From the NCBI GenBank assembly GCA_913061475.1, contig CAJXUN010000005.1, forward strand, positions 62,001-126,000: 64,000 nt of DNA. Reading direction: 5' to 3'. Each line of letters starts with the position of its first letter. The first letter of the stretch is position 1. Positions 1 to 64,000 of the stretch are shown here, piece by piece. The position numbers and the translations under genes were made by a program. This DNA comes from an uncultured Colwellia sp. Its GTDB lineage: Bacteria > Pseudomonadota > Gammaproteobacteria > Enterobacterales > Alteromonadaceae. The notes below the pieces were generated by a model. That model did not search any database and had not been told where the DNA came from. It saw only the letters and a list, made by a program, of their open reading frames with translations.

Positions 1-1596
1 TTTGTTCGAAGGACTGGTTTCAAATATTTGGCCACCAAGATTATCTGAATTGACTAGTCTTTCTCCTGAATGGAGCTCGCCGGTGGTGCCATCGGCATTT
101 ATATCAAAACTTTCATCTGGATCGAATATTTTAAGGGTATTTTTGGACGCAGAGCGTATGTGATACCAATGATGTTTAGTATTGTCATCATTAAACCTAA
201 TCCTTGCGCCTGCATGTGAAATTACTTCTGTCTTTCGACTGATAAGAAATGAGTTTGCGTCTTCATACCGACGACTAATACCTTCTCCAGCTAAGAAAAC
301 AGCAAAAGCGGCATCTCGGCTCCAATCTGAGCGCATTGATACAATGCCTGGACCATTGAAGTACATGGCGGTTGGATTTTCTTTAGGAGGCGATGATGAA
401 AGCTGATCATCAAAGTAAATAAGTTCCCAAAACATGCCGTTATAGGGGGCTCGACAATTTTCTCGTTGAACGCCATTAAGCGCATAGTATTGCATTTTTT
501 CGTCTTGATATAGGGATGCTAATAACGCCGTGGTGTTTTTATTCGGCTGGCGTATGCCGCTTGTTTGTGTATTCCATATTTGCGCCGATGCATGAGTTGA
601 CGTTTGTGCTTTTCTGCAAAATGCCTTATTAGGATAGTATATAAACGTGTGTGGTACTTCCATATTTTGATAGAAGGTCGCTCTATACTTATCATGCAAA
701 GCTTCGGAAAATCGCGTGCTACCAGTCAATACAAAGTGCTGAAGTAGTAAGTTTATACTGTAGGACTCTTCTGCTGCATCGTAACCAATATTATCATACA
801 TCCCACCCTGACTTCCTGGTAGCGCGATATTATGTTTGGCATCACCAGCTATACGGTTTTCAATCTGCCAAAAATAGCCATCTTCTGATAATTGTTGTGC
901 AACTACGTTAAGATAATTTTTTGCATTAAAAGGGAATAGCGTGGTATCTTTATTCTTTTCCAGCTCTGTATCTGCAAAGATCGCGGCATAAGCGAAAGCA
1001 GGTGCGACTCTGATGGCGTCATGATAGCCCCATTGTGCTGTTAGCTCACCGTTAGATTGCTTGACAGAACCTGCATACCAAGGTGCTTCAGAGCTGGCAA
1101 CTCTATCCATTATGTTTTGTTTTACTTCTATCGGTAACTCTTCGAACATAATGTCTATAGCATACAATTCAGTTAAGTTCGGTACGCCAGATTTCGGCAT
1201 ACGAGCTAAAAAATTATTTTTATAAACAGGATCTCCAGTTGCTTGGTAAATAAGCGCTAAATTTACTAAATCAACCGGGACACCATTGTCTTCTGACTGT
1301 TTAATTAAATTGAACCATCGAGAGTAGGGTTCTCTTGCACTATCGCCATACATACGACTAATAGTTAACTCAAGCCTTTCTTTGTCCAATAAAACACGTG
1401 GACGGCTAGAGCGATGCCATACATCCGGTGCTTTTGCATCATTAATTGGTGCGATAACCGGTATTGTTTTTGCGGTGTTATCAGGTTGAGTTTCAGTGAC
1501 TGTAGAAGCTGATTTTTCACCGCAGGCGAGAGTAAATATGCTGATTATGAGAAAAAGCAATATTGGGAATTTTTTTTTGATTTGCGCTATTGTCAT
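1..1596 (-). CDS. Heparinase II/III-like polysaccharide lyase lipoprotein (partial, runs off the left edge)
   Basis: Reading the minus strand from the ATG at 1596 gives 532 codons without a stop, so the gene continues beyond the window. The N-terminus is a lipoprotein signal with a lipobox ending TLAC (Cys at about residue 25), placing it in an envelope membrane. An alpha-helical region follows, then a stretch typical of the heparinase II/III C-terminal domain: FNGPG, SMRSDW, and a DANSF motif followed by a histidine (about residues 415-465). Families with this fold cleave uronic-acid polysaccharides. It starts 39 bases after the exosortase stop and appears to be the last visible gene of that operon, so it probably trims or releases the exopolysaccharide made by the locus. 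The substrate cannot be deduced. The family call is by motif resemblance only; the open frame itself is certain. Confidence 0.8.
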   Translation of the reverse strand, partial: MTIAQIKKKFPILLFLIISIFTLACGEKSASTVTETQPDNTAKTIPVIAPINDAKAPDVWHRSSRPRVLLDKERLELTISRMYGDSAREPYSRWFNLIKQSEDNGVPVDLVNLALIYQATGDPVYKNNFLARMPKSGVPNLTELYAIDIMFEELPIEVKQNIMDRVASSEAPWYAGSVKQSNGELTAQWGYHDAIRVAPAFAYAAIFADTELEKNKDTTLFPFNAKNYLNVVAQQLSEDGYFWQIENRIAGDAKHNIALPGSQGGMYDNIGYDAAEESYSINLLLQHFVLTGSTRFSEALHDKYRATFYQNMEVPHTFIYYPNKAFCRKAQTSTHASAQIWNTQTSGIRQPNKNTTALLASLYQDEKMQYYALNGVQRENCRAPYNGMFWELIYFDDQLSSSPPKENPTAMYFNGPGIVSMRSDWSRDAAFAVFLAGEGISRRYEDANSFLISRKTEVISHAGARIRFNDDNTKHHWYHIRSASKNTLKIFDPDESFDINADGTTGELHSGERLVNSDNLGGQIFETSPSNK

Positions 1597-1635
1597 CGTG
1601 TGGTGAAGCCTCAAGGTAATTAAGCTATTGTTCTA

Positions 1636-3027
1636 CTATGGGCACCAAATAACTTTCAATGACATTTTATCTTTATCATCAAATAAGTAGCTAATTTCAA
1701 ATAGCTTGGCGATATATTTATTTGTCATTTTATAATCAGCATACTGATACCAATAATATAATTCAGCAATATCTTTTTTGTATCTCGCACTTAATTTTAA
1801 TGATTTTGTTGCTATTGCCTCGCCATTAATTTGAATGCTTTTATCTGTGCTTGCTATCGTAGAATAATATTCGCTACTAATAACCTCTTTATATGGTAAA
1901 ACATCATCGCCAGGCACAACAAAGTTATATGTCCTAGTTATTAAATGACATTTTTTATTAGCAACATCTTGTGATTCTATCGTTTCGGAGAAACTGCCGA
2001 ATGAAGACAGTAACTTTGAGCTATCGAGCACGTTAGTTGCCGGACTTTCAATAGTAACCGGTAAAGCGATAGATAATTTTTTAGCGGTGATTAGTGTCAT
2101 TAGTATCAAAACAGTTATAACAACGGCCATTTTAATTAACATCATTTTGTTGATAGATAACACTTTAAACTGTGTAAGCTTAGGTGACGCTTTCTCAAAA
2201 GAATAGCGCTTAGTTAAATAATTTAAGAGTAATATTACACCACTTATAACGATAAAAAACAGCACAAACCCGTAATTGTCATGCTCAGTCATCAGTGGAC
2301 TTTTCATCTCTGACCAATAGCCAATATAGATCAAGCCAAGTACTCTGATCCAGTTAGTAATAATACCAAGCGCAATACCCGTTATGATTACTAGTAGCTT
2401 TAATCGCCATGAAATATTTTCTCCATGCACAGCGTAAACCGCTAATGCGAAGCCAATTTCAAAATAGCGGATGCCAGAACAGCCTTCAGCGACGACGATG
2501 ACACCGAATGGGGTTTCAATGTAGTTATTATAAATAAAAACTGTTAGATCGCTAAAGCCTAGGAAAAATGTTACCGCCTGGGTGGTCAAGTCGACAAAGA
2601 AAGTATTGGAAAACTCCCAAAAAGGCACCGCGAATAGCAAAAAAAGTAAAGGAAAAGAGATGTGTTTTACATAATTAAAGCCCAATATATAGCATATTAT
2701 GGTTAACCATAAAAAATATAACCCAAATTGTTGAAAAATAAGGATATCTAAAAATAAAGACACTTCAATGAGAATGGATAATAAGATAACCACGAGCAGC
2801 AAGTAATGCCGGTTTTTATCTTTTTTATATGAGAAACTGCGAGATAATCTAAATATTTCAAAAATAACAATGGCAAATATTAAAAACCCATGCCCTAGTG
2901 ACTCATCAAATTTACTCCATTTATCAATGTAAGAGTTGGCCGTGGCAGGAAAAAAATAGCAGAGCACAAGTAAAAATATCAGTGTCGCACTAGGATATAG
3001 CAACTGCTTTAATGAGCTTAATGTCAT
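1636..3027 (-). CDS. xrtA: Exosortase (XrtA-like) with a short EpsI-like C-terminal part
   Basis: Multi-pass inner-membrane cysteine transpeptidase that recognises PEP-CTERM tails. About eight to nine hydrophobic segments fill residues 10-270. The exosortase signature is intact: Cys183 in EGCSGIRY, Arg228 in NWIRVLG and His249 in the TEHDNYG stretch. After a last membrane segment near 295-315, residues 320-463 form a periplasmic tail with a YYWYQ motif like the EpsI (DUF3485) partner usually found fused or adjacent in exosortase A systems; this version looks short for EpsI. The start lies 2 bases after the deacetylase stop, indicating translational coupling. The expected substrate in view is the PEP-CTERM protein at 6.7-7.5 kb. 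The exosortase call is strong; the XrtA subtype rests on the neighbouring deacetylase and TPR lipoprotein. Confidence 0.92.
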   Translation of the reverse strand: MTLSSLKQLLYPSATLIFLLVLCYFFPATANSYIDKWSKFDESLGHGFLIFAIVIFEIFRLSRSFSYKKDKNRHYLLLVVILLSILIEVSLFLDILIFQQFGLYFLWLTIICYILGFNYVKHISFPLLFLLFAVPFWEFSNTFFVDLTTQAVTFFLGFSDLTVFIYNNYIETPFGVIVVAEGCSGIRYFEIGFALAVYAVHGENISWRLKLLVIITGIALGIITNWIRVLGLIYIGYWSEMKSPLMTEHDNYGFVLFFIVISGVILLLNYLTKRYSFEKASPKLTQFKVLSINKMMLIKMAVVITVLILMTLITAKKLSIALPVTIESPATNVLDSSKLLSSFGSFSETIESQDVANKKCHLITRTYNFVVPGDDVLPYKEVISSEYYSTIASTDKSIQINGEAIATKSLKLSARYKKDIAELYYWYQYADYKMTNKYIAKLFEISYLFDDKDKMSLKVIWCP

Positions 3028-3029
3028 AT

Positions 3030-3917
3030 TTAAAATTTACCCGATGCGATATCTGTCCACTTGCCAAGCGTTGGATAGGTTTTTTCTAGGTGCACATTGG
3101 CTAAGGTATCAAATTGATATACCTGACAAAGCTTAGTTAATTTAGCGAGTGCGCCATGTTGGTTGACTCTATGACGGAAGTTTGATTTTGCATTACTTTT
3201 TATCTTGGGTTGCTTTGGATCATATTCCCAAGGATGGGTGTAAAAGTTAATATAGTCGAGTTGATTTTTCGACTTCTTAAGTATGCTATTAAATAAGAAG
3301 TAGGGTAATAACCTGAAATAACCACCACCGCCCGCAGGCACTATTTTGTTGCGATATTTCGCTGTAGATACCGGTATTTCTAACAAGCCGTTTTCAAGGA
3401 AGTAAGGCGTTCTTGGGGCATTAGGTACACCATATAAATCGTGCGCAATTGGATAGGTACTTGAGCTATAGAGATAACCCGCATTGTAAATTTCATCATG
3501 AGCCCATTCATTGTCGGCAGTAATTGAAAAACAAGGGGCTCTGTAACCATTGACAGGTGCTGCAGTTAAGTCCTCCAATAAGGACTTGGCATCTGTTATA
3601 TCGACCGAAAATGCTTTTTGTGTTTGCTTTGTAATGTGTTGATGATTAAAACCATGGCTGGCAATTTCATGTTTTTTATCTGCAATTAGTTTTACCAACT
3701 TAGGATGATTTTTAGCGATATATCCTAAAATAAAAAAAGTCGCTTTGACCTGTTTTTCTTCAAGTAAATCTAGCAACAACTGCATTTGGTATTCAATTCT
3801 ACTTGGATAATCTCCCCAAGTAGATGCCTTTATATTATTTGCAAATGCTTCAACCTGAAAGTACTCTTCAACATCAATGGTTAAAGAGTTATTTTCTTTA
3901 TTATTTATTTCTTGCAC
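3030..3917 (-). CDS. XrtA-system polysaccharide deacetylase (NodB fold plus DUF3473)
   Basis: A 295-residue carbohydrate esterase family 4 protein of the type found in exosortase A exopolysaccharide loci. Visible motifs are TIDVEEYFQVE near the N-terminus (catalytic Asp region), ATFFILG, the metal-binding SHGFNH (residues about 88-93), RAPCFS, and the late HPWEYD histidine motif. The C-terminal part (after about 200) matches the DUF3473 extension. No signal peptide is seen, so it probably acts on the cytoplasmic side or needs another route out. It likely removes acetyl groups from the locus exopolysaccharide or a precursor. It lies 18 bases after the TPR lipoprotein stop and 2 bases before the exosortase, in one operon. 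Confidence 0.92.
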   Translation of the reverse strand: MQEINNKENNSLTIDVEEYFQVEAFANNIKASTWGDYPSRIEYQMQLLLDLLEEKQVKATFFILGYIAKNHPKLVKLIADKKHEIASHGFNHQHITKQTQKAFSVDITDAKSLLEDLTAAPVNGYRAPCFSITADNEWAHDEIYNAGYLYSSSTYPIAHDLYGVPNAPRTPYFLENGLLEIPVSTAKYRNKIVPAGGGGYFRLLPYFLFNSILKKSKNQLDYINFYTHPWEYDPKQPKIKSNAKSNFRHRVNQHGALAKLTKLCQVYQFDTLANVHLEKTYPTLGKWTDIASGKF

Positions 3918-3935
3918 TAGATCAAAAACCTTAAA

Positions 3936-6539
3936 TTATTTATTTAACGCTTGTTTAATTTTATTGTCAGTATCTACAATAGCAGGGTGGTTAGGTGCTA
4001 TTTTTTTTGCTTGTTCAATGTACTTTTTAGCTTCAGTGAAGTCACCCGATTCATATAACAACCACGCAAAGTTGTTTAGCGCTATTAAATTTGTACTGTC
4101 ATAGGCAATTATTTCTTCGTACTGCGCCATAGCTTTATTTTTATCATGCTTGTTTAACTCATTCGCATAATAAATTCTATTTGCTTTATCATTCGGATTG
4201 TCTGCAAAATACTTTTCCATATCAGCCAATGCATCATCGACTTGATTAAGTTTTAATTTACTCTCAAAAATGAATGATATTAATTTTCCGTTTGCTGTTT
4301 TATTAAAGCTTTCAGTCAATAATGGTAGGGCTTTTACATATTGCTTCGAGAAATAGTACGCTTTACCTTTAATGCCTTGCACTATCGGATGTTGTTGTTG
4401 CTCCGCTGACAGCGATTCTATATATGAAATAGTCTCTAACGCTTTATTATCGAATAAATGAAAGTTGGCTAATATCAGGCCTATTTGAGTGTTATCAGGA
4501 TTAGCTTGTTTTAATTTTTCAAATGCCGCAACTGATGCTTTAATATTGCCTGATTTTTCCAATGCTAGCGCTAATCTTTCAATTAAGCGCTTATTCGGAG
4601 CCCCTTTGGCTAGCTGCTCTTCGTAAACATCTATTGCACGTTCATAAGTCTTATTTTGCATGTAAGCTTCAGCAATTAATAATTTCAACTTAGTGTCATG
4701 CTCTGGTGAATTAACACCTTGCAAGAGCTTAATCGCTTGCTCCGGCTGTTTTACAAGTAAATACGATTGCGCAAGCATCAGTCTTTCTTGCATGTTCTTT
4801 TCATAATTTGAGTATAGTTTTTCGAACTTGGGTAAGGCCTCTGATAACTTATTAAGTTTTTCTTGTGAAAGTAAATAGCCTTGCAATGCACTAAAGTTAA
4901 ATTTATTCACCTCAAGCACTTTATTGAATGCACTTAATGCTTTTTCAAAATTTTGATTGATAAAGCTATCTCTAGCAAAGTAAATATTTGCCAATTCATT
5001 ATTTGGCGCAAGGGCTAAAATATCGTTATATAACTTTATGATTTTGTTTTGGTCTATGTCGGCTTGTTTCTTTTCAATTTCTATTAGCAAAAATTTATTT
5101 TCTATGTCATTTGGGGATTTAATTGCCCAGGTATTGACATATTCCTCGGCTTTAGTGAGCTCTTTGTTTGCTACTAATGAAGAAATAAGTAACATTTTCA
5201 CTTTAGAAATTTCTTTTTTATCCGCTTGGTTTGCAATCAGTGTATTAAAAGATGCTTCAAGATCTTTAATGCCACTATTATCACCTGATGCCAATTTAAT
5301 TAAGCTAACACTATTCAGTATTTTTTGATTTTTAATCAAGCTAGTATCAATTTTTTGCAACAGCTCTGTGGTTTTTTCTGCTGCGCCTGTTTTGAGTAAC
5401 TCTAAACTTGCGAGCGCAAATAATTCTGAGTTTACTTCTGATGGAGTTGCTTGTGAGTATGCTTCACCTAAAGAGTCTGTATTGCCAAGTCGTAATTGAA
5501 GCGCAACGTATAATTTTGTGATTAGTGGATTATCTGGAAAGGCCAATTTTAAGCTTTGCAGGTTATATAAGGCTTGTTCATCATTGCCTAAGTGGTAATG
5601 AGCGATACTAGCGACTAATTTCGCTTGTGGGCTGGTCAGTCCGGAGTTCAGCGTAGAATTGATATGATTTAAAGCACTTTCAAAATTTTCTTTTTTCAAT
5701 TCGAGTGTTGCTGCAAGTAAGTTAACATATGGCTGGCTTGGATATAGCTTTAACAGTGCATTAACATATAACTCAGCCTTCTCATCATTTTCAGCTTTGA
5801 CATAGCTGTCTGCTAATTTCACCACCAGTAAGGTATGGTTAGGTTTTTTGCTTAAAATGCCTTCAAGTATTTCGGCGGCCTCACTAAATCTTTGTTCTGA
5901 AAATAATGCATTAGCGAGCAAGTTACAGACAATCCAGCGATCAGGGTAGCTCTCACAAGCTGTTGATAGCTCTTTGATTGTGGTCTTAATATCAGTAGGT
6001 TGTTTAAAACTGTTTGCGATGGCAGTATTTATTGTCACTAACTCAGGTATTGCTAGCTCTATAGCTTGCTCTTTTCCTGTTTGAGCAGTTTCAAAGCTTT
6101 CTTGGGTTTTAGTTTGGTTTAAATAAGCTAACGACACTACTGGCGCGAGTTTAGTTTGATTCTCTGGACTTAGTTGCAGTGATGCATCTTCCCAATAACG
6201 GGTAACGCCGACATAATCATCAAGCGCATATAGCGTATTTGTATAAAAATGTGCAACATTGTCATTAGTGACACCTAGCTCAATAGCCTTAGTGTATTCT
6301 TTTTCTGCATCCAGAAAGTTACCTAGTTGGTATTGACTATTTGCCATTAATAATCGAGCATTTTTATTTGCAGGTTCATCTCGGATTAAATTTTTAAGTT
6401 GAATGATAGCTGTATTATAGTTTTTGGCGTTATATTCCTGAGTTGCGTTATCGAGTTGTGCGTTAGGAGAGATTTTATTACAGCCTACAATAAAGAGTAG
6501 CCCGATAAAGATAGCAATACTTCCAGTAACGTTTTTCAT
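3936..6539 (-). CDS. prsT: PEP-CTERM system TPR-repeat lipoprotein (PrsT type)
   Basis: An 867-residue lipoprotein made almost entirely of tetratricopeptide repeats. The ATG at 6539 is chosen because it follows AAAGGG with good spacing and directly begins the lipoprotein signal (lipobox FIVGC); an upstream in-frame ATG at 6584 would put 15 charged residues before it. Repeats of the AxxLYxxGDFTEAKKY kind run to the last residues. PrsT family proteins accompany exosortase A and the deacetylase that follows here, and are thought to scaffold exopolysaccharide assembly or export in the periplasm. It is the first gene of the minus-strand operon prsT-deacetylase-exosortase-heparinase. The assignment rests on architecture and neighbours. 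Confidence 0.88.
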   Translation of the reverse strand: MKNVTGSIAIFIGLLFIVGCNKISPNAQLDNATQEYNAKNYNTAIIQLKNLIRDEPANKNARLLMANSQYQLGNFLDAEKEYTKAIELGVTNDNVAHFYTNTLYALDDYVGVTRYWEDASLQLSPENQTKLAPVVSLAYLNQTKTQESFETAQTGKEQAIELAIPELVTINTAIANSFKQPTDIKTTIKELSTACESYPDRWIVCNLLANALFSEQRFSEAAEILEGILSKKPNHTLLVVKLADSYVKAENDEKAELYVNALLKLYPSQPYVNLLAATLELKKENFESALNHINSTLNSGLTSPQAKLVASIAHYHLGNDEQALYNLQSLKLAFPDNPLITKLYVALQLRLGNTDSLGEAYSQATPSEVNSELFALASLELLKTGAAEKTTELLQKIDTSLIKNQKILNSVSLIKLASGDNSGIKDLEASFNTLIANQADKKEISKVKMLLISSLVANKELTKAEEYVNTWAIKSPNDIENKFLLIEIEKKQADIDQNKIIKLYNDILALAPNNELANIYFARDSFINQNFEKALSAFNKVLEVNKFNFSALQGYLLSQEKLNKLSEALPKFEKLYSNYEKNMQERLMLAQSYLLVKQPEQAIKLLQGVNSPEHDTKLKLLIAEAYMQNKTYERAIDVYEEQLAKGAPNKRLIERLALALEKSGNIKASVAAFEKLKQANPDNTQIGLILANFHLFDNKALETISYIESLSAEQQQHPIVQGIKGKAYYFSKQYVKALPLLTESFNKTANGKLISFIFESKLKLNQVDDALADMEKYFADNPNDKANRIYYANELNKHDKNKAMAQYEEIIAYDSTNLIALNNFAWLLYESGDFTEAKKYIEQAKKIAPNHPAIVDTDNKIKQALNK

Positions 6540-6608
6540 TTCAATCCCTTTAAAAAGATAAAGCCTAATGCGGATATAATACATGATTTTTATTAAACAA
6601 CCATAAAC

Positions 6609-6640
6609 AAAAAGCCAATTGATAGATCAATTGGCTTTTT
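6609..6640 (-). terminator. Strong stem-loop terminator after the PEP-CTERM gene
   Basis: A perfect 15-bp inverted repeat (AAAAAGCCAATTGAT and its complement, separated by two bases) lies between the PEP-CTERM gene and prsT. Read on the minus strand it ends in a T run, so it should end the PEP-CTERM transcript and separate it from the exosortase operon. Confidence 0.85.
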
Positions 6641-6676
6641 TATATTGCGGTGAAAACCCCGCTTAATTTAATGCTT

Positions 6677-7474
6677 TTATTTAGCTTTACGTTTTCTTGA
6701 AGAAGCTAAGCCTAAAAGACCAAGTCCTAAAATAGCAATAGAAGCTGGCTCTGGAACACGTGCTAGACGAGCAAATGTATAAACATTTGTATCAGCATTT
6801 TCAGGTGTCCAAAAACGGTTTGCTGTAATTGGGTTAGTACCCGCTAAATCAGTTGCTGCAAATACTGTTAAGTAGTAATCAAGACCGGCAATTGTTAATG
6901 GAATAACTACCGGGAATGAACCACCATCTACTGTATAGTCAAAGCGATCATCACAGTTAGTACCGTGTGCATGTTGATTTGCATCACCTGCAAAACTTTC
7001 GCCATTGTCAACAGATGCATCTAAGTTACAATAACCTAATGGTCCTGGTATATTTCGAGTTTCTTCGAAATCAATATCAAATTCTGTTGGTATTGTTAAT
7101 GCACCTGGTAGATTAGTTATTTCTAATGAACCGTTGATGACAGCGCTCTTTAACCAAGTGTTTTTATCGCCACCTTGAGCATCAATGTCATTATTCAAAT
7201 GCGTTAAGGTAGAAAGTAGATAGTTAGTATTTAGCAAATCAATATTTTGAGCCGCTTCATCTGTTAAACGTAAGCTACTTTGACCATCACCAGTCGAAAC
7301 ACCCCACGAAATCGATGAAACAGGTCCTACATCTGAGATTGCAATACCGTTACTGTTGCCATCTAAAGCAGTAGTAAAACCACCTGCGCCTTCAATTGTC
7401 AAAAATGAAGCGTTAGCCGCAAGTGACATTGTTGCTACTGCCAAACCGATTGAGAATTTTTTTATTAAGTTCAT
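6677..7474 (-). CDS. THxN-type PEP-CTERM secreted protein
   Basis: A 265-residue exported protein with a signal peptide (KKFSIGLAVATMSLAANA) and a complete PEP-CTERM sorting tail: VPEPAS, a hydrophobic helix ILGLGLLGLA, then SSRKRKAK. A THLNND segment followed by a GSLEITNLPG beta strand fits the THxN family of PEP-CTERM proteins. The start at 7474 is preferred over the ATG at 7498 because AAGGTG sits 7 bases upstream and it directly begins the signal peptide. Exosortase should cleave at the PEP motif and deliver the protein to the outer surface or exopolysaccharide. Its own function is unknown; two cysteines in the middle may form a disulfide. It has a separate sigma-54 promoter and a strong terminator, so it is a single-gene unit. 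Confidence 0.93.
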   Translation of the reverse strand: MNLIKKFSIGLAVATMSLAANASFLTIEGAGGFTTALDGNSNGIAISDVGPVSSISWGVSTGDGQSSLRLTDEAAQNIDLLNTNYLLSTLTHLNNDIDAQGGDKNTWLKSAVINGSLEITNLPGALTIPTEFDIDFEETRNIPGPLGYCNLDASVDNGESFAGDANQHAHGTNCDDRFDYTVDGGSFPVVIPLTIAGLDYYLTVFAATDLAGTNPITANRFWTPENADTNVYTFARLARVPEPASIAILGLGLLGLASSRKRKAK

Positions 7475-7533
7475 TGTTATCACCTTATTACTGTCCATGG
7501 TATTTGAGTTGTGCTTTTAATTGAATGTAATAA

Positions 7534-7549
7534 TGCACCATGTGTGCCA
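7534..7549 (-). promoter_or_regulatory. Sigma-54 (-24/-12) promoter of the PEP-CTERM gene
   Basis: On the minus strand the sequence TGGCACACATGGTGCA matches the sigma-54 consensus: TGGCAC at -24 and GTGCA at -12, with GG and GC exactly 10 bases apart. Transcription would begin near 7523, leaving a leader of about 50 bases before the ATG at 7474. PEP-CTERM genes are known to be commonly controlled by RpoN with the PrsK/PrsR system; no prsK or prsR lies in this window. Confidence 0.75.
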
Positions 7550-7629
7550 TGTTGTTTTTTTTGTTGTTTAACAGGTGGTTATGTTTATCGTTATTACGTG
7601 GCTTGAATTAGGTGTAAAGAAATTTGACA

Positions 7630-8481
7630 TTACTTAGCAACAATTTTTTTCGCAATATGAAACATAACCCGCTGCCCCAATCCGTTATTACCAAAAGGCC
7701 GCCACGTTTTAATAAATTTATTACGATAAGCATCAAAATGTAATCCGTATGGTGCTGCTAATACCGGGCCTCTGTTTAATAGTATTTTCAGGACATAGGT
7801 ACCAGCAATGCCGGCACATAAGTTGACAGCCATTGGTGTTGATGGGCCGCGCTTTTCGATAAAACTGACTTTTGAGTTATCAACAAGGTATGGACGCTGC
7901 AACATGGCAGGGGATAAGCCAATTAAAAACTGAATTAATTGTTCGTCTTCTGATTTACCTGAAAAGCGAAAGTACTGTTCATAGGACATTTTTCCAGGCA
8001 TAAAACAAAGAAAAGCACAGCCCATGCCTAAAGGCGCAGCAGTGACAACAGGGATGTTTTTTTCATAGCATTTTTGGAAGACAATTTTGCGCGCTTCTAA
8101 GGCAAAAAAATCAAGGGCATCAACGTAAATATCAACTCCTGCAAGGAACTCATCGACATTATGGGCAAATATACCTTCAGGAAAAGATTTGATCGTAGAT
8201 TCCGGGTTAATGTCTTTAGCTATGCTTTCCATGACATCAACTTTTTGTTGACCTAAGGTAGACATAAATGCGCCAGATTGACGGTTGAAATTGTGAACTT
8301 CAAAATCATCAAAATCTGAAATATTGAAATTGCTAATACCCAAACGTGCTAACGTAACTAAATGAATGCCGCCAACACCTCCTGCACCGGCAATGGCCAC
8401 CTTCTTATTTTTCAGGATTTGTTGTTCTTCTTCCGTAACCCAGCCTATATTTCTGGAAAATGCTTTCTGGTAATCAAACAT
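7630..8481 (-). CDS. ThiF/E1-like adenylyltransferase family protein
   Basis: A 283-residue protein with the nucleotide-binding GAGGVGG motif (residues 32-38) and the following DFDDFEVHNFNRQ block (56-68), both hallmarks of the ThiF/MoeB/E1 superfamily, which adenylates a C-terminal carboxylate or a small molecule. No CxxC zinc pairs are visible, unlike MoeB or ThiF, and no ubiquitin-like partner with a GG tail is adjacent. A cysteine pair in MGCAFLC is the only nearby candidate for a thioester residue. It lies 65 bases downstream of the PEP-CTERM-associated acyltransferase, probably co-transcribed. Its substrate is unknown; the neighbours suggest a role in making or modifying a small signal or lipid linked to the exosortase system. 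Confidence 0.85.
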   Translation of the reverse strand: MFDYQKAFSRNIGWVTEEEQQILKNKKVAIAGAGGVGGIHLVTLARLGISNFNISDFDDFEVHNFNRQSGAFMSTLGQQKVDVMESIAKDINPESTIKSFPEGIFAHNVDEFLAGVDIYVDALDFFALEARKIVFQKCYEKNIPVVTAAPLGMGCAFLCFMPGKMSYEQYFRFSGKSEDEQLIQFLIGLSPAMLQRPYLVDNSKVSFIEKRGPSTPMAVNLCAGIAGTYVLKILLNRGPVLAAPYGLHFDAYRNKFIKTWRPFGNNGLGQRVMFHIAKKIVAK

Positions 8482-8546
8482 TTGTATTCCTGCTTATTGT
8501 AATTTGAAATTTTTATGTCATATAAACTAAGGCGATGAAAAGTGTA

Positions 8547-9365
8547 TTATTCGACTAACGCTAAATGTTCGCGAATATCTTTTGCTATAGCTACATATAG
8601 ACATTTAAATCCAGGAGATAAGTTCTCCATAAAAATTGTTGGGTTGATGTAATAAGGCGCTCGCATACCATGGTAATCAATGGCATCACCTAATTGAATA
8701 AAGTTAATTCCAACAAACTTCATGCTACGAGCTAATCGTGGCTCCATCATGACATAAACATGTTTGACACCCGTTTCTATACTCATAGTGGCTGCAGCCA
8801 TATACAGGCCTATGGCAATAAATGGAAAGCAGCGTAGTTCTGTTTCTGAATAGCTGGACTCACTAATAGCACCAATGGCAGAGCCTTTAAATTTATCTGT
8901 TCTACGTCGTCTAAAGTCAGACTTTACCGCTAATCGAGAAATTTCAGCAATTTCGTGGCGGGCAAAGTTACGGGGATGTAGCTCAGTATTTTGGATTGAT
9001 TCTAGACAGTACTTTTCGATTGGCAACATTTCAGAGGCATCTGCCGACCTGACCACTCTCACGCAACTTGTGTAGGTATCAGTAGGTTTGTGTTTAATCA
9101 TGGAAAAAATTGATTGGGCGTCAAATTCATCATGCTCTTTGCCCTCATCTTTTATCTTTTCAAAAGCGAGTTCTTCACAGTAAACATTATGACGAATACG
9201 GAAAACTTCATCGCGCAGTGCGTCATTAATTGCCACTTCAGGTTGTAAGAATTGAGTAAAATGCTCAGCAATATTCATCGCGTCATGATTAACTTTCATT
9301 GATGCGATTCGTTTAGTGATATTCCCAATTACCGGTGCATTTAGCAATTTCTTGCTCCAACTCAT
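8547..9365 (-). CDS. PEP-CTERM/exosortase-associated acyltransferase
   Basis: A 272-residue GNAT-fold protein resembling autoinducer synthases (LuxI type), in the family found only with PEP-CTERM/exosortase systems. Supporting features are FRIRHNVYCEELAFE (an N-terminal block similar to the RxxVF-type start of acyl-homoserine-lactone synthases), a conserved D/E-rich segment EHDEFDAQS, CVRVVR, and the EISRLAV strand. Family knowledge says the product and acyl donor are uncharacterised. It is followed by the ThiF-like gene, and the pair stands just upstream of the PEP-CTERM gene. An acylated signal or lipid made by the pair is a reasonable inference, not shown by the sequence. Confidence 0.85.
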   Translation of the reverse strand: MSWSKKLLNAPVIGNITKRIASMKVNHDAMNIAEHFTQFLQPEVAINDALRDEVFRIRHNVYCEELAFEKIKDEGKEHDEFDAQSIFSMIKHKPTDTYTSCVRVVRSADASEMLPIEKYCLESIQNTELHPRNFARHEIAEISRLAVKSDFRRRRTDKFKGSAIGAISESSYSETELRCFPFIAIGLYMAAATMSIETGVKHVYVMMEPRLARSMKFVGINFIQLGDAIDYHGMRAPYYINPTIFMENLSPGFKCLYVAIAKDIREHLALVE

Positions 9366-9529
9366 TATGACCTCAGCTTTCTGGTGTATATAAAAGGTTA
9401 GATATTGTTACCATTATTACTTGTTTTTAAGCTAGTTGTATAATTAATTTACCATTTTATATCGTGATTATAGAATATATTTGTTATGTGCTTACTAAAT
9501 GTATTGAAAGTTTAATTGCTTTTACAAGC

Positions 9530-10351
9530 TTAGGTGCTGAGTTTAGCTTTAATAGGGACTATTTCCATCGCCGTCTGGTAGCCGATGTTAAAGAGTGAAA
9601 TCTTTTTGTCTTCACTCATGCCAAAGTCAACTGCTGAGCATAAGCCAGTGTTGATAATAATGGTATTGTGCCAGAAAGCGTCATTGATATATTCGCGTGA
9701 AATAGTTGTCATAAAGGTTCTAATCAGTAACGTGACGTAGTTAATAATAGGAAACATACCGTTAGTTTTTAGGTCATCATATTCATGTTCACCGCGTAGG
9801 CGAAAGCATAATACGGGTGTGCCATCCATAGCCCAGTCTCGGTGTAAGGCATCTTCTGATAGTATACTGCCATCAACCATTAGGTGTTTACCAAAGGTTT
9901 TGAAGCTAAAGACTAAGGGAATCGACATGGAAAAACGAACCGCAAGTGAAACCTTCATTCCGGGTGTTCTTTCGCGATTAAAGATAACCGGGCGGCCTGT
10001 TTTAACGTCAGTAGCTACTATGTTTAAGTTGTATTTGAGGTCAACAAAGGTTTTGCCCTTTAAATGGTGGTCTACCCATTGCTCGAATACATCACCAGAG
10101 CTTAAGCCGCCATTACGTATCAAGCTGACTAATGAGAAACCTTTGAATTGGTTATAATTGGTGGTTATTGCAATATGTTTTATCTCTTCAATCGATAGGC
10201 CTGTAGCGTATAGGCTCGCGATAATACTGCCCCCAGACACACCAACAATATGAGAAAAGTCGATGTGCAAATCTGTTAATGCTTGTAGCACTCCAATATG
10301 AGCAGGTAGGCGTGTTCCTCCGCCAGCTAAAATAGGCACTATACTTGCCAC
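9530..10351 (-). CDS. Patatin-like phospholipase
   Basis: A 273-residue patatin-fold lipid acyl hydrolase without a signal peptide, so probably cytoplasmic or membrane-peripheral. The oxyanion glycine run is GGGTRLPAHIG (10-20), the nucleophile is Ser39 in GVSGGS, and the partner aspartate is Asp160 in VDGS, so the catalytic dyad is intact. Family members hydrolyse phospholipids or acyl esters; the exact substrate is not visible. It is separated by about 165 bases from the exosortase-associated acyltransferase and reads in the same direction, so a link with that lipid-modifying pair is possible. It is divergent from the protease gene at 10466. Confidence 0.9.
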   Translation of the reverse strand: MASIVPILAGGGTRLPAHIGVLQALTDLHIDFSHIVGVSGGSIIASLYATGLSIEEIKHIAITTNYNQFKGFSLVSLIRNGGLSSGDVFEQWVDHHLKGKTFVDLKYNLNIVATDVKTGRPVIFNRERTPGMKVSLAVRFSMSIPLVFSFKTFGKHLMVDGSILSEDALHRDWAMDGTPVLCFRLRGEHEYDDLKTNGMFPIINYVTLLIRTFMTTISREYINDAFWHNTIIINTGLCSAVDFGMSEDKKISLFNIGYQTAMEIVPIKAKLST

Positions 10352-10465
10352 ATGGTTTCCTCCGTGTATGAGATTATTTAATTATGGTTAAAAATTTCAA
10401 ATTCGCTAGCAAAAAAGTATGCTAAGTTGAGGTAAAGTGTGAATTTTTTAAAAAATGAGTGAAGT

Positions 10466-11230
10466 ATGAGCTACGTATTACAATTATTAGTGTTTTCTCT
10501 TATGGTATTCAGTACGGTGGCCTATAGTAATTTGGCCGATACGGTAAGTTTAGTTAAACCTTCGGTGGTAGGTATTGGTGTTTATACCCCCATCGGACAG
10601 CCTAAAAATCAACTTTATGGTAGTGGCTTTGTGATCGGTGATGGCACGTATGTTGTCACGAATAGGCATGTTATTGCTCAAGATCTTGATGCAAGTCTGC
10701 TGCAGGAATTGGCTGTTTTTACTGGTAAAGGGGTGGCGGCGAAAGTCAATATTGCCAAACTGATCGCTAGTGATAAAGAGCATGATCTCGCGATTCTTAA
10801 AATTACGGGTGCGCCATTATCTGCGTTGAAACTAGCAAAAAATGATTTTCGTCGTGAAGGCAGTGCAATTGCGTTTACCGGTTTCCCAATTGGTGCGGTT
10901 TTAGGGCTCTACCCTGTTACGCATCAGGGGATTATTGCTGCAGTCACCCCAACAATTACGCCAGTTGATGACTCACGGCAAATTAGCGTCGCTATGTTAA
11001 GGCGCTTAAGGGATCCCTATTTAGTCTATCAATTAGATGCCACGGCTTACCCCGGCAATAGTGGCAGTGCTATGTATGACGTTAAAACAGGTGAAGTGGT
11101 TGGCATTATTAATAAAGTTTTTGTTCAGCAAAGTAAAGAAACAGTGATCAGTAAGCCTAGCGGTATAACTTATGCGATCCCGGTGAAATACCTACATGAA
11201 TTATTAAAACAACATAATATAACGCTGTAA
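10466..11230 (+). CDS. Periplasmic trypsin-like serine protease (no PDZ domain)
   Basis: A 254-residue S1-fold protease with an N-terminal signal peptide (residues 1-20). All three catalytic residues are visible: His68 in VTNRHVI, Asp107 in EHDLAIL and Ser199 in YPGNSGSA. It resembles the protease core of DegP/DegS but ends shortly after the catalytic domain and has no PDZ domain, so substrate recognition must differ from classic HtrA. It is a single gene, divergent from the patatin gene and convergent with yibQ. Role in envelope protein quality control is inferred. Confidence 0.9.
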   Translation: MSYVLQLLVFSLMVFSTVAYSNLADTVSLVKPSVVGIGVYTPIGQPKNQLYGSGFVIGDGTYVVTNRHVIAQDLDASLLQELAVFTGKGVAAKVNIAKLIASDKEHDLAILKITGAPLSALKLAKNDFRREGSAIAFTGFPIGAVLGLYPVTHQGIIAAVTPTITPVDDSRQISVAMLRRLRDPYLVYQLDATAYPGNSGSAMYDVKTGEVVGIINKVFVQQSKETVISKPSGITYAIPVKYLHELLKQHNITL

Positions 11231-11268
11231 CGGTTAGCAACTATGGCATAGTGCGGGATTTTTAGTTA

Positions 11269-12021
11269 TTAATCGTCGGCGTTAAGTTGCTGCTTATCTT
11301 CTCTTACTTTATTCATTAAAAGCGCGGATATTGGCACTAATTGGATGTTGTTCTTTTTAAGTAATGGTAAAAGCTTAAGCAACGAGGTAATTGTTTCAGG
11401 GTGAGGGTGGGCAATAGCAACAACACTTTGATAGCGCTTGGCGTCTCGCATTAATTGGTTAAACTGGCTTCGAATATAGCTGTGCTCTAATTTATTATCG
11501 AGAAATATATGCCGATGTAAGCTCGGCACGCCAAAATCCAGCGCCACTTGTTCGGCTTGGCTGGCACCGCTCGTCATACTATCAATAAACATTAAGTTTC
11601 TTTCTCGCAGAAAATTCATTGTCCAAGCCATGGGTTGATAGAGCTCGGTGAGCTTGCTGCCCATATGATTATTGATACCTAAAGCAAAGGGGATTTCTGC
11701 GAAAGCATTCGATAAATTATTGCGTATACTCGTTTCATTCATAGTACTAGTTAATGCACCGGGCCCGAGTTTTTTACCATTTTTTGCTTCCATTGGAATA
11801 TGCAATATCACATCGTTTTTGTTCGCATTGGCTTTTAGCGCTAACCTTTTACCGTAAGGCGTATGAGGAAGGATGGCGTAACTAATATTACCCGGTAAAT
11901 AAAGTGCTTGAATGTCACTTTTTCGATAACCAATATCATCAATAATAATAGCAATTTGGGCTGGTTTGGCATAAATGACAGAAGAGGCGAGTAGGCATAA
12001 TGTCAGTAATAATCGAAGCAC
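11269..12021 (-). CDS. yibQ: YibQ-type divergent polysaccharide deacetylase
   Basis: A 250-residue exported protein (signal peptide about residues 1-18) with the divergent polysaccharide deacetylase (DUF610) pattern: IAIIIDDIGY at the N-terminal strand, LHIPMEA, GINNHMGS and VAIAHPHPET near the end. The family sits beside envC in many gammaproteobacteria, exactly as here, and probably acts on envelope glycans. It lies about 100 bases downstream of envC and belongs to the gpmM-envC-yibQ unit. Deacetylase activity has not been proven for the family. Confidence 0.9.
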   Translation of the reverse strand: MLRLLLTLCLLASSVIYAKPAQIAIIIDDIGYRKSDIQALYLPGNISYAILPHTPYGKRLALKANANKNDVILHIPMEAKNGKKLGPGALTSTMNETSIRNNLSNAFAEIPFALGINNHMGSKLTELYQPMAWTMNFLRERNLMFIDSMTSGASQAEQVALDFGVPSLHRHIFLDNKLEHSYIRSQFNQLMRDAKRYQSVVAIAHPHPETITSLLKLLPLLKKNNIQLVPISALLMNKVREDKQQLNADD

Positions 12022-12121
12022 TATAAGTAATTCTCGTGGTAAATAACCGTTTTAGGGTAACAGTTCAGATAATTAAAATCGATGATGTCAGCTGATATAA
12101 ATTAATTAACTCGAGTTGAGG

Positions 12122-13282
12122 TTACTGACACCAGAGTTTAGGATTTACCGCTTTACCGGTATGTCTAATTTCAAAATAAAGGCCTGATTTATCTTGGCCA
12201 CCACTTTGTCCAACAAGAGCTATCGGTTCACCTGCTTCAACACGATCACCCACCGATTTAAGTAGTGCTTGGTTATGACCATATAAACTCATGTAACCAT
12301 CACCATGATCAACAACTGAAACTAAACCGTAGCCATTAAGCCAATCAGAAAATAAAATGGTGCCATTATGTATGGTCTTTACTTGTCGTCCAATAGGCGC
12401 AGAGAGAAATACCCCTTTCCATTTTAGGTAGCCCTGTTTGCTTGAACCAAAGCTGTGGCTGATTTTTCCTTTCACTGGCCAATTTAGTTTTCGCTTTAAT
12501 TTACTTAAACCGACTAAGTTCTCAGCAGCTTGTGCGGCGGCGGCCATTTTTTTCAGTAAGGCAACAAGATCTTTTTCTTCGCGCTCTAGTTTTACCAGTT
12601 TTTGTTGGCCAGTAAGTACTTTTTTATTCAGCGCATTGAGAGTCTGTTTTTGCTTAGTTTTTGATAATTCGAGAATTTGCTTTTGTTGATTTTGAGTTTG
12701 GGTTAATTTTGCTAATTGCTCAGCTTTTAATTGCTGTTGCAGCTCGACATCATTTAATTTTTTGATGGTTACTTTGAATGTTTCAATTTCTTTTATACGA
12801 GCGGCATTCAGATATTGATAATGCGTGATTGTACGCTGCACACTACTTGGATGTTCTTGATTAAGAATCAATTTTAAATAGTCATGATGACCTGCAGAGT
12901 AGGCGGCTCTGAGTTGTTTAGCTAAAATTTGCTCTTGTTGTTTCTTTGCTATGTCGAGTTGCTTTTTCTCTTCCGTAAGTTCAGTAAGCTTTTTGCGCAC
13001 AACGGTTAAATTTGTGCTGGTATCAAGTAAACTCTTGGCGATTTTGCCAATCGCAACATCATCTGTTTTTAATTGCTGTTCTAAGTCGCTAATTTTTACA
13101 TTGGTGCTAGATAAGTTCTGCTTTTGCTGATTAATGGCTCGCTGGATATCATTCAGTTGTTTATTCGTTTGTGCACTAGAATCAGATTGAGCAAAGATAG
13201 CCGTGGAGAAAAACAATAGCAACAAACCAATAAGGCCTGAGCCAAATTGGTTAAGTTGCGAGTTATTATTACTTATGTGCAC
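12122..13282 (-). CDS. envC: Murein hydrolase activator EnvC
   Basis: A 386-residue periplasmic protein: a hydrophobic export signal (about residues 14-31), a long coiled coil (about 35-250), then a LytM/M23 domain (about 265-386). In the LytM domain the usual zinc ligands are missing: the first motif reads KGVFLSAPIG and the HxH site reads GLYFEIRH, so it is an activator and not an enzyme, as known for EnvC, which recruits and activates amidases AmiA/AmiB at the septum. An AmiB homologue is present at 38.5 kb. It follows gpmM by about 18 bases in the same operon, the E. coli arrangement. Confidence 0.95.
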   Translation of the reverse strand: MHISNNNSQLNQFGSGLIGLLLLFFSTAIFAQSDSSAQTNKQLNDIQRAINQQKQNLSSTNVKISDLEQQLKTDDVAIGKIAKSLLDTSTNLTVVRKKLTELTEEKKQLDIAKKQQEQILAKQLRAAYSAGHHDYLKLILNQEHPSSVQRTITHYQYLNAARIKEIETFKVTIKKLNDVELQQQLKAEQLAKLTQTQNQQKQILELSKTKQKQTLNALNKKVLTGQQKLVKLEREEKDLVALLKKMAAAAQAAENLVGLSKLKRKLNWPVKGKISHSFGSSKQGYLKWKGVFLSAPIGRQVKTIHNGTILFSDWLNGYGLVSVVDHGDGYMSLYGHNQALLKSVGDRVEAGEPIALVGQSGGQDKSGLYFEIRHTGKAVNPKLWCQ

Positions 13283-13300
13283 GTTAAAGTTCGCGTTTTC

Positions 13301-14842
13301 TTAGGTTAGTTCTAATAAATTACTACCGGTCATTTCTTCGGGTTGAGACATATCCATTAACGCTAAAACAGTTGGCGCTATATCGCTGAGCGCGCCTGTT
13401 GAGGCTGTTTTTGCTTTTCGGCCAACATAAATTAACGGTACAGGTTCACAGGTATGCGCAGTGTGTGCTTGTCCTGAAACATTGTCCATCATTTGTTCTG
13501 CATTACCATGATCGGCCGTAATTAAACATTCACTGTTGGTTTTTTCTAAAGCCACTAGTACACGGCCTATACAGGTATCTACTGCTTCGCAAGCTTTGAT
13601 TGCAGCATCAAAATCACCTGTATGACCGACCATATCACCATTGGGATAGTTACAAACAATAAAATCATGCGCGCCACTTTCAATCGCGGCGACAAGTTTA
13701 TCGGTTAGCAAGGTGGAGTTCATTTCAGGTTGTAGGTCATAAGTTGCCACTTGTGGTGAAGGAACGAGGATACGTTCTTCACCGTTGAATGTGTCTTCTT
13801 TACCACCACTAAAGAAAAAAGTAACGTGAGCATATTTTTCTGTTTCAGATATCCGCAGTTGGGTTTTGTTATGTTTTTCTAACCATTCACCCAACACATT
13901 ATCGAGCTTGACGGTGGGGAAGGCACATGGCGCGTCAATATCGGCGGCATATTCTGTTAGCATAACAAAATTACTGAGTTTAGGCTGCTTGTCGCGTACA
14001 AAGCCTGCAAATGCTGTTTCGGTGAAACAACGAGTAAACTGGCGAGCACGATCTGCTCGAAAGTTCATAAAGATCATGGCATCACCATCTTCTACCTGAA
14101 TAGTGTCGCCATTTCCTTTGGTGATGGCTGAAGCTTGTACAAATTCGTCATTTTCGTCACGTGCGTATGCCGCATGTAAGGCATCTGTGGCATTACTATA
14201 TTGAAACTGTGCTCGGCCTGAAACCATTAAGTTGTAAGCTAGTTCAACTCGGTCCCAACGTTGATCTCTATCCATTGCATAATAGCGACCAATAACAGAA
14301 GCAACTTGCCCACAGCCTAGCTCGGCAAACTTTTCTTGTGCTTTTATCAATGAAGCTTCTGCACTGCGCGGTGGTGTATCACGGCCATCCAAAAAGGCAT
14401 GTAAATAAACTCTTTTCGCTCCCTTTTCGGCTGCCATTGTTAACATGGCAAAAATATGTTCTTCGTGGCTATGTACGCCGCCTGGTGATAATAAGCCAAA
14501 TACATGAATAGCTTTATTGTTGCTGACTGCATTTTCAACTGTATTGACTAAAGCAGGGTTTTGCTGAAACTCTTTATCTGCTATCGCTTTGGTTATGCGG
14601 GTAAAATCTTGATAAACAATGCGTCCGGCACCTAGGTTAACATGACCAACCTCAGAGTTGCCCATTTGCCCGTCGGGTAAACCCACCGCCATACCGGATG
14701 TTTCAATTAACATGTTAGGTCTATTTGCCATTAAGTCGTCCAACACCGGTGTTTTGGCATGATAGATGGCATTTGATTCTGGATTTTCTCGATATCCCCA
14801 ACCATCTAAAATAATAAGAACGGTAGACTTCTTGTTTGGCAT
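13301..14842 (-). CDS. gpmM: 2,3-bisphosphoglycerate-independent phosphoglycerate mutase
   Basis: A 513-residue cytoplasmic manganese enzyme interconverting 3- and 2-phosphoglycerate in glycolysis and gluconeogenesis. Motifs: [11 protein letters not shown] at the N-terminus (metal Asp), [14 protein letters not shown] with the catalytic serine, [18 protein letters not shown] and ITADHGNAE for metal binding. The ATG at 14842 is chosen: AAGGA lies 7 bases upstream, whereas the in-frame GTG at 14845 would be too close. First gene of gpmM-envC-yibQ, divergent from yibN. Confidence 0.97.
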
Positions 14843-15081
14843 CACGGCTTCCTTTATAAGAACAACGACAGATAAAATTAATTTTTCAAGCTGAGTATAT
14901 CAAGACACGAAGTGAATATCTTGTGTCTGTTTAGAGAAAATGTTTCTGTGCGAAGATCAAATTTACTTCATCGTGCCAAAGTTATTTTAGTTATTTGTTC
15001 AGCGATGAAAAGTTCCGTTTGGGTTTAGTTTATTAGCCTGTATACTATTGCCAATTTTTAGTTAATTAGAATGTAAAACTT

Positions 15082-15507
15082 ATGGATCAATTTATTACTT
15101 TCGCAATGAGCCAACCGTTACTTAGCGCAGCTTGGTTGGTTATTGTTTTAATGATTATTGTCATTACTATCAAAATTCAAATGTCACCTATCAAGCAACT
15201 AAGCACACAACAAATGACTTTTTTAGTTAATAGAGAGTCAGGTGTCGTAGTTGATAGCCGTAGTGAAAAGGATTTTAAAGCAGGACATATTGTTGACGCA
15301 GTTCACCTTAGCAATGAAAAAGTCAGTAAAAATGACTTCGTTAGTCTTGAAAAGCACAAAGATAATCCCATCATTGTAGTATGCAGTGCTGGTCTTAGTG
15401 CCGGTAAAGTAGCAAATCAACTAGCAAAAGCGGGTTTTACTCGGGTAAATTTACTTAAAGGTGGTATGAATGCTTGGTTAAGTGCGGGTTTACCTGTAAC
15501 CAAGTAA
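15082..15507 (+). CDS. yibN: Membrane-anchored rhodanese-like protein YibN
   Basis: A 141-residue protein with one N-terminal membrane helix (about 15-30) and a single rhodanese domain (about 40-138). The active-site loop is CSAGLSAGK with the catalytic cysteine near residue 96, so sulfurtransferase activity is plausible. First gene of yibN-grxC-secB-gpsA, the same order as in E. coli. The physiological acceptor is unknown. Confidence 0.92.
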   Translation: MDQFITFAMSQPLLSAAWLVIVLMIIVITIKIQMSPIKQLSTQQMTFLVNRESGVVVDSRSEKDFKAGHIVDAVHLSNEKVSKNDFVSLEKHKDNPIIVVCSAGLSAGKVANQLAKAGFTRVNLLKGGMNAWLSAGLPVTK

Positions 15508-15532
15508 TAGACACCAACAACGGATGATCATG

Positions 15533-15787
15533 ATGGCAGTTGAGATATATACTAAAGTAACTTGTTTTTATTGTATGAGAGCGAAAGCTTTACTTGATGA
15601 TATGGGCATTAGTTACCATGAAATAAAAATTGACGGCGATGCACTATTACGTGAAAAAATGATCACACGTAGTCAGGGGGCCTCAACGGTACCTCAAATT
15701 TTTATTAACAACCAGCACATTGGTGGTTGTGATGATTTATTTGCATTGCATGCGCAAGGCACATTAGCTTCACTTTTAGCACAATAA
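15533..15787 (+). CDS. grxC: Glutaredoxin 3 (unusual CFYC active site)
   Basis: An 84-residue dithiol glutaredoxin that reduces disulfides with glutathione. Motifs: active site TCFYC (Cys11 and Cys14 from the chosen start), the cis-proline TVPQIFI and GGCDDLFAL, which carries the third cysteine conserved in Grx3. The usual active site is CPYC; here proline is replaced by phenylalanine. ATG codons also occur at 15524 and 15530; 15533 is preferred because it gives the usual length and begins like other GrxC proteins (MA-x-EIYTK). Second gene in the yibN-gpsA operon. Confidence 0.95.
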   Translation: MAVEIYTKVTCFYCMRAKALLDDMGISYHEIKIDGDALLREKMITRSQGASTVPQIFINNQHIGGCDDLFALHAQGTLASLLAQ

Positions 15788-15852
15788 TATGAGTGAAAAA
15801 CTTAGCATAAAAAGCCATTAGATAATGGCGTAAATATATAGGAAGTAACAAC

Positions 15853-16356
15853 ATGGCTGACGAAATTCAAAACGGCGCAGAAGCAACAAGCGAACAACCG
15901 GCTCCACAATTTGCTATTCAACGCGTTTATACTAAAGATATCTCTTTTGAAACCCCTAACTCTCCAGGTATTTTTCAAAAAGATTGGAAGCCAGAAGTAC
16001 AATTAGATATCGATACTAAATCGACTAAACTTGCTGATGATACTTATGAAGTGACATTGTCGCTAACAGTAACAGCTAAAGTTGAAGAGCAAACTGCTTT
16101 TCTAGCTGAAGTACAACAAGCAGGTATTTTTACTATTGGCAATCTTCCTGAAGCTCAATTAGCACATACGATTGGTGCATTCTGTCCGACAACGTTATTT
16201 CCATATGCACGTGAAGCTGTAGCAAACTTGGTTAGCCGTGGTTCATTCCCACAAATTAACTTAGCACCAGTAAACTTTGAAGCTTTGTTCGCTAACTATG
16301 TTCAACAACGCGCTGCACAAGCAGAGCAAGTGCCAGCAAGCACTGAAACACATTAA
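15853..16356 (+). CDS. secB: Protein-export chaperone SecB
   Basis: A 167-residue cytoplasmic chaperone that holds preproteins unfolded and hands them to SecA. The SecB core is clear: [26 protein letters not shown], the [23 protein letters not shown] strand pair and the [28 protein letters not shown] block (broken here for length: LFPYARE, VSRGSFP, NLAPVNF). The C-terminal tail is glutamine/alanine rich and slightly longer than in E. coli. A GGAAG ribosome site precedes the ATG. It is 3 bases ahead of gpsA. Confidence 0.97.
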
Positions 16357-16359
16357 TTG

Positions 16360-17367
16360 ATGAGCGATAATACTGCTGCAATTTCAGTTATCGGTGCTGG
16401 TTCGTATGGCACAGCACTGGCAATCTGTTTAGCGCGTAACGGTCATAAAACTTTGCTTTGGGGACGTGATGCTAGTCACGTTGCTGAGATGGCGAGTACT
16501 CGTGCAAATGAAAAATACCTACCCGGCAGTAAGTTTCCAAACGCATTGGTGGTTAGTGATGATTTAGCGAATGTTGTTGCAGCGAGTAAAAATATTTTAC
16601 TCGTTGTACCCAGTCACGCCTTTGGTGAAATGCTGGCGCAAATAAAACCGTATTTGCGAAAAGACGCACGCTTAGTTTGGGCTACTAAAGGTTTAGAGCA
16701 CGACTCAGGACGGTTATTACAAGACGTTGCTCGAGAAGCTTTAGGTAACAAAATATCTTTAGCCGTGCTTTCTGGGCCGACCTTTGCAAGGGAAATGGCA
16801 GCAGGATTACCAACCGCTATATCTTTATCTTCTACTGATGAAGAATTTGTTAGTGATATTTCTAACTTACTACACTGTGAACGCACTTTTCGTGTCTATA
16901 GCAACAGCGATTTTATCGGTGTGCAATTAGGTGGCGCGGTGAAAAATGTTATTGCTATTGGCGCCGGCATGGCCGATGGTATAGGTTTTGGCGCAAATGC
17001 TCGTACTGCGTTGATCACTCGTGGCTTAGCAGAAATGACTCGTTTAGGCTGTGCGTTAAAGGCTGAGCCTTCAACATTTATGGGCATGGCAGGCTTGGGT
17101 GATTTAGTGTTAACTTGCACGGATAATCAATCGCGTAATCGACGTTTTGGTCTAGCCTTAGGTGGTGGAGCAGAAGTTGAACAAGCCATGGCAGATATTG
17201 GCCAAGTTGTAGAAGGTTATCGCAATACTAAAGAAGTCTATATGCTTGCACAGCGCATGGGTGTTGAAATGCCAATTGTTGAACAAGTTTATCAGGTACT
17301 TTACTGTGGTAAAGATGCAAAATTAGCCGCCGCAGATTTACTTTCTCGTGAACGTAAATTTGAATAA
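16360..17367 (+). CDS. gpsA: Glycerol-3-phosphate dehydrogenase (NAD(P)+)
   Basis: A 335-residue cytoplasmic enzyme that reduces dihydroxyacetone phosphate to sn-glycerol 3-phosphate for phospholipid synthesis. The Rossmann motif is [10 protein letters not shown] at the N-terminus; other signatures are [16 protein letters not shown], the catalytic lysine in [10 protein letters not shown] and GLGDLVLTC. The ATG at 16360 is used; a TTG directly before it, at 16357, abuts the secB stop and is unlikely. Last gene of the operon; a bidirectional terminator follows. Confidence 0.97.
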
Positions 17368-17388
17368 TAGTTAATAAAAAGATAATTT

Positions 17389-17424
17389 AAAAAGGCATAT
17401 TGCGTTAGCGCAACATGCCTTTTT
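17389..17424. terminator. Bidirectional terminator between gpsA and trmL
   Basis: A hairpin with arms AAAAAGGCATaTTGCG and CGCAAcATGCCTTTTT around a TTAG loop lies between these convergent genes. A T run follows on both strands, so it should terminate transcripts from either side. Confidence 0.85.
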
Positions 17425-17496
17425 TATATGTATTGTTAGTATTCTCTAGCTAATATTATTGAAGTGACCGATTTTATTAATCCGTTTAGTTAGCTT

Positions 17497-17961
17497 TTAA
17501 ATTGAGTTTGCAAAGCCTAATTGACGCCATGCTTCATAGACAATCACGGCAGTGGCATTTGATAAGTTCATACTACGACTATCTTTTAACATTGGGATCC
17601 TGATTTTATCTTGATCGGGAATTTGTTGCCTAACATCTTCGGGTAATCCACCGGTTTCTGAACCAAATAAAAGGTAATCACCTGTTTGAAAATTAACATC
17701 GCCATAGTAGCCAGTCGACTTTGTAGTCACTGCCAATACACGCTTAGGTTGTTCTGAAGCTATAAAACTTTGATAATTTGCATGACGTTTAAGTGCCGCA
17801 AACTCATGGTAGTCTAAGCCCGCTCTACGCAATTTTTTATCTTCTAGATCAAAGCCTAGCGGTTCAATAAGGTGTAATCTGAAACCGGTATTAGCACATA
17901 GTCGAATGATATTGCCAGTATTGGGAGGAATTTGAGGTTGAAATAAAACGACATCTAACAT
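17497..17961 (-). CDS. trmL: tRNA (cytidine/uridine-34 2'-O)-methyltransferase TrmL
   Basis: A 154-residue SPOUT methyltransferase that 2'-O-methylates the wobble base of leucine tRNAs using S-adenosylmethionine. Signatures of the trefoil knot are [15 protein letters not shown] near the N-terminus, FGSETGGLP and the final [15 protein letters not shown] block with the SAM-binding knot. The size equals the E. coli protein and it also lies near gpsA there. Single gene, convergent with gpsA. Confidence 0.96.
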
Positions 17962-18052
17962 ATCAAGTGCTTATTAAATTGTATAATTAAGACATTATAC
18001 CGTGCTTGAAGAGAATGCTTAAGCGAATATTTAGTCAATGGAGAACTGTGCT

Positions 18053-18979
18053 GTGCAAGCAAATAAGATAAATTCTAACCAATATGCTTATCTCGTTAAA
18101 TTAGCGGCGTTTGCAGCGACAGCAACAGCGTTAATATTAGTGCTGTTAAAACTTTACGCTTGGTTTGTTACTGATGCTAGCGCCATGTTAGCTTCGGCAA
18201 CTGATTCTATTTTAGATTTATTTGCCTCAATTATGAATGTCGTTATTTTACGCTTCGCTTTGGCTCCGGCTGATAAAGAGCATAAATTTGGCCACGGTAA
18301 AGCGGAAAGCCTTGCGGGGTTGGTACAAGCGGCGTTTGTGCTCGGCTCTGCTTTATTACTGGTTTTTAATGGTGTTGACCGTATTATTAATCCTCAACAG
18401 GTGGTACGAACAGAAGTCGGGATTGGCGTTTCCGTTATTGCCATTGCGATGACGTTAATGCTGGTGATGCTACAAAAATATGTTATCAGCCGCACACGCT
18501 CGGTGGCAATTAGCGCCGACGCATTACATTATCAATCTGACCTGTTGCTCAATTTAGGTGTGCTTGCAGCACTGTTTTTAAGCCAAGGCTATTGGCTACA
18601 GGCTGATGGTGTTTTTACGGTGGCAGTTGGTATATTTTTATTGATGGGGGCAGGAAAAATAATGTGGACCAGTGTTCATCATTTGATGGATCATGAGCTA
18701 ACCGAAACTGAGTTGTCGATGATAAAAAAAATCATCTTAAACCATCAAGGCGCTCATGGAATGCATGAATTAAGAACACGACAAGCAGGGCCGGATCGTT
18801 TTATTCAGTTTCACTTAGAGTTAGATGAAAAGTTATCATTGTTAGAGGCGCATAGTATTGGTGAGGCTATTGAGGCTGAAATAATACAAGCACTGGCACC
18901 ATGCGAAGTCTTTATTCATCACGATCCCTTGTCTGTGGTTGACCTTCAAGCGAGAAATAACGTTACTCAACGCGACTGA
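18053..18979 (+). CDS. fieF: Cation diffusion facilitator (FieF-like iron/zinc efflux)
   Basis: A 308-residue inner-membrane metal/proton antiporter with six transmembrane helices (about residues 10-205) and a cytoplasmic metal-binding domain. The transport site is visible as ATDSILDL in helix 2 and HYQSDLLLN in helix 5, with the HKFGHGKAES loop between helices 2 and 3. The GTG at 18053 is favoured as start because GGAG lies 9 bases upstream; an in-frame ATG at 18038 has no ribosome site and itself overlaps that GGAG. FieF lies close to cpxRA in E. coli too. Metal specificity is not certain. It overlaps nothing and converges with the lysophospholipase gene. Confidence 0.92.
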   Translation: MQANKINSNQYAYLVKLAAFAATATALILVLLKLYAWFVTDASAMLASATDSILDLFASIMNVVILRFALAPADKEHKFGHGKAESLAGLVQAAFVLGSALLLVFNGVDRIINPQQVVRTEVGIGVSVIAIAMTLMLVMLQKYVISRTRSVAISADALHYQSDLLLNLGVLAALFLSQGYWLQADGVFTVAVGIFLLMGAGKIMWTSVHHLMDHELTETELSMIKKIILNHQGAHGMHELRTRQAGPDRFIQFHLELDEKLSLLEAHSIGEAIEAEIIQALAPCEVFIHHDPLSVVDLQARNNVTQRD

Positions 18980-18987
18980 AACAGCGC

Positions 18988-19998
18988 TTATTGATGTTGA
19001 GAAAACCATGTGATGGCATGGTTAATGGCGATATCTCGGTATTGATCTATCTCGAAGAAAAGCTCGTGATATGCACCGGCTATCGCTATTGGCTCAGGCT
19101 CAGGGCAATAGCGTTGATTATGATGATTAAATTGTTGGCAAAAATTATTTTGAGCATCATTATCCACAATATACTCATCTCCAGCTTGCAGCATTTGAAT
19201 AGGCAATGATAACTTTTTAAGGTCTATGAAAAGGCTCTCAGATGTTTTTATCGCTTGCGCTAACCAGTTAAATGTTACCCCTCCAAGTTTTAATTCTGAT
19301 CGTTCATGGTATAGATCTCTAAAACGTTGAAAGCGTTGTTGCGAGTGCATTAAACGGTTGTCAGCAAATGACGTTTCATTAACATCATTTTGCCCTACGA
19401 AATACCATGGCGTAGCGGAGAAGCACTTATTTAGCGTGGCACCGGTTTTGATCAGTGATGTTGCTAGCCATTTAGGAATACCTGCACTTGCGATGGCTAT
19501 CATCGGTGAACTCAAACTTAATGCTTTGACATTGTGTTGGTAAAGTTGCAAATATCTTAATGCAATAGCGCCGCCCATTGAGTGCGCTAGCATAAATGAG
19601 CTTTTTTGATGTTGTGGATACTTCTTGGGTAATACTTGCTTGAGTAATTGATGTAAATCTGCGGCATAATCATCAAAAATATCAACATGACCTTGTAAGC
19701 TATTGGTAGCTAAACGGCCAGAAAGCCCTTGGCCACGATGATCGATGATCACACTATCAAAGCCTAGTATATCTAAGTCAAATGCTAATTCCTGATATTT
19801 TAGGTAAGCTTCAGAGCGGCCTGGCACAATAACAATGTAAGGCTTTTCTGGGCGCTTAAAATTTGTGGCATAAGCAATATTAATATCATCAGTTGTTTGA
19901 AATGAAGTTTGCTCAACAGATTGCCAAAATGCTTCAATAGCAGCAATTTTTTCAAGTGTAAGCGCCCGTTTACTCTTCAAGCTTTTGGCATGGGTCAT
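18988..19998 (-). CDS. pldB: Alpha/beta hydrolase, PldB-like lysophospholipase
   Basis: A 336-residue serine hydrolase. The nucleophile elbow is AHSMGG (about residue 145), preceded by VIIDHRGQGLSGR, and a late GAYHELFFE carries the catalytic histidine; an acid residue is likely in QAGDEYIVD. This is the pattern of the monoacylglycerol lipase/PldB group that releases fatty acids from lysophospholipids. No signal peptide is evident. The gene ends 8 bases from the fieF stop in a convergent arrangement, with no room for a separate terminator. Confidence 0.88.
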   Translation of the reverse strand: MTHAKSLKSKRALTLEKIAAIEAFWQSVEQTSFQTTDDINIAYATNFKRPEKPYIVIVPGRSEAYLKYQELAFDLDILGFDSVIIDHRGQGLSGRLATNSLQGHVDIFDDYAADLHQLLKQVLPKKYPQHQKSSFMLAHSMGGAIALRYLQLYQHNVKALSLSSPMIAIASAGIPKWLATSLIKTGATLNKCFSATPWYFVGQNDVNETSFADNRLMHSQQRFQRFRDLYHERSELKLGGVTFNWLAQAIKTSESLFIDLKKLSLPIQMLQAGDEYIVDNDAQNNFCQQFNHHNQRYCPEPEPIAIAGAYHELFFEIDQYRDIAINHAITWFSQHQ

Positions 19999-20044
19999 TG
20001 CAGCAGTTCCAAATAAAACAGAAAACTAAGAAATAAAAGTGTTG

Positions 20045-21448
20045 TTATTCATTGGCGCTATTTTTGCTGATCTCGACAGGTAATTCAATAGTAATAGTAA
20101 GGCCATTGTTGGTATTGTTTCTAGCACTGATACTGCCATGATGAGCACCAACTGCTTGTTTAGCGATTGCTAAGCCTAAACCTGTACCTCCGGTTGCACG
20201 ATCACGGGCTTGAGCAACCCGATAAAAAGGTTCAAATAATTTAGCTAAGTCGTCGTTAGGAACGCCGGTTCCTGTATCAATAATATCAATGACATAATGG
20301 TTGTTTGTTTTCTTGATATGGACATTGAGCTCATCGTTCACTCGGCTATATTTTATCGCATTAACTAAAATATTATTGATAGCACTAGACAATAATGACG
20401 GATCAGCTTGCAACATTGCTGTTCCCTCATTATGGAAAACAATGCTAATAGATTTTTCATTAGCGATATATTGTGCATCTTCAATACAAAGTACCAGTAA
20501 CTGTTTGAGATCAACAGACATCAGCTCCATCTGACTGATGGTATTTTCCATGCGTGATAACGATAAAACATTGGAAATCATCTCGTCGAGCCTAGCGACC
20601 TCTAACTCACAGCGCTGTAAGTGTTTGTGTAATAGGGACTCATCGATATTAGCTTGTTGAGCAAGTCCGAGTGCGATTTGTAATCGGGTCATGGGTGAAC
20701 GCAGTTCATGCGAAACATCCGCCATAAGCCTTTGGTGAGCATCAATGTTTTGTTCTAATTTTTCTGCCATCAGGTTGAAGCTCATCGCACAAGCGCCGAT
20801 TTCATCGTTACGCTGGGCTTTTAACGGTACACGTGCACTAAACTCACCATCGCCAAAACGAGCAGCGGCCTTTTGCATTGCTATCAGTGGCTTGGTGAAT
20901 GAGCGAGTCAGTAGCCAGAGTAAAATCGAGCTGATGATCACGGGTATTGCTAAGCGTACCCATGCCGGTATATGGCGTATAAAGTTGCCGAAATGTGGCT
21001 TACGGTCGCGAGTCGCAACAAATAGTTGATAGGAAGTCCCTGCAACGTCAATAGCTAGCGGTCCGGTCATGCGGTAAAACTCTGACTTTACCGTTGTCAG
21101 GCTCTCTAAATTGTTTTCGACTAAAAAGTTGCGCAAACTAGCAATTTGCCATATTTCTGAAGATAGCACTTCATTGGTTAGCATATTTTTTAATAGTAGT
21201 TCTTGCTCGGCATTTCTCGATAAAATTGACAGCACGGCTTGTGGAGTTTTTGGTGTATTACGTTTTATGAGTCGGTCGATTCGTTTGACGCGGGATATAT
21301 CAGAGTGATGGCTAGGCGCAATAAAACTTTTTGTTCTAAATTGCTCAGACACCAACCTAGTGATGCCAATGGTTAATACGACAATTAGCCAAAAGCAGAT
21401 AAATAATTTTGCGCCAATTGAGCTGAATTTTCCCGAAATACTCAACAT
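20045..21448 (-). CDS. cpxA: CpxA-like sensor histidine kinase
   Basis: A 467-residue inner-membrane kinase: helix 1 (about 12-30), periplasmic sensor (about 35-162), helix 2 (about 163-182), HAMP, HisKA with His247 in ADVSHELRSP, and HATPase with the N box (INNILVNAIKYS), DTGTGVP and GTGLGLAIAKQ. All catalytic parts are intact. Its ATG overlaps the cpxR stop by one base (TGATG). The E. coli relative senses envelope protein misfolding. The Spy/CpxP-like gene on the other side of cpxR supports the Cpx assignment, although the periplasmic domain is the part that varies. Confidence 0.92.
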   Translation of the reverse strand: MLSISGKFSSIGAKLFICFWLIVVLTIGITRLVSEQFRTKSFIAPSHHSDISRVKRIDRLIKRNTPKTPQAVLSILSRNAEQELLLKNMLTNEVLSSEIWQIASLRNFLVENNLESLTTVKSEFYRMTGPLAIDVAGTSYQLFVATRDRKPHFGNFIRHIPAWVRLAIPVIISSILLWLLTRSFTKPLIAMQKAAARFGDGEFSARVPLKAQRNDEIGACAMSFNLMAEKLEQNIDAHQRLMADVSHELRSPMTRLQIALGLAQQANIDESLLHKHLQRCELEVARLDEMISNVLSLSRMENTISQMELMSVDLKQLLVLCIEDAQYIANEKSISIVFHNEGTAMLQADPSLLSSAINNILVNAIKYSRVNDELNVHIKKTNNHYVIDIIDTGTGVPNDDLAKLFEPFYRVAQARDRATGGTGLGLAIAKQAVGAHHGSISARNNTNNGLTITIELPVEISKNSANE

Positions 21449-22149
21449 CAGGCAATTTCACCAGCCAAGAAAATATAGCCGGCACCGCGAATAGTTTTGA
21501 ATTTATCATTTGGGCTAAACGGTAGCAATTTACGACGAATATTACTGACATGCATATCAATGCTACGGTCAAAAGCACTTAGCTTACGTTTTAGCACTTG
21601 TTCTGATATTTCTTCCTTACTGACAATCCCGCCAGGCTTTGACATCAAATACTCAATGATTTGATATTCAGTGCCGGTAAGTTCGACATGCTGTTCATGG
21701 CAAGTTACCTGACGTGTTGCATGATTTAACACAACCCCATTGACTTCTAATGCTGTGCTCTGCTCTTTACTATTTTGTACTATTTTTATCCGACGCAGGA
21801 TAGCGTTTATACGTGCGAGTAATTCTCGGTGCTGAAAGGGTTTCGGTAAATAATCATCAGCCCCCAGTTCTAGGCCTAATATTCGGTCAGCATTATCGCC
21901 TTTAGCGGTCAGCATTAATATTGGCGTTTTGTGATTACCACCGAGTGCTTTCAATACTTCAAAGCCAGTTAAGCCAGGCATCATCACATCTAACATTATT
22001 AGCGAAATACTATTATCGAATGCACTTTCTAAACCGGATATTCCGTCATAGCAACAAATTAATTCGAAGCCTTCAGTGGCTAGGTAATCAGATAATAACT
22101 CAGCAAGTTCCTTATCATCATCTATTAATAAAAGTTTATGCTTTTTCAC
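21448..22149 (-). CDS. cpxR: CpxR-like response regulator (OmpR family)
   Basis: A 233-residue regulator with an intact receiver: acidic pair in LLIDDDKE, phosphoacceptor Asp54 in IMLDVMMPG, Thr in LTAKGD and Lys in LPKPFQ. An OmpR-type winged helix follows (about 130-230) with FDRSIDMHVSNIRRKL. Linked to cpxA by a one-base overlap. A direct repeat of the CpxR type lies upstream at 22218-22233, suitable for control of both cpxRA and the divergent spy-like gene. Confidence 0.95.
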   Translation of the reverse strand: MKKHKLLLIDDDKELAELLSDYLATEGFELICCYDGISGLESAFDNSISLIMLDVMMPGLTGFEVLKALGGNHKTPILMLTAKGDNADRILGLELGADDYLPKPFQHRELLARINAILRRIKIVQNSKEQSTALEVNGVVLNHATRQVTCHEQHVELTGTEYQIIEYLMSKPGGIVSKEEISEQVLKRKLSAFDRSIDMHVSNIRRKLLPFSPNDKFKTIRGAGYIFLAGEIA

Positions 22150-22217
22150 TTTTGCTCTCGTTTATCGCTCATTACCTGTCGCTATAGTAACCTATAAATT
22201 AATTGTCATTTAGTATC

Positions 22218-22233
22218 TTTACATAACATTTAC
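22218..22233. promoter_or_regulatory. Putative CpxR box
   Basis: TTTAC, six bases, TTTAC. Read on the other strand this is GTAAA-N6-GTAAA, the known CpxR recognition pattern of two GTAAA half-sites with short spacing. It lies about 65 bases before the spy-like ATG and 70 bases before the cpxR ATG. A -10-like TATACT at 22265-22270 serves the spy-like gene; no good -35 is seen, as expected for an activated promoter. Confidence 0.65.
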
Positions 22234-22298
22234 GTTGGTTTGCGTTTCTTTTCGTTCGGCAATTTATACTGATGTTGAATTAATTGAGGAGCAAAGTT

Positions 22299-22796
22299 AT
22301 GAAAATGCAAAAAGTATATTCAACAATAAAACCCTATGTTGCCACGAGTGTAATGCTACTAACAATGACAAGTATGAACGTTAATGCCATCGAGAAAAGC
22401 ATCGAGCAAACCAATGCCGTTACTAGCTATCAAGAGGCTGATGGCAACGGTAAACAAGATAAGAAGATGAAAAAGCGCTTTCATCGTTTAGCTAAAAAAT
22501 TAGCGTTAACGTCAGAGCAACGCAGTAAAGTTAAAGCAATTTTGGCTAATATCAAAACTAAGCACCAGGAGAGCAAAGGCTCATTAGCGGGCTTTAAAGA
22601 CCAAGTGAGATCACTGATGAAAACCGGTGAGTTTGATGAGAATAATTTTACTGCTATTTATATGGAGTATCAGCCGGTTTTTCAACAAAATGCGATGGCA
22701 AGAGCTAAAGTTCAACATCAAATTATGCAAGTATTAACGCCAGAGCAACAAGAGAAATTTTTAACAATGAAAGCACATCGTAAGGACTTACGTTAA
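22299..22796 (+). CDS. Spy/CpxP-family periplasmic protein
   Basis: A 165-residue exported protein with a signal peptide (about residues 1-30) and an LTxxQ motif pair: LALTSEQRSK in the middle and LTPEQQEKF near the C-terminus, which defines the Spy/CpxP helical cradle. CpxP restrains CpxA and Spy acts as an ATP-independent chaperone; which of these this is cannot be told. The ATG at 22299 follows AGGAG with 7-base spacing; an upstream in-frame TTG at 22284 overlaps that ribosome site and is rejected. The last 9 bases overlap the end of the convergent M56 gene. Confidence 0.92.
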   Translation: MKMQKVYSTIKPYVATSVMLLTMTSMNVNAIEKSIEQTNAVTSYQEADGNGKQDKKMKKRFHRLAKKLALTSEQRSKVKAILANIKTKHQESKGSLAGFKDQVRSLMKTGEFDENNFTAIYMEYQPVFQQNAMARAKVQHQIMQVLTPEQQEKFLTMKAHRKDLR

Positions 22797-24749
22797 TAGA
22801 CTAAAGGAAAATATTTTTGACATTTTGCTTTCTACTGCACGGCCATTTTCTTTGGCAGGTAGAAAGCGCCATTTTTGCATAGCATTACGGATGGTATTGC
22901 GAAAATAGCTTACTTTACTCTTACTTTCAAATTGAATGTTTTTTACTAAGCCATTTTTATCTATATTAAACTCGACCATTATCTCCAACTCTATGCCTTT
23001 TCTTTTAGCCGAAGAGGGATATTTTGGTTCAACAGAGTTTATAAGTTTTGCAGCAAAATTTTTCGCTTGCATATCTTTAACATTACTGACTGCTTTGTTG
23101 CTACTATCTCGACTAAATGGTGCGGCTCTCAGCGCGGTATTATTGGATGAATTTAGTTGGTTGCGCAAACCATAATGGGTTTGGTTTAACGACGCAGTTT
23201 TAATGTCTTTAGATACCTCTGGCTCATTTAATAATGAAGCAAGCTGCTGTGAGTAAGAATTTAATTTCGCGGAATTTTGTGCAGAGTCTGTGCGTTCCAA
23301 AGCTAATTCTGACTTTGATTTAGTCGTAGTCATATTAATATTTTGACTAACTTGTGTTTGCGTTTTTAACTCTGCATGATGTTGCGCGACATTTTTCTTA
23401 CTACTAGAACTTACCGTTACAATCGGTAATTCATTATAGTAAGGCGTCGACAAATTTTCACTGGCGGTATTACGCTTAAGTAAACGAGCTTTTACCTGCA
23501 AAGTGCGATTTTGTTTTATCGCCTCAGGTCGTAAGCTAATGTCTTCTTCGTTTACTTGTGAATGATTCACCTTTGGGCCATCAATGGCTAATAACTGACT
23601 AGCAAGTGAGGTATTGTTATTGACGCTTTCAAACGCCAAAGGCACATAGGTTATGGTACTTTTGTTTAATGCTTTAGGTGCGTTTTGAATTGAAATACTA
23701 CCGGACTGTAAATCAATAATTGGCAAGGTGGGTGAGTATTTAGAGAAAACAAAAATAATACTGATTAATATTGTAAAAGACGCTAACCACTTGCCTGAAT
23801 CTGTACTTTTTGTACAATGTTGTTGATCTAATAAACGCACAACTCGTTGCTTCAAATCACCACCCGAAGCTGCCATTGCCATATTTGGAATGCTATGATG
23901 GTGACGATGTTGTTGACACAAAGATGCCGTATCAGCCAATGTATGAGCATACGCAACTGAGCTACCACTATGTTGTACCGCAATATCATCACTACAATAT
24001 TCTCGTTCATTACGCATTTGTTTTGAAACCCAGCGCACAGCTGGATGGAAAAACAATAAAATCTCTACTAAGGTTTGTAAAAAATTAACTAAGTAGTCAT
24101 GGCGTCGAATATGCGCTAATTCATGCAGCAATAACATATCTAATTGTTGCGGTGATAAGCCCGAAAGCATGCTAAACGGAATCAGTACAACCGGTTTTAA
24201 CCATCCTATCGCCATAGGAACATTGGTTTTACTCGATAATAATAAAACCACTTTTCTTGATAAACCAACTTTTTTTATTAGCATATCAAAGCGAGTTTGC
24301 AATGCCTTGTCAGCAGCGATACAGCCTTGCATTGGTAGTTTATTGACGTTGTAAAGTTCTATGATTAACTTAAGTGCAAGTACACAAACAATAGTAAGCC
24401 AAACGATGGATAGTGCGGGTAAAAATTCTAACCATTCCATATACCATGTATTTGCTTGCATTTGCTCAAGGTAAAAGTGTTGATCGAGTAAGGGCAGGGC
24501 ATGTACTAAACTTGTTGTTTGGCGGAGTTCAATATCGTAAATGACAAAAAATGTGATGGCAGGTAGAAGTAAACAGCCTATCATCGCTAATGAGCTTAAC
24601 GCATAGCGCAATTGGGATTTTTGAAAAGAAATTAATGACAACAAAGTTTTTAATACCAACGCAACTAAAGCTCCTTGCCACAAAAAGTGGATAAGAGTTA
24701 TTGCTAAAGCAGCTAATAATGGACTATTTATTAAGCTTTCTTGCATCAT
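22788..24749 (-). CDS. M56 (BlaR1-type) membrane metallopeptidase with TonB C-terminal domain
   Basis: A 653-residue inner-membrane protein. Four hydrophobic segments lie in roughly the first 130 residues and around 315-335; the zinc protease site HELAHIRRHD (His209, Glu210, His213) is intact and faces the cytoplasm in BlaR1. After the last helix there is a long low-complexity periplasmic linker (about 340-560) and a TonB C-terminal fold (about 565-650) with VEPKYPSSAKRKG and WRFLPAKENG. The protease usually cleaves its BlaI partner, encoded 34 bases upstream. Instead of a beta-lactam sensor domain it carries the TonB-like domain, so the signal is unknown. Confidence 0.92.
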   Translation of the reverse strand: MMQESLINSPLLAALAITLIHFLWQGALVALVLKTLLSLISFQKSQLRYALSSLAMIGCLLLPAITFFVIYDIELRQTTSLVHALPLLDQHFYLEQMQANTWYMEWLEFLPALSIVWLTIVCVLALKLIIELYNVNKLPMQGCIAADKALQTRFDMLIKKVGLSRKVVLLLSSKTNVPMAIGWLKPVVLIPFSMLSGLSPQQLDMLLLHELAHIRRHDYLVNFLQTLVEILLFFHPAVRWVSKQMRNEREYCSDDIAVQHSGSSVAYAHTLADTASLCQQHRHHHSIPNMAMAASGGDLKQRVVRLLDQQHCTKSTDSGKWLASFTILISIIFVFSKYSPTLPIIDLQSGSISIQNAPKALNKSTITYVPLAFESVNNNTSLASQLLAIDGPKVNHSQVNEEDISLRPEAIKQNRTLQVKARLLKRNTASENLSTPYYNELPIVTVSSSSKKNVAQHHAELKTQTQVSQNINMTTTKSKSELALERTDSAQNSAKLNSYSQQLASLLNEPEVSKDIKTASLNQTHYGLRNQLNSSNNTALRAAPFSRDSSNKAVSNVKDMQAKNFAAKLINSVEPKYPSSAKRKGIELEIMVEFNIDKNGLVKNIQFESKSKVSYFRNTIRNAMQKWRFLPAKENGRAVESKMSKIFSFSLLT

Positions 24750-24783
24750 TGATTATTTCAATTACCTTTTGAACCTTAGTTAA

Positions 24784-25170
24784 TTATGATTGTTGCTCTA
24801 ACTCATTGAGTAATTGTCTTATATCCTCAATTTCTTCTTTACTTGTTGAGGTATCTAAAGCACGCATTACCAACTTTGACGTTGAACCGCCAAATGCTTT
24901 TAAGATTAAATCTTTTAATAAAGATGATTGAGTGACCATTTCACTATTAGCAGGAGCGTAAACATGGGCTCGGTTACTTTCATCACGAATAACTAACGCT
25001 TTCTCGTGCATTATTTGTAGTATTTTCAGTACTGTAGTATAGCCAGTCTTTTGAGTTTGGCTAACGGTTTCATGAATTTGTCGAACCGTAGCCGGTCCCA
25101 TTTTCCAAAGGATATTAAGTAACGTCAGCTCAGCTTCTGTTGGCTTTATATCTGATTTATCTCGTGACAT
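24784..25170 (-). CDS. BlaI/MecI-family transcriptional repressor
   Basis: A 128-residue winged-helix repressor: PTEAELTLLNILWKMGPATVRQIHE (split here: AELTLLNILW and GPATVRQIHE) and GYTTVLKILQIMHEKAL form the helix-turn-helix and recognition helix, and the C-terminal helix gives dimerisation. Co-transcribed with the M56 protease 34 bases downstream, which should inactivate it by cleavage. It probably binds the palindrome at 25206-25232 and represses its own operon. No beta-lactamase gene is nearby. Confidence 0.94.
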   Translation of the reverse strand: MSRDKSDIKPTEAELTLLNILWKMGPATVRQIHETVSQTQKTGYTTVLKILQIMHEKALVIRDESNRAHVYAPANSEMVTQSSLLKDLILKAFGGSTSKLVMRALDTSTSKEEIEDIRQLLNELEQQS

Positions 25171-25205
25171 TGAGATTCCTTAAAGCAAATGTTTGTAGAA
25201 TTATT

Positions 25206-25232
25206 ATACGAATATAATCGTATGTTATACGA
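25206..25232. promoter_or_regulatory. Palindromic operator upstream of blaI-like gene
   Basis: Three alternating half-sites, ATACGA-N6-TCGTAT-N3-ATACGA, form two overlapping perfect inverted repeats 36 bases before the blaI start. Position and dyad symmetry fit a BlaI-type operator covering the promoter. Confidence 0.65.
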
Positions 25233-25338
25233 CCCATCCTAGCCTGAGACGAATAAATGAGCAATAGCTATTGCTAGATTGTTTTCCTCAATTAATGTTT
25301 TTTTCATAAAAACATATTTTTTCAATGAGTTGAAAAAA

Positions 25339-26061
25339 TTATTTTGCTGACAATATCACCTGAGACGAGCGTTTAGGAAAGTTAGTGAAGATACCGTCAA
25401 CTTGATAATTTATACATTGTTGGATTTGTTCAGGGTGATCAACCGTATAAACCCAAACTTTTAGGCCACGACGATGAGCGTCCTTGATAATCTCTATGTT
25501 AAGGCACTCAATTGAAAGGTTCAGCTTGGTTACCTTTAAACCTAAACAAAACTCAGCGTAATTTAGCGGGCAACTAGCAATTAATGCTGCTGTCGCTACT
25601 TGAGGAAATTGCTCGGCCAAACAGGCAAGCGCATGATGATTGAAGGAGGAAATAATAATTTGTTGGTAAGTAATTAAATTATCGTATTTAGCTTGCTCAA
25701 TTAATTGTTTGAGCATGTTTATTTCATTTAATAGTAGCGGGCCTTGTGAAGGAGATTTTAATTCAATATTTATAAGGCACTGCTTGTTAATGCATTGCAA
25801 CGCGTCAAGCAGGGTACAAAGGTGATGAGCTAAATATGGTGACGGATTTAGCATTGCTGCAAGTGGTAATTGGTTAAAATGAACTTTTTTATTACCGTAG
25901 CTAAGGTAGCTATCATGCAGGAGAATAAACTCACCGCTAGCTTGATGGTATTGAACATCAAATTCAATACCATCACAACCTTGTAATATTGCTTGTTCAA
26001 ATGCTAAAAGTGAGTTTTCAGGAAACTCACCGCTAGCACCTCTATGGGCAATTATTTGCAT
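25339..26061 (-). CDS. ugpQ: Glycerophosphodiester phosphodiesterase
   Basis: A 240-residue TIM-barrel phosphodiesterase without a signal peptide, hence cytoplasmic (UgpQ type rather than GlpQ). Motifs: IAHRGASGEFPENS at the N-terminus with the catalytic His, GIEFDVQ, LLHDS, IELKS and the late VWVYTVDHPEQ. It hydrolyses glycerophosphodiesters to glycerol 3-phosphate and an alcohol. It lies 44 bases downstream of psd on the same strand and may be co-transcribed, giving a small phospholipid-turnover group. Confidence 0.94.
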   Translation of the reverse strand: MQIIAHRGASGEFPENSLLAFEQAILQGCDGIEFDVQYHQASGEFILLHDSYLSYGNKKVHFNQLPLAAMLNPSPYLAHHLCTLLDALQCINKQCLINIELKSPSQGPLLLNEINMLKQLIEQAKYDNLITYQQIIISSFNHHALACLAEQFPQVATAALIASCPLNYAEFCLGLKVTKLNLSIECLNIEIIKDAHRRGLKVWVYTVDHPEQIQQCINYQVDGIFTNFPKRSSQVILSAK

Positions 26062-26105
26062 TACTCACCAGATAGATAATTAAACATAATGTTCATTCTG
26101 AAAAC

Positions 26106-26987
26106 TTAATCCTTAGAAGCAGATTTTAGCAAATCGGCATAATGTTCGCCAAGGCGAGTGACCGTTTCAGGTCCTGCTTGTTGATTAAATTTCACCATAT
26201 TAGGGGCAAATGTGGTGACAACCGTCGAGCCTAATTTAAAGCGGCCCATTTCTGCGCCTTTTTCCAAGGTTATTGCACTTGCGCCATTTTCAGGGTATTG
26301 CCAACGAAACACGTCTTTACCTGCTGGTGGCGTCACTGTGCCTGCCCAAACGGTTTCAATACTGGCAACAATAGTTGCTCCAACCAATACCATAGCCATA
26401 GCGCCTTGCGTGGTATCAAAGATAGCGACAACACGTTCATTGCGGGCAAACAAGTTCGGGACGTTATTTGCTGTTAATGGATTGACGGAGAATAAATCGC
26501 CCGGTACGTAGATCATTTCACGTAAAGTACCTGTCATTGGCATATGAATACGATGATAGTCCTTTGGTGCTAAGTAAATACACGAAAATTCACCGTCTTG
26601 AAATGGCGCTGCAGTGTCTTTATCGCCACCAAGTAAGGTTTCCAGGCTGTAATTAAAGCCTTTTGCTTGAATAAGCTGCCCTTGCTCGATCGGACCTTGC
26701 TGACTAATAGCACCATCTACGGGGTAACATACGGTATTTTTATCTTGGAGAATCGTGCGGGCGCCGTCTTCAAGTTCACGGGTAAAAAAGTCATTAAAGG
26801 TTTTAAAATCAGTGGCATTTTTCAACTTAGCTTCAGCCATATTAATATCATAAGCTTTAATGAAGTAACTAATGGCTTTCGTTGTGAGCCAACCCGCTTC
26901 GGCGGCGGCAAACTTTCCTACAAGTCTTGAAATTCCATGTTTTGGCATCATGTATTGCAAGGCGATTTTTAATTTATTAACTAACAC
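26106..26987 (-). CDS. psd: Phosphatidylserine decarboxylase proenzyme
   Basis: A 293-residue membrane-associated enzyme converting phosphatidylserine to phosphatidylethanolamine. The self-cleavage site LGST (KLGSTVVT, about residue 252) is present; the serine becomes the pyruvoyl cofactor. Other signatures: [30 protein letters not shown] with catalytic His, and [10 protein letters not shown]. It follows rsgA by 28 bases, the E. coli order. Confidence 0.97.
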
Positions 26988-27015
26988 TATTTTTCCTTAA
27001 TTTTCGTTTACGGTT

Positions 27016-28053
27016 TTAATCATTAAAGCGCGAGGTTAGGGTGTTATCACCTAAACTGGCTAATATTTTTTGGAAGCTCGTTAAGCGCTCAGGGAATATT
27101 TTCCCTTCATCTTTTGCCGCTATTAATGCACAGCCGGGATCATTTTGGTGTTTACAGTCTCGAAATTTACATGACCCTAAATACTCGTCAAATTCGATAA
27201 AACCATTACTCACTTGTGCTGGCGATAGATGCCATAGACCGAATTCGCGAATGCCAGGCGAGTCAATAAGATCGCCACCTTGCTCAAAATGATACAAACG
27301 AGCAACGGTTGTTGTATGTTGACCAAGCCCAGAGTTCTCCGAAACTATTTTAGTCACTACGCCTAGTTCCGGCATTAAGGTGTTAGTGAGTGTTGACTTA
27401 CCAACGCCAGATTGACCGACAAATATGCTAGTGTGTTGGCTAAGCTGCAACTTTAATTCAGCAATGCCTTCACCCGTTTCGTTACTGACATAAGTGACTT
27501 GATAACCAATTTTTCGGTATATATTCAGTTGATTTTCGATTTCATCTCGATTGCTGTCATCGAGTAAATCGACTTTATTTAACAAAATGACCGGCGTAAT
27601 GCCCGTTTGCTCAGCAGCCACTAAATAGCGATCGATGATATCGGCATTAAAGGCCGGTAAAACCGATGAAACAATCAGTATTTGACTAATATTGGCAGCA
27701 ATAGGTTTTACACCATCATAAACATCAGGTCGGCTGAGTACCGAGTTACGTTCGTGTAAGGCTTCAATCACGCCAGAAATGCTATGTTGGGTTTCTTTGC
27801 CTTTGCGCCACAGCACTTTATCACCACAAACTAAAGACGTAATACTGCGACGTAAATTACAACGAAAAATTTCACCTTCAGCATCTTCGACGTCAGCGTG
27901 TTGGCCAAAACGACTAATGACAGTACCGGTTTCAGCGGCAGCAAGTTCATCATCTTGCCATTGTACTTTTTCAGTAGATTTACGTAGTTTTTTGCTTTGG
28001 TTAGCTTTGATCTGTCGCGCTTGACCTTTAGTTAGTTTTTTGGCTTTAGCCAC
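27016..28053 (-). CDS. rsgA: Small ribosomal subunit GTPase RsgA
   Basis: A 345-residue circularly permuted GTPase for late 30S maturation. Domains in order: basic N-terminal extension, OB fold, G domain with LLNKVDLL (G4) preceding GQSGVGKST (G1) and DSPGIREFGL (G3), then a zinc finger with CKFRDCKHQNDPGC. First gene of rsgA-psd, divergent from orn as in E. coli. Confidence 0.97.
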   Translation of the reverse strand: MAKAKKLTKGQARQIKANQSKKLRKSTEKVQWQDDELAAAETGTVISRFGQHADVEDAEGEIFRCNLRRSITSLVCGDKVLWRKGKETQHSISGVIEALHERNSVLSRPDVYDGVKPIAANISQILIVSSVLPAFNADIIDRYLVAAEQTGITPVILLNKVDLLDDSNRDEIENQLNIYRKIGYQVTYVSNETGEGIAELKLQLSQHTSIFVGQSGVGKSTLTNTLMPELGVVTKIVSENSGLGQHTTTVARLYHFEQGGDLIDSPGIREFGLWHLSPAQVSNGFIEFDEYLGSCKFRDCKHQNDPGCALIAAKDEGKIFPERLTSFQKILASLGDNTLTSRFND

Positions 28054-28263
28054 AAATTATTCTCATTTTATATCGACTCTATATTGCTTTGATAACTTGC
28101 TTATGCAAATTACAAATAAATTTAATCGTGCTGCATTCTAACGTATTATATACTTAAGCACGGCTTAAATGCATGCGTAATCGCGCCTTACTGACAACAG
28201 CTTACAAGATTTGTTTGCTTCAATAGGTTAGCATGATGAAGACTAATTGATATAGGAACGACA

Positions 28264-28809
28264 ATGAGCGCTAACGATAGCAATTTAATTTGGTTAGATT
28301 TAGAAATGACCGGCCTAGAGCCAAGTACGGATGTTATTTTAGAGATCGCCACGATCGTCACCGATAGCCAGTTGAATATTTTAGCGGAAGGACCGGTGTT
28401 TGCGATTCATCAAAGTGATGAAACACTAAATAATATGAGCCAATGGTGTATAGAACATCATGGACAATCGGGTTTAACACAAAGATGTCGCGAAAGTGTG
28501 ATCTCGTTAGGGCAAGCAAGTACTGAAAGCTTGGCATTTTTTCAGCAATACATTGCTAAAGGCAAGTCGCCGATGTGTGGTAATAGCATTGGGCAAGATA
28601 GACGCTTTATTAATAAGTACATGCCAGAGTTTGAAGATTATTTTCATTACCGTAATTTGGATGTAAGTACGGTGAAAGAGTTAGCGCGTCGCTGGAAACC
28701 AGAAGTTTTAGATAAAGTGGTAAAAACCGGCGCACATTTAGCGCTAGACGATATTCGTGAGTCTATCGCCGAGTTGAAAGTTTATCAGCAACATTTTTTT
28801 AAAATTTAG
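28264..28809 (+). CDS. orn: Oligoribonuclease
   Basis: A 181-residue DEDDh 3'-5' exoribonuclease degrading very short RNAs, including pGpG from c-di-GMP. Catalytic motifs are [21 protein letters not shown] and the [10 protein letters not shown] stretch with the catalytic His and last Asp. The gene is essential in E. coli. A terminator follows immediately. Confidence 0.97.
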
Positions 28810-28837
28810 CTTTTATTGAGCAACAGATTAAATAAAT

Positions 28838-28861
28838 AAGACGCTGCGGCGTCTTTTTTTT
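28838..28861 (+). terminator. Rho-independent terminator of orn
   Basis: Stem AAGACGC / GCGTCTT with a TGCG loop followed by eight T residues, about 30 bases after the orn stop. Confidence 0.9.
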
Positions 28862-28938
28862 ACAAAAAAACTTGCAGGTCTGACCAGCTTGAATGACAAT
28901 CAAGAGATAACTATATTGAACGTTCATCAAGGGTATTT

Positions 28939-29427
28939 ATGGCCAATCGTTTTAGTCGGATTGTTAATAACATTAAAAAGTTACCAAAAGGCACACATTC
29001 GTTTTTCTTAACGAAATTATTTTGCTCACAAGTGAAGTATGCCAGTACGTCTAAGGTTATTCTCGTTGATGTTAAGCAGACAGAAGTTAAGTTGCTGATG
29101 AAAAATAGCAAAAGAGTACAAAACCATATTGGCGGCGTTCATGCTATTGCCGCTGCATTATTGGCGGAATCAGCTACCGGTATTGTCTTTGGGATGAATT
29201 TACCAGATAGCGGTTTGCCGTTATTAAAGTCAATGACGATTAACTATCAGCGCCGTATGCAAGGCGATTTAACCGCTGTTGCAACTATCTCGGCTGAGCA
29301 GATTGCATTACTGACGCAAGAAAAAGGTAATATGGAGATTGCTGTTGTGATCACAGATGAATCAGGAGAGCAGCCAATCGAATGCTTAATGACATGGGCG
29401 TGGATAACAAAAAAATCGAAAAAATAA
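28939..29427 (+). CDS. Hotdog-fold thioesterase-like protein (DUF4442/YiiD C-terminal type)
   Basis: A 162-residue protein resembling the DUF4442 / YiiD C-terminal hotdog thioesterases: a central helix with NHIGGVHAIAAALLAES (helix after a His-Gly-Gly-like turn) followed by the strand INYQRRMQGDLTAVATIS. Such proteins hydrolyse acyl-CoA or acyl-ACP thioesters; the substrate is unknown. A plain single gene between orn and the large membrane protein. Family assignment is from fold-level resemblance. Confidence 0.75.
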   Translation: MANRFSRIVNNIKKLPKGTHSFFLTKLFCSQVKYASTSKVILVDVKQTEVKLLMKNSKRVQNHIGGVHAIAAALLAESATGIVFGMNLPDSGLPLLKSMTINYQRRMQGDLTAVATISAEQIALLTQEKGNMEIAVVITDESGEQPIECLMTWAWITKKSKK

Positions 29428-29701
29428 TCCTTGTTTGAAATCACAGACACTAATAATTTGCTCTTTAAGCATTGTTTTAAGCGCTTGAATAAAAATTATT
29501 GATAACAATAGTCAGAATTGGTCATATACGTAGTGCAAACCGTAAATGAGCATTTCAGCTGATTAATCGTTGCTAATTGATGTTAAATCCATACACTGTT
29601 AGTAGGTAAGTCTCACCCGTATGTTGAAATATACTGATAGGCTTGATTTGCTTTATAACTACTTCATTATGTATTTGACTCGTTAGGATATTACTTCGTA
29701 C

Positions 29702-32700
29702 ATGGATTCAACACTGCCGCTATATCGACAGCTCGCAAGTCGATTTTTCATCTTAGCCTTGAGCTTTTTTTTACTTTGTTTTATGAGTTTTTCGCTGTAT
29801 TTTCAACATGAAGAAGATATTGCTGCGCTGAAATATCAACAATTACCTGCGATAGAAAAGTATGCTCAACGACAATTACTTTTGATTAAAAACGATCGTT
29901 TACTAAGTGAAATTATTAGTAGCAAGTATGCCGGGCAATTTAGTGATTATCATCAAGTACTTAATGAAAACTTACAAAGCATTTCAGGGTTAAGTCGCAA
30001 TAACAGACGCTTGTTAGAACAATTAGCACAGCGCTTGCAAATGCAAACTGAAAATATCATGCGTTTGAGCGAAAGTGACCGCCGAAATATTCAACTCAAA
30101 GATAATGTCATTATCCAATTGACCATAGTGGCAGATAGTTTATCGGATTTAATCACCAGACAAACGAATCAACAAAAAGATTTATATCGTCAACTCACTC
30201 AAGACAATTTAACTGACCGAGTTACTGCGACTCGCGCTAAGGCGTTAAGTAATTTAGTCAATAACATTAATCGCAATCGTGAATTATACCAAGCTCTCAT
30301 TGACACCTTAGTGATGTTTAATCAGCTTGATTTACAATATGACTTAATAAATTTTGACTATATACAACAGAAAATCCACCAAGAGATAAATCATTGGCTA
30401 GCCGAAGGCGCCAATATGGCGGACAACAATATTGAAGAGAATGGGCTATTTGAACAAGTTAGTGTGTTAAACGCTTTACTTTTTAGTGAGCAAAATACCT
30501 TCGCGAAATGGCGCGGTCAACTTCGTAGAGTCAATGATTTTCAAGCTGAACTCATCAATCAAAAAACTGAACTGTTACCCTTGCTTGATAAGAAACTTGT
30601 CATTCGGCCATTGCAGTCTTCGGCAGTTGAACAGCAGATCATCCACTGGTTAGCTAAAGCCAATATTTCATTACAAGCTAAAGACACCCTCTGGTTTATT
30701 TTGGTTTTCTTTGTGCTACTGGTTATTGTTTTTATCAGTGTGTTGGTTAGTATTCAGCGAAAAATAAAGTCCTTTGGTGTCCAAAGTGCAGCAGTAATTG
30801 AAGAGCTAGTGACACAAGGTGAAATTGCTTCAGTGGTGCCCGGTCTTGAAATAACGACCATAATTAATAGTATCAATCAGCTGGCTCGACCTGAGCACAG
30901 TGAAGCTGACTTTAAAGCGCAGCAACAGCATTATCAAATACATGCTAAAGCTATGTCGCGCCATAGTGGTTTTGTTTTTTGGCAAATGCCAGTGGCGTCG
31001 ATACAAAAGCAACAACTGCAGCGCTTATTGGGTGGCGATAGCCATAATCAACATTGGCGTCATTGTTTTAATCGAAGCGATGTACATGCAATTTTATCAC
31101 TCGCACGCAAAGCTAAAAAGCAGAGTAGTGTAGAAAAAATTTCTTTAATAACTCATCAACAAAAGGCTGTTGCTCTTACGGTTGAGTATATTGATGGTGT
31201 TTGGTGCGGCAGCCTATCAAGTGCTGAAGAATATCGGGCACTAAACGATGAAAATATACAGTTGCAGCAACAGCTTAAGCAGCAAAGTCAAGCAGATAAA
31301 TTGGCTGTTATTACTCATAGTGAAAGCACTATTGCTTTAGCCAGCGCTGCTATGCAGCAGCGACAATTGCTGTCGTTAGCGGCGGGCGATGAAGATGTGG
31401 CATATCAACATATACGACAGCTGTTCTGTTGGGGGGAGCAACAAAAAATTAGCGCGCAATTACGCCGAGATGATTTTATTTTATCCTTATCAACGGTAAA
31501 TTTTGCCAATGAAATGCATACAGCATTGCTTAATATCAGCCTAGAACAAGCGCCGAACAATAATTTTATTTATCTTAATCTTGCAAACAATTTAACGGCC
31601 TTTGTGACACTGGAAAGTGAGCTGTTTCAAGCTATGATTACAACCACATGTCAAAGGATGTTGGCTGCGCAGCGTAATGTGGAACTTAGCATAGATGTTC
31701 AGGTTATTGATGTTAATAGTGCTCAGCAAATTGTCCGTATCAGTTTTAAACTTAGTAACCCAGTATCGAGCAAAAAATTATCTCAAACCATTAATCGATT
31801 AGTGATTGATGATGAAAACAGCACGGTTTGTGATAGCACTAGTCATCAATTTTTACGAGATTTACAGTTAGTTTTTAATGTCAGTAACAAAGAAGCTCAG
31901 CAATTAGATAAAGCGGGTAAATTCTCTTTTGACTTGCCGTTAACTATTGCTGAAGACAGTGATAAATCGAGTAAAGAAAACCCGGTTAAATTAGCGAAAT
32001 GTTGTATTTTAGTGATTGCAACAAACAAGGCTAGTCGTCAACGAATTTGCCAACAGTTTAGTAATAGCAAAGTGACAGTTGAAACAATGCAAGACTTGTC
32101 ATTATTCCAACGACAAATAAGTATTAAACACCTGACGAAAAACCGCTTAGATGTCGTTGTTTTGTCACCAGAAGTATATTTTTCAGATTATGATTTGATC
32201 AGCCAGCACCTGGCTAGTTTACCTGCTAAGCTCCAGCCTAAAATATTAGTTATTCAACCGTTTTACAGTGCTGGATTATCAAGAAAAGGATTATTCTCTG
32301 CAAATAATTTTCCTTGGTTTACTAGTGCGTTAGTTGAAAACTTGGCTGTACTTAAAAATAAAACACATAAAACCAATATATTAGTCGAACCGGAAGTTTT
32401 TTTACCGTATAAGTTTTTGCCTACTCAGGTTGAAGTTTTACTCGCTGTCGAAATGGTAAGTAAATACCAAAGCTTAATCCAAGTATTGCAGTGGCTTGGA
32501 CTGAAAGTTACGGTGGTTTCCCAACAAGAACGCCTTGAAAGCTTGTGGCAATCAGCGCGTTACACCGTGGTAATTACAGAGTTTTTGCCGTTTAAGGCCA
32601 AGTTAAAAACAGCGATAAACTGTCTGCGTGGTGTTTTTTCTCTGAACGAAGATAACACCAAACAAGACTTTTTTAGTCAATTAGAGTTACCAAAAGCATG

Positions 32701-33316
32701 GCATAATGGCCGTTTAGCGTCGGCGCTGGACATCGAACAGCTAACGCAACAACTATTGCCTTGGTTAAAGGTAGATAAGAGCATTTGCGAGAACAAAGTC
32801 GAGCCAGTTTCAAAGTCGCAGTGCGGTAAGGCAAGTGAGCATGAAACTGCTAAAGTAAGCTCTGTGTCTGATGATGCAGACTTTGCTGCTGGCATGGAGA
32901 TAATCGATATTGAGCAATCGCTAGATTTTACGCTAAACCTTGCGCAAACCAATGATTCGGCAGTTGAGGCTTTTGATCTGGTTAATTATGCCAGTAATCA
33001 AGGTTCTGCTGAGTTAGCAGCCTTTATGTTAGACGAATATATGACGGATATCATTGCCAGCACGCGCGCATTGGATGACGCGTTGCAACAACAAGACTAT
33101 CATTTGGCTATACAATTGCTAAAGTCATTGATAGCAACGGTAAGCGTTATTTCTGCTGCACCTTTCTTAGCGGCATGCCGACAATTAAGTCAGCTGTTAA
33201 GCGAGCAAGATGCCAATGGCGCTTTTTCGATAGCGCAAAAAGAACAATTGCAACAACAGCTAAATCATCTCAAACTATGTCTAGAGCAGTTAACTGATTT
33301 TGCAGAATCGATATGA
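29702..33316 (+). CDS. BarA-like hybrid kinase with all phosphotransfer sites degenerate
   Basis: A 1204-residue inner-membrane protein. Helix 1 is at about 12-33, a helical periplasmic sensor covers 35-325, helix 2 is 330-350. A coiled coil and a HATPase-like region (about 595-750) follow; the N box and G boxes are absent and no H box precedes it. Two receiver-like domains follow (about 765-885 and 893-1010) in which the acceptor aspartate positions appear to be Ser822 and Thr959 and the acidic pocket is lost. The Hpt-like C-terminus (about 1110-1204) has Gln1138 where the phosphohistidine belongs (QLLKS instead of HxLKG). It therefore looks like a hybrid kinase that kept its shape and lost its chemistry, probably working as a scaffold or sensor. 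The DUF1289 gene overlaps its end by 4 bases. Confidence 0.75.
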   Translation: MDSTLPLYRQLASRFFILALSFFLLCFMSFSLYFQHEEDIAALKYQQLPAIEKYAQRQLLLIKNDRLLSEIISSKYAGQFSDYHQVLNENLQSISGLSRNNRRLLEQLAQRLQMQTENIMRLSESDRRNIQLKDNVIIQLTIVADSLSDLITRQTNQQKDLYRQLTQDNLTDRVTATRAKALSNLVNNINRNRELYQALIDTLVMFNQLDLQYDLINFDYIQQKIHQEINHWLAEGANMADNNIEENGLFEQVSVLNALLFSEQNTFAKWRGQLRRVNDFQAELINQKTELLPLLDKKLVIRPLQSSAVEQQIIHWLAKANISLQAKDTLWFILVFFVLLVIVFISVLVSIQRKIKSFGVQSAAVIEELVTQGEIASVVPGLEITTIINSINQLARPEHSEADFKAQQQHYQIHAKAMSRHSGFVFWQMPVASIQKQQLQRLLGGDSHNQHWRHCFNRSDVHAILSLARKAKKQSSVEKISLITHQQKAVALTVEYIDGVWCGSLSSAEEYRALNDENIQLQQQLKQQSQADKLAVITHSESTIALASAAMQQRQLLSLAAGDEDVAYQHIRQLFCWGEQQKISAQLRRDDFILSLSTVNFANEMHTALLNISLEQAPNNNFIYLNLANNLTAFVTLESELFQAMITTTCQRMLAAQRNVELSIDVQVIDVNSAQQIVRISFKLSNPVSSKKLSQTINRLVIDDENSTVCDSTSHQFLRDLQLVFNVSNKEAQQLDKAGKFSFDLPLTIAEDSDKSSKENPVKLAKCCILVIATNKASRQRICQQFSNSKVTVETMQDLSLFQRQISIKHLTKNRLDVVVLSPEVYFSDYDLISQHLASLPAKLQPKILVIQPFYSAGLSRKGLFSANNFPWFTSALVENLAVLKNKTHKTNILVEPEVFLPYKFLPTQVEVLLAVEMVSKYQSLIQVLQWLGLKVTVVSQQERLESLWQSARYTVVITEFLPFKAKLKTAINCLRGVFSLNEDNTKQDFFSQLELPKAWHNGRLASALDIEQLTQQLLPWLKVDKSICENKVEPVSKSQCGKASEHETAKVSSVSDDADFAAGMEIIDIEQSLDFTLNLAQTNDSAVEAFDLVNYASNQGSAELAAFMLDEYMTDIIASTRALDDALQQQDYHLAIQLLKSLIATVSVISAAPFLAACRQLSQLLSEQDANGAFSIAQKEQLQQQLNHLKLCLEQLTDFAESI

Positions 33317-33519
33317 GTGTTAAATACCAGCAACCAATAAGCAATGTGGAAGATATTGCCAGCCCTTGTGTGCGTAATTGTTGCTTAAATGAAGTCGACA
33401 TTTGCCTAGGCTGTTTTCGTCATATAGATGAAATTATGGCATGGCGACAACTTGACGATACTGGGAAGCGGGCAGTACTTGCCCAATGCCAGGAACGTAA
33501 GCAACAGCTAGGGATATAG
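33313..33519 (+). CDS. DUF1289 small cysteine-motif protein
   Basis: A 68-residue protein with the DUF1289 pattern: SPCVRNCCLNEVDICLGCFR and a following WRQLDD. Four to five cysteines suggest metal or Fe-S binding. Its ATG overlaps the stop of the preceding pseudo-kinase gene (ATGA), so the two are translationally coupled. Function of the family is unknown. Confidence 0.88.
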   Translation: MSVKYQQPISNVEDIASPCVRNCCLNEVDICLGCFRHIDEIMAWRQLDDTGKRAVLAQCQERKQQLGI

Positions 33520-33550
33520 CGAACTAGGGCCACAGTCGGTAGGGTAAATA

Positions 33551-35191
33551 ATGGAAGATGTTGACAAAAATACCTTAGCACAACTAGACGAACTCAATGT
33601 CTTGATTATTGATGATAATCTTTTAGTGCATAGCGTTTTAAAGGAAAGCCTGTTTGCGCTTGGTATTAAGCAAATACGTTGCGCACAAAACTCCTACTAC
33701 GGACTTAGGTTATGCGATGAAATGCACTTTCATATCATTATTTGTGCATTTAACGTTAAAAGTGATAAAGATGGTTTTCATCTTTTAGAAGAACTTAAAT
33801 TTAAAGGCCATGTCACTAAAACCACGGTATTAATTTTTCTAAGCACAGAAACAAATGAGTCATTAGTTAACTCCATTATTGAGTTGCAACCTGATGATTT
33901 TTGGACAAAACCCCTAGCAATAAATAAAGTTAGAACTCGTTTTGTCGCGACATTAAAGGCCAAGCAAGTGCTGTTTAATATTAATAGTGCAATCGATAAA
34001 AAAGCCTATGCTAAAGCTATTTATTTCGCTGACCGACATCTTCAAAATGAGAAACTCGCACACTACTACCCAAATATTAACCGTATTAAAGGTGAGTCAT
34101 ACCTCGCCTTGCTTGAATTTGAAGAGGCAGAACGTTTTTATCAGCAATTGTTAAAAACATACCAATATTCTTGGGTTTATTTAGGCTATGCAAAAGCCTT
34201 GTTAAAACAAGGTCGTTTAGATGAAATTAGCGATATGTTAAAAACCTTAATTGGAAAGCCCGAAACGCGTTTTGGTGCTCACGACATGATGGCTCAGTAC
34301 TTCATTGAGCAAGAACAATACTTGCAAGCTTATGAAGAAATCAAAAAAGCGATGGCGCTGTCGCCAAGAAATATTGAACGTAATAAAAAGTCATGGGATT
34401 TAGCCCGGTTAAATCATGATCATAAAGGGCAATATTTTGCGACGCGAAATATTGCCCAACAAGCAAAAAATTCTATCCATGATTCCCCTGAACTTATACT
34501 CAATGTTATTAGAGCAGGCATTGATTTAGTTTGCGCAACGCCAGATGAAAGTGCTAACGCGATATTGCAACAGACCGATCGTTATATTAGTCAATTAGAG
34601 CGTGATCGTGACGATGCTAACTTTTTTAAACAGCAATTGTTGGTGGTAAAAGCTCGATTACACAATGTTCGCAACGAACGTGATAAAGCAACCAGGTTGG
34701 TTGAAAATCATATGTCACTTAAGCCAAGCACGGTCGTAGAAGATAATTTAGATCGCGTTAAAGTTTTACATGAGTTAGGCATGCGCGAAGATGCCCTTCA
34801 ATTGCTTGAAGCCATTAAAAACCAAATAGCCGGTGATTCGCTGAATAGCGAAGTTGTCAGGCGTTATATTGCACAAGAAAGCCAACAGCGAGAAGAAATA
34901 CATTTTACTGCTAAAGAGCTCAACACTATGGCTGTTGAGCATTTTCAGAAAAATCGATTATTACCAGCGCTTGACGCTATTGAACAGGCATTAAAACTGA
35001 GTCCCGATAATATAAAGTTATTGTTTAGCCAGTTAAAGATTTTGATAAAAATTAAGCAAGAAAACCAGGAAACTCAAGCCAATATGACGTTGGCTAATGA
35101 AATCATTGGTCAGCTTGGTCAGCTTGAACTTGAAAGCAAAAATTCAACAGCTTTTGAAGAGTTAGCGCTAAAATGGCAACAGGTAAATTAG
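33551..35191 (+). CDS. TPR response regulator with atypical receiver
   Basis: A 546-residue cytoplasmic protein: receiver-like domain (about 14-125) and a TPR-rich remainder (about 140-540) ending with an ALKLSPDN-type repeat. The receiver keeps the acidic pair Asp21-Asp22, Ser98/Thr99 and Lys120, but the acceptor position reads CAFN (residues 65-68), so the aspartate is missing. TPR domains indicate output by protein contact rather than DNA binding. It lies 31 bases after the DUF1289 gene and likely belongs to the same transcript as the degenerate kinase. Related receiver-TPR proteins occur in Vibrio and Shewanella; no specific function can be assigned. Confidence 0.85.
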   Translation: MEDVDKNTLAQLDELNVLIIDDNLLVHSVLKESLFALGIKQIRCAQNSYYGLRLCDEMHFHIIICAFNVKSDKDGFHLLEELKFKGHVTKTTVLIFLSTETNESLVNSIIELQPDDFWTKPLAINKVRTRFVATLKAKQVLFNINSAIDKKAYAKAIYFADRHLQNEKLAHYYPNINRIKGESYLALLEFEEAERFYQQLLKTYQYSWVYLGYAKALLKQGRLDEISDMLKTLIGKPETRFGAHDMMAQYFIEQEQYLQAYEEIKKAMALSPRNIERNKKSWDLARLNHDHKGQYFATRNIAQQAKNSIHDSPELILNVIRAGIDLVCATPDESANAILQQTDRYISQLERDRDDANFFKQQLLVVKARLHNVRNERDKATRLVENHMSLKPSTVVEDNLDRVKVLHELGMREDALQLLEAIKNQIAGDSLNSEVVRRYIAQESQQREEIHFTAKELNTMAVEHFQKNRLLPALDAIEQALKLSPDNIKLLFSQLKILIKIKQENQETQANMTLANEIIGQLGQLELESKNSTAFEELALKWQQVN

Positions 35192-35224
35192 CCAGTTAAG
35201 GTGCAACGCTTAGCTAGCGCTTTA

Positions 35225-36370
35225 CTATGCATCACGCGGCATCCCTTTTTCAACAGAGCGAATTAAGCGCGCGGTTAAACGTAAATTTTTATCTGTATTC
35301 AATGCTTGTTGTTTTAATGTTTGCTGAGCTAATGCCCATTCAATATGTTCGGCAACCATAGGCTCTGCTTTCGTTAGCTTTTGGGTTAACGCCTCGACAT
35401 TATGTTTGGAAAAATCAGCATTGCCGAGTGCCACGGCAATATTACGTTGCCAACATTGGAAGCCAATTCGGCGAATAGGCGAGCCTTCGGTTTTATTTAA
35501 AAATTTAGCTTCATCCCAAGAAAATAAAGTCAGCAAAGCAATATTATCTAAGTTTTGTCTAGGTTTAAAATCATCTTCGCTACCAAGAGTTGCAAATTTA
35601 TTCCATGGACAAATCAGTTGGCAGTCATCACAGCCATAAATTCTATTGCCAATTAATGGCCGAAATTCTAACGGGATGGCATCACGCAGTTCTATTGTTA
35701 GGTACGAAATACAACGTCTAGCGTCAACAACGTAAGGTTCTACAATTGCCTGTGTTGGACAAATTTTTATACAAGCAACGCAAGTACCGCAATCGTTTTC
35801 TGGTTTAGTATCAGGTATTAAAGGTAAATCAACGAGTAGTTCTCCGAGAAAAAACCATGAGCCAGCTTGTTTGTTAATCAGCAAGGAGTGTTTACCTACC
35901 CAACCTAAGCCTGCTTTTTCTGCGAGCGGTCTTTCAAGTATTGGCGCGGAATCCACAAAAGGGCGATAATTAAAGTGTTCACAATGTGCTTTAATATTCT
36001 CACCCAGTTGTTTCAGGCGTTTACGCATTAATTTGTGATAATCTCGGCCTAAGGCATAGCGACTGATATAGGCATGATCTTTATTTTTTAAAATTGTGGC
36101 AAATTTTGCATCGGTAGGTAAGTAGTCCATACGAACACTAATAACATTAAGTGTACCTGCTACTAACTCTCGTGCTCGTGCTCGCATTAAACCATGGCGC
36201 GCCATATAATCCATGTTGCCGTGATAATCATTCTCTAACCAATGAGTTAGTGCTGCTTCGTGCTCGGACAGATCAATATCGCTGATACCGACTTGTGAAA
36301 AACCAAGTTCTAGACCCCAAAGCTTGATTTGTTTGGTTAATTCTTGATAGTTAATAGTGGCTTTAGTCAT
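35225..36370 (-). CDS. queG: Epoxyqueuosine reductase
   Basis: A 381-residue cobalamin and [4Fe-4S] enzyme performing the last step of queuosine tRNA modification. Both ferredoxin-type cluster motifs are present: CGTCVACIKICP and CDDCQLICPW; the N-terminal domain has DYHGNMDYMARH and the SWFFLGELL stretch. The ATG at 36370 is chosen since it gives the usual family length; an upstream in-frame ATG at 36427 would add 19 residues reaching into nnr. Divergent from nnr with only 17 bases between starts. Confidence 0.96.
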   Translation of the reverse strand: MTKATINYQELTKQIKLWGLELGFSQVGISDIDLSEHEAALTHWLENDYHGNMDYMARHGLMRARARELVAGTLNVISVRMDYLPTDAKFATILKNKDHAYISRYALGRDYHKLMRKRLKQLGENIKAHCEHFNYRPFVDSAPILERPLAEKAGLGWVGKHSLLINKQAGSWFFLGELLVDLPLIPDTKPENDCGTCVACIKICPTQAIVEPYVVDARRCISYLTIELRDAIPLEFRPLIGNRIYGCDDCQLICPWNKFATLGSEDDFKPRQNLDNIALLTLFSWDEAKFLNKTEGSPIRRIGFQCWQRNIAVALGNADFSKHNVEALTQKLTKAEPMVAEHIEWALAQQTLKQQALNTDKNLRLTARLIRSVEKGMPRDA

Positions 36371-36387
36371 GGCTGCTGAATATTTAA

Positions 36388-37914
36388 ATGATAATGGTGG
36401 TATTGCAAGTGTCGACAAGTTTAACACATCATGTTTATAAGGTTAATCAACTGCAGCGCTACGAAGCCGATGCAGCGCAAGTTATCGGCATTAGCTTGTG
36501 GGCGTTGATGCAACGAGCAGGAGCCGCTGTTTTTCAGCAGATACTAGATAAATTCCCTGATGCGCGCGAGCTAAAAATTATTTGTGGTAAAGGCAATAAT
36601 GGCGGCGATGGCTATATTATTGCGGCATTAGCGCATCAAGCGGGTTTGTCGGTAACGGTTGTTGTCAATGGAACGCGGGCATCAATTGTTGGTAATGCTC
36701 AACAAGCACTTAATCAACTTGACGAGTTACAGGTAAATGTTACTTTTTTTCAGGATGTTGAATTAATTCAGCAGGCTATTAAACGTTTTCGTGGAGATCT
36801 ACTCGTTGATTGTTTATTTGGTATTGGTTTCAACGGGTCTTTATCTCCGTCATATGTGCAATTAATAACAGAGATCAACAATACGTTATGTCCTCGGGTA
36901 TCTGTTGATGTACCTTCCGGGCTTAATGCTGATTTAGGTACGGTATCGACAGTAGCGGTCGAAGCCACGTTGACGGTAACATTAATTGCCTATAAACAAG
37001 GTTTATTAAGCGGACAAGCAGCGAATTATGTCGGCAATCTACAACTGGAAACATTAGGTACTAATCAAGCATTAGCTCAGTTAACTAAAGCAGTTGTTTT
37101 TTTTCAAAATGCGCAAAATCTACCGGTAGTAATAAAACGTCAACCTTGTAGTCATAAAGGCCATGTTGGACTGTTATTAGCGGTAGGTGGCAACCATGCT
37201 TATACTGGCGCAATTTGTTTAGCAGCCGAAGCCGCCTTGCGTTCCGGTGCCTCTCTGGTTAGTGTTTGTTGTCATGAAATGTCTAGAACAACCTTATTGA
37301 CCCGACGACCTGAGTTGATGATAGCGGCGAATTCAGCAAAAGCCTTGAGCCGCTCTTCAACGATAGAGAAAGCCAAAAGTATTATACTTGGACCTGGTTT
37401 AGGGCAAGATAGTTGGTCGTTAGCTTTATTTGATTTTGTGATGCAATTGCCGCAGCCTAAAATTATTGATGCTGATGCCCTAAGGTTGCTGGCCAAAAAA
37501 CCAATAAAAAATAACCAATGGGTATTAACTCCTCATCCGGGAGAAGCAGCAGATCTACTTGCTTGTTCGATCGCTGAGATCGAAGCGGACCGTTTTTCAG
37601 CCGTGAAAAAAATTGCTCTCCAATATGGTGGTGTATGCGTGCTTAAAGGCGCGGGTACATTGATATCTAATGGGAAAATCACTTGGGTTAACAGTACCGG
37701 TAATCCGGGAATGGCAAGTGGTGGTATGGGGGATGTACTCAGTGGTATCATTGGTGCGCTAATTTTACAAACAAGTGATATATTGAGTGCTGCACGCTTA
37801 GGTGTCTATATTCATGGCCTTGCAGCTGATATTATTACTCAAAAATACGGTCAAATAGGTTTGTTGGCGAGTGATTTATCGCCCGAAATTCAACGGCTAA
37901 TTAACCAATGGTAA
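36388..37914 (+). CDS. nnr: Bifunctional NAD(P)H-hydrate epimerase / ADP-dependent dehydratase
   Basis: A 508-residue fusion that repairs hydrated NADH and NADPH. N-terminal YjeF epimerase (about 15-225): GKGNNGGDGYIIAALA and VDCLFGIGFNG. C-terminal ribokinase-like dehydratase (about 235-505): GHVGLLLAVGG, GPGLGQDS, LTPHPGEAADLL and NPGMASGGMGDVLSG. Several start codons are possible (36388, 36394, GTG 36409); no ribosome site decides among them. First gene of the long nnr-to-purA run, E. coli order. Confidence 0.96.
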   Translation: MIMVVLQVSTSLTHHVYKVNQLQRYEADAAQVIGISLWALMQRAGAAVFQQILDKFPDARELKIICGKGNNGGDGYIIAALAHQAGLSVTVVVNGTRASIVGNAQQALNQLDELQVNVTFFQDVELIQQAIKRFRGDLLVDCLFGIGFNGSLSPSYVQLITEINNTLCPRVSVDVPSGLNADLGTVSTVAVEATLTVTLIAYKQGLLSGQAANYVGNLQLETLGTNQALAQLTKAVVFFQNAQNLPVVIKRQPCSHKGHVGLLLAVGGNHAYTGAICLAAEAALRSGASLVSVCCHEMSRTTLLTRRPELMIAANSAKALSRSSTIEKAKSIILGPGLGQDSWSLALFDFVMQLPQPKIIDADALRLLAKKPIKNNQWVLTPHPGEAADLLACSIAEIEADRFSAVKKIALQYGGVCVLKGAGTLISNGKITWVNSTGNPGMASGGMGDVLSGIIGALILQTSDILSAARLGVYIHGLAADIITQKYGQIGLLASDLSPEIQRLINQW

Positions 37915-37955
37915 TTACGCTATAGATGCGATACTTTAGAAGTAATAACGATATA

Positions 37956-38441
37956 ATGAATGATTTTACAACGAAAAAAAATTATATATTAGCAGATGAA
38001 CTGGCAACAATAGCCATGGGAAAGCAACTTGCTGATATTGTAAAAAAAGAGCTAAAACAAGGTGTTGTTGTTTTTCTCAATGGTGACCTTGGCGCAGGAA
38101 AAACCACATTAACGCGTGGGTTTGTTCAAGGAATGGGGCATATAGGTCATGTTAAAAGCCCAACCTATACCCTAGTTGAACCTTATGATTTACCTGATTG
38201 GCAAGTCTATCATTTTGACTTGTATCGTCTGGCAGACCCCGAAGAATTAGAATATATGGGCATCAGAGATTATTTTAACAGTAATAGCTGTAGCTTTATT
38301 GAGTGGCCAGAAAAAGGTCAGGGTATGCTACCTGAACCTGACGTCAGTATAGATTTAGCTTATCTTGATGAGCAGCGTCAAATTTCACTGCAGGCTAAAA
38401 GTGCTTTAGGTGAGCGCTTATTGTCCTATATAGAGCAATAG
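37956..38441 (+). CDS. tsaE: tRNA threonylcarbamoyladenosine ATPase TsaE
   Basis: A 161-residue P-loop ATPase that works with TsaB and TsaD to make t6A37. Walker A is GDLGAGKTTLTRGF; SPTYTLVEPY, HFDLYRLADPEEL and IEWPEKG are the family motifs. The ATG at 37956 gives the usual length; an ATG at 37926 would add ten residues and neither has a clear ribosome site. Between nnr and amiB as in E. coli. Confidence 0.95.
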   Translation: MNDFTTKKNYILADELATIAMGKQLADIVKKELKQGVVVFLNGDLGAGKTTLTRGFVQGMGHIGHVKSPTYTLVEPYDLPDWQVYHFDLYRLADPEELEYMGIRDYFNSNSCSFIEWPEKGQGMLPEPDVSIDLAYLDEQRQISLQAKSALGERLLSYIEQ

Positions 38442-38540
38442 ATAAAGTAATTATCTCTGCTCATTTCAGCATAGCGTTAAACAATATAATAATAATCAAA
38501 ATAACCGATAATATAAGTTATTTTAGGGGTACGAGATTCG

Positions 38541-39860
38541 ATGCGGTTAGCAAGTTTTGCAAATAAATTAGTGACTGTATTAATGCTTTGGCTGTGCTTA
38601 GCAAGTGTTGCTAACGCCAGTAACAGTATTGACAGTGTGCGGGTATGGCCTGCACCTGAAAATACCCGTATTGTTTTTGACTTAAGCCAAAAAGCTGATT
38701 TTAAGTATTTTTCTTTACAATCACCGCAACGCTTGGTGATAGATTTTAAAAATAGTAAAAATAATGCTGCCTTAATGTCGGCGATAAAAGCAGACCGCAG
38801 AGTAAAAAAAATTCGCACCAGCACGGCTAAAGAAAAAGGTGCAACTCGCCTAGTGCTTGAGTTGGCTGATGATTATCGAATCTCAGTATTTCCATTGGCG
38901 CCTGCTGGCCAATATGGTGATCGGCTTGTTATTGATCTTTATGATAAAAAAAGTCAACCCATTGCAACACACGATAATAGTCAAGGTAAGCGTGATATCG
39001 TTATTGCGATTGTCGCCGGTCATGGCGGAGAAGACCCTGGTTCCATCGGCCCAACTGGAACCTATGAAAAACGGGTTACTTTAAAGATTGCGCAAAAACT
39101 CGCTAAGCTTATTGATAACAAAGCGGGATTAAAAGCGGTAATGATCCGCAGTGGCGATTATTATGTTGATCTAAATCGTAAAACTGAATTAGCCAGAAAA
39201 TCTAAAGCCGATTTACTTATTTCCATTCACGCCGATGCCTTTACCTCGCCAAAGCCCAATGGCGCTTCTGTATTAGTACAAGCTACGCGCCGAGCTGACT
39301 CAGAATTTACTCGGTGGATACAAAACCGGGAAAAAAATTCAGAACTTTTAGGCGGTGCAGGCGAAACCATTAGAAAAACTAAGGATGACAACTTAGCCAT
39401 CGCCCTTGCTGATATGAAGAAAGAATATACTATGGCAAGTAGTTATGACTTTGCTGAGCATGTTGTTAAACAATTAAAAAAAGTAACAAAGTTACATAAA
39501 AAACGCCCTGAACGTTTGAGTTTAGCTGTTTTGAAGTCTTCAGATATACCGTCAGTGTTAATCGAAACTGGCTTTATTTCTAATCCGCAAGAAGAAAAAC
39601 GCTTAAACAATGCTCGGCATCAAGATAAATTAGCTAAAGCAATATACACCGCAGTTGATGATTACTTTTCTGGCAACCCACCTGATGGGACATTAATCGC
39701 AGCGATGCGTGTTCGCGAACATAAAATTAGCCGCGGGGAGTCACTATCTGTTGTCGCTCAACGCTATAAAGTTTCTGTTCGTCAGTTAAAGTCAGCCAAT
39801 AATCTTAAGTCCAATGTTGTTAGAATTGGCCAAACACTAAAAATACCACAAGCAGATTAA
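38541..39860 (+). CDS. amiB: N-acetylmuramoyl-L-alanine amidase AmiB type (AMIN, Amidase_3, LysM)
   Basis: A 439-residue periplasmic zinc amidase that splits septal peptidoglycan. Signal peptide 1-26; AMIN domain about 28-135; Amidase_3 about 150-375 with AGHGGEDPG (zinc His), the SIHADAF zinc His, and the catalytic Glu in LIETGFISN; a single LysM repeat at about 393-437 ([14 protein letters not shown]). EnvC, its known type of activator, is encoded at 12.1-13.3 kb. It is 7 bases ahead of mutL, so co-transcription is likely. Confidence 0.96.
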
Positions 39861-39867
39861 TCTACGC

Positions 39868-41802
39868 ATGAGCATAGCAATATTACCCGCTCGCCTGGCG
39901 AACCAAATAGCCGCAGGTGAAGTGGTTGAACGACCAGCTTCCGTTGTAAAAGAATTAGTTGAAAATAGCATTGATGCTGGCGCCACAACGATTAGGGTTG
40001 ATATAGAAAAGGGTGGTGCCAAGCGTATTCGTATTATTGATAATGGTAAGGGGATCGTAAAAGACGAGTTAGCTTTAGCATTGAGTCGACATGCCACGAG
40101 TAAAATTAAAGACCTTGATGATCTTGAAGCGATCAGTAGTTTAGGGTTTCGTGGTGAGGCGTTAGCCAGTATTAGTTCTGTTGCGCGTTTAACCTTAACA
40201 TCTAAACCAGAAGAACAAAGTTCTGCATGGCAAGCCAGTGCTGATGGTCGCGATATGGCTGTTGCGATTAAGCCGGCTGCCCATCCTGATGGTACCACTA
40301 TTGATGTTAGCGATTTATTTTTTAATACGCCGGCGCGCCGAAAATTTTTACGCACGGAAAAAACAGAATTTGCTCATATTGAAGAAGTGATCAAACGAAT
40401 TGCTTTAGCACATTTCGATATCAGCTTTGTGCTGACGCATAACCATAAAGTGGTTAAACAATTTCGTGTCGCGAATTCGTCAATTCAACGCAGTAAACGT
40501 GTTGCACAAGTGTGTGGCCAAAAATTTATTGATCATGCCATTGAAGTGGACTGCGAGCACGAAGGGCTGCATTTACATGGTTGGATTGCTCAGCCCAGTT
40601 TTTACCGTAATCAAAATGACTTAAGTTACAGTTATGTTAATGAAAGAATGATGCGTGACAAGTTGATTAATCATGCTATTCGTCAAGCTTATGCTGATCT
40701 ACTGCCCAGTGATGGTTATCCTGCATTTGTGTTATTTTTAAAGCTCGATTTTCGTGATGTGGATGTTAATGTTCATCCGGCCAAGCATGAAGTACGATTT
40801 CATCAAGGACGCTATGTCCATGATTTCATCTACTCAGTGTGCAACCGTGCTTTGCAAAATGAGTTATCTCTTAATATCGATAATAGCACCGGTGAAGTAT
40901 TAACCTCGGCGCATGATGATGAAACTCATCAGTCAGCTGATAATCAAAATAGCGATTTTGTAACGCCGTTAAAAACCAATACAATTAGCACTCAGCAAAA
41001 TTATCCCGCAGACCGCGTTGCGTCAGCTAATCAAGGTGAGCAGCGTTCAGTTCATTATACTGGCCAAAGCCGAGCACAACATTATTCAGCAAAAATTAAT
41101 CCGCAAGCGAGCAAAGCTTATAGCGATTTAATGACGCCATTAGCCATTGATGCTCAAATAACAGAACCTCAAGTAGCACAAACTTCAGAGCATATCTTGG
41201 CATCATCAATACCGACAACTGATGCATCGGTAATGCAAGATGAAGAGGCCAATTATACAAAAGTATTGTATTGGCAGGCGCCAAATTACCTGGTGTTTCA
41301 ACAACAACAAACATTGCGTTTATTGTCAGTAAAGAAAATTGATCTCATGCTCAGGCTGCAGACCGTTAAGCAACGTTGGCATGAAAAGCTTGTGAGTCAG
41401 CCGTTATTATTGCCGATAAAAATTAGTGTCAGTGAAAAAGTGGCGCAATTTGTCGAAATGAATACTCATCAGTTTCAACATATGGGGATGGAGATCCGAC
41501 AATTAAATAACCGCCAAATACAAGCGCGACAGTTTCCAGCTTTATTGAGAAATAAAGACGTAGCTAACAGTTTTGATAGATTAATTAAGCAGTTAAATGT
41601 CGAAAATTATAAAGGTGTACATTCAGAAATTGATTGGCAAATGGCCTTAGCAGAACTGATGTTAAGTGAGGAAACGAGTCAAGCACATGCATTACAAGTA
41701 TGGCGAAACGCTCAAAGTTATTTTAATTGTCAATTTGAACAGCAACTACGCTTGAATTCTGTCGCGATAGACCTCACATCTTCTATAAATCAGTTAAAGT
41801 AA
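39868..41802 (+). CDS. mutL: DNA mismatch repair protein MutL
   Basis: A 644-residue GHKL ATPase linking mismatch recognition by MutS to strand incision. N-terminal motifs: [22 protein letters not shown] and [10 protein letters not shown]; the [12 protein letters not shown] block closes the transducer domain. A variable linker covers about 345-455 and the dimerisation domain follows. The endonuclease signature DQHA-x2-E-x4-E is not seen, so the protein should be the MutH-dependent kind. Tightly between amiB and miaA. Confidence 0.97.
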
Positions 41803-41814
41803 CCTATTGCGATA

Positions 41815-42771
41815 ATGACTAACGTGGTAAACAAACAACACATCGACGCGAAACAGCCGCCAGTTATTTGTTTAATGGGGCCAACAGCCTCAGGAAAAAC
41901 AGCGTTAGCAATGGCGTTATATGATGCATTACCGTGCGATATTATCAGTGTTGATTCGGCGTTAGTTTTTAAAGGTATGGATATAGGGACAGCGAAGCCA
42001 ACAGCTAAAGAGCTAGCAGCATACCCTCATCAATTGATCGATATTAGAGATCCAAGTGAGAGTTATTCTGCTGCCGATTTTTGTCAAGATGCCCTCAAAG
42101 CTATAGCAAAAAGTCGTGCAAATGGCCGTATACCTTTATTGGTTGGTGGCACCATGATGTACTTTAAGAGCTTGATTGATGGGATTTCGCCACTACCAGA
42201 GGCTGATCAAAATATTCGTCAAGCAATAGCATTAGAGGCCGCCGATAAAGGCTGGCTAGCGATGCATGAAGAGTTACAAGCTTTTGACCCGGTTTCAGCC
42301 CAGCGTATTCATCCTAATGATCCGCAGCGACTTGCCCGTGCAATAGAGGTATACCGGATCACAGGTAATACTTTGACACAATTGACTGAAATAAAAGGTG
42401 ATAAAGTTGACGGAAATGTTTTACAGTTTGCAATAGCACCAAAAAATCGCAGTGATTTGCATGCACGTATTGAGTTACGCTTTAATCAAATGATAGCGCA
42501 AGACTTTAAACAGGAAGTTATTGCTTTAAAGCAAAGAGATGATTTACATCTTGACCTACCGGCAATTCGCTGTGTCGGCTATCGTCAAATGTGGCAGCAT
42601 TTAGCGGGTGACTATGATCATGATGAAATGATTTTTAAAGGTGTTTGTGCTACCCGTCAACTAGCAAAACGACAATTAACCTGGTTACGAAATTGGCAAA
42701 ATTTACATTGGTTGCACATGGAAGATGAAAATAATTTGCAAGTTATTTTATCGACAGTAAGCAAACTTTAA
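41815..42771 (+). CDS. miaA: tRNA dimethylallyltransferase
   Basis: A 318-residue enzyme adding the dimethylallyl group to A37 of tRNAs reading U-starting codons. Motifs: P-loop [50 protein letters not shown] and the late GYRQMWQHL and [15 protein letters not shown]. Just after mutL and 114 bases ahead of hfq, the classic mutL-miaA-hfq order. Confidence 0.97.
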
Positions 42772-42884
42772 ACATTGATGTATAATTAAAATAGTTGTGC
42801 ATTAACCAACTAGTTTTATTGAATAATTTTAATAAAATAATTGAATATTTAACTTTACCTAAAAATAACAAAAGGGGCCAAATA

Positions 42885-43148
42885 ATGGCAAAGGGGCAAT
42901 CTTTACAAGACCCATTTTTGAATGCGTTACGTCGTGATCGTATTCCAGTAGCAATTTACTTAGTTAATGGCATTAAACTACAAGGGCAAGTAGAGTCATT
43001 TGATCAATTTGTAATTTTACTTAAAAATACCGTTAGCCAAATGGTTTATAAGCACGCTATTTCTACAGTCGTGCCAGCGCGAGCAGTATCTACTATGCCA
43101 GCCCCACAAGCCAATCAACCCGGCTACAATCAGGATTCAGAAGATTAA
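42885..43148 (+). CDS. hfq: RNA chaperone Hfq
   Basis: An 87-residue Sm-like protein forming a hexamer that pairs small RNAs with mRNAs. The Sm core is complete: [35 protein letters not shown] (split: [10 protein letters not shown]), FVILLKN and [14 protein letters not shown]. The C-terminal tail is shorter than in E. coli. The ATG at 42885 follows AAGGGG; the frame is open upstream, but that part has no family similarity. Confidence 0.97.
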
Positions 43149-43181
43149 TGGCAAAAGCTAGTATTGTATGGAGTCGCTCAT

Positions 43182-44468
43182 TTGTTTGATAGGTATCAAG
43201 CAGGTGAGCAGGCGATACTTGTTCATTTAGATTTCCCAGATGATAACACCCGAGAGGACCTACAAGAGTTCGAAATGCTTGTAGATTCTGCTGGGATAAC
43301 CGCGTTAAATACGATTACAGGTAAACGCGATACCCCGCACCCTAAATATTTTGCAGGTACAGGTAAAGCGCAAGAAGTTGCAGATGCTGTACGTATGTTT
43401 GATGCAAATATTGTCTTATTTAATCATAGCTTATCGCCATCACAGGAAAAAAATATTGAAGCACTCTGTGAATGTAGAGTAGTTGATCGCACAACACTTA
43501 TTTTAGATATTTTTGCCCAACGGGCACGAACGCACGAGGGCAAATTACAAGTTGAGCTGGCACAGTTACGTCATATTAGTACGCGGCTAATACGTGGTTG
43601 GACACACTTAGAGCGTCAAAAAGGTGGTATCGGCTTACGCGGACCCGGTGAAACTCAACTTGAAACCGATAGACGGTTATTGCGTGAGCGTATGGTTAAT
43701 ATTCGCAAACGTTTAGCAAAAGTTGAAAAGCAAAGACAGCAGGGGCGTCGTGCGAGAAATCGCGCCGAGATCCCAACTGTTTCTTTAGTTGGCTATACCA
43801 ATGCTGGTAAATCAACACTATTCAATAAAATTACACAAGCTGACGTTTATGCAGCTGACCAATTATTTGCTACTTTAGATCCTACGTTACGAAAAATAGA
43901 GGTGGATGACGTTGGCCGTGTAATTCTTGCAGATACTGTCGGTTTTATTCGACATTTACCTCATGATTTAGTTGCCGCGTTTAAAGCAACGCTGACTGAA
44001 ACAAGAGAAGCAGAGTTATTACTACATGTTATTGATATTTCTGATGAGCGACGAAGTGAAAATATTGAACAAGTGGAAGAAGTACTGAAAGAAATTGAAG
44101 CGGGCGATGTACCACAATTACTCATTTGCAATAAAATCGACCTATTAGATGATGTTGAACCAAGAATTGATCGTGACGACCAAGGTTTGCCGATTCGTGT
44201 TTGGCTGTCAGCACAACAGGGTATTGGTATTGAACTATTATTTCAAGCACTTGCAGAGCGATTAGGTAAACAAATAGTTAAGCATCTACTTTGCTTACCG
44301 CCCAGCGCAGGTAAGCTGCGTGGTCAACTTTATCAGTTAAATTGTATAACAAACGAACGTTATGATGAACAGGGAAACTGTTTAATGGAGATAAAATTAC
44401 CCATTAGAGAGTGGAATCAGTTATTAAAACAAGACGAAACAGAAATAGAGCACTTTATTCAAACTTAA
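43182..44468 (+). CDS. hflX: Ribosome-associated GTPase HflX
   Basis: A 428-residue GTPase that rescues stalled ribosomes. Motifs: HPKYFAGTGKA, the GIGLRGPGETQLETDRR glycine-rich segment, G1 GYTNAGKST, G3 DTVGFIRHLP and G4 CNKIDLL. No ATG fits: the TTG at 43182 is chosen because GGAG lies 8 bases upstream and the protein then begins as in E. coli (MFDRYxAGEQA). A TTG at 43164 is the only other in-frame option. It is 33 bases after hfq. Confidence 0.95.
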   Translation: MFDRYQAGEQAILVHLDFPDDNTREDLQEFEMLVDSAGITALNTITGKRDTPHPKYFAGTGKAQEVADAVRMFDANIVLFNHSLSPSQEKNIEALCECRVVDRTTLILDIFAQRARTHEGKLQVELAQLRHISTRLIRGWTHLERQKGGIGLRGPGETQLETDRRLLRERMVNIRKRLAKVEKQRQQGRRARNRAEIPTVSLVGYTNAGKSTLFNKITQADVYAADQLFATLDPTLRKIEVDDVGRVILADTVGFIRHLPHDLVAAFKATLTETREAELLLHVIDISDERRSENIEQVEEVLKEIEAGDVPQLLICNKIDLLDDVEPRIDRDDQGLPIRVWLSAQQGIGIELLFQALAERLGKQIVKHLLCLPPSAGKLRGQLYQLNCITNERYDEQGNCLMEIKLPIREWNQLLKQDETEIEHFIQT

Positions 44469-44534
44469 CAGACTGATATATTAGATTGTTTATATAGCAG
44501 TTAGCGCATTCATTTTTTTATAGCGGAGATTACC

Positions 44535-45683
44535 ATGGCGTGGAATGAACCGGGGAATAACGAAAAAGATCCCTGGAAAAATAAAGGTGGCAAAAACCAA
44601 GGTCCACCTGACTTAGACGATTTATTAAAAGATATTGGCAATAAATTTGGCGGTATTTTTGGCGGCAAAAATTCAGGAGGCGGCTCTGGAAAAAGTTTTT
44701 CTAGTATCGGCATCATGGTATTGCTTGTTGTTGCTATTTTGGTCTACGCCTTTAACGGTTTTTATACCATTAAAGAGGCTGAGAAAGGCATCGTTTTACG
44801 CTTTGGTCAATATGCCGGCATGATTGAACCGGGCTTAAGCTGGAAATGGACATTCGTTGACCGTATTATTCCCGTTGATATGCAAACTACACGTAACCTT
44901 CCTTCGTCAGGCTTTATGCTTACGAAAGATGAGAACGTGGTGCGCGTAGAGATGGAAATTCAATACCGTGTTGTTGATGCCCGTAACTACATTTTTAGTG
45001 TCACTAATGCTGACGAAAGTTTAAGTGAATCGCTTGATAGTGCTTTACGTTATGTCATTGGTCACGAAAACATGGATGCTATTTTAACCAGTGGCCGTGA
45101 AGAAGTGCGCCAATCGGTCTGGCAAGAGCTAGAAAAAATCATTGAACCTTATAACCTAGGTTTGATCATCGTCGATGTTAACTTCAAGGATGCTCGTCCT
45201 CCTGAAGAAGTAAAAGATGCTTTCGATGATGCGATTGCAGCACAAGAAGATGAAGTACGCTTCTTACGTGAAGCTGAAGCTTATGCCAGAGGCATTGAAC
45301 CGCGTGCTCGTGGACGTGTTAAACGTTTAGAGCAAGAAGCTTTGGCGTATAAGTCACAAATATTGCTCGATGCAGAAGGTGATGTAGCACGTTTTAACAA
45401 GTTGCTACCTGAGTATCAAGCAGCGCCTGCAGTAACTCGTCAGCGTATGTATATTAAGTCAATGGAAAACGTTTATAGTAACACCAGTAAAGTTATGGTG
45501 GATGTAGACGGCGGTAATAATATGATTTACCTACCGTTAGACAAAATTATGCAACAACAATCTGGCGGTCAACGCAGCACTCAGCAGCAATCACCAACGA
45601 TGAATCAACCGTCAACGAATAACAATACGTCACCAACGTTATCCGGCGGCCGTAGTGATCGTTTCAATAATGGGAGAGGTTAA
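44535..45683 (+). CDS. hflK: FtsH modulator HflK
   Basis: A 382-residue SPFH/prohibitin-domain membrane protein. The N-terminal cytoplasmic tail is Gly/Asn/Lys rich, a single helix lies at about 56-75, and the periplasmic SPFH domain follows (FYTIKEAEKGIVLRFG, then the DARPPEEVKDAFDDA region). The C-terminus is Gln/Ser/Asn rich. With HflC it forms a large cage around FtsH. hflC starts 3 bases later. Confidence 0.97.
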   Translation: MAWNEPGNNEKDPWKNKGGKNQGPPDLDDLLKDIGNKFGGIFGGKNSGGGSGKSFSSIGIMVLLVVAILVYAFNGFYTIKEAEKGIVLRFGQYAGMIEPGLSWKWTFVDRIIPVDMQTTRNLPSSGFMLTKDENVVRVEMEIQYRVVDARNYIFSVTNADESLSESLDSALRYVIGHENMDAILTSGREEVRQSVWQELEKIIEPYNLGLIIVDVNFKDARPPEEVKDAFDDAIAAQEDEVRFLREAEAYARGIEPRARGRVKRLEQEALAYKSQILLDAEGDVARFNKLLPEYQAAPAVTRQRMYIKSMENVYSNTSKVMVDVDGGNNMIYLPLDKIMQQQSGGQRSTQQQSPTMNQPSTNNNTSPTLSGGRSDRFNNGRG

Positions 45684-45686
45684 GCC

Positions 45687-46571
45687 ATGAAAAATTTTCT
45701 ATTGGCAGTAATTGCCCTATTACTTGTGCTGACAGTTTCTTCTGTTTTTGTGGTTTTTGAAGGCCAACGTGGTATCGTTTTTCAATTTTCAAAAATTACC
45801 CGTGATAGTGAAACGGGTAACATGAAAGTGTATGAGCCGGGTTTACATTTTAAGTTTCCATTTATTAACACGGTTCGTAAAATTGATGCTCGTATTCAGA
45901 CCTTGGATGAAGCGCCCGATCGTTTCGTAACCTCTGAAAAGAAAGATTTAATGGTCGATTCATTTGTTAAATGGCGTATCGTTGATTTTTCTACTTACTA
46001 CCTTCGTACGTCAGGTTCAATTGAAAATGCTCGAGCGTTATTGAAGCAGAAAGTCAATAATGGTTTACGTACTGAATTTGGTAATCGCACGATAAAAGAA
46101 ATCGTTTCAGGTGATCGAGACGAGATCATGGCACAAGCCTTAGAAAGTGCGGCAAGTAGCCGTGAAGACTTAGGTATTGATGTCATTGATGTCCGTATTA
46201 AAGCGATTAACCTGCCTACCGAAGTGAGTAACTCAATATACGAGCGTATGCGTGCTGAACGTACTGCTGTGGCGAAAGAACATCGTTCTAAAGGTCAAGA
46301 GCAAGCGGAAATTATTCGCGCTACCATAGATGCGAAAGTTACCGTGATGCTAGCAACAGCGCAGAAAAATGCACAAGAAATTCGTGGTGAAGGTGATGCG
46401 TCTGCAGCAAAAGTTTATGCTGATTCATATAGCCAAGATGCAGAATTCTATAACTTTTATCGTAGTTTAGAAGCTTATGAGAAAAGCTTTAGCTCTAAGA
46501 GTGATATCTTAGTGGTTAAGCCTGACAGCGACTTTTTTAATTACTTAAAAGATGCTAAGAAAGCTAAATAG
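45687..46571 (+). CDS. hflC: FtsH modulator HflC
   Basis: A 294-residue SPFH-domain partner of HflK with an N-terminal membrane helix (about 3-24) and the prohibitin core (FVVFEGQRGIVFQF, then the MRAERTAVAKEHRSKGQEQ stretch). Co-translated with hflK. A terminator hairpin follows. Confidence 0.97.
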   Translation: MKNFLLAVIALLLVLTVSSVFVVFEGQRGIVFQFSKITRDSETGNMKVYEPGLHFKFPFINTVRKIDARIQTLDEAPDRFVTSEKKDLMVDSFVKWRIVDFSTYYLRTSGSIENARALLKQKVNNGLRTEFGNRTIKEIVSGDRDEIMAQALESAASSREDLGIDVIDVRIKAINLPTEVSNSIYERMRAERTAVAKEHRSKGQEQAEIIRATIDAKVTVMLATAQKNAQEIRGEGDASAAKVYADSYSQDAEFYNFYRSLEAYEKSFSSKSDILVVKPDSDFFNYLKDAKKAK

Positions 46572-46596
46572 TCTTTAGTGTTAGGTCGGTATATTG

Positions 46597-46627
46597 AAAA
46601 GCCATGACACTGTCATGGCTTTTTTAT
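46597..46627 (+). terminator. Terminator after hflKC
   Basis: Inverted repeat AAAAGCCATGA / TCATGGCTTTT followed by six T residues, about 25 bases after the hflC stop. The small DUF2065 gene and purA follow it. Confidence 0.85.
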
Positions 46628-46678
46628 TTTTAAAATCAAATATATCGACGTTGATTGGCAAAAAATATCAGGTGAAAA

Positions 46679-46864
46679 ATGTTATCTACATTACTTATGG
46701 CAGTAGCTATTGCCCTTATCATTGAAGGTTTAATTCCCGCGCTGTTTCCGAATAAATGGCGAGCTTATGTTTTAAAATTGGCCAATGAGCCGGTTAGTGC
46801 TATTCGTCAAATTGGGATTTTTTTGGTATTCATCGGCCTCTTACTGTTTTGGCTGGTAAATTAA
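46679..46864 (+). CDS. yjeT: DUF2065 small membrane protein YjeT
   Basis: A 61-residue protein with two hydrophobic helices (about 3-22 and 43-60) around a short basic loop with EGLIPALFPNKWR. DUF2065 proteins sit between hflC and purA in many gammaproteobacteria, as here. Function is unknown. Confidence 0.92.
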   Translation: MLSTLLMAVAIALIIEGLIPALFPNKWRAYVLKLANEPVSAIRQIGIFLVFIGLLLFWLVN

Positions 46865-46969
46865 TTCCTTTGCTAACTCTGCACTATTACTCACTTTTTT
46901 TTTATCGCGCTAAAAATCAACAATTATTGCTTGGACTCAATATTGATATTTGATAGAATCCCCGCCTAA

Positions 46970-48289
<1,320 letters not shown>

Positions 48290-48317
48290 CTAAATTTCAC
48301 CGTTTTCATAACGTTTT

Positions 48318-48345
48318 AAAAACCACCTTTTACGGTGGTTTTTTT
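48318..48345 (+). terminator. Terminator of purA
   Basis: Stem AAAAACCACC / GGTGGTTTTT with a TTTTAC loop and a following T run, about 30 bases after the purA stop. Confidence 0.9.
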
Positions 48346-48532
48346 ATTTCTAAAATTGCTTGATTATTCAAGACGAAGTTCTCTAAATTTTATCAAAAAT
48401 AATTCAAAAAAATAGATACTACCCGTGTTATTTCTTATGCCTAAATTAAGCTGGTATAACTAACATTAAGTGAACTGCGGCGAAATTCTGTTATCTGCAA
48501 TGAAATGAACCAAAGAGGGCTACTTTGATAAG

Positions 48533-48644
48533 TAAAACGGCCGTTTTAAACTAAAGTTTTATAATTAGGCGAGGCAAGAGAGAACAATCGCTTCCAAGGC
48601 TCATTTCCAAATGAATACTTAATACATTATGCTGAATATTCAGC
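48533..48644. other. Palindromes in the 558-base gap between purA and maeB
   Basis: The gap from 48290 to 48847 has no convincing gene. Besides the purA terminator it contains a perfect 16-base palindrome TAAAACGGCCGTTTTA (48533-48548) and a perfect 14-base palindrome GCTGAATATTCAGC (48631-48644). Either could be a protein-binding site or a remnant of an intergenic repeat; their role is unknown. Confidence 0.4.
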
Positions 48645-48785
48645 TAAGTAATGTGAAATATGAAACAGCTAACGCTATATTATTTATAGCTTGTAGCGAA
48701 TTAATATATACAAAACAGCTTGAAATTAGCAGGCGCATTGCAATACCATATAAAACAATGATAATGAATATAAACACCATGAATT

Positions 48786-48811
48786 GTTGCAGATGCAACA
48801 TTTAGTGCAAC
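48786..48811. promoter_or_regulatory. TGCAAC half-site cluster before maeB
   Basis: GTTGCA-GA-TGCAAC is a perfect inverted repeat, and a further TGCAAC follows exactly 12 bases downstream. The cluster ends 36 bases before the maeB ATG, a usual position for an operator. The cognate regulator is not identified. Confidence 0.4.
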
Positions 48812-48847
48812 TAACTCACGCATTACACTCACCGATTAGGAACAGAT

Positions 48848-50089
48848 ATGACAGATTTTCGCCAACAAGCACTTGATTATCACGCTTACCCAACACCAGG
48901 GAAAATAAGTGTTGAATTAACCACCGCAGCTGAAACGAGTGAAGATCTCTCGCTTGCTTATAGTCCTGGTGTTGCTGAGCCTGTTCGTGCTATTGCTGAA
49001 AATCCTGATGATGTTTACAAATATACCGGCAAAGGTAATACCGTTGCGGTGATTACCAATGGTACCGCTATTTTGGGGTTAGGTAACTTAGGACCAATGG
49101 CTGCTAAGCCTGTCATGGAAGGCAAAGCTTTATTGTTCAAACGTTTTGCTGGCATCAACTCTTTCGATATTGAAGTTAAACATAGAACAGTTGAAGATTT
49201 TGTTAATACCGTGGCGAATATCGCGGATAGCTTTGGTGGCATAAACTTAGAAGATATTAAAGCGCCTGAGTGTTTTGCTATTGAAAAAGCGTTAATTGAA
49301 CGTTGTAAAGTACCGGTATTTCATGATGATCAACACGGTACGGCAATTGTTACTGCCGCAGGCATGATTAATGCCCTAGAAATTCAAGGCAAAGAGCTTC
49401 GTCATGCCAATATCGTGTGTATGGGCGCAGGTGCAGCAGCCATTGCTTGTATGGAATTGTTGATTAAATGTGGCGCACAACGCGAAAAAATCTACATGCT
49501 CGACACTAAAGGTGTTATTCACACCCGCCGTGATGATCTTAATGAATACAAAAAATTATTCGCCAATAACACTGATAAACGTACATTAGAAGAAGCTATT
49601 GATGGCGCTGACGTGTTTGTTGGTGTTTCTGGACCTAATGTACTATCAGCAGCAAATGTAAAACTGATGGCCCCTAAGCCAGTGATTTTTGCTTGTTCAA
49701 ACCCCGATCCAGAGATTAAACCCGAACTAGCACTTGCAACACGTGATGACTTAATCATTGCTACTGGGCGTTCAGACTACCCGAACCAAGTAAATAATGT
49801 GCTTTGCTTTCCATTTATTTTCCGTGGAGCTTTGGATGTACGTGCACGTACCATTAATGACGAAATGAAAATAGCAGCTGTACATGCTATTCGCACCTTA
49901 GCAAAAGAAGAAGTGCCTGCTGAGGTGTTAGCAGCTAGTGGTAGTGAAAGCTTAGTATTTGGTAAAGATTATATTATTCCCAAGCCCATGGATTCACGTT
50001 TACGCTCCGCGGTGGCTATTGCGGTTGCACAAGCTGCAGTAGATTCAGGTGTCGCGGCGTTAGACATGCCAGAAAACTATAATGGCTAA
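48848..50089 (+). CDS. maeB: Malic enzyme (MaeB-like, without phosphotransacetylase domain)
   Basis: A 413-residue oxidative malate decarboxylase giving pyruvate, CO2 and reduced NAD(P). Motifs: LAYSPGVAEPV, VITNGTAILGLGNLG, the DIEVKHRTVEDF region, VFHDDQHGTAIV, the dinucleotide fold MGAGAAAIACMELL and SGPNVLS. E. coli MaeB is about 760 residues with a C-terminal Pta-like domain; this protein ends after the malic-enzyme core, so it is the short form. A GGAACAG ribosome site precedes the ATG. Coenzyme preference cannot be read with certainty. Confidence 0.94.
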   Translation: MTDFRQQALDYHAYPTPGKISVELTTAAETSEDLSLAYSPGVAEPVRAIAENPDDVYKYTGKGNTVAVITNGTAILGLGNLGPMAAKPVMEGKALLFKRFAGINSFDIEVKHRTVEDFVNTVANIADSFGGINLEDIKAPECFAIEKALIERCKVPVFHDDQHGTAIVTAAGMINALEIQGKELRHANIVCMGAGAAAIACMELLIKCGAQREKIYMLDTKGVIHTRRDDLNEYKKLFANNTDKRTLEEAIDGADVFVGVSGPNVLSAANVKLMAPKPVIFACSNPDPEIKPELALATRDDLIIATGRSDYPNQVNNVLCFPFIFRGALDVRARTINDEMKIAAVHAIRTLAKEEVPAEVLAASGSESLVFGKDYIIPKPMDSRLRSAVAIAVAQAAVDSGVAALDMPENYNG

Positions 50090-50139
50090 CGCTAGCAGGC
50101 AAGTGCGCTTTCATAGCTGTTATCTTGGAAATTAAATTA

Positions 50140-50165
50140 AAGGGAAGCGCGACGCTTCCCTTTTT
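50140..50165 (+). terminator. Terminator between maeB and the UbiA-family gene
   Basis: Stem AAGGGAAGCG / CGCTTCCCTT with a CGA loop followed by T residues, 50 bases after maeB and just before the end of the convergent prenyltransferase gene. Confidence 0.85.
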
Positions 50166-50188
50166 GTTTAATGTGACTGATTTTGCTA

Positions 50189-51085
50189 TCAGTTAACGAC
50201 AATCGCCAGCGCTAAAATTAACGGCGTAATTATCGCACTTATCACCGAGAACAACATCGCGGTCACTATGTTAGCCATAACTTTCTTTTGCTTCATCAGG
50301 ACCGCAACCTTGATTAACGACAAAAATATCGGAGCGAGGGCAATATAAGATAAAACTGATAAATGGTAATAGTGCACAATAGCCATGGTATTGATAAGCG
50401 CGAATAGTGAGAACATCAAATAAACATAAAGACTCAGTTTTATACCGTATTTTATGGGGAAATTATTGCGGCCAACGCTTTTATCCGGCTCAATATCGGG
50501 AAATTGATTGATGAGTAGTAAGTTATTTGTCAGGAAAAATGGTAGTAAAGAAATTAAGAAAATCCCCCAGTTTATCTCACCAGCTAAAACAAAATAACTG
50601 CCCAAAACGATTAATGGTCCAAAGGAAAATCCGCAAGCGGTCAGGCATAAAATAGCTTTTTTATTTATCCATTGAGTATATAAAGTAATGATGCTGACAC
50701 CAACAAGGCCAATAGCAAGTATCGGCAAACCAACAGTTAGGGTAAAATATAATCCAATAGCGATGGTGATTATTAAGAACAATATCGTCATTTTAGCAAT
50801 CAACTTAGTCGCTAATGGCGTGGTGATTAACGCACCACTGCCACCACTAAAGGGCGTTTTGGTTGTTACGGCATCTAGTCCACTATGAAAGTCTTGATAT
50901 TCATTGAGTAAGTTAACACTAATATGCGCCGTTAAAGCGCCAGTTATCAAAAGTACCGCATGGCTAGCATTTATATCATGACCGGTCGCTATTGCTGATG
51001 CTATCGCCAGTAAAACTACTGAACAAGTCAGCAATAAAAATGGTAAGCGCATCGCCAAAAGCAAAGCAATTAAGTGTTTTTTCAT
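50189..51085 (-). CDS. UbiA-family prenyltransferase
   Basis: A 298-residue inner-membrane protein with eight to nine hydrophobic helices. The two aspartate-rich prenyl-diphosphate sites are NLLNEYQDFHSGLD (about 59-72) and NQFPDIEPDKSVGRNNFP (about 192-209), as in UbiA/MenA enzymes that attach polyprenyl chains to aromatic acceptors. The pattern NEYxD with a preceding HxSxNLLN stretch resembles MenA more than UbiA, but the acceptor cannot be assigned. It is divergent from the sigma-54 activator gene and could share its regulation. Confidence 0.85.
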   Translation of the reverse strand: MKKHLIALLLAMRLPFLLLTCSVVLLAIASAIATGHDINASHAVLLITGALTAHISVNLLNEYQDFHSGLDAVTTKTPFSGGSGALITTPLATKLIAKMTILFLIITIAIGLYFTLTVGLPILAIGLVGVSIITLYTQWINKKAILCLTACGFSFGPLIVLGSYFVLAGEINWGIFLISLLPFFLTNNLLLINQFPDIEPDKSVGRNNFPIKYGIKLSLYVYLMFSLFALINTMAIVHYYHLSVLSYIALAPIFLSLIKVAVLMKQKKVMANIVTAMLFSVISAIITPLILALAIVVN

Positions 51086-51245
51086 GATTTTATTCCGTTT
51101 AACTATTGTACAAAATATAGCTTACTGGCTATTCGCATTCATGTGAAACGTCGAGGGCAATAAAATTGTCGACTAGGTCAACAAAAGTTTCGAAAGCTAA
51201 AGTTAAGCCGATACTTTTATATTGATAATATATCCATCATAATAC

Positions 51246-51261
51246 CCTCGAAATATCGTGG
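51246..51261. promoter_or_regulatory. Putative activator site upstream of the PAS/sigma-54 regulator gene
   Basis: CCTCGAAATATCGTGG matches 12 of 17 positions (with its flank) of the palindromic site found upstream of ccoG. It lies about 40 bases before the regulator start and could serve autoregulation, or control of the divergent UbiA-family gene. Confidence 0.45.
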
Positions 51262-51300
51262 TTATGTTTTTAATTATTAATGAATTGATGAGTTAAACAA

Positions 51301-52725
51301 ATGAATAAAGAAATTAAAGCCTATCTTGCTGACTCAGAATTATTGCTCAATGCTGTCGGCGAGGGTATTTATGGATTAGATGCTCAAGGGCGTGCCATTT
51401 TTATCAACCCAGCTGCCGAAGCGATGACCGGTTGGACTTGTGCAGAGTTGTTAGGTCAAAACATTCACCAATTTCATCATCACAGTTATAGCAATGGAGA
51501 GCCCTACCCCGCTTGCGATTGTAAAATATTTAATACCGCCATTGATGGTATATCTCGACAAGTGAGTGGTGAGGTATTTTGGCGAAAAGATGGTAGTAGC
51601 TTTCCGGTGGAATACACCACACAAGCGGTTTACAAAAACAATTGTCTTATCGGTGCTGTTGCGGTATTTCGTGATGTCAGCCAGCAACAACAAATTGAAC
51701 TAGCATTGCGTAGCGCCTTAGAAAATGTGCAAACACTTACCGAACAATTGAAAGCAGAAAACACCTATTTACAGAATGAGTTAGCACAAGAGTGGTCATC
51801 AGCTGGCATTGTCGGTAATAGCGCCATAATTATTAAAATGTTAGCGCAAGTTGAACTAGTGGCGCAAACCGACAGCACGGTCTTGATCTTAGGTGAAAAC
51901 GGCACCGGCAAAGAACTTGTTGCCCGTAATATTCACGCTTTAAGCCAACGAAAAAATTCAACCATGGTAAAGGTTAATTGTGCTGCCTTTACACCGAGTT
52001 TACTTGAGTCTGAGTTATTCGGTCATGAGAAAGGGGCATTTACTGGCGCAATGGAGCGCCGTAAAGGTCGCTTTGAATTGGCCAATAAGGGCACGTTATT
52101 TTTGGATGAAATTGGCGAGTTGTCAATGGAGGCACAAGGAAAATTACTGCGTGTGCTACAAGAACAAGAATTTGAAAGAGTAGGGGGCAGCGAAACAATA
52201 AGGGTCAATATACGGGTTATTGCCGCCACTAACCGTGATTTATCGGCAATGATTGCTAATGGCACATTTAGAATCGATTTATTTTATCGCTTGAATGTTT
52301 TCCCAATTACTGTGCCGCCGTTGCGTGAACGCCAAGAAGATATTCCACTATTATCACAGGTAATTATTAGTACATTGAACAAAAAGTTAGGTAAAAGTAT
52401 CAGTGCTATTAGTAATCGCAGTTTAACGCAATTAATGCAATACCAATGGCCGGGTAATATTCGCGAATTACAAAATTTACTCGAACGGGAAATGATTTTA
52501 ACAAGCTCGTCGATTTTAAACTTTAATTTTAAAAATACTGCGAAAACAGCTACTCCGGAGATAGTTGAAACCTTAGTACAAGTTGAGGCGCGTTATATCT
52601 TAAGTATTTTAAAAGCCTGTAAATGGCGTATTGGTGGTGACACAGGCGCTGCAAAGCAATTAGGTTTGCCTGAGAGTACTTTGCGCTCTCGAATGAAAAA
52701 ACTCAACATTACTCGCCCTAACTAA
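51301..52725 (+). CDS. PAS-domain sigma-54-dependent transcriptional activator
   Basis: A 474-residue enhancer-binding protein. PAS domain about 10-125 (DAQGRAIFINPAAE, the GEVFWRKDGSSFPVEY core), short coiled coil 130-165, AAA+ domain about 165-400 with Walker A GENGTGKE (198-205), GAFTGA (245-250, sigma-54 contact loop) and GTLFLDEIGE, and a Fis-type helix-turn-helix at the end (GAAKQLGLPESTLRSRM). No receiver is present, so the signal enters through PAS (redox, heme/flavin or a small ligand). The next gene, ccoG, has matching binding sites and a -24/-12 promoter, making it the probable target. Confidence 0.93.
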   Translation: MNKEIKAYLADSELLLNAVGEGIYGLDAQGRAIFINPAAEAMTGWTCAELLGQNIHQFHHHSYSNGEPYPACDCKIFNTAIDGISRQVSGEVFWRKDGSSFPVEYTTQAVYKNNCLIGAVAVFRDVSQQQQIELALRSALENVQTLTEQLKAENTYLQNELAQEWSSAGIVGNSAIIIKMLAQVELVAQTDSTVLILGENGTGKELVARNIHALSQRKNSTMVKVNCAAFTPSLLESELFGHEKGAFTGAMERRKGRFELANKGTLFLDEIGELSMEAQGKLLRVLQEQEFERVGGSETIRVNIRVIAATNRDLSAMIANGTFRIDLFYRLNVFPITVPPLRERQEDIPLLSQVIISTLNKKLGKSISAISNRSLTQLMQYQWPGNIRELQNLLEREMILTSSSILNFNFKNTAKTATPEIVETLVQVEARYILSILKACKWRIGGDTGAAKQLGLPESTLRSRMKKLNITRPN

Positions 52726-52751
52726 AAGCCTGAGTAATATACATACAGAAT

Positions 52752-52785
52752 GCGCGATATATCGCGGCTGTGCGATATGCCGTGG
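52752..52785. promoter_or_regulatory. Tandem activator sites upstream of ccoG
   Basis: Two related sites begin 18 bases apart: the perfect 14-base palindrome CGCGATATATCGCG (52753-52766) followed by G, and GTGCGATATGCCGTGG (52770-52785). A third copy lies before the adjacent activator gene. They sit about 80-110 bases upstream of the sigma-54 promoter, the usual place for enhancer sites. Confidence 0.6.
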
Positions 52786-52861
52786 TTTACGCTAGTATTA
52801 GCTTTTTGTTTTTTTGTTGAAATAAACTTATTAAACAGTGCGTTATGATTTTTTTGTGACA

Positions 52862-52877
52862 TGGTTTATATTTTGCT
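52862..52877 (+). promoter_or_regulatory. Putative sigma-54 (-24/-12) promoter of ccoG
   Basis: TGGTTTATATTTTGCT has TGG at -24 and TTGCT at -12 with GG and GC exactly 10 bases apart. The CAC after TGG is not kept, so it is a moderate match. Transcription would start near 52888, 28 bases before the ccoG ATG. Confidence 0.55.
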
Positions 52878-52915
52878 ATTGGCAACTATCCTAAGGTTAG
52901 TGCTAGTAGTAAACC

Positions 52916-54295
52916 ATGAAGTTTGATTTTAAAGAAGAAGATTTAATTATTAAGCCTTACAAGACTGAATCCGCGGTCTATGTACGTAAGCAAAAAGGTC
53001 GTTATCAACGTATTCGACAATTCACCGGCTTAGCCTTCGTGTTATTGTTTGTTCTGGTGCCTTGGCTTAACTTTCAAGGTCATCAAGCGATACTGTTAGA
53101 CATTGGCAAGCAACAGTTCCATATTTTCTCGCAAACATTTTTCCCACAAGATTTTACCCTCTTAGCGGGGGCGTTAATTGTTAGCTGCTACTTACTATTT
53201 TTTGTTACCACTTGGCTTGGCCGAATTTGGTGTGGTTATACCTGTCCGCAAACGGTATGGACCTTCGCTTATATTTGGGTCGAAGAATGGTTAGAGGGCA
53301 GTCGAAATCAACGCATTAAGCGCGATAAACAGCCGATAACCTTAGACACCTTGGCAAGAAAATCTGCTAAGCACCTTATTTGGGGGCTAATGGCGTTTCT
53401 TACAGCCACCACTTTTATTAGCTATTTTCTACCCGCTCGAGCGCTATATCTCGATTTATTACAGTGGCAGTGGGACAGTTTAACAACACTGTGGGTATTA
53501 TTTTTTGCTGTTTGCACTTATGGCAATGCGGGTTGGCTACGCGAAAAAATGTGTATTTACATGTGTCCCTATTCGCGTTTTCAATCGGCCATGTTTGATA
53601 AAAATACTTTGTTGGTTGCCTATAACAAATTACGTGGCGAAAACCGCGGCGCTCGCAAGCGTAAAGATGATCCAAAAGCTCTAGGTTTAGGTGATTGTGT
53701 TGACTGCAACCTGTGTGTAGAAGTGTGCCCAGTTGGCATTGATATTCGTAATGGTTTGCAATATGAGTGCATTAATTGTGGTGCTTGTGTTGACGCCTGT
53801 GATCAAACCATGAGCAAATTTAATTATGCTAAAGGACTCATCAGTTATACCAGTGAAAATGCCTTGTTAGGCAAAAAAACAAAATTGTTTAGAGCGAAAA
53901 TTATCGGTTATGGCATCCTATCAATATTAGCGATGTTGTTTATGGTTTATACCATTGAAGCACGGGTGCCCATTGAGTTTTCTGTTTTACGAGACCGCGG
54001 TGCATTATTTCAACTCGACTTTAAAGATAATGTTACCAATAGTTACCTATTAAAAATTACCAACAAATCGCAAATCGATCGAAAATTTAACATCAGCGTA
54101 CTAAATAATAATGTCAGTTTAAGTGTCGATAATAATATATTCATTAAAGGCGGTGAAATCGTCAGTGTGCCAGTACATTTAACCATGACGTCTGATGCCA
54201 TTAAAGAGCGGGTAAGTGAAGTATCATTGCAGGTAAGTGTTAGCGATATGCCTGAGGTAAAACGGGTAACCGTAACTAAGTTCTTTGCAAATTAG
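52916..54295 (+). CDS. ccoG: Cytochrome c oxidase accessory protein CcoG
   Basis: A 459-residue inner-membrane ferredoxin-like protein (FixG/RdxA family) needed for copper delivery to cbb3 oxidase by reducing Cu(II). Membrane helices lie near 38-55, 82-105, 160-180, 190-207 and 338-358. The WCGYTCPQTVW motif and two cluster motifs, CVDCNLCVEVCP and CINCGACVDAC, are complete; the C-terminal domain (about 365-459) is an Ig-like fold in the periplasm. Usually next to ccoNOPQ or ccoIS; here it stands alone beside a sigma-54 activator. Confidence 0.95.
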   Translation: MKFDFKEEDLIIKPYKTESAVYVRKQKGRYQRIRQFTGLAFVLLFVLVPWLNFQGHQAILLDIGKQQFHIFSQTFFPQDFTLLAGALIVSCYLLFFVTTWLGRIWCGYTCPQTVWTFAYIWVEEWLEGSRNQRIKRDKQPITLDTLARKSAKHLIWGLMAFLTATTFISYFLPARALYLDLLQWQWDSLTTLWVLFFAVCTYGNAGWLREKMCIYMCPYSRFQSAMFDKNTLLVAYNKLRGENRGARKRKDDPKALGLGDCVDCNLCVEVCPVGIDIRNGLQYECINCGACVDACDQTMSKFNYAKGLISYTSENALLGKKTKLFRAKIIGYGILSILAMLFMVYTIEARVPIEFSVLRDRGALFQLDFKDNVTNSYLLKITNKSQIDRKFNISVLNNNVSLSVDNNIFIKGGEIVSVPVHLTMTSDAIKERVSEVSLQVSVSDMPEVKRVTVTKFFAN

Positions 54296-54360
54296 CCCGT
54301 TTATTTTCATTAATAAAAATAATATAAACAGTTGGTTATGTTAGCATTCAGCATGACAAA

Positions 54361-54393
54361 AGATAAAAGACGCCAATTGGACGTCTTTTATCT
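54361..54393 (+). terminator. Stem-loop after ccoG
   Basis: A perfect 12-bp stem AGATAAAAGACG / CGTCTTTTATCT with a 9-base loop, 65 bases after ccoG. The T run is inside the stem arm, so termination is likely but not certain. Confidence 0.6.
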
Positions 54394-54487
54394 ATTTAAG
54401 CTAAAATAGCGTTTTTCTACGTATGAAATGCCAATGCATTCCATTGAACGATAGGCGAAGCAGGCGCGAAATAAGAGTGGATGAGCA

Positions 54488-54901
54488 ATGACCAAAACCA
54501 TCAAACAAAGAATATCGAATATTGCCCTTGTAGTTGAAGACTACGATGACGCGATTGCCTTCTATACCGAAAAATTAAACTTTCAACTGATCGACGATAC
54601 TGATTTAGGCGGCGGAAAACGTTGGGTGCAAATATCACCACCAAATGCTAACGGTACCAACATATTACTTGCTAAGGCGAGTAACGAGCAGCAAAGCCAA
54701 TCAGTGGGTAACCAAGCCGGTGGGCGAGTATTTTTATTTTTGCAAAGCAATGACTTTTGGCGGGACTATCACGAGATGAAAACTCAAGGCGTTGAGTTTA
54801 CCGAAGAGCCACGCGAGGAAGCATATGGCACCGTAGTGGTATTTAAAGATTTATATGGCACTAAATGGGATTTACTGGAGTTGAAGGACACTAGTTGGTA
54901 G
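54488..54901 (+). CDS. VOC-family (glyoxalase-like) protein
   Basis: A 137-residue single-module vicinal-oxygen-chelate protein: two beta-alpha-beta-beta-beta units with RISNIALVVEDYDDAIAFY at the start, GGGKRWVQI, and the final TVVVFKDLYGTKWDLLEL. Metal-ligand candidates are the Glu residues in the last strand; the first position is less clear. Relatives include bleomycin-resistance and glyoxalase-like proteins, so the substrate is not assignable. Single gene. Confidence 0.88.
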   Translation: MTKTIKQRISNIALVVEDYDDAIAFYTEKLNFQLIDDTDLGGGKRWVQISPPNANGTNILLAKASNEQQSQSVGNQAGGRVFLFLQSNDFWRDYHEMKTQGVEFTEEPREEAYGTVVVFKDLYGTKWDLLELKDTSW

Positions 54902-55018
54902 TGTTTCACTATTGCTCAACGCTTAACTTATAGTTGTCAGCTAGCAGTTAAAACGACTATAAACATGGCAGAAAGATATTAAGCAATAAAGTTAAAGCAA
55001 AATAAAATAGAAACATAA

Positions 55019-55042
55019 AAAAGGCGCTAATCAGCGCCTTTT
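55019..55042 (-). terminator. Terminator of metJ
   Basis: Stem AAAAGGCGCT / AGCGCCTTTT with a four-base AATC loop; on the minus strand it ends in a T run, 18 bases after the metJ stop. Confidence 0.85.
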
Positions 55043-55060
55043 CTATTTTCGTCGTTACAT

Positions 55061-55396
55061 TTACTCATCTTCAATTTCAGCTTCGTATTCACTAAAGTCA
55101 GTAATGCCTTGTGCCTCTAAAGCTCTGCGAACACTCGCAGGTAATTTTTGTGTGTTATCTTTTGCTAAGTCACCATCGTCTGGCAATGGTTGACCAGTAA
55201 AAGCATGTAAAAATGCTTCACATAATAGTTCGCTGTTAGTCGCATGACGTAGGTTGTTGACCTGGCGTCGCGTTCTTTCATCGGTTAGCACTTTTAACAC
55301 ACGTAAAGGGATAGACACGGTGATCTTTTTTACTTGTTCACTTTTCTTCCCGTGTTCGGCGTATGGGTTAATATATTCGCCATTCCACTCTGCCAT
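55061..55396 (-). CDS. metJ: Methionine repressor MetJ
   Basis: A 111-residue ribbon-helix-helix repressor using S-adenosylmethionine as corepressor. Family stretches are [27 protein letters not shown] (split: [31 protein letters not shown]) and [29 protein letters not shown] (split: [19 protein letters not shown]). Divergent from metBL with the E. coli layout; two arrays of Met boxes lie between. Confidence 0.97.
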
Positions 55397-55521
55397 GAAT
55401 ATTCCTCAATGCTTAATTAATTGCGATAAACCTATATGGTTAAATCTAGCCGCTAAATAGGCTATTTATAAGTTTATTCTTAGCTGCTGATTTTACTGGT
55501 TGTGGGGCGTGAGTCAATAAC

Positions 55522-55553
55522 GAATGTGTAGAAGTTTAGATGTCTAAAGTTCT
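55522..55553. promoter_or_regulatory. Met-box array 1
   Basis: Four adjacent 8-base boxes in register: GAATGTGT, AGAAGTTT, AGATGTCT, AAAGTTCT. The consensus MetJ box is AGACGTCT; the third copy matches 7 of 8. The array lies 70-110 bases ahead of metB and is the nearer array to metJ. Confidence 0.7.
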
Positions 55554-55576
55554 TGACCGCAAGCGTTAAACCGTTT

Positions 55577-55616
55577 AGATTTATAGACGTCCAAACATCT
55601 ATATAGAAGAACGTCT
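55577..55616. promoter_or_regulatory. Met-box array 2
   Basis: Five adjacent 8-base boxes in register: AGATTTAT, AGACGTCC, AAACATCT, ATATAGAA, GAACGTCT. The second box matches the AGACGTCT consensus at 7 of 8. The array ends 14 bases before the metB ATG and overlaps its ribosome site region, so it should repress metBL strongly. Confidence 0.85.
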
Positions 55617-55630
55617 ATTCTGGAGCAGAC

Positions 55631-56788
55631 ATGAGCGAAAAAAAAATTGCCACTATTGCGGTTAGAGCAGGTATAAATAGCGACCAACAGCACGGTGGTG
55701 TGATCCCTGCTATTCACCTCTCAAGTACCTATGCACTCAAGGGCTTTAATAAAAAACGTCAGTTCGACTATTCGCGCACCGGCAACCCAACACGCGCAAC
55801 GTTTGCTCAAGCCATTGCTGATTTAGAACAAGGTGCTGTCGGTATTGTCACCAGCACCGGCATGTCGGCAGTACACCTAATTTGCCAATTGTTATCAACT
55901 GAAGACACTGTGGTTATTCCACACGATTGTTACGGTGGCAGTTTTCGATTATTTACCCATTTAGCTAAACGTGGACAATTTAATCTAGTGGTGGTTGATC
56001 AAAATGATCAAAAAGCCTTGTCTCAGGCATTAGCAACAAAACCAAAACTGGTGTTAATCGAAACACCGAGTAATCCACTCTTACGTTTAGTCGATATTGC
56101 TGCTGTTACCGCACAAGCACATGCTGCTGGCGCACTAGTTGCGGTTGATAACACCTTTTTATCACCCGCATTACAGCAGCCATTAGTGCTAGGTGCAGAT
56201 ATTGTTTTTCATTCCACCACTAAATACATCAATGGTCACAGTGATGTTGTCGGCGGTGTTTTGGTGACGAAAGATCAAAGCTTGGGTGAAGAGCTAGCAT
56301 GGTGGGCAAATTGTATTGGCATCACAGGATCAGCATTTGATAGTTATTTGGCGTTAAGAGGTTTGAAAACCCTGCCAATACGCATGAAGCAGCATCAAAT
56401 AAACGCCAATGCCGTAGCGCAGTTTCTTGTTCAGCATCAGGCTATTGAACAGGTGTACTTTCCGGGCTTAGTTGCTCATCCACAACATGCCTTGGCAAAA
56501 AAACAGCAGGCTGACTTTGGCGCTATGATCAGCTTTGAACTTAAAGGGGGTGTTGAGGCGGTGAAAGTACTGTTCGACAAACTTGAACTGTTCACCCTAG
56601 CACAATCGTTGGGTGGTGTTGAAAGCTTGATCAGTCATCCGTCAACCATGACCCACGCCGGAATGGAAATTGAAGCACAACTTGCCGCCGGTATTACTCA
56701 GTCATTAGTGCGACTTTCTGTCGGAATTGAAGATGTTGACGATATTCTTGCCGATCTGGCTCAGGCGCTTGATGCTAGTCAACTGTAG
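55631..56788 (+). CDS. metB: Cystathionine gamma-synthase
   Basis: A 385-residue pyridoxal-phosphate enzyme making cystathionine from O-succinylhomoserine and cysteine. Motifs: AIHLSSTYAL, DYSRTGNPTR, SSTGMSAVHL-like TSTGMSAVHL, the IETPSNPLLRLVDI region, and the PLP lysine in STTKYINGHSDVVGG (about residue 198). TGGAG lies 6 bases before the ATG. First gene of metBL under the Met boxes. Confidence 0.96.
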   Translation: MSEKKIATIAVRAGINSDQQHGGVIPAIHLSSTYALKGFNKKRQFDYSRTGNPTRATFAQAIADLEQGAVGIVTSTGMSAVHLICQLLSTEDTVVIPHDCYGGSFRLFTHLAKRGQFNLVVVDQNDQKALSQALATKPKLVLIETPSNPLLRLVDIAAVTAQAHAAGALVAVDNTFLSPALQQPLVLGADIVFHSTTKYINGHSDVVGGVLVTKDQSLGEELAWWANCIGITGSAFDSYLALRGLKTLPIRMKQHQINANAVAQFLVQHQAIEQVYFPGLVAHPQHALAKKQQADFGAMISFELKGGVEAVKVLFDKLELFTLAQSLGGVESLISHPSTMTHAGMEIEAQLAAGITQSLVRLSVGIEDVDDILADLAQALDASQL

Positions 56789-56850
56789 TTTAATGCATAT
56801 ATTTAGCTCAATGGTCAATGACATAAAAATTTAATAGTGCGGATAGTTTA

Positions 56851-59373
56851 ATGTCCCTTGGTAATAAAATGATAGATTCAAATGTAGCGGTAAAGCCTAC
56901 GCAGTCGAATAATAAATTGGCCAAAACGGCCAGTAACGTACATAAATTTGGTGGTAGTAGCTTAGCCACCGCCGCGTGTATTGAACGCGTTATCGATATA
57001 ATTCGTCAACATTGTCAGTTAAACGATGTGATCGTGGTATCAGCTAATGGCAATACCACTGACTCGCTATTTAGCACTTATCAGCTTGCTAGTGAACTTG
57101 AAGAGCTTATACAGCTCAGTGCTGGAAACGCGGTTAAAAATAGTGAAATTGATAGCTTAAAAACGCAACTAAGCCAGGCCATTAATGCCTTAGATATTGC
57201 TCAATTAACCTTAATTAACACCTTGCTAAATAAAGCGAATGCTGCGCGACTACAAGGTTTGCTTGCCGATGATATTGCAGACATATCGCTAAATTTACGA
57301 GTTAACCCGACTAAATATCAAAATGACTTGCTCGCCTTTGGCGAAGTATGGTCAGCACGTTTACTGTCAGCACTATTAAGTGAGCGTGTTTGTCCGAGTT
57401 ATATGTTAGACGCCAGAGATTTTCTTTTGTTGGAAAATGAAAAAACTTGCACCATTGACTATAACGCCAGTCAACATAACTTTATCGAGCTTAAACAAGC
57501 TGAGCAAATAGTGGTAGTTACCGGTTATATTGCCCGCAACCAAAAACATGAAACTTGTACGCTTGGGCGTAACGGCAGTGATTATTCAGCAACTATCATG
57601 GCGGCGCTTACTGGTGCACGAAATGTTACGCTTTGGACAGATGTAGACGGTATTTATAGTGCTGATCCGCGTGTGGTACCACAGGCAAGAAAATTACACC
57701 GTTTACCTAATGCTGTTGCTAATGAGCTTGGTCGTTTGGGTAATCCGGTATTACATGCCAAAACCTTACAGCCATTAACCAATCATAATACTAATTTACA
57801 TGTCGCTAGCAGTTTTGCACCCGAGATCAGTGGCACGGAAATAGGTAAATTTGGCCAAATAGCGAAGCAAGAACTCTCAGTTACGCATTTAAATGATTTG
57901 ATCTTAGCCCAGTCGCTTAGCCTACAAGGGTCGTCAGGGCGCAAAGCAATAAAAGAATTTTCACCCGTATGCTACAACCTAGACGAAGGTTATTTAGTGG
58001 TAACACAGGCCCAGCAAAAGGCCCTTAGTCAATGGTTGGCCAGTCAAGGTAACCAAGTTGCATTTACCCCTGTGGCGATTATTGCCGTTGTCGGTTATCA
58101 GGTGGCAAAGCAAGGTGATATGCGCGCACGCTTTAAAAGAGCATTGCGTCATCAACGGACATTACATTTTGCGCATGCGGAAAACCAACATAGTTATATT
58201 GCGGTATTACCTGAGCCTTGTACTAGCGAATGGCTGAATAATATTCATGCCGACATGACCAAAGATGCGAGAAATATCGCGCTTGTTGTGGCTGGCGTTG
58301 GCAATATTGGCCAACGATTTTTAGCCATGTTACCCAAGCAATTAACACGGCTACCTGTACTAGAGAATGTCCATTTAGTGGCATTAGTGGGCGCTAGTAA
58401 AGCGCTAATTAATACTGATGGCATTGAGGTGAATAATGCCATGGCAAGTTATCAAAAAAGGGCAAAAGCTTATAAAAGTGCGGAGTTAGTCGAGTGGCTA
58501 AGTAACCATCCTTATGATGAGTTAGTGGTGGTAGATATCACCCCCAGTGAAGATTTTAGCTTGTTATATCAGCAATTTTTTGATCAAGGCATTCATGTTA
58601 TTGGTGCGAATAAGTGGGCGGCGTCGTCAGCAAGTGAACATTATCAACAACTGCTCAATAGCGCAAAACAGCATAATAGTTTATGGCTTGGTAATACGAC
58701 GGTCGGCGCAGGTTTGCCGATTAACTCAACGATTGCTGAATTAATTAATAGTGGCGATGTCATCAGTGAAATTTCTGGTATATTTTCTGGCACTTTGTCT
58801 TGGTTATTTCAATATTATGATGGCGTGACGCCGTTTTCTCAGTTGTTAGCCGACGCCTTAGCGCAAGGCTTAACAGAGCCTGACCCGCGCGAAGACTTAT
58901 CTGGCAGAGATGTCCAACGAAAACTACTTATTTTGGCTAGAATGGCTGGTTTTGAATTATCGTTAGCCGATATTGATTGCCAGAGTTTAGTACCTGAAAC
59001 ACTGCGTGATATACCGTTAGCTGAGTTTTTGCAACGTACTGATGAACTTGATGAGTTGTTTCTACAGCGTTTAAAGCAAGCAAAAGCACAAAACAGTGGC
59101 ATACGTTATGTGGCACGCTTTGCGAGTGAAAATAACCAAATTAGTGCAAAAGTAAGTTTGGAAGTACTGACTAATGATGATGCATTTACCCAGTTAACGC
59201 CGTGCGATAATGTTTTTCAAATTAAGAGTCAGTGGTATCAAGAAAACCCATTAATCATCCGTGGTCCGGGCGCTGGTCGTGATGTTACCGCCGGTGGTAT
59301 TCATGCTGATTTAGTGACTATTTGTCAGCAACTTAACCATCGCCAGCAGCGAGTGAAAATTAAAGGGATTTAG
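56851..59373 (+). CDS. metL: Bifunctional aspartokinase II / homoserine dehydrogenase II
   Basis: An 840-residue fusion feeding the methionine branch. Aspartokinase domain about 28-330 with KFGGSS (32-37) and TLGRNGSDYSATI; an interface region about 345-460; homoserine dehydrogenase about 470-835 with VAGVGNIGQRFL (NAD(P)H fold), GANKWAASS, NTTVGAGLPI and GRDVQRKLLILAR. It has an N-terminal extension of about 25 residues compared with the E. coli protein. 62 bases after metB and repressed with it. MetL in E. coli is not threonine-sensitive, consistent with its place here. Confidence 0.97.
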   Translation: MSLGNKMIDSNVAVKPTQSNNKLAKTASNVHKFGGSSLATAACIERVIDIIRQHCQLNDVIVVSANGNTTDSLFSTYQLASELEELIQLSAGNAVKNSEIDSLKTQLSQAINALDIAQLTLINTLLNKANAARLQGLLADDIADISLNLRVNPTKYQNDLLAFGEVWSARLLSALLSERVCPSYMLDARDFLLLENEKTCTIDYNASQHNFIELKQAEQIVVVTGYIARNQKHETCTLGRNGSDYSATIMAALTGARNVTLWTDVDGIYSADPRVVPQARKLHRLPNAVANELGRLGNPVLHAKTLQPLTNHNTNLHVASSFAPEISGTEIGKFGQIAKQELSVTHLNDLILAQSLSLQGSSGRKAIKEFSPVCYNLDEGYLVVTQAQQKALSQWLASQGNQVAFTPVAIIAVVGYQVAKQGDMRARFKRALRHQRTLHFAHAENQHSYIAVLPEPCTSEWLNNIHADMTKDARNIALVVAGVGNIGQRFLAMLPKQLTRLPVLENVHLVALVGASKALINTDGIEVNNAMASYQKRAKAYKSAELVEWLSNHPYDELVVVDITPSEDFSLLYQQFFDQGIHVIGANKWAASSASEHYQQLLNSAKQHNSLWLGNTTVGAGLPINSTIAELINSGDVISEISGIFSGTLSWLFQYYDGVTPFSQLLADALAQGLTEPDPREDLSGRDVQRKLLILARMAGFELSLADIDCQSLVPETLRDIPLAEFLQRTDELDELFLQRLKQAKAQNSGIRYVARFASENNQISAKVSLEVLTNDDAFTQLTPCDNVFQIKSQWYQENPLIIRGPGAGRDVTAGGIHADLVTICQQLNHRQQRVKIKGI

Positions 59374-59420
59374 TCTGTGGATGGTTAACATTCTGAATAA
59401 TATATTAAGCTCAGATTAGC

Positions 59421-59523
59421 GTTTGATTATCTGTTTGGCGTCGGCAGTCTGACGCCCAACTCAGCTAAATTTGACATAGTGATTTTTGTCGTTATCGATT
59501 CCTGAAGTTTGTTCGTCAAGGCG
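59421..59523 (+). repeat. Diverged copy A of an intergenic repeat family
   Basis: Shares GTTTGATT, CTGTTTGGCGTCGG, ACTCAGCTAAA and GTTATCGATTCCTGA with copies B and C in the same order, but lacks the central ACTACACCCAGA-GGCGTTACACGCC part. It fills most of the 168-base gap between metL and the GNAT gene. Confidence 0.65.
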
Positions 59524-59541
59524 GGTAAAGAATTATGTTTG

Positions 59542-59964
59542 TTAGGTTATTTCTTTTTCCATGTAATAAAACCTTTCATCCTCACTTACTAATATAAAAC
59601 CTTCTCGTTTATAGAGCCGCTGTGCAGGACTAATTTTAAACACTTTTAATGATAACTTTTTCGCGTTTGACTGTTTTGCTAATCGCAACGACTCTGCCAA
59701 AGCTTGTGCGCCGATGCCTTTATTTTGAAATGGCCCGTTAACTTGTACATCTCGCAAGTTGCATCCGTCACTATCAAATGACAAACGAAGCGCGCCTATT
59801 AGCTCGCCATTAAATAATATATCCCAATTATCTAGCGCCACGATTTGTTCTAGTATTTTAGGTTGCTGCCAATCAACACTGTAGTGAGCGTAAAACGGGT
59901 GCATGTTTGCGTAGGTAATTGCCGCGGATGTTAATAAATCGTCAGTAGGTCGATATGAAATCAT
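59542..59964 (-). CDS. GNAT-family N-acetyltransferase
   Basis: A 140-residue acetyltransferase with the GNAT core: LIGALRLSFD strand, the acetyl-CoA loop VNGPFQNKGIGAQAL (a variant of RxxGxG/A) and FKISPAQRLYKREGF near the end. The ATG at 59964 is chosen because AAGGA lies 8 bases upstream; an upstream in-frame ATG at 60009 lacks a ribosome site. Substrate unknown. It stands between two copies of the intergenic repeat family. Confidence 0.9.
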   Translation of the reverse strand: MISYRPTDDLLTSAAITYANMHPFYAHYSVDWQQPKILEQIVALDNWDILFNGELIGALRLSFDSDGCNLRDVQVNGPFQNKGIGAQALAESLRLAKQSNAKKLSLKVFKISPAQRLYKREGFILVSEDERFYYMEKEIT

Positions 59965-60155
59965 CGATAAATTCCTTGATGGGCGTAAATTTAATATATT
60001 ATCCAACAATAAAAGTCATAAGTTATCAGCAAGCTTGGCGCGATTCAACTGTGGTTAACAATGTAACAAATAGGTTTAAAATATCGAAAGGCATTACGCG
60101 TTTTTTTAGCATGTGGAGCTGATTTTTTCGATGTTTTAGTTATCTATCACTTGGA

Positions 60156-60332
60156 GTTTGATTTACTGCTTGGTGTCGGGGTCGACTACACCCAGAGGGG
60201 CGTTACACGCCTCTATTATTAACCTCGACCTCTGGATTCCCCATAGCGCCAAACTCAGCAAAAGCTGAAATAGTAATGTTTGCCATTATCGATTCCTGCC
60301 GAATGCTCGTCACTGCGCGACGTCAGTTCCAG
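60156..60332 (+). repeat. Copy B of the intergenic repeat family
   Basis: About 177 bases, nearly colinear with copy C: GTTTGATTTACTGCTTGG, TGTCGGGGT, CGACTACACCCAGA, GGGCGTTACACGCC, CCTCTGGA, CTCAGC, CTGAAATAGTAAT, TTATCGATTCCTG, GAATGCTCGTC and GCGCGACGTCAG are shared. It occupies the middle of the 534-base gap 60010-60543, which holds no other gene that I can support. Confidence 0.85.
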
Positions 60333-60543
60333 TTGGAGTTTTTAACCAACCACCTCAAAAGTCATTGGCTTAGGTTGGAAGGTAATTTACCAATTGAAAG
60401 TTATAGTCTGTACACCCAGTGACACCATTGCTGTAGCCTTTGGCTTAATTTTATTGATAATACACTCAAAGCTTTTATTTTTTATAGCCTTTAAACCTTT
60501 TCTACATTTGCAGTTACTTAGAAGGTTTAAAGGAGGAAATGTC

Positions 60544-61152
60544 ATGAAGAAATTTTTGCTTAGCGCGTTATTCTTGCCTATCTCGTTAGCCGCTTGCTCC
60601 AAGCAGGTCGTCGATTGCACTGTATTTCCAGCTCAAGAAAGTTCACTTTATATATTGCCATATGAAGTGGGAACTGCTCGAACTGTTTATGCCTCAACAG
60701 AACATTATCGAGCTGCAAATAAAGGGGTGGGTACGTTTGCAATAGATTTTATTATGCCTATTGGCACAATAGTGCTTGCGTCTAGAGATGGCGAAGTGGT
60801 CAGTGTCCGGGAAGTTTTTCAAGATGGAAATAATAAAGATTTGGCAGAAAACTATATCTTTATTCAGCATGATGATGGCACAGTCGCAAGATACTTCCAT
60901 CTTACACAAAATGGCGCTTTGGTAGAAAAAGGCACTAAAGTCAAAGCGGGAGATATTATAGGTTTAAGTGGCAATACGGGACAAAGTGGTGGCCCTCATT
61001 TGCACTTTGATGTGCAAAAGTGTGGGCCAAATTTGCCACCCAATTATAATGCTTTACCTTGTGGTCAAACGGTACCGATCACCTTTAAAAATACAGATAA
61101 TCAAACTTGTGGGCTAAAGAGTGGGATAGAATATAAAGCGCTCGAACATTGA
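60544..61152 (+). CDS. M23 family metallopeptidase lipoprotein
   Basis: A 202-residue lipoprotein: signal and lipobox SLAAC (Cys about 19), then a LytM/M23 domain (about 55-170). Visible elements are the AIDFIMPIGT strand with the metal Asp, GEVVSVRE, YFHLTQNGALVEKGTKVKAGD and the second zinc motif GGPHLHFDV. Unlike EnvC the HxH site is intact, so peptidase activity on peptidoglycan crosslinks is plausible; the first zinc histidine is not in its textbook spacing. AAGGAGG precedes the ATG at 60544; a longer in-frame start at 60394 lacks both signal and ribosome site. The gene is flanked on both sides by direct repeats B and C. C-terminal cysteines may form a disulfide. Confidence 0.88.
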   Translation: MKKFLLSALFLPISLAACSKQVVDCTVFPAQESSLYILPYEVGTARTVYASTEHYRAANKGVGTFAIDFIMPIGTIVLASRDGEVVSVREVFQDGNNKDLAENYIFIQHDDGTVARYFHLTQNGALVEKGTKVKAGDIIGLSGNTGQSGGPHLHFDVQKCGPNLPPNYNALPCGQTVPITFKNTDNQTCGLKSGIEYKALEH

Positions 61153-61265
61153 TTAAAAAGTGAATAGGCCCAGCCCTGTTATGCCGGCGATTTCTTATCT
61201 TCTAGCTTCTATCTTTAATTCGACACACTAACAATACCGTGTGTTTTGTAGGGTAAAAAATCGGC

Positions 61266-61443
61266 GTTTGATTTACTGCTTGGTGTCGGGGTGCCGACTA
61301 CACCCAGAAGGGCGTTACACGCCGCTTTTTTTAACTTCGGCCTCTGGACTCCCCGTGGCGCCCACTCAGCTAAAACTGAAATAGTAATTTTTACCGTTAT
61401 CGATTCCTGACGAATGCTCGTCCCTGCGCGACGTCAGGTCCAG
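61266..61443 (+). repeat. Copy C of the intergenic repeat family
   Basis: About 178 bases, direct-repeat partner of copy B on the other side of the M23 gene. The central arm GACTACACCCAGAAGGGCGTTACACGCC and the tail with TTATCGATTCCTGACGAATGCTCGTC are the best preserved parts. Confidence 0.85.
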
Positions 61444-61760
61444 CCATCGACGTACAAGGATGTACTAATGCCGTGAAGGCAGTGATGCCTAAGAATGGTC
61501 ATGGCTGTCATCGATTAACGGCGCTAAAAAATTAATATTTCAACGCTGAGATGGGAATTAACGATCGTTAAACGTCCGTGAAAGTAAATCGCTCGAAAGG
61601 GTTACGGAAGATAAGCGATCACTCTGATCTGCTTGGGTAAAATGCTGAATAAAATATTAATGTTCAGCTATTGCTGGCAGGACGCCAGCAAAGCGAAGTA
61701 GCACATGGATGTGCGTTCTGAGCGTTAGCTCGATACATTATTATTTTATGAAGAATACAT
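61436..61760. other. Structure-rich intergenic DNA
   Basis: Part of the 764-base gap 61153-61916, which has no supported gene. It contains GTACAAGGATGTAC, CAGCCAT with a distant ATGGCTG, the hairpin TTGCTGGC-AGGAC-GCCAGCAA (61671-61691) and the palindrome GCACATGGATGTGC (61701-61714). Such stacks of short inverted repeats resemble repetitive intergenic elements of marine Alteromonadales; no coding frame or promoter stands out. Confidence 0.5.
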
Positions 61761-61776
61761 TTTTCAGCAGCGCCGA

Positions 61777-61830
61777 GGGAGTCCAGAGGGAGGTCGGCGT
61801 CAGCCTCCCTTTGGGTGTAGTCGCCACGGC
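61777..61830 (-). repeat. Inverted partial copy D of the intergenic repeat family
   Basis: Read on the minus strand it contains GGCGACTACACCCAAAGGG, then a GACGCC element, CTCTGGACTCCC, matching the central part of copies B and C in opposite orientation, with small differences. Confidence 0.65.
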
Positions 61831-61916
61831 GACAATAATAAAACAAAGCAGAGAACTTAAATATGCACCAGAATTTACCTACTTTTGAGTAGGGGATGTC
61901 TTCTACTTCTTATGTG

Positions 61917-62534
61917 TTAGGTAAAATAACTCAAAACTGAACTATAGAAAACTAAAAGGACACCAAAGACTTGCAGTTTTAAGCCTCCAATTGAAGATTG
62001 AATCAAGTTTTTTTGTAAATTACTTATTTGTTCACTATAGGCATTATTATTTTGGCTTACCCTAGACTCTAAAGTTTGTAATTTTTCACCAAGTTCTTTT
62101 TTATTTCTCTTAACATCATCGTTGAGCCAGCTTATTTTTGTTTCTAATAGTTCAATTTTTTCTTCCAATGTAGTTGGAACTACATACCCTCGGCCGCTAA
62201 TTTCTATCGGAGGTAACACTATTGAAGCACTACCATTAATGTTTTTGCACTCTTGTTTTTTCCAAGGTCTTTGCTTATACCAGCCAGATATTAATCCTAA
62301 CAATGTGTTATTTTTAAATAACCCTATATTGGAATTAATTGAAATTAAAATAAGCAAGCCACCAGTTAATTGCATCAAGAGTGAGACAAACTCATTTACT
62401 TCTGCATAGTTGTAACATAAATAGTTATTATTAAAACACTCCGTATTTAGGAGTAGAAAATGAATAGCAATTATTGGGATCAGAGAAAAGACAGGCCACG
62501 CTTTAATAAAAATCCATTTAAAAAGTTTAATCAT
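61917..62534 (-). CDS. Membrane protein with coiled coil, unknown function
   Basis: A 205-residue protein of no recognised family. Hydrophobic segments lie at about 10-28, 48-66 and 183-204, and a long coiled coil at about 118-180 (EEKIELLETKISWLND, LGEKLQTLESRVSQN). A cytoplasmic stretch between helices 2 and the coil has a WYKQRPWKKQECKN basic patch. The coil suggests oligomerisation. It lies alone between the repeat-rich gap and the porin gene with its start 387 bases from the latter. Its base composition is more AT-rich by eye than the housekeeping genes. Confidence 0.75.
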   Translation of the reverse strand: MIKLFKWIFIKAWPVFSLIPIIAIHFLLLNTECFNNNYLCYNYAEVNEFVSLLMQLTGGLLILISINSNIGLFKNNTLLGLISGWYKQRPWKKQECKNINGSASIVLPPIEISGRGYVVPTTLEEKIELLETKISWLNDDVKRNKKELGEKLQTLESRVSQNNNAYSEQISNLQKNLIQSSIGGLKLQVFGVLLVFYSSVLSYFT

Positions 62535-62858
62535 AATTGGAGTCTATATTTTACCTAAGAACTTAATTAGATAAAACTTTCCTCTTTTCATACCTGAAAC
62601 TTTCCATCCTACTTAAGCCATTAATAGCAAATCTAAAAAACTATTACCACTGCTAACTTACCGTTATATCAGTCATTTTATGTTTTGAGTAAATTAGCCA
62701 TGTTTCTCGTTTGCTAGCGAACAAGCGCTGTAGACGGTCGACAAAGACAGTGTTGGTAATGATTGAAATTAAAAATAATAGCCGGTTTGCGTAGTCGATA
62801 TGTAAAAAAGAGGATTAGTTTGGATTGGAAATGCATGCATAGCAAATGTTAGTGAAGC
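62535..62858. other. Non-coding gap, nothing identified
   Basis: AT-rich sequence between the coiled-coil protein gene and the porin gene. No open frame with a ribosome site, no RNA gene and no clear promoter was seen; ATGCATGCAT (62831-62840) is a short palindrome. Confidence 0.5.
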
Positions 62859-62886
62859 GTTGGCGCGGTGCTTTTCCCGCGCCAAC
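62859..62886. terminator. GC-rich stem-loop downstream of the porin gene
   Basis: Perfect 10-bp stem GTTGGCGCGG / CCGCGCCAAC with an 8-base loop, 36 bases after the porin stop on the minus strand. No T run follows on the minus strand, so it may stabilise the mRNA end rather than terminate. Confidence 0.5.
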
Positions 62887-62921
62887 TACTGTAAAAGCCT
62901 TAGCTTCGTATAATCAGCGTT

Positions 62922-63587
62922 TTATAAATCAAAATCAACGCTATAACTGACCACAAAGTTTAAATCACCGTCAGCACCGTCAATGTCGGTATCAGAAATC
63001 GCAAAGGTAAAACCGTTTTTACTTAAACTTACGCCATAATCAACATAATCGCCGCCAGCGTCAAAGTCGTAACGGCCAATATGCAGTGCTAATTCTAAAC
63101 CTTCAGATACTTCAAAAGCAGCATCTGCAGATATGTACGTATCATCACCAAAATCGCCGCCACCGTCTGAGTCAACTAAGGTATTGTAAGTAATTGAATA
63201 GGCGTCGTACGAGAGTGAAAAATTTACTTCACTAAAATCAGCCTCAGCATCACTGTCATAAGCGTAATAAATATAACCAACGCTATAACCGATGCCATTG
63301 TCTAATTCGTTGGCGTAGGCGGCATAAACATCAAGCTCGTAGGTCATGTTTTCAGCCCAATCAGCGTTAGATGCCCAAGTACCCACCGAAAAGCCTGAAG
63401 CGTTTTCGTAATCAATGCCACCAGACACTGCCGCAGCATTAGTGGTTTGGGTAACACCGCGCCACAAGTAGTTGCTTGATGCTGCTGCATTTGCTGACAA
63501 ACCTTCAACCGCGTGTGCTGAAGTTGCTGTTAATGCTGATGCCATTAGTATCATTGAAATTGATAGTGAGGTAATTGATTTTTTCAT
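62922..63587 (-). CDS. TorF-family putative porin
   Basis: A 221-residue outer-membrane beta-barrel candidate. Signal peptide 1-27 (ends SAHA), then alternating amphipathic strands starting SANAAASSNYLWRGVTQTTNAAAVSGGIDY (the SNYLWRGVTQT motif is typical of the TorF/TIGR02001 family), with Gly-Asp-rich loops and a C-terminal strand ending VSYSVDFDL. Highly acidic, as in marine bacteria. TorF proteins are predicted porins of unknown solute. Single gene. Confidence 0.88.
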   Translation of the reverse strand: MKKSITSLSISMILMASALTATSAHAVEGLSANAAASSNYLWRGVTQTTNAAAVSGGIDYENASGFSVGTWASNADWAENMTYELDVYAAYANELDNGIGYSVGYIYYAYDSDAEADFSEVNFSLSYDAYSITYNTLVDSDGGGDFGDDTYISADAAFEVSEGLELALHIGRYDFDAGGDYVDYGVSLSKNGFTFAISDTDIDGADGDLNFVVSYSVDFDL

Positions 63588-64000
63588 CTTAAGTCCCGTA
63601 AGTTTTTATAATTGCTAATAGCATTGCAAAGACAATGCCCGAGTAAGACTTATTCTGAAAACTTATTATTTGTCAGTTGGTTAATTACATTTGTTTGAAT
63701 TTTTTCACTGTAGTCAATACATGATTTGTACGATATTGGTGCAATAATATTGCTTTGTGTACAAAAAAAGTGCGCACCTGAATGATAAGTAGCCATTTAA
63801 GTTAAGCAATCACAGCAAGCTTCATTTAATTTGAACTAGGGGGCGAAAGGCCCGAAAACCATCAGCACAATAGATCTCGGTAGATATACTCTTCATCAAG
63901 ACCATAACCACTATATTAACAAATAGGCTATTTGTCTGGGCGGTCTGTTTATGTGTAAAGCCACCTAAGTAAAGCGACAACGCGTACATCAGAGCCATGG
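63588..64000. other. Upstream region of the porin gene, no gene found
   Basis: The 413 bases to the window end hold no supported gene. A 13-base palindrome GCAATAATATTGC lies at 63741-63753, about 155 bases before the porin start, and TTGTAC / GTACAA flank it; these may belong to the porin control region. The start of a gene beyond the right edge cannot be excluded. Confidence 0.4.

Follow-up and report, generated by a model that had tools for sequence, protein, structure and literature searches.

A conserved hybrid-kinase scaffold that probably signals without phosphate in Colwellia-like marine bacteria

What does a hybrid histidine kinase do once the residues that carry its phosphate are gone? 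The question is raised by a gene at 29702..33316 (+) of the window, the 64,000-nucleotide stretch of uncultured Colwellia sp. DNA analysed here, which is a single open frame with an ATG start, encodes 1,204 aa and has orthologues. A first-pass annotation had described the product as a BarA-shaped hybrid kinase that lost every phosphotransfer residue. Among the domains sampled in a recent review (PMC12632262), acceptor sites were missing from just 0.9% of the HisKA, 0.9% of the Hpt and 2.0% of the receiver class; the review calls the switching of bacterial pseudo-receivers a mystery. Pseudo-receivers and pseudo-histidine kinases as such are already known; to judge from its sequence, the protein is a pseudo-hybrid kinase. 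The reading that we favour, with modest confidence, is a conserved transmembrane scaffold derived from a tripartite hybrid histidine kinase, in which phosphate is no longer used and the output runs via a His-less Hpt bundle. In these Colwellia-like marine bacteria, the signal is probably passed by touching other proteins and not by phosphorylation.

In the target, neither Pfam (at E up to 1) nor NCBIfam lists a kinase, receiver or Hpt domain, and hence the domain identities rest on structure and profile comparison; phmmer against PDB sequences gave no match. Across 36 proteins scanned with Pfam at E up to 0.5, Hpt was listed in 8 and Response_reg in 3, and among the proteins inspected in single tables only L066, an active hybrid kinase, passed the Pfam cut-offs. 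Hydropathy places the two expected membrane helices at residues 15–33 (TM1; 29744..29800, +) and 333–351 (TM2; 30698..30754, +); a third stretch, residues 1135–1153, also exceeds the crude hydropathy threshold but lies within the Hpt region. The predicted periplasmic helical sensor (residues 36–325; 29807..30676, +) is indeed all-helical in an AlphaFold model of residues 1–560 (pLDDT 82.2, pTM 0.50), and a fold search suggests that it may be TorS/HBM-like. The best Foldseek matches of modelled residues 48–305 are TorS sensor domains (ranks 1–5, E 8e-5 to 1e-3), and ranks 1–11 are all TorS, PilJ or McpS; the VIA Z against TorS is 14.8, which is about where the helical-bundle background reaches (unrelated helical CdvB, 13.8 over a shorter stretch). 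A sensor search for relatives matched 43 of 147 genomes and, outside the family, found only GGDEF and GGDEF-EAL proteins in two of them (G068, G081).

Next comes a PAS-like alpha/beta segment (residues 434–507; 31001..31222, +), named from predicted secondary structure alone. It is followed by a DHp and CA-like region that lacks the N and G1 boxes (residues 508–760; 31223..31981, +), assigned from GacS, RetS and ShkA structural matches and profile mapping. Structure and profile mapping also place pseudo-receiver 1 (residues 766–888; 31997..32365, +), a degenerate receiver 2 (residues 908–1025; 32423..32776, +) and a His-less Hpt domain with a conserved FDLxxYAxNQGSxELAxFMLDEY helix (residues 1087–1204; 32960..33313, +). 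Structural matches of an AlphaFold model of residues 379–1204 (pLDDT 76.1, pTM 0.61) include GacS, RetS, DivL and ShkA. The DHp-CA of GacS matches modelled residues 497–750 (VIA Z 17.6, rmsd 4.8, 252 aligned), ShkA matches residues 531–1021 (Z 13.6, rmsd 5.0, 368 aligned; Foldseek rank 1, E 1.7e-10), and Hpt domains match at about 1087–1204 (Shewanella 3myf, Z 15.8; HptB, Z 14.6; E. coli BarA 3iqt, Z 14.1). The tripartite order first proposed (HATPase-like part, two receivers, Hpt) is borne out by these matches to GacS, ShkA and BarA-type Hpt, and models and profiles together give the BarA/GacS-type order and folds DHp-CA-pseudoREC-REC-Hpt. Weak Pfam hits were rejected, among them TPR_BSK1_C at residues 1092–1184 (20.8 bits, cut-off 42.2); an Hpt fold is modelled there.

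Profiles match the target colinearly to intact hybrid kinases, with a probability of 99.1 for the L066 set and 97.1 for the BarA set. With single sequences the values are 96.8 for L066, 87.5 and 78.5 for two other kinases of the same genome, 2.1 for the genome's own putative BarA and 0.5 for E. coli BarA. The BarA profile match thus rests on the 28-sequence set, and these values speak against a special link to BarA. For TorS, ArcB and RcsD the comparison used one sequence each, which allows no fair ranking against set profiles. The label BarA-shaped is apt from the DHp onward, given the order, folds and colinear profile match shared with GacS/BarA tripartite kinases, but the sensor looks TorS/HBM-like, the N, G1, receiver and Hpt catalytic residues are lost, and the single match to E. 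coli BarA at E<=1e-100 in the genome is another gene, C2:141180-143930 (42% identity, E 1.4e-225). TorS is the top structural match of the all-helical periplasmic sensor; in the target the chemistry is lost, the profile match to E. coli TorS is very weak (probability 7.6, single sequence) and torT is not evident among the listed neighbour genes. The closest intact kinase by profile is of the L066 type, for which we know of no published name; L066 lies at another locus and, unlike the target, exceeds the Pfam cut-offs for HisKA, HATPase_c, receiver and Hpt. RcsD is a membrane hybrid with a degenerate kinase core and a pseudo-receiver that keeps a working Hpt His; the target shares the core and pseudo-receiver but has lost that His, and the single-sequence comparison detected no profile similarity. 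DivL, termed a catalytically inactive pseudohistidine kinase in PMC12189002, and RetS, both structural matches, likewise have a kinase fold without normal phosphotransfer, but the target has also lost its receiver and Hpt stations. ShkA, whose pseudo-receiver binds c-di-GMP (PMC7010744), shares the DHp-CA-pseudoREC-REC fold but is an active kinase. Among open-licence PMC papers we found none on the target family.

To map the catalytic positions, hhalign was run against 28 BarA sequences and 21 of the L066 type; the residue counts cover 46 full-length relatives, of which 45 are distinct. This orthologue alignment agrees that the N and G boxes are gone: the N-box Asn position is Arg652 (Asn in 0/46), the G1 Asp position is Leu684 (Asp in 0/46) and the G2 Gly position is a gap. 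Alignment of the DHp, and with it of the H box, is uncertain: BarA His302 falls on Ser548 (His in 1/46 rows) and the L066 His on a gap; His539, H-box-like by eye, occurs in only 3 of the 17 genomes of the genus. In receiver 1, Ser822 does stand at the acceptor position, but the aligned E. coli BarA residue is already Gly (Asp in L066), so this is no loss specific to the target gene, and the domain is a pseudo-receiver by inheritance (PMC7010744). In receiver 2 the acceptor position is Glu960 (codon 32579..32581, +) and not Thr959 as annotated, and the 46 relatives have E in 38, D in 6, N in 1 and Q in 1. The acidic pair of this receiver is at most half kept, the receiver Thr position is Asn982 (Thr or Ser in 21/46, in a loose alignment) and the Lys position is Ser1007 (Lys in 3/46). 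The Hpt His is absent from the target, as the annotation had it, and from all 46 relatives, but the residue in its place is Lys1141 (codon 33122..33124, +) and not Gln1138.

Loss of every phosphotransfer residue is accordingly true of N, G1 and the Hpt His in all rows, but Asp at 960 is kept in six (L052, L053, L068, L070, L072 and L083). On their residues, these rows would count against a phosphate-free reading, as L053 and L083 also keep the strand-1 acidic pair and L068 has Lys at 1007, yet none of the six has the acidic pair, Asp and Lys together. Residual or unconventional phosphosignalling, through receiver 2 in these lineages or through another residue phosphorylated by another kinase, is what such rows would favour; with no full set in any of them, no Hpt His anywhere and Glu instead of Asp in most relatives, we consider it very improbable. 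A non-standard phosphosite may nevertheless exist, and this and the uncertain DHp alignment count against the favoured reading.

The gene is intact, with no stops, in every one of the 17 genus genomes, its own among them. Matches were obtained in 88/295 genomes of the bacterial family or, leaving out G295, which matched only via the active kinase L066, in 87/295, belonging to 19 of 52 genera. In the three closest pairs, dN/dS over the whole gene is 0.275, 0.266 and 0.247 (dS 0.16–0.37), against 0.15–0.20 over DHp and CA and 0.42–0.50 in the TM2-PAS part, with one linker estimate of 1.22. Against the favoured reading, this protein has diverged more rapidly than those encoded around it: in each of the three pairs its dN/dS is above that of five neighbours, and in ten genus loci its identity is 43–62%, compared with 76–95% for RsgA, Orn, QueG and the receiver-TPR protein. 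Such divergence might point to a decaying gene, as might the PAS-like segment being undetected in several relatives and receiver 1 or the core in some lineages. Decay, for which orthologues had been named as the check, is refuted by the retained frames and a dN/dS well under 1, and with the locus also kept in 44/44 fetched loci we give it practically no credence. The suggestion that selection keeps the scaffold without standard chemistry holds up on the same evidence, together with the universal absence of N, G1 and Hpt His. Near-total loss of the phosphate-carrying residues combined with retention by selection makes signalling by protein contact probable.

Conservation peaks in receiver 2 and Hpt, with a mean identity to the target of 0.34 and 0.29 versus 0.17–0.23 for the other six domains (29 relatives outside the genus). 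The Hpt sub-profile was found in 35/35 family rows and the DHp-CA sub-profile in 30/36. Five short relatives of 525–592 aa from three genera (L051, L063, L064, L065 and L082) keep the same locus as the full-length gene. They have two TM segments and an Hpt without its His, but neither DHp-CA nor either receiver was detected; the sensor of L063 is strongly similar, those of L051, L064 and L082 are weakly so, and in L065 no sensor similarity was detected. In a tree of locus neighbours with low deep support, L051 stands apart from L064/L065, which suggests that the core was lost at least twice. We infer, from weak tree support, that the short relatives lost a core and not that the full-length forms gained one. 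Loci L042, L044, L046, L047, L049, L050, L066 and L076 were dropped before the tree, and L063 and L082 were among those falling below its threshold of 700 residues.

These relatives bear on a possible modulator of a true phosphorelay, in which the dead DHp-CA-receiver-Hpt stack would heterodimerise with or sequester an active hybrid kinase, for example the genome's own putative BarA, as RetS and DivL do with their targets. The breadth of the DHp-CA sub-profile and the structural matches to GacS, RetS and DivL would fit, as would a BarA match at E<=1e-100 in 30/30 genomes searched (7 covering only part of BarA). However, a core undetectable at the same locus in three genera argues against kinase-core heterodimerisation as a universal role, and the BarA match is also present in 6 searched genomes without the target gene (partial in 3 of the 6). 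We regard the modulator as rather doubtful.

Locus comparison gives conserved flanks, upstream at 28264..28809 (+) and downstream at 35225..36427 (−), which we take to be orn and queG, respectively; one or both lie beside the target gene in all 44 distinct fetched loci. A DUF4442 protein (28939..29427, +), identified by domain scan and locus comparison, is a frequent upstream neighbour. The start codon of a small DUF1289 gene (68 aa; 33313..33519, +) overlaps the target stop (ATGA), and this gene is linked in 30/46 locus rows. It is followed by a receiver-TPR protein of 546 aa (33551..35191, +), which by domain scan and alignment has Ala66 at the acceptor position. The annotation had proposed contact with this protein. 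A phosphate-free two-component pair, in which contact would carry the signal from the dead kinase to its Asp-less receiver-TPR neighbour, is suggested by their adjacency in the window and at 16 of the 44 distinct loci. It is also suggested by the adjacent copies themselves, all 17 distinct ones of which have Ala or Ser as the acceptor and retain the DD pair and Lys. The acceptor is likewise Ala or Ser in 30/30 near relatives examined. A receiver-TPR search matched 105/247 genomes; for 29 of them a single match per genome was read (L208–L236). Against the pair, the receiver-TPR gene is absent from 28 of the 44 fetched loci (some stretches short), the Asp-less family also occurs at other loci, where the dead kinase was found in none of six regions read, and linkage to the DUF1289 gene is more frequent. 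Contact with the TPR protein is possible but not general, and as an explanation of the family the pair seems unlikely to us. A wider arrangement can be put forward tentatively: hybrid kinase and receiver-TPR protein, both without phosphoacceptors and linked through the ATGA-overlapping DUF1289 gene, might form a phosphate-free two-component module that relays a periplasmic signal by allosteric contact via the His-less Hpt and is reduced in some genera to a one-protein receptor of sensor and dead Hpt.

In the favoured reading of a phosphate-free scaffold, the TorS/HBM-like helical domain would sense a ligand or protein in the periplasm, and the models suggest that the change would travel from TM2 via the PAS-like segment and a DHp-like coiled coil to the catalytically dead domains. 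Conservation and the core-less relatives of three genera point to the four-helix bundle of the C-terminal His-less Hpt as the probable output, through which proteins would be bound; in most lineages the Glu-bearing receiver would help. The joint loss of stations, the sensor-plus-dead-Hpt relatives and the Asp-less receiver neighbour form a natural series for testing phosphorelay folds without phosphate.

The number of sigma-70 promoter-like sites, 20, is what chance would give (19.0 expected). A search near orn for an intact ancestor covered 20 regions of 9–10 kb, several rearranged, from genomes without a family member, and none of their ORFs fitted the A1 or A2 profiles; two larger ORFs Pfam-scanned in these orn regions encode a CHASE-GGDEF-EAL protein and a sulfotransferase-TPR protein.

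The target gene (29702-33316, +) is a single frame encoding 1204 residues, bordered in the window by orn (28264-28809, +) and a DUF4442 gene on its 5′ side and, on its 3′ side, by a DUF1289 gene (33313-33519, +; 68 residues), a receiver-TPR gene and then queG (35225-36427) on the opposite strand. The ATG of the DUF1289 gene overlaps the stop codon of the target (ATGA at 33313-33316), an arrangement seen in the window and at 10/10 other loci of the genus. Within 700 bases after the target, a motif search located a DUF1289 gene in 30 of 46 locus rows, which include three genomes twice. The two genes are probably co-transcribed. Neither Pfam nor NCBIfam lists a two-component domain in the protein, a PDB sequence search gave no match, and the gene is not included in the 45 HATPase_c matches of its own genome, which also has seven Hpt matches.

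The architecture emerges from AlphaFold models (16 sequences per model) and profile comparisons. Residues 497-750 resemble the kinase part of GacS (Z 17.6, rmsd 4.8, 252 aligned), and residues 531-1021 match ShkA in its order of DHp, CA, pseudoreceiver and receiver (Z 13.6, rmsd 5.0, 368 aligned; Foldseek E 1.7e-10). Residues from about 1087 to 1204 model as an Hpt domain (Z 15.8 to a Shewanella hybrid kinase, 14.1 to E. coli BarA). For the periplasmic part, TorS sensor domains rank first, followed by PilJ and McpS, at a Z of 14.8 that an unrelated helical protein misses by only about 1. A profile of 46 full-length relatives (45 distinct) is colinear with 21 intact-type kinases around L066, an active-type hybrid kinase at a different locus (prob. 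99.1, E 1.6e-18), and aligns in the same order with 28 BarA sequences (prob. 97.1, E 6.9e-11); single-sequence comparisons are far weaker, L066 excepted.

Where each of them places a residue, the two alignments concur on the N box, G1, the receiver Asp, Thr and Lys, and the Hpt His; at the acidic pair they are off by one from each other. The N-box Asn is Arg652 in the target and the G1 Asp is Leu684, with Asn and Asp, respectively, in 0/46 rows. The receiver-2 acceptor is Glu960 (Glu 38, Asp 6, Asn 1, Gln 1), the receiver Thr is Asn982 (Thr/Ser in 21/46, in a loose alignment), the receiver Lys is Ser1007 (Lys in 3/46) and the Hpt His is Lys1141 (His in 0/46). Thr959 and Gln1138, which the first-pass annotation had assigned to the acceptor and the Hpt His, thus miss the aligned positions by one and three residues. 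His539 looks like an H box by eye, yet occurs in only 3/17 of the genus, and the DHp alignment is unreliable. Asp-to-Glu at the acceptor is likewise typical of plant pseudo-response regulators (PMC12632262, section 4).

The earlier claim that all phosphotransfer residues are lost holds at every alignable station. However, Ser822, although it fits the receiver-1 acceptor, is not a loss particular to this gene: E. coli BarA has Gly there, and PMC7010744 describes a pseudo-receiver in GacS/BarA kinases, located after CA and before the receiver. The cytoplasmic domain order is BarA-like, but the sensor looks TorS/HBM-like and the genome's BarA match is another gene. Pseudo-hybrid kinase is a better name for the protein than BarA. 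Pseudo-kinases known so far, RcsD among them, have lost part of the set. DivL, another example, is termed a catalytically inactive pseudohistidine kinase in PMC12189002. Our searches of the open-licence literature turned up no paper describing a family in which the kinase, receiver and Hpt are all dead. As an intact relative, the closest match was the BarA-shaped hybrid kinase family of L066 (4637-7405 of that locus) and L185-L204; the L066-type kinase is distinct from the same genome's BarA match (L174).

The target gene is present in 20/40 relatives, including 17/17 of the genus, with internal stops in none. Among family genomes 88/295 matched, one (G295) through the active kinase L066 only, leaving 87 genomes in 19/52 genera; Colwellia, Cognaticolwellia, Pseudocolwellia and Thalassotalea are among the named hosts. 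All 44 distinct loci fetched carry orn or queG within the stretch, and 31 carry both. Three close pairs (NG86, dS 0.16-0.37) give dN/dS of 0.275, 0.266 and 0.247 for the target and 0.008-0.209 for five neighbour genes; by domain, values are 0.15-0.20 for DHp and CA, 0.23-0.28 for the Hpt, 0.30-0.42 for receiver 2 and 0.42-0.50 for TM2-PAS, with an estimate of 1.22 for one short linker. Across ten loci of the genus the target protein is 43-62% identical to the window's, and RsgA, Orn, QueG and the receiver-TPR protein 76-95%. The constraint is genuine, though looser, and the alternative of a decaying gene is contradicted by the 17 stop-free frames and the dN/dS of 0.247-0.275.

A sub-profile scan of L066 and 35 family members (one of them a duplicate), 36 rows in all, detected sensor, DHp-CA, both receivers and Hpt in 23. 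Receiver 1 is missing in six (L057-L060, L074, L075), and L068 has no recognisable sensor. In five proteins at the target's locus (L051, L063, L064, L065 and L082; genera g28, g56, g68) neither DHp-CA nor either receiver was detected; each comprises a sensor-like helical part between two TM segments and a His-less Hpt. The kinase core's homology to active kinases suggests that these five lost it rather than that the others gained it, and the locus tree agrees weakly. We place the putative output in the Hpt bundle mainly because this domain alone was detected in 35/35 family rows and because its conserved residues fall mostly in the first helix (Phe1091, Asp1092, Tyr1096, Gln1100, Gly1101, Glu1104, Ala1106, Met1109, Tyr1113) and not at the position of the lost His.

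The receiver-TPR protein (33551-35191, +) has Ala66 (codon 33746-33748) at the acceptor position and retains the DD pair and Lys. Acceptors are Ala (12) or Ser (5) in 17/17 distinct adjacent copies, including the window's. Another 13 distinct relatives at other loci (L209, a repeat of L078, omitted) have Ala in eight cases and Ser in five, which makes 30/30 of the near relatives read; 15/15 of the more distant homologues read have Asp. A search matched 105/247 genomes, and one match was read from each of 29. The Asp-less receiver-TPR proteins, found both beside the target and elsewhere, are thus a family in their own right. They adjoin the dead kinase in the window and in 16/44 distinct genomes.

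The analysis establishes the folds as modelled, the lost residues, selection, the deletion series and linkage. In the mechanism we propose, the periplasmic domain would sense a signal, the DHp coiled coil would transmit it, and output would be protein contact through the His-less Hpt together with the Glu960-bearing receiver 2. Candidate partners are the Asp-less receiver-TPR protein, the DUF1289 protein and an active hybrid kinase.

Elsewhere in the window, proteins that by eye resemble an exosortase, a PrsT-like TPR protein and a PEP-CTERM protein lie at 1636-7498 (-), and a TwoAYGGAY RNA (RF01731) lies at 61621-61778 (+), scoring 50.1 bits against a gathering score of 43.
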